IMG/VR virus record: IMGVR_UViG_3300042521_003031
Location: 1 to 29,385 of that record
Length of the DNA stretch: 29,385 nucleotides
Source: a virus
Reading direction: 5' to 3' (one strand)
The notes below the pieces were generated by a model, which saw only the letters and a program-made list of their open reading frames with translations, was not told where the DNA came from and searched no databases. Position numbers and translations under genes: made by a program. The first letter of the stretch is position 1. Each line of letters begins with the position of its first letter. Of this stretch, positions 1 to 29,385 are shown in pieces.

Positions 1-48
1 ATTGTCGCTAAGTCGCAACTTGCCAGTGCGTCCAGTATAAAATGGCAT
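1..48 (-). CDS. Partial gene: start of a probable tail structural protein
   Basis: Only the first 16 codons lie in the window; the gene runs off the left edge. The peptide begins MPFYTGRTGKLRL. Openings of this kind (short aromatic start, then GRTG and a beta-strand-like stretch) resemble small structural proteins that follow the tail-tip gene in cyanophages, but the fragment is too short to assign firmly. It starts 35 bases after the stop of the host-specificity protein and continues the tail operon. No strong Shine-Dalgarno sequence is visible before the ATG. The role in the tail is inferred from position. Confidence 0.55.
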   Translation of the reverse strand, partial: MPFYTGRTGKLRLSDN

Positions 49-83
49 GGCTTTATTGTCTTTGTTTCATCTTAGCAGCTTCC

Positions 84-3000
84 TTAATCATCAATTTGAT
101 ACAAAGTGGTGTCAAACTGTACGATGCGAGAATAAGTGGTGCCGCTGCTTTCGTCGCAAGGATGTTCAATCGCTCTGATGGTCACCTCTCCTTCTTCCTC
201 CATTGTGATTTCCGTCACGCGGAACACGCGCTTGTTTGTAATTTGATTGCCAAACACTACTAGCCATCCTTCAAAAGCGGCAAGTTCTGGAGCAGTGTTA
301 TTCACAATGGTGATGCCAGGTTTTTTGATGACGCCTTGGCCGCCCTTGTAAAGCAAAGCATCGTATGTGGCATTGACAATGCCTTCTGTCAATGGAATGT
401 CAAGGCTTCCGCCAGCTCCAATCTTACCTGCAGTGAGGTTGTCCCATTGGTTTTGGTCTGTTTGCACATAAATGTAGGATCCAGGCGCCACTGGGCTTTC
501 AGTTGGGAATGTCTTAAATTCCACGGCACGTTTAGACCATCGCCGCTGTGAACATAACAACATGCCATAATTAATTGCCTGATTCCTGCTGGAAACATAG
601 GCGGATAAATCAAACGTTTGCCTGATGCAAGAGGCTTCATCTGCATTAGCCAAGCGAATGGTAAAGCTTGTATTGCCAGGGAATGGATCCCCGTCTGTTG
701 AATCTCGATAGACGATGGTGGCAAGAAGATCTTCAGTGTTGTCGCCATAGTCAATAAATTCTTCCTTGTAGCTCCCTTCGAGAATGTTCCCTTGATTAAA
801 CAAAGCAGAAATATCAATGCGGCTATCAACTAAGCCATTCTCGTCATAAGGCACTGCGGGTGCCAATGATTCTTTGCCGCCAATCTTGGTAAATTCCAAC
901 AATGAGAACGGTGCCACTGTGGTCCAGAATTCGCGCCATGACTGAGGATCGGCAATAACACCATCCATGAAATAACCATTTGCCCTGCAAAACTTCACAG
1001 CCTTGCCAAGGCTTTCTAGGTCGATGCCATTAATATCAGCGTATGCTCCAATGCCATTCTCCTTATCAAGCACGCTATCCAAGAAGATTTCAGGAGCGTA
1101 GCTCGTTGAACTAACTGGCACGCTATTTACATCCACTACATAGTCACCGTCTTGATTAGGAGCAAACCTCCTCACTTTCTTGCCTTTGGTAACATAAGCA
1201 CTAAGCGTACGTAAATCTTGAATTCCTTTTCCGCTGTAAGCATTAAAGCCGATGAGAGAAAGCCCTTGGTAAAGAGCAGGCGGGAAGGTTTCTATTTGTT
1301 GCTCTGTAACAGCAGCCAATGCAATTTCAGGGCCACCATCGAAAGAGAAAGCAATTTGCGTGTCAGAACGCATTGAAAATACGTCCCATTCGTCCACAAA
1401 CCCTGGATTATTATTGAGCGGAGGAAGCAGCCTTTCGGTTTTCAACACTCGACCGTGAATGGCAACATATCCCGCTCGGCCATTGCCAATGGGAATATTC
1501 TTATTCTTCTCGCTATTCTTGTATGCGCGAGTGTCAAGATAGGCTACGTCCACTTCTCGCTCGCCAAAGTAAGTGCGAATTTCTGCCGACAAGTCGATAA
1601 TTGGTTCCATCTTAAATGACCATTTCGTTCGCTCCTCATTTGATACAAAACGCATGCTGACAAAGTTATCCACTTCCACGCCTCTACGAATGGCAAAGAC
1701 AGTTGGCACGCGCTGATAAATATCATCAGACTCTTTCTTGTAAAGCAACCAAAACATTGCTGTGCGTATGCGGAGACCATTATCTGCGTCTCTATGCTTT
1801 TGCTCTTTGTTGTCTCCATATTTGCTTTGACGCCCAGAAATGCGCTTATAAACTCTTGCTTTCAATGCAAAATCAACGATGTCACACTTTGTAACAGTGG
1901 TGTAAGTAAGTTCGTCAATCTTTGCTAGGCATTTAACATTGAAATAGTCATTAAATCGCTCTGGATCGCGCAAGATAAACTGGCATTCATTGATCACTTC
2001 CTGCACTTCATCGTACCGTGCTTGCCATGCTGCATCTCGCGCGGCCATGGCACCGGTGTCAAGGATAAGAGTTGAGGCAAGCTCGCCAAGGCGCGTCTTG
2101 AGCCTATTCTTCCTGCGCTTCAGACGCTTGCGCTCATCTGCCGCATCAGAACGCGGATTGCCGTCATATAAGCCACGTAACGTGGCCCTTCTCGAAAGCT
2201 TGGCATATAGATCCTTCAATGCATTCTTGGCATTTCTCACTTCATTCTGTAAAACTCTCTTCCTTTGCTTCTTGCCAGAAATCTGCCCTTTATAGCCCTG
2301 CGGTTTGTCGTCTAAGAGATCTGCAATCTCATCGTTCTTTTCTTCAATCAAATCTCTCTTAGCTTTAATCGTATCCTCAATACCGTCAATTTGCTTAATT
2401 AGATCATTGAACTGTCCGCTATTTTTGGCTGCGTCATAAAGGGAATCGTCGTCAATGGTGCCCTTAATGATTGAAGTGAGTGTTTCAATTTCATCCTCCA
2501 CTTGATCAAATTCAGCTTGCAATGCAAGAAATACATCAGCTCCTTCACCGATGTAAATATTACCATATCCTTTCCTTTCATCGTCTAAAGCTTGAAGCTC
2601 TTCTCGTTTTTGCTGTAAAAGCTCTTCTGTTTCTACTTCGTTCTCTAAATAGCTCGTGGTTCCATAGTCTTCCTCGCAAAGAATACCAGTTTCTATGCAT
2701 TGAAAAGTGAACTCCCCTTCTCGCCCTTGTTTTTTCTCAATGGCATTGATAAGCTTAAATTTTGCAGCACCAAGCTTATAAACACTAGATGCTGTCATTG
2801 TGCTAATCAAGGCAATGCGATAGTCCTGCGCAGCACGTTCCACTTCATCATCAATCCTGTCGTCAGTTTCAACAAAGCGCAATGTAAAAGAAGCGCCTTC
2901 TGGAAACCTTGGGCGATTGTCGCTGCCTTGCCATGATTGCGGCCAATATATGCCTCTATCTTCGGAAGAAATGCGAGTGCCAAGGTCATCTTTTGATCGA

Positions 3001-3812
3001 CCAAGAATGTCTCCATTATCTTTAGTCAACTGGCCGTTTTCATCGCGCTCTAATACGAGCACGTTAATAGGCACTACGTCGTAAAGACCAAGGGTATTAT
3101 TACTAGAAGGGGAAAATGCTTGACTATAACCATCGACAATGATGGCTCCGCCTTTGTTTGCTCGATAAGTGTAATCTTGTGAGCCTTGCCCATCCTTGCT
3201 TGGGTCTTGCTCTGCGTTACCAGGCGGAAGCTGAAAGTCACCAAACTTCAGCGGACCGCTGGCATTGTTGCCATAGAGCCAGTATTTTTGAGCAGGAAAA
3301 TCCTCCAATGGGGCCTGGCCAAATGCAGTAAAACCATATTCATAAGCTTCAATATCTCCAGCTCCGACAACGCCAAGCATTTGAATGAATTGTTTGTTGC
3401 CAAAGCTTTGTACAGCCGACCAGACCAAGGATGTATTAACTCTTAGTCCTCCAGCGCTTCTGTTGTCGTCTTCTTTATTGGTATAAACCAAATTCACGGG
3501 ATCGCCATAGCGTGCCACTTCCTGAAAAGAATTGAAGCCATAACGCGGGCCAAAGATGGCATTGCGACTTTGTTTTCCTACCTTCTGCTGCTGTTCTGGT
3601 CGCGCTGTAAGGGCACCAACCACCTGAAAAATAGTGCCAACAACAGTTAGAACAGTTGCAATGATAGATAACGGCTCGTTTCTTATGTCAAAAACAGTCC
3701 CTATTTTTTCGTCTCTGTAATTCAATTGGGCAAGATAAAACTGCCAGTATTCTTCTTCTGTAATGCCAAGTGCTTCAATTAATTGATGCTCGTAGGGCAG
3801 TAATTTACGCAT
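84..3812 (-). CDS. Tail tip / host-specificity protein, lambda J-like
   Basis: Large 1242-residue protein at the end of the M-L-K-J-like series, in the position of the lambda central fibre protein J, which forms the tail tip and contacts the host receptor. A hydrophobic segment at about residues 47-71 (IIATVLTVVGTIFQVVGAL) resembles the N-terminal region of many J/I-type proteins. A long charged, heptad-like region at about residues 385-580 predicts extended coiled coil. The remainder is rich in beta-prone and aromatic sequence, as expected for hub and fibronectin-like domains. It overlaps the upstream NlpC-like gene by 8 bases, so translation is probably coupled. The family call rests on size, order and general composition; no receptor-binding domain could be recognised. 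Confidence 0.75.
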   Translation of the reverse strand: MRKLLPYEHQLIEALGITEEEYWQFYLAQLNYRDEKIGTVFDIRNEPLSIIATVLTVVGTIFQVVGALTARPEQQQKVGKQSRNAIFGPRYGFNSFQEVARYGDPVNLVYTNKEDDNRSAGGLRVNTSLVWSAVQSFGNKQFIQMLGVVGAGDIEAYEYGFTAFGQAPLEDFPAQKYWLYGNNASGPLKFGDFQLPPGNAEQDPSKDGQGSQDYTYRANKGGAIIVDGYSQAFSPSSNNTLGLYDVVPINVLVLERDENGQLTKDNGDILGRSKDDLGTRISSEDRGIYWPQSWQGSDNRPRFPEGASFTLRFVETDDRIDDEVERAAQDYRIALISTMTASSVYKLGAAKFKLINAIEKKQGREGEFTFQCIETGILCEEDYGTTSYLENEVETEELLQQKREELQALDDERKGYGNIYIGEGADVFLALQAEFDQVEDEIETLTSIIKGTIDDDSLYDAAKNSGQFNDLIKQIDGIEDTIKAKRDLIEEKNDEIADLLDDKPQGYKGQISGKKQRKRVLQNEVRNAKNALKDLYAKLSRRATLRGLYDGNPRSDAADERKRLKRRKNRLKTRLGELASTLILDTGAMAARDAAWQARYDEVQEVINECQFILRDPERFNDYFNVKCLAKIDELTYTTVTKCDIVDFALKARVYKRISGRQSKYGDNKEQKHRDADNGLRIRTAMFWLLYKKESDDIYQRVPTVFAIRRGVEVDNFVSMRFVSNEERTKWSFKMEPIIDLSAEIRTYFGEREVDVAYLDTRAYKNSEKNKNIPIGNGRAGYVAIHGRVLKTERLLPPLNNNPGFVDEWDVFSMRSDTQIAFSFDGGPEIALAAVTEQQIETFPPALYQGLSLIGFNAYSGKGIQDLRTLSAYVTKGKKVRRFAPNQDGDYVVDVNSVPVSSTSYAPEIFLDSVLDKENGIGAYADINGIDLESLGKAVKFCRANGYFMDGVIADPQSWREFWTTVAPFSLLEFTKIGGKESLAPAVPYDENGLVDSRIDISALFNQGNILEGSYKEEFIDYGDNTEDLLATIVYRDSTDGDPFPGNTSFTIRLANADEASCIRQTFDLSAYVSSRNQAINYGMLLCSQRRWSKRAVEFKTFPTESPVAPGSYIYVQTDQNQWDNLTAGKIGAGGSLDIPLTEGIVNATYDALLYKGGQGVIKKPGITIVNNTAPELAAFEGWLVVFGNQITNKRVFRVTEITMEEEGEVTIRAIEHPCDESSGTTYSRIVQFDTTLYQIDD

Positions 3813-4191
3813 CGGCCTTTGGCTTGAACCAGTTGAATTCTCTTATCGTCTTTGACGATAAAGCAATGCTAACACTACGTCCTCTTGGAGCAATGCAAAT
3901 AATGCTTTTGTTTGCTATTGTCCCCAATGCGCTGCGCTGTCCAAGCATTGCCACACAACCAGACGATGGACTAAGTGTTCTGTCGGCATTTTGCAAAAGC
4001 CAACGAGCCATTCTCAATGGAGGAAGAGCATTTTCTTGATAGTTCTCATAGGCCCAAGCAAAATCAGCAGCATAATCATAAAGACCAAGCCTTCGTCTGA
4101 TTGCACAAAACAATTGGAAACAGTCTGTAAAACCGAAGCCATCGTCGGGAGAGGCCCCCCATTTATATTGCAAGCCAATGAGATCATTCAT
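3805..4191 (-). CDS. NlpC/P60-like tail assembly protein (lambda K-like)
   Basis: A 128-residue protein with an N-terminal YKWGASPDDGF stretch followed by TDCFQL, matching the region around the catalytic cysteine (Cys24) of NlpC/P60 cysteine peptidases. In lambda the K protein carries such a domain behind a JAMM domain; here only the NlpC-like half is present. The later segment GCVAMLGQRSALGTI aligns by eye with the family's catalytic-histidine strand, but I see no histidine there, so peptidase activity is doubtful. The gene lies between the L-like and J-like genes, which supports a role in tail-tip assembly or local peptidoglycan opening at infection. Confidence 0.7.
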   Translation of the reverse strand: MNDLIGLQYKWGASPDDGFGFTDCFQLFCAIRRRLGLYDYAADFAWAYENYQENALPPLRMARWLLQNADRTLSPSSGCVAMLGQRSALGTIANKSIICIAPRGRSVSIALSSKTIREFNWFKPKADA

Positions 4192-4193
4192 AA

Positions 4194-4733
4194 CTAGCGG
4201 AAGCTCACTTCTGCTGTCACTGGCAAAATGCCTACATTTGTAGTGTTAAACGTACGTCGCGGGAAATTTGCTCCAACGCTATCCATAGCGCTTCTAAAAC
4301 GCAGCTCAACGGTGGTATCATCAAACGATGCGCCCACGCCAATGTAGTATTCGTCGTACGATGCAACTGTGGAGTAGTTTTCATAGCTTGAAAGACTTCC
4401 CGTGTTGCCTAGCCATGCAGTTTTAAAAGATAATCGACTAAGCCTATTGCCATCGCCTTCTTCAACTAATGCCACGCTAAATTCACTGTGCGGGAATAGC
4501 ACACGCAGCAAGGCATTTTCTCCGTTCAATGAAGCAAGAGAGCCTTCTGCTCTGAATGGCGCAAATTCATACAACGGCACGCTTGTACCAGGCACTGCCA
4601 CTTGAGAATCATTTGTGCCATAGAAAAAATTTTGATAACGATGAGTGGTGCCGCTAATCGGAGTGCCACTGGCTGTGATGCCACTAGCCGTGGTAAGTTC
4701 TAAAAAATTGGCAACAATAATCTTCTCGCTCAT
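4194..4733 (-). CDS. Minor tail protein (lambda L-like position)
   Basis: A 179-residue, mostly beta-prone protein without cysteine pairs. Its start overlaps the stop of the M-like gene in an ATGA arrangement, and two bases separate its stop from the NlpC-like gene. Position between M-like and K-like genes suggests a tail-tip component equivalent to lambda L. Lambda L binds an iron-sulphur cluster through cysteines; this protein has none, so equivalence is positional only. Related proteins in phages are often labelled DUF1833 or minor tail protein, but I cannot confirm membership from sequence inspection. Confidence 0.6.
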   Translation of the reverse strand: MSEKIIVANFLELTTASGITASGTPISGTTHRYQNFFYGTNDSQVAVPGTSVPLYEFAPFRAEGSLASLNGENALLRVLFPHSEFSVALVEEGDGNRLSRLSFKTAWLGNTGSLSSYENYSTVASYDEYYIGVGASFDDTTVELRFRSAMDSVGANFPRRTFNTTNVGILPVTAEVSFR

Positions 4734-5113
4734 GACAACTCACCAATCAATCGCACTGTAACATTGCTCACCCCATTGAATACCGCCTCAATTGCAGGAG
4801 GCTCTGCATACTCCCAAGAAATACTGTCTGGTGCTCTTAGCTCATTACCAAACGCGCTGTTCATTCCAGAAAACATTTCAGAAGGAAGAGCAAATCTATC
4901 TATGCTGCCATTCTGTCCATAGTAGTGATCAATGATTTGCTTTGCCAATGCATCAGTGATGTTTGTAAATTGAAGCTCAATGGAATGACCATAAGATTTG
5001 TTACCAAATACGCGCTTAACCGTAGCGCCTGATAAAGCCCGATAAGTTTTAAGAGGGAATTGCCCCGCTGAGTAGGTTCTCGATGCAGGGCGAATAGAAG
5101 GAAAATCAGCCAT
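4730..5113 (-). CDS. Minor tail protein (lambda M-like)
   Basis: A 127-residue protein opening with FPSIRPASRTYSAGQFP and containing a central QFTNITDALAKQI stretch and a late WEYAEPP motif. This pattern is typical of the small minor tail proteins encoded just after the tape measure in lambda-like and cyanophage tails. The ATG overlaps the last base of the tape measure stop codon (TAATG), and its own stop overlaps the start of the next gene, so the three are translated as a coupled series. It is expected to sit at the distal end of the tail where the initiator complex forms. Function is inferred from family pattern and position. Confidence 0.65.
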   Translation of the reverse strand: MADFPSIRPASRTYSAGQFPLKTYRALSGATVKRVFGNKSYGHSIELQFTNITDALAKQIIDHYYGQNGSIDRFALPSEMFSGMNSAFGNELRAPDSISWEYAEPPAIEAVFNGVSNVTVRLIGELS

Positions 5114-8100
5114 TAACGGATGCCAATGCGAGAGCGAGTGGATGGGCTTTGTTGTATCTTATCAAGGGCCATATTCATTCCCCTGGTAGCACCGCCCGCA
5201 ATTGAAGCACGGCGTGTTTCAGCCATTGCAACCTCTAATTGCTCACGGCTTACATACTCTACGCCATTAATCTTTGTGCTTTCAAACTTAAGCGTAAGCG
5301 GAGCTGCTTGTGCCATGCCTGGTGCATTGCGCCCCATTAAGTCACGAGCAGAACGTTCGCCGTTAATTTGCACTGGAATGGCTCGGCCATTTGGAAGGGG
5401 AACAACAGCTTCGTTGTAGCGCCCTTCACCTACAAGGCCAAGAGTCGGGCCGGACACCATGCCGCCGTCAGCAAAGGCACGGAAACCACCAGGGGCAATG
5501 CCGCCGTTGGCAAATGCCATGCCAGGAGGCAATGCAGAGGCTGGAATGTCTACGCCTTGAACAATAGAGGAAGACGAACTGCCTCCTCCTTTGAACATGC
5601 CACCAATACTGCTAATACCACCGAGCAAGCCGCCAACACTAAGAAGAATGCTGCCGATTCCTCCAAGCGTATTGGAAGTGCCACCTTCTTTGATTTGGTT
5701 AATACCAGCGGCAATGCCCATGATGGAGCCAGCAGCGATGCCGATGCCTTGAACTGTTGCGCCCAATGCTTTTTGCCAATTGATATTGGCCTCTGCAGTT
5801 TTTTCTGCTGTTTGATTCACCGTCTCCGCGACGCCTTGTGTGGCAGTGTTTAAATTCTCCGTAGCGGCGCCGATGGATTCCTCAAATTGCATTCCTGCGG
5901 GCATCTGGTCAATTGGCACGTCAATACCTTGAACAATGGCGGAAGCACCTGGCAATGCATTGGCGGCGGATTGGGCTGCACCTCCTGGGCCACCAGCCGC
6001 GCTTCTTATTGCAGCCGCGTGACCTTCAATTTTCTGTTGTGTTTCACGCGCTGTTTTTAATTCCTGAAGCTGTTTTTCCGTGGCGGAAAGTTGCTCTTTG
6101 CGTTTCGCTTCTTCACTGGGCAGGCCAAATATTGCACCAAGTTGATCCTTGAAGAATTTTTCAACTGGCTGCATTGCAAAGTCAAAGAACATGGTCAAGG
6201 CTTGATCAGCCAAGGCTTCCTGGGCCTTTTTGAGTGCTTCCACCGAATCGCCGCCTTTGGCGATTTCTTTAAACATATCACTGTATGCGCCCGTGACGCC
6301 TTCCACCGCCTGATTAATACGCGTAGAAGTTTCTTCTAGAGCTTTCAGCGCGTCAGCATTTTTCATTGTTGCAATAGCGCTTTCGAGAGCAGCAATTTGA
6401 TAAGCTTTTTGTGCTTCAGTTAAGTCTTGCAACTCTTGCTTATTCTGCGCAATAGCCTCTGCATTACCTTTTAAGGCGGCGGTTTCATTTGGAGTTAAAG
6501 CGATGCCATCCTTTTGTTTCTTTTGCAGGGCCGCAAGAGCCTTTTCATAGTCTTCGGTTTGTTTTTTGTTCCTTTCAATTCGCTCTTGCATTTCATAATT
6601 AGCCTTCGCAAGATCTTCTTGGTATTTAATGTATTCTTGCGGCATTCCTTGTAGCTGTAGATCATTTCTAATCTTCATTAAATCATTTTCAAGCCTTTGT
6701 TCTGCGACCGGGAAAATAGTATCAATATTTGCCTTGATCAAAGCGCTGCGTTTTTTTAGGGCTTCATTTGTGGCCATAATTGCAGTGCGTGCAGCCATCT
6801 CTTGCTGCGTGGCCATCTGTGTTTGTTCTACTTGCAGTTTGCCTACAGCCTTGTCCGCACGACGCTCTCTCGCGCCTGTTCCTCCTCCAATGCCAAGGAT
6901 TGATTGAACTTTGGCTGTAAGCTGCTTCTCCTGTCCAACTGGCACTTGGGCACCAGGCACGTCAAATGCAAGGCCAGCATAATGAGCGGATCCAGGGGTG
7001 TGGCGACCAACGGGGCTTCGTCCCTTGAATTCTGTTACCTGCACACCAGCCTTGGTAAGCTGCTGATATGCAGCCTCTGCCAATGCGCGAGAAGCAAATG
7101 CAAGATGCTCGTGATAATTGCCGCCACCATGGTCGGCCTGGTAATAAGGGCTAGAAGGATCTCCCGTGATATATTGAGTCATGCCACTTGGCAGGCCTTT
7201 TCCGCCGCCTCCACCTCCGGCAGCAGCAGCAGTATTTTCCGCCGCCCTGTAGTCCGCCACGGCTTTAGCAGCATCTTGCTCTGCCTTACGGATGATGCTG
7301 ATGCGGTCAAGCTCTAGTTTCTGTAAATCTTGTTGGAATTTTTCTTGACGAGCTTGGATTGAATTAAGCCCTGCAAGCTCGTAGGAATTGCGAGCATCAA
7401 TCAATGCGAGTTGATGCTGGAAGGCTTGGTCGTCAAGAGACATGCGACCTTCCGTGATTGCTTTGTTAAGTGCATTCTGAGAATTGGCGGCATCAATGGC
7501 GGCTTGCTGCTGCTGATTTGCAAGCTTTTCTGCTCCAGACTGCCCTTTGCCATCTGCAGCACCGGGTGGAATGTCTTTCAATTGTTGCCTACTAGCATCA
7601 ATTTGACGCTGCCTATTTACAGCCACTCGGGATGCCTCTGCAGCCGCCTCATCCGCCTGGCCAGCCTCATTGAGTGCTTTAATTCTTCCTTGTTGCGCAG
7701 CTTTTAAATTTGCATTAATTTGCATTTGGCCACCAGATGCAACGCCGCCCATGTAATTAATGCCAGATGCCAATCCGGTCCTTTGTAATGTCGCATATTC
7801 TTCCTGGGTAATTTTTTGCGCTCCACCTTTCAAGCGATTAAGAATGGCTGTGGCTTTTTCAATGGATTGCAACTGAGTTTCAATTTCTTGCTGTTTAGTC
7901 TGAGCGGCGGCAATATCACCAGCTTCTGCAGCCCTATTTAGTTCATCTGTCAGGCCAGCAGCCTTTCTTCGTGCATCATCTGCAGCGCTGCCAATATTTA
8001 AAAGTCGTTGAGCAACAAAATCAAGCCCAAGCAAAACTGCGCCTACGCCAAAAGAAATCAAAGTAACCTTCAATGCCATTGCCGCGATTCTTGCGGCATT

Positions 8101-11004
8101 GAAAGCGGCGGCCATCGCGTATATCCTTGCAATCGCGGCGCTAATGCTGGCAATCCATCCTTGAATTTGCGCAATGCTTAATGTACTCATGAAACGAATT
8201 ATTGCGGCAGTTGCTTGCACAATGCCAGTGCTGACTAGTAATTGAAACGCACCAGTCAAAGTACCAACAATCGTTGCATAAAGAGCCACTCGTGCTACAA
8301 AAGGAATAGAGATGAAATCAAGAACAAGCTTTGCCACTGTAGTCAGTGGCTGTACCAGCACGCTAAGAGAAGAAATAAAGCCTCCAATATTTTGAGCAGC
8401 GGAAACGATAGATGGGATAATATTTTTTAGTGTTGCGTAAAAATCTTGAGCCCTGGGAGTAAGCAGATTAAAGCCTTCCCCACCAATAACCAAATTATCG
8501 GTGAAAGCCTTGATGACATCTGTTGCATCTTTGATCATGCTTTGCACAGCGGGTCCGACGACTGCCGCAAAAGCATTCACCATTGGCTGCAAAGATTCAT
8601 ACATCGTCTGCAAAGAATTTTGCATGGCGTTCATTTGCCCTTGCAATGTTTTGGATGCTTTTGACGCAGCATCGCTAAACTTAGTATTCATCAATATTGC
8701 TACATTCTCAAGGAGCACTTTCATCGCGTCGCCCTTGAACATTCCATCTTCTAGAGCCTTGGTAAACTCTGTCATGCTCATTTTTGCTGCTTCGGCAAAA
8801 AGTGCAACACTGCCAGGTAAAACGTCGCCCAACTGACCCTTGAGTTCCTCCGACATGACCTGGCCTTTGCTGGCCATTTGCCCAAACGCATAAAATACGC
8901 GATCCACTTGATCAGCGCTCAGCCCAAAAGTCGCAGCGGCTTTAGTAATGCCACCGAAAAGATTTTGAATACTGCCCGGATCGAAACCAGCAGGCTGCAA
9001 TGATGCAAATAATCTCGTGAAGCCTTCCCTTGCACTGTCAATGGGGATATTTAATTCTTTGATTGAGTTTTCAATAAACTTTAACGATGGGCCAAATTGC
9101 CCTGTTGATTGAGTGACGGCATCTAGTTGATTGCGAAACACTTCAAGATTTTTGGCTGCCTCAAAAGCCTGTCCTGGTAAAGACGTGAAAAACGCTAATG
9201 CTTTATACGCCGTGCCATAAAGCAGCACTTGTTGAGCGGCGTGTCCAAATTCGGCTCCTAAGTCTTTAATCGCAGAAGTTAAAGGAAGAGTTCTTTGATT
9301 TAAAAATTCACTGGCGCGTTCCAATTGGGTGGGAAGCGTGCCGAGCATGTGGTAACCCGGAGGAAGTTGCGACGACCGCCCCATCCCTCCACCAGGGAAT
9401 GCAAGGGCGCCTCCTCTTCCACCATCGCCCCCTCCACCAGTTCCGCTAACTCCACCGTAACCAAAGAAGCCGCCACCTCCATAATTCGTAGTAGTACCAG
9501 CAGGTGGTAACGCCGCCTGGATTGGCGCCCCTGGAAGCTGAGGCCCTTGGCCAAATTGAAAGAAGGATCGAGGCGGCGTGGTTGCCATGCCCGCGAAGGG
9601 GTTGGGAGCGTAAGGAGACACTGGCCCGATGGAAAGCTCCAGTGCGCGACGAGCTTTATTGATTAAGTATTCGGCAGCCCTGCTTAATGGTGCCTGTTCC
9701 ATTCCAATCTGCGGAGATTGAATCGCAGGCAAACCCTCAAACATTTGTCTTGTCATGCGAGAAGCACTTGTTTGCCCTGCCGCAGGAAGAAGGAGTTGAC
9801 CAGCTTGCTGCGGATCACGCACTCGCTCATAAAGCTCACGCGCAGACGCGCTCATGATCCCTTTACTTAAAAAATCAGCTAAAACAGTTCCAGTCTTTCC
9901 GATCCATGGATTTGTTGTTCCTACGCTTTTCGTATACTCCGTAAAATCCTTGGCAATGGCCTTTAGCAATGGATCAAAAGCTTTTCCCTTGAGGTCTAAA
10001 AATTTCAGTCCCTCTTGCTTAAACTCCGCTTGTTTATTGGCAGCACCAATTAGATCAGTGGTAATTCTCCGTTCGGGCATCATGCGCAACATTCGTTGAG
10101 CAGCGCGAGGATTTTCTGTAAGATTTGCTATGCGGTCCAGCATCTCATTGAGATTGGGCATAGAACGCGCAGCGCTTGTTTGCCTTTGTCCCCTGAGAGG
10201 CTGCAAACTTGCTTCAAAGCCAAGTCCTTGCTGGTATCTTCCACGAGCAATCAACTCCCTAATTGCACCTAGAGCGGCAGAGCGATTGGCTCCTTGTGGA
10301 TTTTGAGATTGAAATGCTTGTAGAAGTCGCTCAACTTCCTGTCTATTTCTTCCCGATGGCAAGCTAGCGGCAGCTTTTGCTAACGCCTGGGCATTTGCTT
10401 TCGCAATTTTAGTGAGTTCTGCTTGATACGCAGGGGAATCTAAAAATGAGGGACGCTTTGCTCGGCCAGCTTCGCCTCCACTAACTCCAGCGGCGCCAGC
10501 GGGCGCTATTCCCCCCTTGAGTTTTGTCTCAACTTCAATGACAATGCCAGAAAGACTATCCTTAATGCTCTTCCTGATAGCATTGATATTTTTGACGAGA
10601 GGAGGCTTGACTTCAATTGGCACAAAGATTGCGCCTTTTGGTCCCGTGATTTTTGAAATAATATCGCGCCTTGCCTCAGCAGCCTTGGCCCCGGAAATGC
10701 TGGATTCAACTTTTACATCAAGAGAAATATCTTCTTTCTTAAGCGCAGCAAGAGTTTGCTTGAAAGCATTCACTTGCTTTAGCAGTGCCTCAAGACTCGT
10801 GCTCTTTACTTCTACATCATATTTTTTCCTGCTAAGTGAATTGCTAAGCAAACGCAATTCATTGCTAATTTTGTCTCTCTTAAAGCGAATATTAATATCA
10901 ATCGGCTGTCCAGCAAGAGCGGACGATGCCTTCTGCAATTCCTGTCTGAAGAAATTAAGGTCAAGACCCACCTTAAGGGTCATATCAGCATTTTGACCTG
11001 CCAT
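5113..11004 (-). CDS. Tape measure protein with embedded M15-like motif
   Basis: A 1963-residue tape measure protein, which sets tail length and is threaded through the tail tube. I start it at the ATG at 11004; a TTG two codons upstream also fits the frame. The N-terminal half is alpha-helical and Ala/Gln rich, with the usual tape-measure core near residues 600-800. Hydrophobic segments cluster near residues 900-1000, and Gly-rich ones near 1740-1800. Near residues 1291-1350 there is HGGGNYHEHLAF and then GSAHYAGLAFD, which fits the S-x-H-x-x-G-x-A-x-D zinc motif of M15 peptidases, so it may open peptidoglycan. The C-terminus has the common phage sequence GPTLGLVGEGRYNEAVVPLP. It follows the G/GT chaperone pair, as expected. 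By the usual 1.5 angstroms per residue, the tail could approach 290 nm. Confidence 0.93.
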   Translation of the reverse strand: MAGQNADMTLKVGLDLNFFRQELQKASSALAGQPIDINIRFKRDKISNELRLLSNSLSRKKYDVEVKSTSLEALLKQVNAFKQTLAALKKEDISLDVKVESSISGAKAAEARRDIISKITGPKGAIFVPIEVKPPLVKNINAIRKSIKDSLSGIVIEVETKLKGGIAPAGAAGVSGGEAGRAKRPSFLDSPAYQAELTKIAKANAQALAKAAASLPSGRNRQEVERLLQAFQSQNPQGANRSAALGAIRELIARGRYQQGLGFEASLQPLRGQRQTSAARSMPNLNEMLDRIANLTENPRAAQRMLRMMPERRITTDLIGAANKQAEFKQEGLKFLDLKGKAFDPLLKAIAKDFTEYTKSVGTTNPWIGKTGTVLADFLSKGIMSASARELYERVRDPQQAGQLLLPAAGQTSASRMTRQMFEGLPAIQSPQIGMEQAPLSRAAEYLINKARRALELSIGPVSPYAPNPFAGMATTPPRSFFQFGQGPQLPGAPIQAALPPAGTTTNYGGGGFFGYGGVSGTGGGGDGGRGGALAFPGGGMGRSSQLPPGYHMLGTLPTQLERASEFLNQRTLPLTSAIKDLGAEFGHAAQQVLLYGTAYKALAFFTSLPGQAFEAAKNLEVFRNQLDAVTQSTGQFGPSLKFIENSIKELNIPIDSAREGFTRLFASLQPAGFDPGSIQNLFGGITKAAATFGLSADQVDRVFYAFGQMASKGQVMSEELKGQLGDVLPGSVALFAEAAKMSMTEFTKALEDGMFKGDAMKVLLENVAILMNTKFSDAASKASKTLQGQMNAMQNSLQTMYESLQPMVNAFAAVVGPAVQSMIKDATDVIKAFTDNLVIGGEGFNLLTPRAQDFYATLKNIIPSIVSAAQNIGGFISSLSVLVQPLTTVAKLVLDFISIPFVARVALYATIVGTLTGAFQLLVSTGIVQATAAIIRFMSTLSIAQIQGWIASISAAIARIYAMAAAFNAARIAAMALKVTLISFGVGAVLLGLDFVAQRLLNIGSAADDARRKAAGLTDELNRAAEAGDIAAAQTKQQEIETQLQSIEKATAILNRLKGGAQKITQEEYATLQRTGLASGINYMGGVASGGQMQINANLKAAQQGRIKALNEAGQADEAAAEASRVAVNRQRQIDASRQQLKDIPPGAADGKGQSGAEKLANQQQQAAIDAANSQNALNKAITEGRMSLDDQAFQHQLALIDARNSYELAGLNSIQARQEKFQQDLQKLELDRISIIRKAEQDAAKAVADYRAAENTAAAAGGGGGGKGLPSGMTQYITGDPSSPYYQADHGGGNYHEHLAFASRALAEAAYQQLTKAGVQVTEFKGRSPVGRHTPGSAHYAGLAFDVPGAQVPVGQEKQLTAKVQSILGIGGGTGARERRADKAVGKLQVEQTQMATQQEMAARTAIMATNEALKKRSALIKANIDTIFPVAEQRLENDLMKIRNDLQLQGMPQEYIKYQEDLAKANYEMQERIERNKKQTEDYEKALAALQKKQKDGIALTPNETAALKGNAEAIAQNKQELQDLTEAQKAYQIAALESAIATMKNADALKALEETSTRINQAVEGVTGAYSDMFKEIAKGGDSVEALKKAQEALADQALTMFFDFAMQPVEKFFKDQLGAIFGLPSEEAKRKEQLSATEKQLQELKTARETQQKIEGHAAAIRSAAGGPGGAAQSAANALPGASAIVQGIDVPIDQMPAGMQFEESIGAATENLNTATQGVAETVNQTAEKTAEANINWQKALGATVQGIGIAAGSIMGIAAGINQIKEGGTSNTLGGIGSILLSVGGLLGGISSIGGMFKGGGSSSSSIVQGVDIPASALPPGMAFANGGIAPGGFRAFADGGMVSGPTLGLVGEGRYNEAVVPLPNGRAIPVQINGERSARDLMGRNAPGMAQAAPLTLKFESTKINGVEYVSREQLEVAMAETRRASIAGGATRGMNMALDKIQQSPSTRSRIGIR

Positions 11005-11037
11005 CTTCAACTACTCGTTATTGTCTTCATTCTATAA

Positions 11038-11505
11038 TCATTGATCCTGATTGCGCCCAGCAAAAGCCTTTAAATCATCAGCCAGCAACGCAATCACTCT
11101 TCCATCCATTCGCCTCGCCTTCATTAGGCGCTGGAAGATAATCAAGCTTTCATCTGTAATGCCCGTATCTTTTTTGATCGCTTTGGTATCAAATGGCAAG
11201 AAATCCTCTGGCTTCACCTTGGACTTGCGCCCTGCCATCATGCCAGCCGCCATCGTGCCGAGCTTTGCAATGGCAACGCTTTGCACGTTATATTTTGCCA
11301 CGTCGTGCTTATCAAGATATTTTAATGCACGCTTAATATCAGACAATGGCTGCCGACCAAATTGGTCAGCATGCCACCGCCTGTCGTTGAAGTCAGAAGC
11401 CGAAAGCCGAAAATAGATTTCGTTCCAATCCGTCAAGTTTTTAAGCTGGTTACGCGCTCGCGCTTCCAGCATTTCGGCTACTGAGGACCATTCCTCTTCG
11501 TCGCT
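11038..11505 (-). CDS. T-like extension of the tail assembly chaperone (read by -1 frameshift)
   Basis: This open frame begins without its own plausible start signal and overlaps the end of the upstream chaperone gene. It lies in the -1 frame relative to that gene and joins it at the seven-A run at 11505-11511. After the slip the ribosome reads SDEEEWSSVAEMLEARARNQ and continues for 155 residues. The joined product would be about 325 residues, matching the lambda gpGT fusion. The T-like part is expected to bring tail-tube subunits to the tape measure. An in-frame ATG at 11472 exists, but no good Shine-Dalgarno precedes it. The gene sits directly before the tape measure, where this arrangement is nearly universal in long-tailed phages. 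Confidence 0.8.
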   Translation of the reverse strand, partial: SDEEEWSSVAEMLEARARNQLKNLTDWNEIYFRLSASDFNDRRWHADQFGRQPLSDIKRALKYLDKHDVAKYNVQSVAIAKLGTMAAGMMAGRKSKVKPEDFLPFDTKAIKKDTGITDESLIIFQRLMKARRMDGRVIALLADDLKAFAGRNQDQ

Positions 11506-12014
11506 TTTTTTGCTGCCACTGCCTCCTGCGTCTCAGCATTTTGCTCTTCAGCAATAAATTCAACCACTTTTGCAATGGCTTTACGAGGCAGATTTTTGGT
11601 GTCGTCCAGTTCCCAATCAGCAAGATCTTGCCATTCACCATCAATCAAACCCTGCCCCCGAGAACGAATGAAGGCAGTCACCATGCGTGCATTAGTGCTT
11701 TCCACTGAAGAGCCGCTAGTAATCATGCCCAGCGTTTCCTCGGTGTATTCCGAAAGAAGCTCAGCTTCCGTAATCGAACCACCACCGCCTTGCAACAGCC
11801 CAAATGCTTCGTCAAGCGGAATATCTTTGGCAGTGGCGATCTTCTTGGCAAGCTGCACGGCGCGAATAGTAGCCTGGCTTTGAAGCTTGCTGATTTCTTC
11901 CTGCTCGATGGCTTCAGCCACAAGCCAGCCGCCATATTTCTTCATGCGAATTTCCGGCAAAAGCTCAAAATAGTCTTCGGCCTTAGTCTGCAGAAGGAAG
12001 CTGTATTTGCTCAT
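11478..12014 (-). CDS. Tail assembly chaperone (lambda G-like)
   Basis: A 178-residue acidic protein, mostly alpha-helical, ending ...KKATKRNGPQ just past a slippery A run. I choose the ATG at 12014 over a TTG two codons upstream. It overlaps the preceding 85-residue gene by 32 bases. In lambda, gpG and the frameshifted gpGT coat the tape measure and recruit tube subunits; neither is in the mature virion. The frame, the slippery site and the position immediately before the tape measure make the assignment secure even though these proteins have little sequence conservation. Confidence 0.8.
   Translation of the reverse strand: MSKYSFLLQTKAEDYFELLPEIRMKKYGGWLVAEAIEQEEISKLQSQATIRAVQLAKKIATAKDIPLDEAFGLLQGGGGSITEAELLSEYTEETLGMITSGSSVESTNARMVTAFIRSRGQGLIDGEWQDLADWELDDTKNLPRKAIAKVVEFIAEEQNAETQEAVAAKKATKRNGPQ
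11505..11511 (-). promoter_or_regulatory. Programmed -1 frameshift site, tail chaperone
   Basis: Read on the minus strand, the codons are GCA AAA AAA GCG, so the heptamer A-AAA-AAA fits the X-XXY-YYZ rule in the correct frame. A short hairpin follows eight bases later (stem GAGGA/TCCTC, loop ATGG, at 11483-11496). The downstream frame is exactly -1 relative to the upstream one. A fully A heptamer is a known efficient slippery type. Confidence 0.8.
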
Positions 12015-12240
12015 GATCAAGAACGTTTAACAATGCATTGAATACCTTCACTCTTTCGCTGCTAGAGCGAAATTCTTTAGGCACTTCAACCAGCATTGAA
12101 TGATTTTCGTTGCTTATTCTAAGTGTCTCTTCGCGGCAAGAAACAAGACACAATATGCCCGCCTCCAGGGCTGTGCCATCAAGAGTGCAATTAATGGCAT
12201 GAACGCTATTGTCGGCGCTCCATAAATAATCAATGTTCAT
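11983..12240 (-). CDS. Small conserved-position protein, unknown function
   Basis: An 85-residue protein that I do not recognise. Its ATG overlaps the stop of the preceding gene (ATGA), and its 3' end overlaps the chaperone gene by 32 bases, so it is embedded in a translationally coupled series and probably real. It contains two cysteines (GILCLVSCREE) and no membrane segment or signal peptide. Sitting between neck/tail completion genes and the tail chaperone, it may be a tail accessory factor, but no function can be given. Confidence 0.6.
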   Translation of the reverse strand: MNIDYLWSADNSVHAINCTLDGTALEAGILCLVSCREETLRISNENHSMLVEVPKEFRSSSERVKVFNALLNVLDHEQIQLPSAD

Positions 12241-12704
12241 GCACTGAACGCAAATTTAATTCGGCGTTTTAATGCTAGGCGCACATCACTCGTCTCAAAC
12301 AATGCTGGCGAAGCAAGTTCATCGGTCCATTGCCGAGGAAAGCCCGCGCTTGTTCCTAGCCCTTCATGTACGTCCACCGCGTAGTGATAGCCATTTTTAG
12401 GATTAGTCGCATCCCAAGTCCAAGATGCGACGATGTTAGAACTGCCCAGGTTTATATTGAAATTGTCCAGGCCACTTTCATAAAGAGCCCCCAGGTCATA
12501 AATGTCACGGCGGCCTTCACCAATTAAATCACCATTTTTTCTGCGTGTTTCTCTCCCGTATGCCCATCTATCCATGTCCCTAAATTGCTCCTGCCAGTAA
12601 TCTTTCTGAATATCTTCTGTAACCCAATTCTCAAATGCTTTGGCGAGCCTCGCGACTAAATCATTTGGATTCTTGAATGAGCCGCCAACAATAATTCCAC
12701 TCAT
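12237..12704 (-). CDS. Head-tail connector / tail completion protein (HK97 gp10-like)
   Basis: A 155-residue protein with a C-terminal block YHYAVDVHEGLGTSAGFPRQWTDE. HK97 gp10-like and lambda Z-like completion proteins carry a similar VHEG...R-P/Q-W/F segment before the last helix. An N-terminal amphipathic helix (LVARLAKAFENWV) also fits that family. It overlaps both neighbours by four bases (ATGA). The expected role is completing the tail end that joins the head. The family match is by eye. Confidence 0.6.
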   Translation of the reverse strand: MSGIIVGGSFKNPNDLVARLAKAFENWVTEDIQKDYWQEQFRDMDRWAYGRETRRKNGDLIGEGRRDIYDLGALYESGLDNFNINLGSSNIVASWTWDATNPKNGYHYAVDVHEGLGTSAGFPRQWTDELASPALFETSDVRLALKRRIKFAFSA

Positions 12705-13111
12705 GGCGCTATTAAATTACGCAGGATCAAATCGGGAATCAAAAAACGACAACGTTCGTAAGCCACGTCATCGCCTGGGAAATATCGTGGTGTAGAGTCA
12801 GGAAATCTCCTTACCATTCTGTCCATGGCAGTGGCAAGTGTGCCGCTATTGGGCGTAAACTGCGTGAGCACTACTTCCCATACTTGACTTACCTTCACAG
12901 TACCTCCCAATGGAGAGCGAGGATTTAGCCGGGGAAACTCTCGCATTGTCACTTCTAAGCCTTTCACCTTCCATTCATTGGGCACACTTTGCCTGCCCAC
13001 CACATACACCGCCGGAATAGTTGAATTACCTGGCAATGTATAAACACCAATTAAATTAGGCGATGCAGAAAGTAGCTCGCTAACTACTTCCCGAAGTTGT
13101 GCAATGTTCAC
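12701..13111 (-). CDS. Tail terminator-like protein
   Basis: A 136-residue protein, starting at a GTG codon. The central WEVVLTQF and late RRFPDSTPRYFPGDD segments resemble phage tail terminator proteins (lambda U class), which cap the tube when it reaches tape-measure length. Its ribosome binding site, GGAGAGG at 13121-13127, is nine bases before the GTG and lies inside the 3' arm of the terminator hairpin following the tail-tube gene. Translation should therefore depend on the hairpin being open. Order here is tube, then terminator, then completion protein, which differs from lambda (Z, U, V). Confidence 0.6.
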   Translation of the reverse strand: MNIAQLREVVSELLSASPNLIGVYTLPGNSTIPAVYVVGRQSVPNEWKVKGLEVTMREFPRLNPRSPLGGTVKVSQVWEVVLTQFTPNSGTLATAMDRMVRRFPDSTPRYFPGDDVAYERCRFLIPDLILRNLIAP

Positions 13112-13140
13112 AATAAAAAGCCTCTCCGTAAGGAGAGGCT
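13112..13140 (-). terminator. Rho-independent terminator after the tail-tube gene
   Basis: On the minus strand a perfect 9-bp stem (AGCCTCTCC/GGAGAGGCT, loop TTAC) is followed by TTTTTATT. It lies 25 bases after the stop of the major tail protein. Read-through must be partial, because the tail completion genes, chaperones and tape measure are downstream. The same 3' arm holds the Shine-Dalgarno sequence of the next gene. Confidence 0.85.
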
Positions 13141-13164
13141 AGCAAAGAACAATGGAAAGATGAA

Positions 13165-13746
13165 TCAGCTATTGGGAGCCGAAGGGATGAGCGAGCCAGT
13201 GTTTTCAGCATTCTGGTGAATGCCAATGCGGCCACGGCTAATCAGATCAAAGGTGCATTCCACGAGGTTATCGGCAGGATAGCTCTCGTTGTAGTTCATC
13301 ACGCGACCCACGTAGGCCACGCGATCATAGTAATAAGTGGTACCAGAAGCACCAAGCTGCTTGTTGATTTCCACGTACACTTCAGCGTTCTTGTCGTAAC
13401 GAGCCGAGCTGATCACTTGGAATGCTTCGTCAAAGCTATTGGGCAGGAAAGTGGTGCCATCAACATCCTTCTGGAAGTAGGAAGTGACAGAAGCAGTGGC
13501 CTGACTGGTAACAATCACGCTATCAGCAAAGCCGCCGCCACCAAGCAGATAGAATTCTTGGTTGCCATCGTTAAAGGCAACAGAAGCCGTGGTAGCGGCT
13601 TGCAGAGTGTAAAGGGTGGGAGAGCCGGTCACGGTGAAAGTGGCGCCGCTCTGAGTGATGACGGGGCGACCGCTAGCAAGAGTGACAGAACCAACGCGCA
13701 CAATCACGTCTTGGCTCTTCACCAGCTCAGTGGGATGGTAAAGCAT
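13165..13746 (-). CDS. Major tail protein (tail tube)
   Basis: A 193-residue, Thr/Ser/Gly-rich, beta-prone protein of typical tube-subunit size. It contains an unusual central GGGGFADSV loop and no cysteines. The ATG at 13746 is preceded by GAGGAT at good spacing. A strong terminator follows it directly, as is common for genes whose product is needed in hundreds of copies. It is the only plausible tube gene between the connectors and the tape measure. Polymerisation into the tail tube around the tape measure is the known role of this class. Confidence 0.75.
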   Translation of the reverse strand: MLYHPTELVKSQDVIVRVGSVTLASGRPVITQSGATFTVTGSPTLYTLQAATTASVAFNDGNQEFYLLGGGGFADSVIVTSQATASVTSYFQKDVDGTTFLPNSFDEAFQVISSARYDKNAEVYVEINKQLGASGTTYYYDRVAYVGRVMNYNESYPADNLVECTFDLISRGRIGIHQNAENTGSLIPSAPNS

Positions 13747-13796
13747 GAGAAGATCCTCAATGGAAGGAAAGAATGATTAAGCGGCGCCATGCTTGA

Positions 13797-14186
13797 TCAA
13801 GCATTGTCAACGCTTCCTTTGCCAATTAGTCTAAAAATTCCCCTAATTGGCGTGCCGAGGAACCGCCAATAATGAATAGCAATTTCCTCGTTTGGCAACA
13901 GTTCAAAACGCCCTTCTCTTCCATTGATTGTTGCTCTAGCAGAATCGCCAGGGACAATTCCTGATAGCGTTAATGGAGAAGTGAGACGCCCCTCCATATA
14001 CACTGCAGTTTGATCTGCCCCAAGCAAATAATCGTACTGAGGATTACGCTTTTGCCTTAACGATGCGTAGTAAGTGACGCCTGTCGCAGCAGCTACGTAA
14101 TTTCCAGTTTCGCTATCAAACGCATAGCCCGAAGCCACTGACCATACCAAAGTGGAATTAGCAAGTGGCTCCAGGAAATTGCTCAT
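13797..14186 (-). CDS. Head-tail joining / neck protein
   Basis: A 129-residue protein whose ATG overlaps the stop of the DUF4054-like gene (ATGA). The sequence is beta-prone with a central DYLLGADQTAVYMEGR and a late HYWRFLGTPIRGIFR stretch. Position between the connector and the tail tube gene suggests a head completion or joining protein, similar in size to lambda FII or HK97-type head-closure proteins. I do not recognise a specific family. Confidence 0.55.
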   Translation of the reverse strand: MSNFLEPLANSTLVWSVASGYAFDSETGNYVAAATGVTYYASLRQKRNPQYDYLLGADQTAVYMEGRLTSPLTLSGIVPGDSARATINGREGRFELLPNEEIAIHYWRFLGTPIRGIFRLIGKGSVDNA

Positions 14187-14494
14187 ACAACGAAACCAAC
14201 AGAAGAAGAAGGAAGCAGATTTAGCATCCGCTTGAACTCTTGACCATATTGAGTGGCATCTAGCCCCTCACCATATACCTTGCCTTCAGTGGCACCAATT
14301 TGAATGCCCATTTGAGCAAGCTGAATGGCAATAATGTGAGCAGAAAGAAACTTTACTGCCCTATCAGTTTGGTCTCCAAAAACGTCTTCTGAAGCATCAA
14401 AGGTGGCTTCAGTAATGGCGCCATTTACAATCCCCGATGGATGAGGACTGAATTCAGGAAACCGCTCAAGAAAACTTGCATAAGTGACGGCCAT
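14183..14494 (-). CDS. Head-tail connector, DUF4054-like
   Basis: A 103-residue protein starting MAVTYASFLERFPEF. DUF4054-type connector proteins share this opening (a short strand, then F...FPEF), a middle AxxLAxHxLA-type helix (here FLSAHIIAIQLAQ) and a late GYGQEF-like segment (here TQYGQEFKRML). These adaptors dock to the portal ring after DNA packaging. The gene is two bases away from the preceding gene and overlaps the next by four, in the expected place after the major capsid gene. Confidence 0.7.
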   Translation of the reverse strand: MAVTYASFLERFPEFSPHPSGIVNGAITEATFDASEDVFGDQTDRAVKFLSAHIIAIQLAQMGIQIGATEGKVYGEGLDATQYGQEFKRMLNLLPSSSVGFVV

Positions 14495-14496
14495 AA

Positions 14497-14883
14497 TCAG
14501 GCTTTCCCAATGCGAATGTTTTCAATGCGCTTGTTAATAGCATTACGTACGCGCACACGGCCTTCAATTTTTTTCCAGCCATTCAGTTGATCGGGATCAT
14601 GAATAAGCTCGATCATGCGGATGGCTTCCACCATTGGCATCTGAGAAAGTGTTTGCACATCTTGCGGAATGTCTTCCACCATGATTTGCTCCCGTACTTC
14701 CTCAATGGCTCCAATGTTCATAAGGCGCTTGACCGCCCTATTTTCACGAGCCACTTTCCATTGATGCTCTGGAATATCTTGATTAAGACCAGGCGTGAGT
14801 TGAATCATGCCAGTTTGCGTAATAATGCCAAACCCGCCTTCGCGGGGCGGGTTTTCAAGTTCGGGACGATAAGCAATGAGCAT
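14497..14883 (-). CDS. Unknown head-cluster protein
   Basis: A 128-residue protein encoded between the major capsid protein and the connector. It has a proline-rich N-terminus (YRPELENPPREGGFG), a conserved-looking TPGLNQDIPEHQW stretch and a basic C-terminal helix (WKKIEGRVRVRNAINKRIENI). No membrane segment or signal peptide is visible. Similar small proteins occur beside capsid genes in other phages, where they may be head-tail adaptors. No function can be assigned from the sequence. Confidence 0.55.
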   Translation of the reverse strand: MLIAYRPELENPPREGGFGIITQTGMIQLTPGLNQDIPEHQWKVARENRAVKRLMNIGAIEEVREQIMVEDIPQDVQTLSQMPMVEAIRMIELIHDPDQLNGWKKIEGRVRVRNAINKRIENIRIGKA

Positions 14884-14938
14884 TGTTCAAAAGAAACAAT
14901 TGTCCATAGCTTAACGTCCCTTGCTTGACTAACTATCC

Positions 14939-15847
14939 TCAGGCCGAAGCTTGAACGTAGATAACGCTCTTGGGATAGTACAGAGCCACGCCACCAACGC
15001 GGGCATGGGCGGGAACAATGAACTCAAGACCACGCTGTTGGGGCGGGAAGAGTTCCAGCGGCTGAGGAATGTGCAGTTGCAGTTTCTCAGGATCACGCTT
15101 ATACACAACCATACGGTTGGTATTCAGCACGCTGTTGGCAGCATCCAGTTGGTTGATGGGCTCAACGTTACGGATGTAGGGGTTGGTACGCAGGAAGTAT
15201 TCCAGCACGGTCACGTCCGAAGAGTCGGAATTGCGAGTGGTGGAAACTTTGTTGTAGTCCTCATAAGGCATGAGGATAGTGTCGGGCTGCTCCTTCATCT
15301 TGGAAGCGTTGATAATGGCGCTCACGCCATAGTTCAACAGTTCCAGCATTTCCTGAGCAGTGGTGCCACTATCGGTGAACCACTTATCGGCAGCAACAAC
15401 GTCCACAGTGGAGTTGTTGAAGAAACCAGACAGACCGACGCTGCTCTCACCGAACAGAGCCACATCTTCCACTTTCTCCTCATAGGCACGGCGCACAGCA
15501 GCAGCACGACGCTGCTCCAGGGCAATGTTGGCCATTTGAGCAGCACGCAGTTCCTGCACGGTGTAACCGAAGGAACCACCGAAGGATCGGATGTTGATGC
15601 TCTTCTCAACTTGGCTGATATCGGCGCGGGGCAGATCATCAGCAGCATCAGCGATCAGCTTGAACTCACCAGTGGAGTCCATGATGCGATAGGTGAAAGT
15701 CTGAGCGCCAGGGCCAGCTTCACTCGTAACAGGCAGGATGGTCGGATACTTAATATCCGCATACTGCACTTCAAACACTTGGGGGCGGATGTACTCAAGC
15801 TGACGCTCAAGGAACAGACCCGCATCATCCATACGGAATTCAGACAT
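14939..15847 (-). CDS. Major capsid protein (DUF2184 / HK97-fold type)
   Basis: A 302-residue protein with the features of the DUF2184 capsid family. These include an N-terminal helix ending FLERQLEYIRPQVFE, an E-loop-like region with TFTYRIMDSTGEFK, a long helix AALEQRRAAAVRRAYE-like (about residues 108-125) and a C-terminal P-domain strand block ending GGVALYYPKSVIYV. The ATG has an excellent Shine-Dalgarno (GGAGG at 15856-15860, eight bases upstream), fitting very high expression. Codons look richer in G and C than in the glycan genes, another sign of strong expression. It follows the decoration and scaffold genes and forms the icosahedral shell. Confidence 0.85.
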   Translation of the reverse strand: MSEFRMDDAGLFLERQLEYIRPQVFEVQYADIKYPTILPVTSEAGPGAQTFTYRIMDSTGEFKLIADAADDLPRADISQVEKSINIRSFGGSFGYTVQELRAAQMANIALEQRRAAAVRRAYEEKVEDVALFGESSVGLSGFFNNSTVDVVAADKWFTDSGTTAQEMLELLNYGVSAIINASKMKEQPDTILMPYEDYNKVSTTRNSDSSDVTVLEYFLRTNPYIRNVEPINQLDAANSVLNTNRMVVYKRDPEKLQLHIPQPLELFPPQQRGLEFIVPAHARVGGVALYYPKSVIYVQASA

Positions 15848-15862
15848 GGTTAAAGCCTCCTA

Positions 15863-16420
15863 TCAATCGCCAGTGAGGGTAAACGAGGGGCCATTCAGCT
15901 CCAGAATCGCAACGCCATCACCAGTGGTGGTGGTCAGATAGCGAGCATTGGACAGAACGGCAGTCTTGCCAGAAATGACGGCATTATTGAAACGACCGGC
16001 ATACTTCACGCCAGTAGCAGTGTGAATCACGCGCACAGCAGTGGAAGGGTTGACAGCGCCATGCACGTACACGGCAACTGCACCTTCGCTGGCCACGTTC
16101 ATCACTTGATCCACTTTCACACCAGGACGGCTGTTGGCATCCAAGGCGGTTTCGTCCACATAAGTGAGGACGTTAATGCCCAGGAATGTATCGCCAGATG
16201 CGGAAATGGTTTTAGCGCCAGTACCACCAGTGCCAGTGCTGTCATACACAACGCCATTACCAAAAGGAATGACGACGGCAGTTTCGTTGACGCGGGTGAT
16301 AATGGTGTTATCACGAATGTCGGACAGTTGACCTTCCAGCAGTGCGTCGTGCTCCAGAGCATAAGTCTGTTGCACGCCACCAGCGGAAGGAGAGCCCGAG
16401 GCAGAGAAAGTTACGGCCAT
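15863..16420 (-). CDS. Head decoration / structural cement protein
   Basis: A 185-residue, beta-rich, Gly/Thr/Val-rich protein beginning MAVTFSASGSPSAGGV. Size, composition and position between the protease/scaffold gene and the major capsid gene match phage cement proteins (DUF2190 or Gp24-like), which bind the expanded shell and stabilise it. A strong AAGGAGG (16431-16437) lies ten bases before the ATG, comparable to the capsid gene, which fits a near-stoichiometric product. Fifteen bases separate it from the capsid gene. The precise family is not certain. Confidence 0.65.
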   Translation of the reverse strand: MAVTFSASGSPSAGGVQQTYALEHDALLEGQLSDIRDNTIITRVNETAVVIPFGNGVVYDSTGTGGTGAKTISASGDTFLGINVLTYVDETALDANSRPGVKVDQVMNVASEGAVAVYVHGAVNPSTAVRVIHTATGVKYAGRFNNAVISGKTAVLSNARYLTTTTGDGVAILELNGPSFTLTGD

Positions 16421-16422
16421 GA

Positions 16423-17040
16423 TTACTTAGCCTCCTTGGAGATGGAAAGGGGCTTCTTCCAGGCGTTCTGCAGCATATCCATGTAAGCGGAAGGAGCAGA
16501 AACGGGAGAAGCAATGGAAGCTACGGCTTTACGCAGCTCGTCAGTGGTGGCAGAGTCAGAACGACCCTCGGAAAGAGTGTCGAACATTGCCTGCACGTAG
16601 TCATCGCTCTTCTCAGAAAGATCAAGCTCATCACCACGCACTGCTTTGATGGAATCAACCATCACTTCGCGAGCAGTTTTGCCAGCAAATTCATAAGCAG
16701 AATCCAGGACGGGCTTGGCTTTCTCAATGAGAGCCACGCGCTCTTCAACCATGGAATCAAGATTGATTTCTTGAGCAGCAGCAAGTTCGCCTTTCAGCTC
16801 TTCCACTTGCTCGGCCAGGGCATCGGCGCGACCCTCAGCGGAATCGCACTTGCCCTTCATTTCTTTTTCCATGGCGTCCATTTCTTCCTTCATTTTGGAA
16901 GCCTTGGACATCATTTCATCGTACTTTTGCTTCATGTCCTCGTAGGACATTTTGGCGTCTTCGCGTTCTTTGGTGATCGCAAGAGCAACGCTCTCAGTCA
17001 CCTCGAACTCGGCGCCATCAAAAACGACTTTTGCCGTCAT
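16423..17040 (-). CDS. Nested scaffold protein from an internal start
   Basis: In-frame ATG at 17040 (Met195 of the full protein), preceded by a strong GGAGGAG. Translation from here gives a 205-residue acidic protein beginning MTAKVVFDGAEFEV, with a coiled coil close behind. This excludes the protease domain exactly, starting just past the GRAGP end of DUF2213 and a short linker. In lambda the equivalent nested gene Nu3 supplies excess scaffold. Existence of a separate product is inferred from the start signals. Confidence 0.7.
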   Translation of the reverse strand: MTAKVVFDGAEFEVTESVALAITKEREDAKMSYEDMKQKYDEMMSKASKMKEEMDAMEKEMKGKCDSAEGRADALAEQVEELKGELAAAQEINLDSMVEERVALIEKAKPVLDSAYEFAGKTAREVMVDSIKAVRGDELDLSEKSDDYVQAMFDTLSEGRSDSATTDELRKAVASIASPVSAPSAYMDMLQNAWKKPLSISKEAK

Positions 17041-17622
17041 GAGATGGTCTCCTCCATTAGAGATCAATGATGGGTCAGCAGCATCTTGCCTATCAAGATG
17101 AAGCTTCACTTGCGGGCCAGCGCGGCCCCGACGAACAACAGCGATGTGATTGCCGATGATTTCCTTTTGGATGCCATCGTAATGTTCACCGTTTTCTGTA
17201 ACGCCAGGCGTGGGATCATAATTCACCCTATAGCCCGCGCTTACCTCACGAGCATCACCTTTCATGATGCGCTTAATGGTGTCTTCATCAGTGATGGTCA
17301 TCACCGCCTTTACGAAACCATTGTCGTACACCACTTCAGTACCACTAAAGCCTACTTGGTAGTCCTTAGTATTCTCTGAATCGAGCAGTACAGGCGGATG
17401 CTCAGAAGTGATTGCCTTGCCCGCGAATGAAGCAAGACTATCGGGAGACGCCACTTCTGTTTCAGGACGATATTCGCGACGAATGGAACCATCACTATCT
17501 GTGTAGTGTTGGATGCCAGTCCGCGCGATTGAAGCCCACGCTCGAAGATAACCTTCTGGCGTGAGTTCGTATTTCTCAATAGGAGAGAAATCGTATCGGC
17601 AAGAAATGGTGCTCATATTCAT
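16423..17622 (-). CDS. DUF2213 prohead protease with C-terminal scaffold domain
   Basis: A 399-residue protein in two parts. Residues about 10-175 match the DUF2213 prohead serine protease. They include an SEHPP segment with the likely catalytic His75, AREVSAGYRV with the likely nucleophile Ser128, then YDGIQKEIIGNHIAVV and the typical GRAGP end. Residues about 195-399 are acidic and coiled-coil-rich (Met/Lys/Glu heptads near 220-265), like a scaffold. The protease would remove the scaffold and its own core during maturation. Two in-frame ATGs (17622, 17616) are possible starts. A second strong start inside the gene produces the scaffold alone, as in lambda C/Nu3. Confidence 0.88.
   Translation of the reverse strand: MNMSTISCRYDFSPIEKYELTPEGYLRAWASIARTGIQHYTDSDGSIRREYRPETEVASPDSLASFAGKAITSEHPPVLLDSENTKDYQVGFSGTEVVYDNGFVKAVMTITDEDTIKRIMKGDAREVSAGYRVNYDPTPGVTENGEHYDGIQKEIIGNHIAVVRRGRAGPQVKLHLDRQDAADPSLISNGGDHLMTAKVVFDGAEFEVTESVALAITKEREDAKMSYEDMKQKYDEMMSKASKMKEEMDAMEKEMKGKCDSAEGRADALAEQVEELKGELAAAQEINLDSMVEERVALIEKAKPVLDSAYEFAGKTAREVMVDSIKAVRGDELDLSEKSDDYVQAMFDTLSEGRSDSATTDELRKAVASIASPVSAPSAYMDMLQNAWKKPLSISKEAK
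17048..17055 (-). promoter_or_regulatory. Internal ribosome binding site for the scaffold
   Basis: On the minus strand GGAGGAGA lies 7-10 bases before the in-frame ATG at 17040. It is stronger than anything seen in front of the full-length gene, and it falls in the linker between the protease and scaffold domains, where the amino-acid sequence (SLISNGGDHL) is not obviously constrained. Confidence 0.7.
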
Positions 17623-17684
17623 ACTTTATCAAGAAGCAAATGTTATACTTTATAGGCTTATGCAAAACGGAATAAATCATCGTG
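17623..17684. promoter_or_regulatory. Divergent control region between protease/scaffold and XRE genes
   Basis: A short AT-rich stretch from which the late head genes (-) and the XRE regulator (+) diverge. Promoter-like -10 elements are present on both strands: TATACT at 17644-17649 (+) and TATAAA at 17649-17654 (-). No convincing -35 boxes are seen. A 9-bp direct repeat ATACTTTAT occurs at 17621-17629 and 17645-17653 and could be an operator for the regulator. Promoter activity is inferred. Confidence 0.4.
17625..17636 (+). repeat. 12-bp direct repeat flanking the XRE gene, copy 1
   Basis: TTTATCAAGAAG, identical to 17978-17989. It lies just before the protease/scaffold start, on the upstream side of the XRE gene. 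It could be an operator half-site or a trace of insertion of the regulator. Confidence 0.6.
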
Positions 17685-17960
17685 ATGTTTTTGGCGCGTA
17701 GCACGACGGATGCTCTTAAACTTCCCCACCAAGAGGCTCGCATTCTCATTGCGAGTCGCATTAAAGAAGCCCGGCTTAATGCCGGGCTCACGCAACACGA
17801 CGTGGCAAAAGAACTCCACATTAGTCAAAGCTCTTATTGCCGCATTGAAAAAGGCACTGCTCCGCCAGACTGCGTGCAGATTCGCACGCTCAGCGGCCTC
17901 TACGGAATTAGCGTGCTATGGCTGATGGGCTACCCATCTTTCATTGCAAAAATTAATTGA
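17685..17960 (+). CDS. XRE/Cro-CI-type helix-turn-helix regulator
   Basis: A 91-residue DNA-binding protein. The segment IASRIKEARLNAGLTQHDVA through ISQSSYCRIEKG is a classic XRE helix-turn-helix (about residues 23-55), followed by the usual LSGLYGISVLWLMG helix and a very short tail, so no large effector domain is present. A GTG directly precedes the chosen ATG. It is the only + strand gene inside the - strand virion operon, pointing away from the protease/scaffold gene, and so probably has its own promoter. It could repress itself and the late genes across the shared control region, or be an acquired gene. The ribosome binding site is weak. Confidence 0.85.
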   Translation: MFLARSTTDALKLPHQEARILIASRIKEARLNAGLTQHDVAKELHISQSSYCRIEKGTAPPDCVQIRTLSGLYGISVLWLMGYPSFIAKIN

Positions 17961-17961
17961 T

Positions 17962-17988
17962 TTCTTGGTAAATGCCGTTTATCAAGAA
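17962..17988 (+). repeat. Inverted repeat after the XRE gene
   Basis: The left arm (17962-17972, TTCTTGGTAAA) pairs with the right arm (17978-17988, TTTATCAAGAA) over 11 positions with one G-U pair and a 5-base loop. It starts two bases after the XRE stop. No T-run follows, so it is a poor terminator. The right arm is part of the 12-bp repeat, so a regulator-binding site is also possible. Confidence 0.55.
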
Positions 17989-17989
17989 G
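17978..17989 (+). repeat. 12-bp direct repeat flanking the XRE gene, copy 2
   Basis: TTTATCAAGAAG, identical to 17625-17636, lying between the XRE stop and the 3' end of the converging 103-residue gene. The two copies bracket the XRE gene. Confidence 0.6.
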
Positions 17990-17997
17990 GTCAATAA

Positions 17998-18309
17998 TCA
18001 ATCCCCATCATCGTCTTCGCCACGAATGCTGGCAAGTTGATGTTCAATGTCTTCCATAATGTAAGACTTCGCCATCGCCTCAATTTCAAACGTTAGGAAC
18101 TTTGTCGGCTCAAAATGCTCATCAGGCTTTTCGTAAACACTCATCACATAGATGTGCGTTTCGTCCAGCCGTCCATTCTTAAAACATTGCTTCTCTACCA
18201 GCTCCCACCTAGAAGTGTTGCGATGCTCATTGGCGGAAAGAATAGAGAGAGCCTTTAAAAGACCAATGCCTTCGTCTTCTTCTTCGATAACGCGTACGTA
18301 TTCGCTCAT
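17998..18309 (-). CDS. Unknown acidic protein, last gene before the XRE insertion
   Basis: A 103-residue protein that I do not recognise, with acidic ends (VIEEEDEGIG near the start, RGEDDDGD at the end) and a beta-prone middle (THIYVMSVYEKP). Its ATG overlaps the stop of the upstream frameshifted gene (ATGA), so it is translationally coupled and likely real. No membrane segment is seen. It lies between the frameshift pair and the protease/scaffold gene, so a head-related accessory role is possible but not shown. Confidence 0.6.
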   Translation of the reverse strand: MSEYVRVIEEEDEGIGLLKALSILSANEHRNTSRWELVEKQCFKNGRLDETHIYVMSVYEKPDEHFEPTKFLTFEIEAMAKSYIMEDIEHQLASIRGEDDDGD

Positions 18310-18659
18310 TGGTCTTTTTGACGACTCTCTACCATCTTAATGATGCGATTTGCCCACGCCCTGCCAGCATCGCCGCCCCATAAAAGCCATGCGATATAAC
18401 CAGCATCATCTTCCCCGCCACTTTTATTCTTTTCATGGCGAGAGAAAAATGCCGACATGCGCTTGATGGTGGCAAAGCTAATCTTGCTTCCGCCCGCTAA
18501 ATCACCAGCACGAGCAACGCCGCTTCCAATGCCTTGCTTGCCTGCTTCCTGCGTTGTCAAGCCGCCCTTGCCGTGCTTCTTGCGCAGCTCTAGTCCGCGA
18601 CGAGCAGCAGCCCTTACAACCGCAGGAGGGGCAAAGCTTTCAGCATCGCCCCTCAGCGC
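18306..18659 (-). CDS. Conserved phage domain reached by -1 frameshift
   Basis: A 117-codon open stretch carrying a domain I have seen attached to or near phage portal and head genes. Its features are ARRGLELRKKHGKGG, then a GVARAGDLAGG segment, KISFATIKRMSAFFSRHEKN, and a terminal GYIAWLLWGGDAGRAWAN. The function of this domain is unknown. Its conserved N-terminal part lies upstream of the only usable start in frame (a TTG at 18560), and there is no ATG or GTG between the preceding in-frame stop (18675-18677) and that TTG. The frame is -1 relative to the upstream gene and joins it at a slippery heptamer, giving a 201-residue fusion. Starting at TTG would cut the domain; an indel that split one gene is the other explanation. 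Confidence 0.7.
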   Translation of the reverse strand, partial: ALRGDAESFAPPAVVRAAARRGLELRKKHGKGGLTTQEAGKQGIGSGVARAGDLAGGSKISFATIKRMSAFFSRHEKNKSGGEDDAGYIAWLLWGGDAGRAWANRIIKMVESRQKDQ

Positions 18660-18665
18660 TTTTTT
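18626..18665 (-). promoter_or_regulatory. Probable programmed -1 frameshift signal (A-AAA-AAG plus hairpin)
   Basis: In the frame of the upstream gene the codons read GGA AAA AAG CGC TGA. The heptamer A-AAA-AAG (18659-18665) is the dnaX-type slippery sequence in correct register. Four bases later a perfect 7-bp stem GAGGGGC/GCCCCTC (18648-18654 with 18626-18632, 15-base loop) begins within the stop codon. Thirteen bases upstream of the heptamer is GGAGG, resembling the stimulatory internal Shine-Dalgarno in dnaX. Confidence 0.7.
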
Positions 18666-18910
18666 CCGCAGGAGCTATCCTCCATTTCTTCTTCCTCTTC
18701 TTCCTCCCCAATCAGCTCCTTAAAGAAGCCCATATAGTATTCATCGCTCATATCTTTCTTAGGCTTGCGCGTCATGCCAGCTTCGGACAATGCAATAGCA
18801 AGAGCTTGCTGAGAGCTTTTTACAGGCTCCCCGCTGCTGCTTTTGAGCTTGCCACTCTTGAATTCGCGCATCACTTTTGCGATTTTCTTTTGCTTTTCTT
18901 TCTTGGTCAT
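18653..18910 (-). CDS. DUF6496-like small protein, unshifted product
   Basis: An 85-residue protein beginning MTKKEKQKKIAKVMREFKSG, followed by SSQQALAIALSEAGMTRK. This pattern (IAKVM-EFK-G then KQAIAIALSEAG) is the small basic domain labelled DUF6496 in many phage and bacterial proteins; its function is unknown. The C-terminus is a glutamate run and then SSCGKKR, and it ends two codons after a slippery sequence. Most ribosomes would end here and a fraction would continue into the next domain. It lies 20 bases beyond the HAD gene of the glycan cassette. The ribosome binding site is weak. Confidence 0.7.
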   Translation of the reverse strand: MTKKEKQKKIAKVMREFKSGKLKSSSGEPVKSSQQALAIALSEAGMTRKPKKDMSDEYYMGFFKELIGEEEEEEEMEDSSCGKKR

Positions 18911-18929
18911 CGGTCTGAATTCTTTTTGT

Positions 18930-20156
18930 CTAGTTTAGCAGTGTTTCGTGGTCATCAATATGCACGTTTTGCTTGGCCGTAACGGAATGCGGCATTTGAT
19001 CAACAATGCTGGAAAAAATTTCTATATTCGGCTCAAAATTAAAATAAGGGAAATGATGAATGGCGGTACTAACCGCATCTTCTTGACATTGAACGGTGGC
19101 TAGAGGATATTCGCATGGAAGCCGATTCGGCCACTGTGCTAAACTGCCCAAGCCAGAAGAATTGAAACGCTCGATAGCAGAATGGAAGCATCGAGCAAGT
19201 AGTTTCCCTTGATGTAATGTTCCAGTAAGGTAAAGTAAGTCTGGATCCTGATTAAATGTCTTCCTCCAGTAATTAATCAAGCTCTTGCCAGTGCCTTGTA
19301 AATCGACAATGATTTTCCCAACCGCAACGTCTCTTACATACTGCTCCCATTCTTCGCCAACTTGCTTCAGCGCGATCCTGGAACAATGAAAAGTATTGTT
19401 TGTTGTGCCATGCAACGCTTCGTGAATGCGCTGCAAATGCAAGCAATCTCGATAAACAAAAGCTACATTTTCTGAGGGGATTTCCAATGCTGCTAAAATT
19501 AGCGCTGGAATATTTAAAACAGCTTGCTCAATCCACATAGCTTTTAATAAATCGCCATCTTCATATGGAGCCGCAAGGCGCACCACTCGCATGAGCATTG
19601 CCAGGTCTCCACCAACGCTTTCTTCCCACGACGAGAAATGCACGCGCGTGTAATGCTTTGCTTCAATGCCAGCTCTGTTCGCACTTGCTACGTCGGAGTG
19701 ATAATTATCCCCAATGTGTAAATCAATCTTGGGAAGACTTGCCCAAATACTTCCTGAGCTTTTTCCTCCGGTAGAAACAAAAATTTGGACATCCTTTGTT
19801 AAGCCGTTCTTTCGCAGAATTGCATCAATTGCCTCTTTGGGCAGATACATATCGCTAACAATTAGATCTCCATTTTCCACCTTATTAATATTTTCAACAA
19901 TGGGACAGCAATGCTCTAACTCTGCATTGATCTCTGCTTGCATATAATACTGCTTCTCATTTTCATTCCATCCATAATCCTTTGAAAGCTCATCGTAAAT
20001 AGTTTGCAATGTCCAAGGACATCTGCTTTCAGCCGCTTTACGTCTATGCGTAAAACCTTGCAAACCAAGCCCTTCCCCCATTGCATCAAACACCGACAGT
20101 GGGTTAAACTTTCGCCTCGTAACAAGGGTGTCAAAACAGTCCCAACTAGTAGTCAT
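18930..20156 (-). CDS. HAD-superfamily protein of glycan biosynthesis (COG5610-like)
   Basis: A 408-residue protein. The N-terminal third is a HAD domain: SWDCFDTLVTR (nucleophile Asp6), LIVSDMYLP (motif II, Ser101), Lys near residue 132, and HIGDNYHSD (motif IV, Asp150/Asp155). The usual second Asp of motif I is Phe8, as in the COG5610 group. The C-terminal two thirds contain VYRDCLHLQRIH and HCSRIALKQ, matching the SRD...SR blocks of that group, and then VDLQGTGKSL. COG5610 proteins occur in surface-polysaccharide gene clusters, often fused with glycosyltransferases; their substrate is not established. The start overlaps the FkbM stop (ATGA), so it is the last gene of the glycan cassette. 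Confidence 0.75.
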   Translation of the reverse strand: MTTSWDCFDTLVTRRKFNPLSVFDAMGEGLGLQGFTHRRKAAESRCPWTLQTIYDELSKDYGWNENEKQYYMQAEINAELEHCCPIVENINKVENGDLIVSDMYLPKEAIDAILRKNGLTKDVQIFVSTGGKSSGSIWASLPKIDLHIGDNYHSDVASANRAGIEAKHYTRVHFSSWEESVGGDLAMLMRVVRLAAPYEDGDLLKAMWIEQAVLNIPALILAALEIPSENVAFVYRDCLHLQRIHEALHGTTNNTFHCSRIALKQVGEEWEQYVRDVAVGKIIVDLQGTGKSLINYWRKTFNQDPDLLYLTGTLHQGKLLARCFHSAIERFNSSGLGSLAQWPNRLPCEYPLATVQCQEDAVSTAIHHFPYFNFEPNIEIFSSIVDQMPHSVTAKQNVHIDDHETLLN

Positions 20157-20773
20157 TGCTTTTCCGGAATAAAGTCGGCATCAAAATCATTAATGCGTAA
20201 GAGTGTATATTTTTTAGATGCAAGATACTCAGTAATTTCCTTCAAAAAATCGTTCCTGTGACCAAATTCAAGGGCGATATAGTCAAAGCTAGTCCTTTCC
20301 CACGCGATACCTTTTAAAGCCTCAAGCTCTGCGCCCTCTACATCCAAACTGAAATAATTAAAATGCAAATTTTCGCCTCCTAGCAACTTGCTTAATGGTT
20401 GAGCGGTCATTGAAACAACTTCTACCTTGCTGAAATCAAAAGCGAAGTAATTTTGATTATGAGAAATGCCTCCAATGCGAGAAAGGAAATCATTGCCAGA
20501 ATGTGGCAATTCAAAATCCACTTGTTTTTCTTCGCTCCACACGGCTGCTTTAATCACACAAGACTTGGGCCTATTGAGTTCGCATTGTTTCGCAAGAATT
20601 GGATTGGCTTCAATGCAAACACCGCCCCAGTCAAGCTGACTTTCCAGTGCGTAGGTATTAGATGTAGCGATGCCATCATGAGCCCCTACATCCAAAAATT
20701 GGCCATTCTTTGCTCCCTTAATAATGTTTTCAATAAAGAAACGATCTTGTCCAATTTGACTGTAGTATTTCAT
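20153..20773 (-). CDS. FkbM-family methyltransferase
   Basis: A 206-residue SAM-dependent methyltransferase. It opens with YYSQIGQDRFF, typical of the family, followed by the SAM-binding motif FLDVGAHDG (residues 26-34), an acidic strand end CIEANP (about 53-58) and the FkbM signature SLDVEGAELEALKG (142-155). FkbM enzymes O-methylate sugars and other small groups, often on polysaccharides. Overlaps of four bases on both sides with the GT32-like and HAD genes indicate translational coupling. It probably methylates the sugar added by the neighbouring transferases. The substrate is inference. Confidence 0.85.
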   Translation of the reverse strand: MKYYSQIGQDRFFIENIIKGAKNGQFLDVGAHDGIATSNTYALESQLDWGGVCIEANPILAKQCELNRPKSCVIKAAVWSEEKQVDFELPHSGNDFLSRIGGISHNQNYFAFDFSKVEVVSMTAQPLSKLLGGENLHFNYFSLDVEGAELEALKGIAWERTSFDYIALEFGHRNDFLKEITEYLASKKYTLLRINDFDADFIPEKQ

Positions 20774-21483
20774 AGTGCATACACCTCACGTGCTTGCCAT
20801 AGTTCGTTGTAATTATTCACGCCCTTAGCGCCAAGTCCAGTTAAATCCCCGCCGCCCGCAGGCTTACTCCATGCCATGATGGTGCCGTCTGGAAGGACAA
20901 ATGCCCTGTTCTTTTGACCATGCGTAGGCGTTAGCTCAAGATAATCTCCATAAACGAAATCTTCTTGACTGCCATTAACAGCCAATGCTTTCCCAAGTAA
21001 TGTTGGACCAGTGGGGCACAATGGAGTGATGCCATAATACTTTTCGATGCAATTAGCAACAATCATTTCAATCGCAGTTTGCAGCGCGGGATTATCTGGC
21101 TGAGAATAAAGCACAGTCGTGGCGCACGCCCAGCTCGTAAAACTAAAGCGTTGAATATCGCGAAAAGCCAAGAATTTCACGCGGTCGCCCAGTTCCACTG
21201 CATTGAAAGCTCTCACGCCGATATCAAAATACCAGCCGCCAAGCTTGTTCAACAAGCAGAATCGACCAAGATCTGCCTTATAAGAAAATGGCTTCAAAGT
21301 ATCATAGGCCCACAGCACATGCTCTTCATAGTTGTCAGCGATGAAAGCGCGAAGCGAATCTGCGTTGTAAATAACATGCTTTGCTTCAGGAAAACATGCG
21401 TCAATAGTGCCAGTGGCGTGCTTTAGGAAGGGGCTTAGTTCTTCTGATGGATTGGTGGAGAGAAAGATTTGTGAAATTTGCAT
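20770..21483 (-). CDS. Glycosyltransferase, GT32-like, atypical DXD
   Basis: A 237-residue protein. I start at the ATG at 21483; a TTG at 21492 would overlap the preceding stop. The segment YKADLGRFCLLNKLGGWYFDIGV (residues about 68-90) is the donor-binding block of GT32-like (Gly_transf_sug) enzymes, normally ending in DXD. Here it reads Asp87-Ile-Gly89, so the second metal-binding aspartate is missing. A later FTSWACATTVLYSQP region and CPTGPTLLGKAL match the family's middle and C-terminal parts (PxTGP...L). The missing aspartate may alter metal use or donor. Its stop overlaps the FkbM start. It likely adds a sugar in a short glycan. Confidence 0.75.
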   Translation of the reverse strand: MQISQIFLSTNPSEELSPFLKHATGTIDACFPEAKHVIYNADSLRAFIADNYEEHVLWAYDTLKPFSYKADLGRFCLLNKLGGWYFDIGVRAFNAVELGDRVKFLAFRDIQRFSFTSWACATTVLYSQPDNPALQTAIEMIVANCIEKYYGITPLCPTGPTLLGKALAVNGSQEDFVYGDYLELTPTHGQKNRAFVLPDGTIMAWSKPAGGGDLTGLGAKGVNNYNELWQAREVYAL

Positions 21484-21488
21484 GATGA

Positions 21489-22712
21489 TCAACCAATCTT
21501 TACTGGAGTGCCAAAGCCCTTAAATTCAGGCTCAGGAGCTTTTGTATTGAGAGTGCGCTCAACTGCATCGAGAAGCTGCTGTTGAATATAGGGCCAAGTG
21601 AAAGGCTCCTCCCGCAAACGCCTTGCGCACCATTGCCCATCTTTCCTCAGCGCATCACGATTTTCGTAATAATACGTAAGAATTTCAGCGGCACTGTCGG
21701 GATCGGGAAGGAAGCGCTCAAGGCCATAGTTCCTGTCGGTTTCCGAGGCGTTGCATTCAATACGCGGCACTTCATCAAAGATTTCTTTCAGGCTTGTATG
21801 GTCTGGCACCACTTGCGCCACGCCAACAGAGCCGTGCTCGCTATTAACAAGGCCCCAGCCCTCACCAATGCAAGTGTTAATGCCAATGTCTGCAGCGTTA
21901 TAAACCTTGTTTAGTTGCTCAATGGGAAGGCAATTGTCAGTGGAAAAATGCGGACTAGTAAGGATTAGCTTGCCAGTAGGATCAAAGCCTTCGTCACGTG
22001 CAATTCGCTTAAACAAGGGAATGATCTCCCACCCCAAATCTTTGCTGCCCATGTTGAGCCAGAGACGAGCGTCGTCTTTGTCTTTGGCAAATTTGATAAA
22101 GGCTTTAAGCGTCAAATCAATACGCTTACGCGGCTGGTTCCTGTTGCCATTGAAAACAATGAATGCATCTTCGGGAACGCCAAGCTCTTTTCGGCACGCC
22201 TGTTTATCAAGCGGGAAGAATTTTTCAAAGTCTGTACCATGACCAATAATATCAATGGGCTTGGTGTAGCCCATTAGTTGCAGCTCCTTTTCCGCGAATT
22301 GCGTGTAAGTGGCTAAGCCGTCCCATTCCATCATTGGAGCGGTCAGCTCGGGGAAAAGGCCGTAAGAATCAATGGGAGTGTAAACAAACCATTTAAATCC
22401 AACTTGTTCCCTGAAGCTTTTCGCTTGATTCCACAGATTTAGCGCAATCCAGATATCGTTGGTCACCCACACCAAATCAGGCTTAATGCGATTGATGAGA
22501 TCGGCAATACGATGAGAACCAAACGGATCAGAACCATGGACCATGGCGGGATACATTTGGCAATGCCCCTGCATTTCATTGGGATCTCCATGCCAATTTA
22601 CCGCCAAAGCATGCACTTCATGCTCTTTTGCCAATGCAGGGATGAGATATTCGGCTACGCGTCCAAATCCCGTTTGCACGCCAACGTCGCCACAATAAAG
22701 AATTTTTGCCAT
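21489..22712 (-). CDS. Glycosyltransferase family 4 (GT-B fold)
   Basis: A 407-residue retaining transferase. The N-terminal domain has a glycine-rich opening (ILYCGDVGVQTGFGRVAEYL, acceptor side) and the C-terminal domain carries FNGNRNQPRKRIDLTLKAF (about 187-205, donor phosphate grip) and the E-x7-E motif EGWGLVNSE (Glu284 and Glu292). The order and spacing are those of GT4 enzymes, which use NDP-sugars or related donors. It begins the four-gene glycan cassette 37 bases after the minor head gene. The Shine-Dalgarno sequence is weak. The acceptor, whether virion protein or host surface glycan, is not known. Confidence 0.88.
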   Translation of the reverse strand: MAKILYCGDVGVQTGFGRVAEYLIPALAKEHEVHALAVNWHGDPNEMQGHCQMYPAMVHGSDPFGSHRIADLINRIKPDLVWVTNDIWIALNLWNQAKSFREQVGFKWFVYTPIDSYGLFPELTAPMMEWDGLATYTQFAEKELQLMGYTKPIDIIGHGTDFEKFFPLDKQACRKELGVPEDAFIVFNGNRNQPRKRIDLTLKAFIKFAKDKDDARLWLNMGSKDLGWEIIPLFKRIARDEGFDPTGKLILTSPHFSTDNCLPIEQLNKVYNAADIGINTCIGEGWGLVNSEHGSVGVAQVVPDHTSLKEIFDEVPRIECNASETDRNYGLERFLPDPDSAAEILTYYYENRDALRKDGQWCARRLREEPFTWPYIQQQLLDAVERTLNTKAPEPEFKGFGTPVKIG

Positions 22713-22749
22713 AGGACAAAATAAGCTTGCCCAATACTACAGGCCAAAA

Positions 22750-23430
22750 TTACACTTGCACACTTGGCGCTTGTTGGCGGAAATATTTGACGCTACATCG
22801 ACAATTAGCCCTACATGCACAACGCTGCCCAGGAAGCGGCACGCTGCCAATGGGAACCATGCCGCGAGCAGCATAGTCGAGGCAATCTTGACAGTGTTTC
22901 GCTTGTGAATCAAGGATGCGTCGCATCAAGGAATAGCCTTGTTTTTCTTGACGAATACTGGCGCCTTCCCAAAAACTACCTCGCACGCTCTGAGCATACA
23001 GCCCGATGCGAGCAAGAGCCATGGCACTAGAAACGCGGCCATCCAAAAGATCACGAGCAAAGCTCTGTAAGAAAGCATATTCCACACGGAGACGCTGCCC
23101 GATGCGCCCCCAGTCAGCAGCCCCCATCGTTTCGCGTCCGCCATTGCCAATGATCGCCGCCTGTAAGTGAACAAGTTTAAGAGCCTCTCTTACGCTTCCT
23201 TGCCATTGATCCAACGTAATATCACCAGCGCTAAGCATACGTGTAAAACGCCGTAGCTCAGCGCCAAGCTTATTAATTCGACCATCCACCAATGCTTCCA
23301 CTGCGCGAGCGCTGAGAAAACGTCCGTTAGCGCCGCGATACCTGCCACTGATAGGGTCGTAGCGCCAGGATGATTCATCAAAGCGAACAATGGCTTCAGA
23401 GAATTGGGAGAGATCATTGAGGCTGGACAT
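22750..23430 (-). CDS. Minor head protein (SPP1 gp7 / Mu gpF-like)
   Basis: A 226-residue protein with a helical middle (about 100-165: DWGRIGQRLRVEYAFLQSFA, then ARIGLYAQSVRGSFWEG) typical of phage head morphogenesis proteins. The C-terminus has six cysteines, Cys180-x2-Cys183 and Cys204, 206, 210, 212, in the pattern HCQDC...GQRCACRANCRC that could bind zinc. Its ATG lies inside the end of the portal gene (17-base overlap), with GGAGG six bases upstream. Minor head proteins of this type bind the portal and enter the procapsid. Placement after the portal is standard. Confidence 0.8.
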   Translation of the reverse strand: MSSLNDLSQFSEAIVRFDESSWRYDPISGRYRGANGRFLSARAVEALVDGRINKLGAELRRFTRMLSAGDITLDQWQGSVREALKLVHLQAAIIGNGGRETMGAADWGRIGQRLRVEYAFLQSFARDLLDGRVSSAMALARIGLYAQSVRGSFWEGASIRQEKQGYSLMRRILDSQAKHCQDCLDYAARGMVPIGSVPLPGQRCACRANCRCSVKYFRQQAPSVQV

Positions 23431-25510
23431 CCTCTGCCTCCAGGATATCTTTGAAGCGCTCAGGCGCTTCTTCCTTCCATTGATTCAATGCGGCGGAAAT
23501 ATCCTCTTCATCAATAAGAGAAGCCTCATCAATATCAGCAAGAATGAGACCGCTTGTTTTCAATGGTTCAATTGCGTCTGTTTTACTGCTGACCATTTTT
23601 GCAGGCCCCTTACGCTCTGGGTCAGGATCGGCGGCACGTTTGCGACGCACGATGGTTTGACGCTCTTCTTTGCTCATGGCTTGAGCTTTTGCCTGTGGAA
23701 GACACTTTGGCTTGCCTTCCTTTTCTTCACGAGCGCCGCAAGGACCAAGGATTTCACCGCTGGCTCCGATTCTCACCCATTTTTCCTTGAACCATTTGTC
23801 AAGGTCATCTGCATGTAAATCGCCTTCATCGCTTTTGAAGGCGCCACTTAAAGAGCCATGCTTTTTCTTGTACATCTGCTTGTACTGTTGCACTACATAA
23901 CCACTTGCGTAGGCAGAAGGCCATACTTTGAACTTAGCCTTCGCAGCACTCACAGCACGGGAATGAAGCTCTTCATCCGTAAACTTCACATCGCCACGAA
24001 TTTCTTCAAGATCGCGAGGCAAGAAAAGCCCTGCGGCGGAATCTTCTTGGCTGTCTTCTACTTCCCGGCTTCCATCCATAGGAAGCGTGCCGTTTTCTTC
24101 ATTTAAAGGATCGCGTCCACCAGGAGGAACAGCTAGCCCTTCACCCCCAGATTGAGTGGAGCCACCCCCTCCTTGAGTGGGAAGCTGGCGAATGACGGAA
24201 GGATCAAGCGTAAGCTCCATGCTCCACTCAGAACCGCCGTAACGGGCGTCCGCCACTTCCTTGGGACTCAGTACGCCGAGTTGAATGTAACGGCCATCTA
24301 CAGCCGCCACGCGAGCCCTTACGTCAGCCATTTCGCGCTCATTCAGCTCGAACAATGGATTGAAGGAGATGCGCCACGATTCAGGAAGCTCGCCTTTTGT
24401 CGGACCGTCCTTGCTCAGCATGATGTATTCCATCAGCTTCTTGACAGGGCGCTTGAAATGCGTGCCTTGATAATCCGCCAAGGTTTTTGCAAAATCACGC
24501 TCTTCACTGCGACCAGTGGAGCCCAGGCCGCCAGGACTTTCACCAAATAGAACAGTGTGAGGAATTTTGCTGGCGCCAATAATATCCACGCGAAGCTTTT
24601 CAAGGATTTCTCCAATGCCACCAAAGTTGCGACTAATAAATTCAAGCTCTTCCTTTTCAGCGTCAATCGCGTAGCCACGATAAATGCTCTTGCTCATGTC
24701 ATTCACTTGCAAGCGATCACGAATGGAGCTTTCTTTTCCAGCCGCAAGCATTGCTGCTAAGCCTCTCACTTTATGAACAAAAATATCAAATTCAGTGAGA
24801 AGAGTTGCTGCAGAATTGAGACCAGTCCAGTAATGACGGAAGCTGTCATAAACAGTTTGCAAACTGCTCATGCCCCAACCATAGTTACGTTGCCTAACGC
24901 GATAAGGCAGCCAGTCACCATCAAAGCGCAGAATCCTATCTTTGTGAATATAAGAAAGCGTGGGTTCGTTAATTAAATCTCCAGAGATGATCTGATAATA
25001 AGTGGCTTTTGAATAGTCGTATAAGTTTTCTTCGTTGATAACTGGTGCAATTTGCCATCGATCAAGACATTCAATTTCTTCAATGCGACGGATGTTACGT
25101 TTATCGACAGGCATGTAAGCGGGACGCCCATCGTCAATAAAGAGAAGTAGACAAGCACCCCCATAAAGGCGGGAGTTTTTGGCTGCGAGGTTGAGCTGTT
25201 CAAGAATGTAGAGGTCTTCAATCGTTTGTTCAATGCCTTGTACTTCTTCGGCTCTTACGCCATCACCACCGAACAACACTTTAAAGCCCTTTCGCGTGGC
25301 TTGATCTGCGTAGATATCGACAATGCGACGAGGAAGCCATTCTCCATAGAGATTTTCAAGATCTTCTTGCGGCAGGAAAACAGTGGCAGTAGTTTTGGTG
25401 TACTGACTCTTATCGCGGCCAGTGCCCATGCCAATTAGCACGTTTTGAAGGCCGTCTGCGCGAATGCCACCTGCCGTGGCGTGCCCCAAATCAATTGCTT
25501 CGCCTTCCAT
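23414..25510 (-). CDS. Portal protein (DUF1073) with C-terminal accessory domain
   Basis: A 698-residue portal. I use the ATG at 25510; a TTG two codons earlier also fits. The N-terminal part LPRRIVDIYADQATRKGF and the later VFGESPGGLGSTGRSEERD (written here from the core region near residues 320-340) match DUF1073 portal proteins, which form the 12-fold ring for DNA entry. The core ends near residue 450. Beyond it a low-complexity linker leads to a domain at about residues 505-640 with AKFKVWPSAYASGYVV, KWFKEKWVRIGASGEI and GPCG...KCLPQAKAQ. This resembles a DUF5872-type domain seen in other phages. DUF1073 is also described as related to the anti-CBASS protein Acb1, but position makes a portal certain enough. 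Confidence 0.85.
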   Translation of the reverse strand: MEGEAIDLGHATAGGIRADGLQNVLIGMGTGRDKSQYTKTTATVFLPQEDLENLYGEWLPRRIVDIYADQATRKGFKVLFGGDGVRAEEVQGIEQTIEDLYILEQLNLAAKNSRLYGGACLLLFIDDGRPAYMPVDKRNIRRIEEIECLDRWQIAPVINEENLYDYSKATYYQIISGDLINEPTLSYIHKDRILRFDGDWLPYRVRQRNYGWGMSSLQTVYDSFRHYWTGLNSAATLLTEFDIFVHKVRGLAAMLAAGKESSIRDRLQVNDMSKSIYRGYAIDAEKEELEFISRNFGGIGEILEKLRVDIIGASKIPHTVLFGESPGGLGSTGRSEERDFAKTLADYQGTHFKRPVKKLMEYIMLSKDGPTKGELPESWRISFNPLFELNEREMADVRARVAAVDGRYIQLGVLSPKEVADARYGGSEWSMELTLDPSVIRQLPTQGGGGSTQSGGEGLAVPPGGRDPLNEENGTLPMDGSREVEDSQEDSAAGLFLPRDLEEIRGDVKFTDEELHSRAVSAAKAKFKVWPSAYASGYVVQQYKQMYKKKHGSLSGAFKSDEGDLHADDLDKWFKEKWVRIGASGEILGPCGAREEKEGKPKCLPQAKAQAMSKEERQTIVRRKRAADPDPERKGPAKMVSSKTDAIEPLKTSGLILADIDEASLIDEEDISAALNQWKEEAPERFKDILEAEDVQPQ

Positions 25511-25584
25511 AACCAATGCTAATGGCTAAGTTGTATTGCTTTCAGTCTAATTCCTGGATACATTGTCCGTAGAAGCTGGCCATT
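25511..25584. promoter_or_regulatory. Divergent intergenic region between portal and nuclease/terminase
   Basis: The only break between the - strand virion operon and the + strand packaging genes. Promoters on both strands would be expected here. TTGTAT (25531-25536) and ATACAT (25558-25563) are weak + strand candidates with too long a spacer. No clear signal is seen on the minus strand, and neither gene has a good Shine-Dalgarno. Phage-specific promoter recognition may be involved. Confidence 0.35.
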
Positions 25585-26085
25585 ATGGACTGGTTAATGC
25601 CCCTCACTTTCGCTTTCACGCCCGATCAGCGGCAACGCGCTCGCGACGAAGCTTTTCGCCGTCAAGCTGTCAACGAAAAGCAAGGCAGAAAGGGCAGGAA
25701 CAATGGAGCCGAGAATGGCGAGTTGGCTCTGCGTCATCATTTGCTCGGCGCTGCTGGAGAAATGGCCGTAGCCGTAATGCTCGGCATGGAAAACAAGCTC
25801 TACCAAGAGACAGAAGCAAAACGCGGCTCCGCAGATCTTCCTCCAAATATTGACGTTAAAACTCGCTCTAAGCATTACTACGATTTAATAGTGCAGCTAG
25901 ATGAAAACCCAGATAAGATATTGGTGCTTGTCACAATTGAAAATCGCATTACTCTCATCCATGGCTGGATAAAAGCTGCTGATGCGATGAAAGAGCAATG
26001 GAAAAAAGACCCAGCGGGAGGGCGCCCTGCGTACTTTGTGCCTAAAACTGAACTACTTTCCCTATCTTTGTTGAAGCACAAGTGA
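25585..26085 (+). CDS. PD-(D/E)XK-type nuclease coupled to terminase
   Basis: A 166-residue protein. A helix GAAGEMAVAVMLGM holds the likely Glu59, then GSADLPPN (Asp84) and IDVKTR (Asp90-x-Lys92), which together fit a PD-(D/E)XK nuclease core. The N-terminus is basic and helical. The stop overlaps the GTG start of the large terminase by four bases (GTGA), so the two are co-expressed. Homing or packaging-linked nucleases next to terminase are known (mostly HNH). This one may assist DNA cutting at packaging, or act on host DNA. No small terminase gene was recognised nearby, so this gene could also hold part of that function, although it lacks an obvious DNA-binding helix-turn-helix. Confidence 0.7.
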   Translation: MDWLMPLTFAFTPDQRQRARDEAFRRQAVNEKQGRKGRNNGAENGELALRHHLLGAAGEMAVAVMLGMENKLYQETEAKRGSADLPPNIDVKTRSKHYYDLIVQLDENPDKILVLVTIENRITLIHGWIKAADAMKEQWKKDPAGGRPAYFVPKTELLSLSLLKHK

Positions 26086-27452
26086 ACCTTACTTGCAGTC
26101 AATTCGCTAAACATGCTCTCGGTTTAGAGCTTTATCCGGCGCAAGCTCGCATTTTGGATGAATTCTTTCAGCCAGGCAAATCTCATGCAGTGTGGGCTTT
26201 GGGACGAAGAAGCGGCAAAACCTTGATGGCTGCCGTGGCGTGCCTCTATATGTGCTTTGTCCTGGAAGAAGAATATCGCCGCAAAGTTAGAAAAGGGGAG
26301 CGATGGTATGTGGTGACGGTGGCAAACAGCCAAGACCAGGCTCGCATTGCTCTTAACAACATCCGTCAACTAATCATTGAAAGCCCCTTCGCCCAAGAGA
26401 TTGTTCGCGAAACCGCTGACATCATTGAACTCAGTAACAATTGCGTATTTAAAGCCATCCCTACATCAGGACGAGCCGCTCGTGGTCTTGCTTGCGCTGG
26501 CGCAGTGTTTGACGAACTTGCGTTTGCCACTGAAGGCGATGCAAATAGTGGAGGGCGTGGCATTTATGACGCACTATCCCCTGCCATCGCTCAGTTCGGA
26601 GGTAAGGGACGCATCCTCGAACTGTCTTCTCCATGGCTCACGGACGGTATCTTCTATCAGCATTTCAAAGAAGCATCGTCAGGACGTTTTCCTTTCATGC
26701 AGGCAGTGAATCTCCCAACGTGGGAGATGAACCCAAATATTTCGCAAGAGTTTCTTGACACAGAGAGACAGCGCGACCCCGAAAAGTTTAAGGTTGAGTA
26801 TGGAGCACAATTCGCCTCCAATCTTTCGGCGCTAGTCAATAGCGATGTGATTGATGCCTGTATTGATGATCGCCGCGCAGCACTACCACCACGCCCTGAA
26901 TTCCAGGGAGCTTACGTCCTTGCCCTTGACCCCGCCCGTGGTGGCGTTGGCCGCGACGATTACACTGCTTGTATTGTTCACTACGAAAATGGCACTCTTG
27001 TCGTGGATAAGTTCCATTCGTTCGTAGCTGATTTTGAAATCAATGGAAGGAAGGAAGTGAATATCAATGCAGTGGAAGATTGGATTAAAGAGCAACATCG
27101 CCTATATGTGTTTGACACGATTGTGATGGACCAGTTCAACAGTGCTGGCACCATTCAAAGCTTGGCCAGTGATTTGCCCATTACAGAACTCACTTGGACT
27201 GTTAGTTCAAAAATGAAAGCTTTCAGCAAAATGCGAGAGCTTTTTAATGCAGGACAAATCAATATCTATCGTCACGAGAAGGCAATTATGCAGCTCAAGA
27301 ACTTAACAGTGGTCTATAAACCAAGCGGGCAATGGAGTGTAACTGGTGGTAAAGCCACTGGTATTGACGACTTGGCATTTGCAATGGCTGGTGCCATTCT
27401 TGCTGCAAGTAAAGACGATGATATTGGCTGGATCGAAAGCTTAATCTCCTAG
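26082..27452 (+). CDS. terL: Terminase large subunit
   Basis: A 456-residue packaging motor with its nuclease. The ATPase half shows Walker A ALGRRSGKT (residues 39-47), Walker B AVFDELAF (Asp144-Glu145) and the coupling motif SSP (182-184). The nuclease half has LALDPARGG (Asp283), IVMDQFNS (Asp350) and GIDDLAFAMAGA (Asp429/430), three acidic clusters of the RNase H-like fold. It starts at GTG overlapping the stop of the upstream nuclease gene. The enzyme pumps genomic DNA through the portal and cuts the concatemer. It is read opposite to the portal, which is unusual because terminase and portal are more often in one operon. Confidence 0.95.
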   Translation: MNLTCSQFAKHALGLELYPAQARILDEFFQPGKSHAVWALGRRSGKTLMAAVACLYMCFVLEEEYRRKVRKGERWYVVTVANSQDQARIALNNIRQLIIESPFAQEIVRETADIIELSNNCVFKAIPTSGRAARGLACAGAVFDELAFATEGDANSGGRGIYDALSPAIAQFGGKGRILELSSPWLTDGIFYQHFKEASSGRFPFMQAVNLPTWEMNPNISQEFLDTERQRDPEKFKVEYGAQFASNLSALVNSDVIDACIDDRRAALPPRPEFQGAYVLALDPARGGVGRDDYTACIVHYENGTLVVDKFHSFVADFEINGRKEVNINAVEDWIKEQHRLYVFDTIVMDQFNSAGTIQSLASDLPITELTWTVSSKMKAFSKMRELFNAGQINIYRHEKAIMQLKNLTVVYKPSGQWSVTGGKATGIDDLAFAMAGAILAASKDDDIGWIESLIS

Positions 27453-27504
27453 TATGATTTTCAAACAATAGTTCTGTCATGAAGTGACTTATTGCAAATT
27501 AACT

Positions 27505-27747
27505 ATGCAGGAAACCAAATTCCTCGTAGCACTATTAGAAAACGCTCCAACTAGCAAGCAAACTTCTCTCCAGCTTCTTGCTGCAGAACATCTATACATC
27601 CCAACATTACTCCCGAAGCTCAAGGCCCATGCCAAGCGCCTGAAAGAAGAGGAGCAATTGGAGCGCTCTTGGGAAGCAGACGCCACCGACGATGACTACA
27701 TGCCAGACCATGACGGCAGTGAAAGCTTAAGAGAATATGACGCCTGA
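27505..27747 (+). CDS. Small acidic protein after terminase, unknown
   Basis: An 80-residue protein starting at the ATG at 27505 (a GTG seven codons upstream also fits). An N-terminal helical segment (TKFLVALLENAPTSKQTSLQLLAAEHL) could be a small helical bundle, followed by a basic stretch and an acidic C-terminus (ATDDDYMPDHDGSE). I do not recognise it. It lies 52 bases downstream of terminase on the same strand. A small terminase role is conceivable but nothing specific supports it. Confidence 0.55.
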   Translation: MQETKFLVALLENAPTSKQTSLQLLAAEHLYIPTLLPKLKAHAKRLKEEEQLERSWEADATDDDYMPDHDGSESLREYDA

Positions 27748-27765
27748 CCATCGTCGTGTTATGAT
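27737..27765 (+). promoter_or_regulatory. Sigma70-like promoter for the tRNA unit
   Basis: ATGACG (27737-27742, 4 of 6 to TTGACA) and TATGAT (27760-27765, 5 of 6 to TATAAT) with a 17-base spacer. Transcription would start near 27772 and run through the palindrome, the structured leader, the tRNA and the 39-residue gene to the terminator near 28330. Confidence 0.5.
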
Positions 27766-27784
27766 TTCAAAGCTTTCGCGAAGC

Positions 27785-27798
27785 ACGCTGGCCAGCGT
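27785..27798. repeat. Perfect 14-bp palindrome
   Basis: ACGCTGGCCAGCGT, followed by TTT. It lies just past the predicted start site of the tRNA unit, where a repressor operator would work. It could also form a 5-bp hairpin acting as a weak terminator for read-through from terminase. Confidence 0.5.
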
Positions 27799-27842
27799 TT
27801 TAAAGGACAGTATCGGGGGATGCTGTTCGTTGCCACAATGGA

Positions 27843-27916
27843 TCGAAGGCTGTGGGCCGACCCATGGTTAAAAGCTGTAGAACGGCGGATTGAAGCCCCG
27901 CCTTCAGCGCCTTCGA
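27843..27916 (+). ncRNA. Candidate structured RNA (three-way junction) before the tRNA
   Basis: TCGAAGGC (27843-27850) pairs perfectly with GCCTTCGA (27909-27916). Between them are two hairpins: TGGG/CCCA with a 4-base loop (27853-27864) and GGCGG/CCGCC with a 9-base loop (27884-27902). The element ends six bases before the tRNA. It matches no RNA family I know. It could be a processing or leader element. A weak reading frame also passes through it. Confidence 0.4.
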
Positions 27917-27922
27917 CCCTAC

Positions 27923-28007
27923 GCCCTTGTAGCAGAACTGGTTTATGCAACGGATTTAAAATCCGTAGAGGACTCTCCTCATGTGGGTTCAAATCCCACC
28001 AAGGGCA
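27923..28007 (+). tRNA. tRNA-Leu (anticodon UAA)
   Basis: Acceptor stem GCCCTTG/CAAGGGC (7 bp) with discriminator A; anticodon stem ACGGA/TCCGT around loop TTTAAAA, anticodon TAA at 27957-27959; long variable arm (GAGGACTCTCCTC) as in class II leucine tRNAs; T arm GTGGG-TTCAAAT-CCCAC. CCA is not encoded. It reads UUA codons, which would help translate AT-rich phage genes. It is the only tRNA in the window and lies in a unit with its own promoter-like sequence. Confidence 0.93.
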
Positions 28008-28054
28008 TCATGCTAAGCTGAAGGGACGTTCGCTCCAGCGATGGAGTGCATGAC

Positions 28055-28080
28055 AATGCGGCAGGGAACGGGGCCGCATT
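28055..28080 (+). other. Hairpin between tRNA and the 39-residue gene
   Basis: Perfect 8-bp stem AATGCGGC/GCCGCATT with a 10-base loop, ending 15 bases before the next ATG. Just upstream, CTCCA-GCGA-TGGAG (28033-28046) forms a smaller hairpin with a GNRA loop. They could stop read-through, protect the RNA, or control translation of the small gene. No long T-run follows. Confidence 0.5.
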
Positions 28081-28095
28081 TCATCGGGAACCATC

Positions 28096-28215
28096 ATGAA
28101 CCCCCTCGCTCTGATCAAGCAGCAGCTTGAAAAAGCTGCGCGTCTGCGTGAAGCTCAAATGGCTTCGCTTGTCTATCGCGGTGTTGCCTACGTGCCCAAG
28201 CCACATTGGTTTTGA
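28096..28215 (+). CDS. 39-residue protein with DUF4278-like YRG motif
   Basis: ATG at 28096, weak GGGA eight bases upstream, stop TGA at 28213. An N-terminal amphipathic helix (LIKQQLEKAARLREAQ) is followed by SLVYRGVAYVPKPHWF. The LxYRGxxY block is the hallmark of DUF4278, short proteins common in cyanobacteria with unknown function. This supports a cyanobacterial host. The gene is last in the tRNA unit, 94 bases before the terminator hairpin. The family match is short, so it is moderate evidence only. Confidence 0.6.
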   Translation: MNPLALIKQQLEKAARLREAQMASLVYRGVAYVPKPHWF

Positions 28216-28308
28216 GCTGTCGTTGTGGTAGCATTCTGAAGCCGATACGTCTTTCAATACATCACGGCATTTACTTGCTGTTCAACTTGTCAAGGCGTTA
28301 ATGCAAGA

Positions 28309-28337
28309 AAAGGGGCCGTCAGGCCCCTTTCTTTATT
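28309..28337. terminator. Strong, probably bidirectional terminator
   Basis: Perfect 9-bp stem (AAAGGGGCC/GGCCCCTTT, 4-base loop GTCA) followed on the + strand by CTTTATT. It closes the terminase/tRNA unit. On the minus strand a shorter TTTTC follows, and the converging membrane-protein gene has its TGA stop (28319-28321) overlapping the loop, so both units probably end here. Confidence 0.85.
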
Positions 28338-28510
28338 GCCCGCACTGTGCATTCACTGTCATTCCAGTGGCGCACGGCATTGGCAACAATCGCAATATTG
28401 GTAATTAAATAAGAAGCAAAAATAAACGTGCGGACAATTGCGATTGTATCTGCTTCGCGATCATGCTTCCCCGCCTTCTCGCCCAGCGCCTTCGCCCAGA
28501 TTCTCCACAT
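28319..28510 (-). CDS. Small single-pass membrane protein
   Basis: A 63-residue protein: a short basic N-terminal region with WRIWAKALGEKAGKHDREAD, one hydrophobic segment (IAIVRTFIFASYLITNIAIVANAV, about 23-47, given here in parts of one helix), then RHW and a basic tail. The pattern EKA...D-EAD...IVR...ANAVRHW is shared by small membrane proteins I associate with cyanophages; function unknown. The ATG lies 50 bases inside the upstream gene. Its stop lies in the loop of the terminator. Size and topology would allow a holin-like or spanin-like role, without evidence. Confidence 0.6.
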   Translation of the reverse strand: MWRIWAKALGEKAGKHDREADTIAIVRTFIFASYLITNIAIVANAVRHWNDSECTVRAIKKGA

Positions 28511-28706
28511 TTGCTTCTTGCCGATGAATGTAAGATTTTAGTTCATGAAGATAAGCCCTAAGCATGGCTGCCTTCTCTAAATGCCACGGGTCATGACAGG
28601 CAAGATACAAAGCCATGTGGGCATCTACGGCCTTAAGAATATTATGAATGGGAGCGTTCCATGGCTCCCTAATAGGCGTGTTGAATGTCCGACGACGTTC
28701 GTCCAC
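28461..28706 (-). CDS. Conserved phage protein of unknown function
   Basis: An 81-residue protein starting at a GTG that overlaps the end of the phosphoesterase gene by 38 bases. The core APIHNILKAVDAHMALYLAC then HDPWHLEKAAMLRAYLHELK is a helical pattern found in many phage hypothetical proteins (regularly P-W...I..I..A...H...F/Y...GDPWH..KA..LR.Y...LK). No function is known. The start is uncertain because of the long overlap and the lack of a good Shine-Dalgarno sequence. Confidence 0.6.
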   Translation of the reverse strand: MDERRRTFNTPIREPWNAPIHNILKAVDAHMALYLACHDPWHLEKAAMLRAYLHELKSYIHRQEANVENLGEGAGREGGEA

Positions 28707-29241
28707 GGCGGAAAAATTCTTTTATATCTTCAAACTCTACTGGAGAAAAGTCATTCACTTCTAAGCAACAGTTGAAATAACGCTTATCAATCTGTCCATT
28801 GTCATCCAGGATACGATGGCAATGCAAATGGCCATGTACATTGCCCGTGTAATGCCCAGAAAGACACGATGGATGTACAGGGATGTGCGTAAAGATTAAG
28901 CCACCAGGAAACGTGCTATCACAAGGATGGAAGAATGCTCCCCTCACGTCTTCAAAATATGGCAAATAGTCTTTCAATGCGCCTTGATCATGATTGCCAC
29001 GAATGAGAATCTTTCTTCCATTGAGACGAGAAAGAAGCTTTAACGATGCGCGAGGAATAACTACATCACCGAGATGGTAAACAGTGTCGCGTTTGCCTAC
29101 TTTCGCGTTCCATCGTTCAATAATTGTTTCATCCATTTCTTCACACGATGCGAATGGACGTAATGGTTCACCATCGGGACGCACAAAATCAATCATCTTC
29201 GCGTGACCGAAGTGAGTGTCGCTCGTGACGAAAGCACTCAT
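28669..29241 (-). CDS. Calcineurin-like metallophosphoesterase
   Basis: A 190-residue two-metal phosphoesterase. The motifs are in order: TSDTHFGH (residues 6-13), YHLGDVV (55-61), RGNHD (about 80-84), FTHIPVHP (about 115-122) and NVHGHLH (about 132-138). This is the full set of metal ligands for a class III (YfcE/MJ-like) enzyme. Phage versions are often close to DNA or nucleotide metabolism genes; the substrate here is not known (cyclic nucleotide, 2',3'-phosphate or nucleotide signal molecule are possible). Its ATG shares one base with the stop of the upstream gene (TAATG). Confidence 0.9.
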   Translation of the reverse strand: MSAFVTSDTHFGHAKMIDFVRPDGEPLRPFASCEEMDETIIERWNAKVGKRDTVYHLGDVVIPRASLKLLSRLNGRKILIRGNHDQGALKDYLPYFEDVRGAFFHPCDSTFPGGLIFTHIPVHPSCLSGHYTGNVHGHLHCHRILDDNGQIDKRYFNCCLEVNDFSPVEFEDIKEFFRRGRTSSDIQHAY

Positions 29242-29385
29242 TATTTATATTCACCTACCACGCCAGTTTTTACAAATGGCCGCTCCATATTTTCGATTAT
29301 TTTAATGGTCCACTCTTCAGCTTCATTTAAATCGTGAAACACGTTGCGAAAATTCCACCACCAAAGCTCTTTTTCCTGCACTTCA
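29241..29385 (-). CDS. Partial gene at right edge, unknown
   Basis: The last 47 codons of a - strand gene that begins outside the window, ending with TAA at 29241-29243, coupled to the phosphoesterase start. The visible sequence has ELWWWNFRNVFHDLNEAEEW and ends FVKTGVVGEYK, without stop codons before the edge. The three tryptophans in a row are unusual. No family is recognised. Confidence 0.55.
   Translation of the reverse strand, partial: EVQEKELWWWNFRNVFHDLNEAEEWTIKIIENMERPFVKTGVVGEYK

Follow-up and report, generated by a model that had tools for sequence, protein, structure and literature searches.

A swappable set of predicted sugar-modifying genes among the capsid genes of a virus of photosynthetic bacteria suggests a shell coated with interchangeable sugars

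Seroconverting phages alter the surface polysaccharide of their hosts, and the gtr cassettes of temperate phages consist of phage genes that change glycans in a type-specific manner. For pelagimyophages carrying glycosyltransferases, remodelling of the host surface has likewise been proposed (PMC7029224). In mycobacteriophages, the virion itself bears glycans, both on capsid subunits and on those of the tail tube (Freeman et al., 2023, as cited by PMC12619734), and phage-encoded glycosyltransferases are the proposed decorators of capsid or tail proteins. Among bacterial enzymes, Bcs3 of Haemophilus influenzae b, with its CrpP and CriT domains, and the gPRT and PRP enzymes (7shg) combine a phosphatase and a PRPP-transferase-like domain in one chain. 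The ribofuranosyltransferase mechanism has been described, as has the single conserved aspartate in HAD motif I of CrpP (PMC10299916, PMC11127046).

The stretch of DNA analysed here (the window, 29,385 nucleotides) derives from a virus of photosynthetic bacteria and carries a small set of genes for sugar-adding and sugar-methylating enzymes amid its capsid genes. The relevant features are:

22750..23430, minus strand: conserved head gene, upstream boundary of the slot (phrog_24776, E 9e-82)
21489..22712, minus strand: GT4-type (GT-B) glycosyltransferase, the constant slot gene (phrog_2170, Pfam Glycos_transf_1)
20770..21492, minus strand: GT32-like (GT-A) glycosyltransferase (Pfam Gly_transf_sug)
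20153..20773, minus strand: FkbM-family S-adenosylmethionine methyltransferase (Methyltransf_21, TIGR01444)
18930..20156, minus strand: predicted bifunctional HAD phosphatase and glycan phosphoribosyltransferase (Bcs3 profile and fold matches)
18653..18910, minus strand: DUF6496 gene, downstream boundary of the slot and first half of a -1 frameshift pair (Pfam PF20106, E 1.9e-8)
15863..16420, minus strand: capsid cement protein of the E217 gp24/Pam3 gp6 family, candidate glycan acceptor (PF22758, E 1.5e-19)

The head gene and the DUF6496/frameshift pair enclose the four cassette genes, all on the minus strand and in the order given by a preliminary description. The reading of the cassette as a glycan-modifying pathway within the head operon is supported. 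The DUF6496 gene has A_AAA_AAG in frame at its 3' end, and the cement protein also matches the cement chain 8hdt_G (E 0.0037). Gaps of 37 bp (head gene to GT4) and 19 bp (HAD-type gene to DUF6496) flank the cassette. As annotated, each of the three internal junctions is a 4-bp overlap (mostly 4-base overlaps were described earlier), but the GT4/GT32 overlap is probably a 5-bp gap, since translation of the GT32-like gene probably begins at the ATG at 21483, where M4 is invariant, and not at the TTG at 21492. Terminator-like sites show no excess (15 versus 11.2 +/- 4.8 in shuffles), in agreement with the earlier remark that no terminator is visible, and late expression is predicted. Conservation of the cassette genes is far above chance, with 85 invariant positions in 65 GT32-like sequences and 180 in four HAD-type sequences.

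The first enzyme matches phrog_2170 (E 1.5e-50) and Glycos_transf_1 (28.1 bits, cutoff 26.4), and its E-x7-E motif GEGWGLVNSEH is kept across 98 sequences. Its best solved relative is the chlorovirus glycosyltransferase B736L (3oy2, E 5e-15, residues 9-392), which belongs to an unrelated eukaryotic virus and represents the one enzyme in common. In 13 relatives of 66-80 kb, the GT4 profile hits a single site per genome. The second protein matches Gly_transf_sug (PF04488; 26.1 bits, cutoff 23), and its AF2 model (pLDDT 70) resembles the GT-A enzymes YeGT, PaToxG and Och1 (E 1e-5 to 6e-4). The metal-binding DXD motif is altered to DI[GA], every variant listed for 65 sequences reading D-I-[G/A] and thus missing the second aspartate; because the motif is not intact, we class the gene only as GT32-like. 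The third is an FkbM methyltransferase (Methyltransf_21, PF05050, E 4.4e-17; TIGR01444 above the NCBIfam cutoff) with the SAM motif DVGAHDG. Its partner is the HAD-type gene; at the same position, other viral loci have a different, weakly matching methyltransferase.

The fourth protein gave no Pfam match above cutoff. Searches against PDB profiles matched Bcs3 (E 1.5e-17) and the 'ribofuranosyl transferase' 7shg (E 0.012), and its AF2 model (pLDDT 76), built on six sequences, matches Bcs3 structures 8a0m and 8a0c (E 1e-12, 545-575 columns, TMq 0.53). The Bcs3 matches cover both its phosphatase and its ribofuranosyltransferase domain. Residues R236-D237 align to R679-D680 of CriT, the loop-1 (S)RD of the PRPP-transferase-like domain; the loop-2 SR, S259-R260, does not vary and comes after the following strand. 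D285 of VDLQG, also invariant, comes after the strand beyond that and is a candidate counterpart of the acidic loop-3 residue E818 of Bcs3. HAD motif I retains the first aspartate alone (DCFDT, invariant in six sequences), a feature shared with the ribofuranosyltransferases of bacterial surface glycans. After the profile and fold searches, the generic HAD hydrolase or HAD/COG5610 label was replaced by HAD-phosphoribosyltransferase, and the protein is probably a two-domain, PRPP-dependent ribofuranosyltransferase. Unlike Bcs3, it is phage-encoded, lies in a head operon, has 408 residues and lacks a ribitol-phosphate transferase or SH3 domain; unlike bacterial ribofuranosyltransferase loci, no export genes are seen nearby. 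Wherever a viral contig contains the complete locus, the copy found occupies this slot, directly after a methyltransferase gene. The virus Rctr41k carries a relative annotated merely as HAD hydrolase. A limited literature search returned no example of a phage ribofuranosyltransferase, and two pattern scans of genome contigs returned no cellular relative, patterns that distant relatives could escape.

The cassette had been called rare at this location, and a check on whether the portal-to-protease spacing closes in its absence had been proposed. It is not rare here, and the spacing does not close. In all 85 relatives having a complete slot, glycosyltransferase genes are carried alongside the structural genes and GT4 is present, among them all 58 whose slot was reached via the head gene rather than via a glycosyltransferase. 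The slot measures 1,991-6,408 bp and is never empty, and we reject the reading of a rare insertion. Contents besides GT4 vary, with at least 19 gene sets among relatives, all of sugar or methyl chemistry save for HNH endonucleases and unannotated ORFs (clustered with a strict overlap rule to exclude spurious ORFs). The repertoire includes DUF4422, GT2-type, an RfbH-like dehydrase with epimerase, a C-methyltransferase, RMNT-type, Methyltransf_23 and an isomerase/SDR/oxidoreductase module; the FkbM plus HAD-type version of the window is a minority form. In L307 a candidate GT4-GT32 fusion was rejected, GT4 being joined there to a different putative second transferase. Opposite-strand genes also occur in the slot of 35 of the 85 relatives, and in many the slot holds two minus-strand genes and so is not a simple single operon.

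Swaps occur at fixed junctions, the end of the GT32 gene and the start of the DUF6496 gene. Compared with L005, L020, L234, L054 and L093, these junctions are sharp, at 8589-8608 and 10466-10679, respectively, in reverse-complement coordinates. In the nearest isolate, Synechococcus phage S-CBS4, gp014-gp016 (annotated as glycosyltransferase, 'galactosyl transferase' and methyltransferase) fill the same slot between the head gene and the DUF6496/protease block. Its GT4 is 59.5% identical to that of the window over 99%, whereas its second gene is GT2-type and its third Methyltransf_23, with neither an FkbM nor a ribofuranosyltransferase-like gene. Every relative examined has a different mix around one constant enzyme, which suggests a virus that decorates its own shell with interchangeable sugars.

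In tree-based counts, the cement allele tends to switch along with the glycan cassette. Label changes relative to the upstream module of the cassette number 8.6 for cement, 13.6 for the protease and 14.3 for o103, although the protease and o103 lie between cement and cassette. Major capsid and head genes follow the module almost as well as cement does (8.2 versus 7.1). Compared with L093, the relative closest to it in the core genes, the window has both another cassette and another cement; exceptions are L017 and L021, with module-type cement and no module, and L246, the reverse. Tested in independent pairs, the association falls short of significance (median p 0.125-0.25 for the protease plus MCP tree; the MCP tree is without power), and an initial count over 47 loci gave no clear difference. 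Given good tree-based counts and an underpowered independent-pairs test, we retain cement as a lead rather than a proven partner, the co-switching being suggestive and not significant.

The four genes may constitute a soluble pathway building a short, methylated, ribofuranose-containing glycan, most likely attached to a protein of the virion, the capsid shell being the best candidate, a reading we hold at slightly better than even confidence. GT4 would add the first or core sugar, as its universality in the clade suggests, and the GT32-like GT-A enzyme a second. FkbM would O-methylate a sugar, and the fourth enzyme would move ribofuranose-5-phosphate from PRPP to the glycan, its HAD domain then removing the phosphate. 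The earlier proposal of two sugars, one methylated, missed a third sugar-adding step in the gene labelled HAD, which looks like a phosphatase with a phosphoribosyltransferase. The steps after GT4 would be exchanged among neighbouring phages by recombination at the fixed junctions, yielding serotype-like variants, so that each phage of the S-CBS4-like clade may carry its own version in the head-operon slot. As an extension, which we regard as possible but doubtful, the slot could act as a capsid serotype locus, in which a constant initiating glycosyltransferase and swappable modules, including the ribofuranosyltransferase, make methylated glycans that are type-specific, correspond to the cement allele and coat the capsid.

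The most likely acceptor, by a modest balance of probability, is the capsid shell (cement and/or major capsid protein), and otherwise a host surface glycan. Remodelling of host surface polysaccharide during infection, for instance for superinfection block or progeny release, is rather unlikely in our estimate. It has a published precedent and interpretation in marine phages with glycosyltransferases (PMC7029224); O-antigen loci hold similar enzyme kinds (RfbH-like, DUF4422, ribofuranosyltransferases), and the cassette enzymes, cytoplasmic like core-lipopolysaccharide transferases, could modify lipopolysaccharide core or exopolysaccharide. Set against this, the 13 relatives of 66-80 kb gave no match to the GtrA flippase (PF04138), in contrast to gtr cassettes, nor to an initiating transferase (Bac_transf) or O-acetylase (Acyl_transf_3). 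Few slot proteins reach membrane-like hydropathy, and the HAD-type cluster, itself marginal, is the only one that generally does. The slot keeps its place amid the late capsid genes and is never missing. On these three grounds the evidence leans, short of proof, towards a decorated virion; the apparent co-switching with cement points the same way without being significant.

Within the virion, a glycan on the tail tube, fibres or portal instead of the shell is improbable. Mycobacteriophage tail tubes do carry glycans besides capsids, according to the study cited above, and the cement, major capsid and head genes show similar agreement with the module, singling out no acceptor; the slot, on the other hand, belongs to the head section of the operon, beside the genes for head, protease, cement and major capsid proteins. 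That location also argues against glycosylation of phage DNA as a defence from restriction, which we consider highly improbable. DNA-modifying phage glycosyltransferases are known (Pyle et al., 2024, cited in PMC12619734), but the ThyA-type family (PF00303) of hydroxymethylpyrimidine synthesis has no match in the 13 relatives, and the annotation of S-CBS4 lists a thymidylate synthase, thy1, and no gene for base modification.

Compared with mycobacteriophages, whose glycans are shown on virions (Freeman et al., 2023, cited in PMC12619734), the glycan of the window is predicted from genes, and the clade differs in its conserved, swappable multi-enzyme slot with methyl and ribofuranose chemistry. 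The main question is testable, both S-CBS4 and its host Synechococcus CB0101 having been isolated. A phage ribofuranosyltransferase, if true, would broaden the sugar chemistry known from phages. Were the capsid to be the acceptor, this widespread group of cyanophages would exchange the glycans of its shell in much the way that bacteria switch O-antigens, and such switching would raise the question of selection outside the host, by grazers, other phages or sorption to particles.

The glycan cassette is real and well conserved, and its first reading was partly wrong. The window record is viral (29,385 bases), with TerL on the plus strand and the head-and-tail operon on the minus strand. As described, four genes lie in order between the head gene (22750-23430, minus strand) and the DUF6496/frameshift pair, an interval here called the slot:

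21489-22712, minus strand: GT4 glycosyltransferase
20770-21492, minus strand: GT32-like protein
20153-20773, minus strand: FkbM methyltransferase
18930-20156, minus strand: HAD-type gene

The reported 4-bp overlaps hold at the three internal junctions for the annotated ends, but translation of the GT32-like gene more likely begins with the ATG at 21483, since that methionine is invariant across the family. In GC content, FkbM (39.8%) and the HAD-type gene (43.0%) rank below every other gene compared, with 48.6-54.1% for portal, head, protease, cement and major capsid, which fits later acquisition. At its 3' end the adjoining DUF6496 gene (18653-18910, minus strand) has the slippery heptamer A_AAA_AAG in frame, with a strong hairpin (z -2.5) just after it, and a -1 shift there links the gene to the next reading frame (18306-18560, minus strand). 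Among 90 distinct DUF6496 sequences, 71 keep the heptamer and 9 have GGGAAAG in its place; the site is likely a programmed frameshift. Encoded opposite to the operon that surrounds it, an XRE-type helix-turn-helix gene (17682-17960, plus strand) separates o103 from the protease and keeps this position in relatives.

Relatives were sampled through GT4, the head genes of the window and of Synechococcus phage S-CBS4, FkbM, the HAD-type gene and cement. This gave 131 distinct loci that include the head gene; the slot is complete in 85. The cassette had been called rare at this location; this is wrong, since GT4 is present in all 85 complete slots (including 58/58 reached through the head gene) and none is empty. 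Slots span 1,991-6,408 bp and hold 19 distinct gene sets, leaving HNH endonucleases out of the count.

Genes accompanying GT4 in the 85 complete slots
GT32-like: 57/85
DUF4422: 57/85
Methyltransferase: 41/85
Upstream module (SDR, sugar isomerase-like, FAD oxidoreductase, unassigned protein): 35/85
HAD-type gene: 4/85

The uncommon part is the FkbM-HAD version; the HAD-type gene occurs at 17 loci among all viral contigs scanned. In many relatives (loci L032, L036, L093 and others) the upstream module sits between head and GT4, with its last two genes, FAD oxidoreductase and unassigned protein, on the opposite strand. S-CBS4, the nearest isolate (64% identity in portal, 59.5% in GT4), fills this slot with a GT, a 'galactosyl transferase' and a methyltransferase.

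In its behaviour the slot resembles a locus where alleles are swapped. At the DNA level the window and relative L005 are 97% identical across GT4 and GT32, then unrelated, and 96% identical again from DUF6496 onward; these junctions recur against L020, L234 and L054, and on the GT32 side against L093. Relative L003 shares 99-100% protein identity across the whole GT4-HAD block, with 89% in head and 91% in portal. HNH homing-type endonucleases occur at the edges of 10/85 complete slots (L014, L015, L085, L308 and others) and possibly drive swapping. At L307:274-2277, GT4 forms a fusion, or at least shares a reading frame, with another kind of putative transferase (GT25-like by eye), with FkbM and the HAD-type gene unchanged downstream.

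The fourth gene encodes a predicted ribofuranosyltransferase. Pfam and NCBIfam gave no curated match for it, and a profile built from six sequences matched the capsule polymerase of H. influenzae b, Bcs3 (E 1.5e-17), and weakly the ribofuranosyltransferase 7shg (E 0.012). Its AlphaFold2 model (pLDDT 76) also matched Bcs3 structures, with E about 1e-12 and 545-575 columns aligned. In the Bcs3 phosphatase CrpP, HAD motif I is reduced to its first Asp, and R679, D680, S707 and R708 of the CriT domain surround PRPP (PMC10299916). The window protein has DCFDT, R236-D237 align to R679-D680, and S259-R260 are invariant. Two-domain enzymes of this kind take ribofuranose-5-phosphate from PRPP for transfer and afterwards cleave off the phosphate (PMC11127046). 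Wherever a viral locus extends far enough, the HAD-type gene stands in the slot directly after a methyltransferase, which is FkbM at some loci and a different, weakly matching enzyme at others. This pattern suggests that methylation and ribofuranosylation are functionally coupled. A small literature search found no description of a phage ribofuranosyltransferase. The unrelated virus Rctr41k (L088:5956-7374) has a distant relative of the HAD-type gene, 29-31% identical, with other methyltransferase-like genes nearby. As for the remaining cassette enzymes, the E-x7-E motif of GT4 is conserved across 98 sequences and its best solved relative is from a chlorovirus, a glycosyltransferase; FkbM is a clear member of its family. 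The GT32-like protein has a predicted GT-A fold; the motif variants listed over 65 sequences are DI[GA], not DXD, so the name 'GT32-like' is retained.

The capsid or another virion part is the probable acceptor of the glycan, because the cassette has a fixed place among capsid genes and is never lost, because few slot proteins show membrane-like hydropathy, and because GtrA, Bac_transf, Acyl_transf_3 and ThyA-type proteins gave no match among 13 relatives of 66-80 kb (completeness judged by size against the 69-kb S-CBS4). In these genomes the GT4 profile hits one place or none. Glycans on mycobacteriophage capsid and tail tube are reported as experimentally shown (Freeman et al., 2023, as cited in PMC12619734). 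Pelagimyophage glycosyltransferases have been read as modifiers of host lipopolysaccharide (PMC7029224), and a corresponding role at the host surface is unlikely here, with DNA modification highly improbable.

A pointer to the shell possibly comes from L093, whose core proteins are 99% identical to those of the window, yet whose cassette differs and whose cement is only 69% identical, identity falling sharply within the cement gene (15863-16420, minus strand). Over 80 loci and on trees of equal length, upstream-module label changes number 8.6 for cement versus 13.6 for protease and 14.3 for o103; on 52 loci, major capsid and head genes track the module nearly as well as cement (8.2 vs 7.1). 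The association has exceptions and is not significant in independent pairs, which are too few. Overall, the slot is clade-wide and swappable, and phage-encoded glycan pathways near virion genes are a kind already known; particular to this case would be the pairing of such a slot with a ribofuranosyltransferase predicted from sequence and structural modeling.
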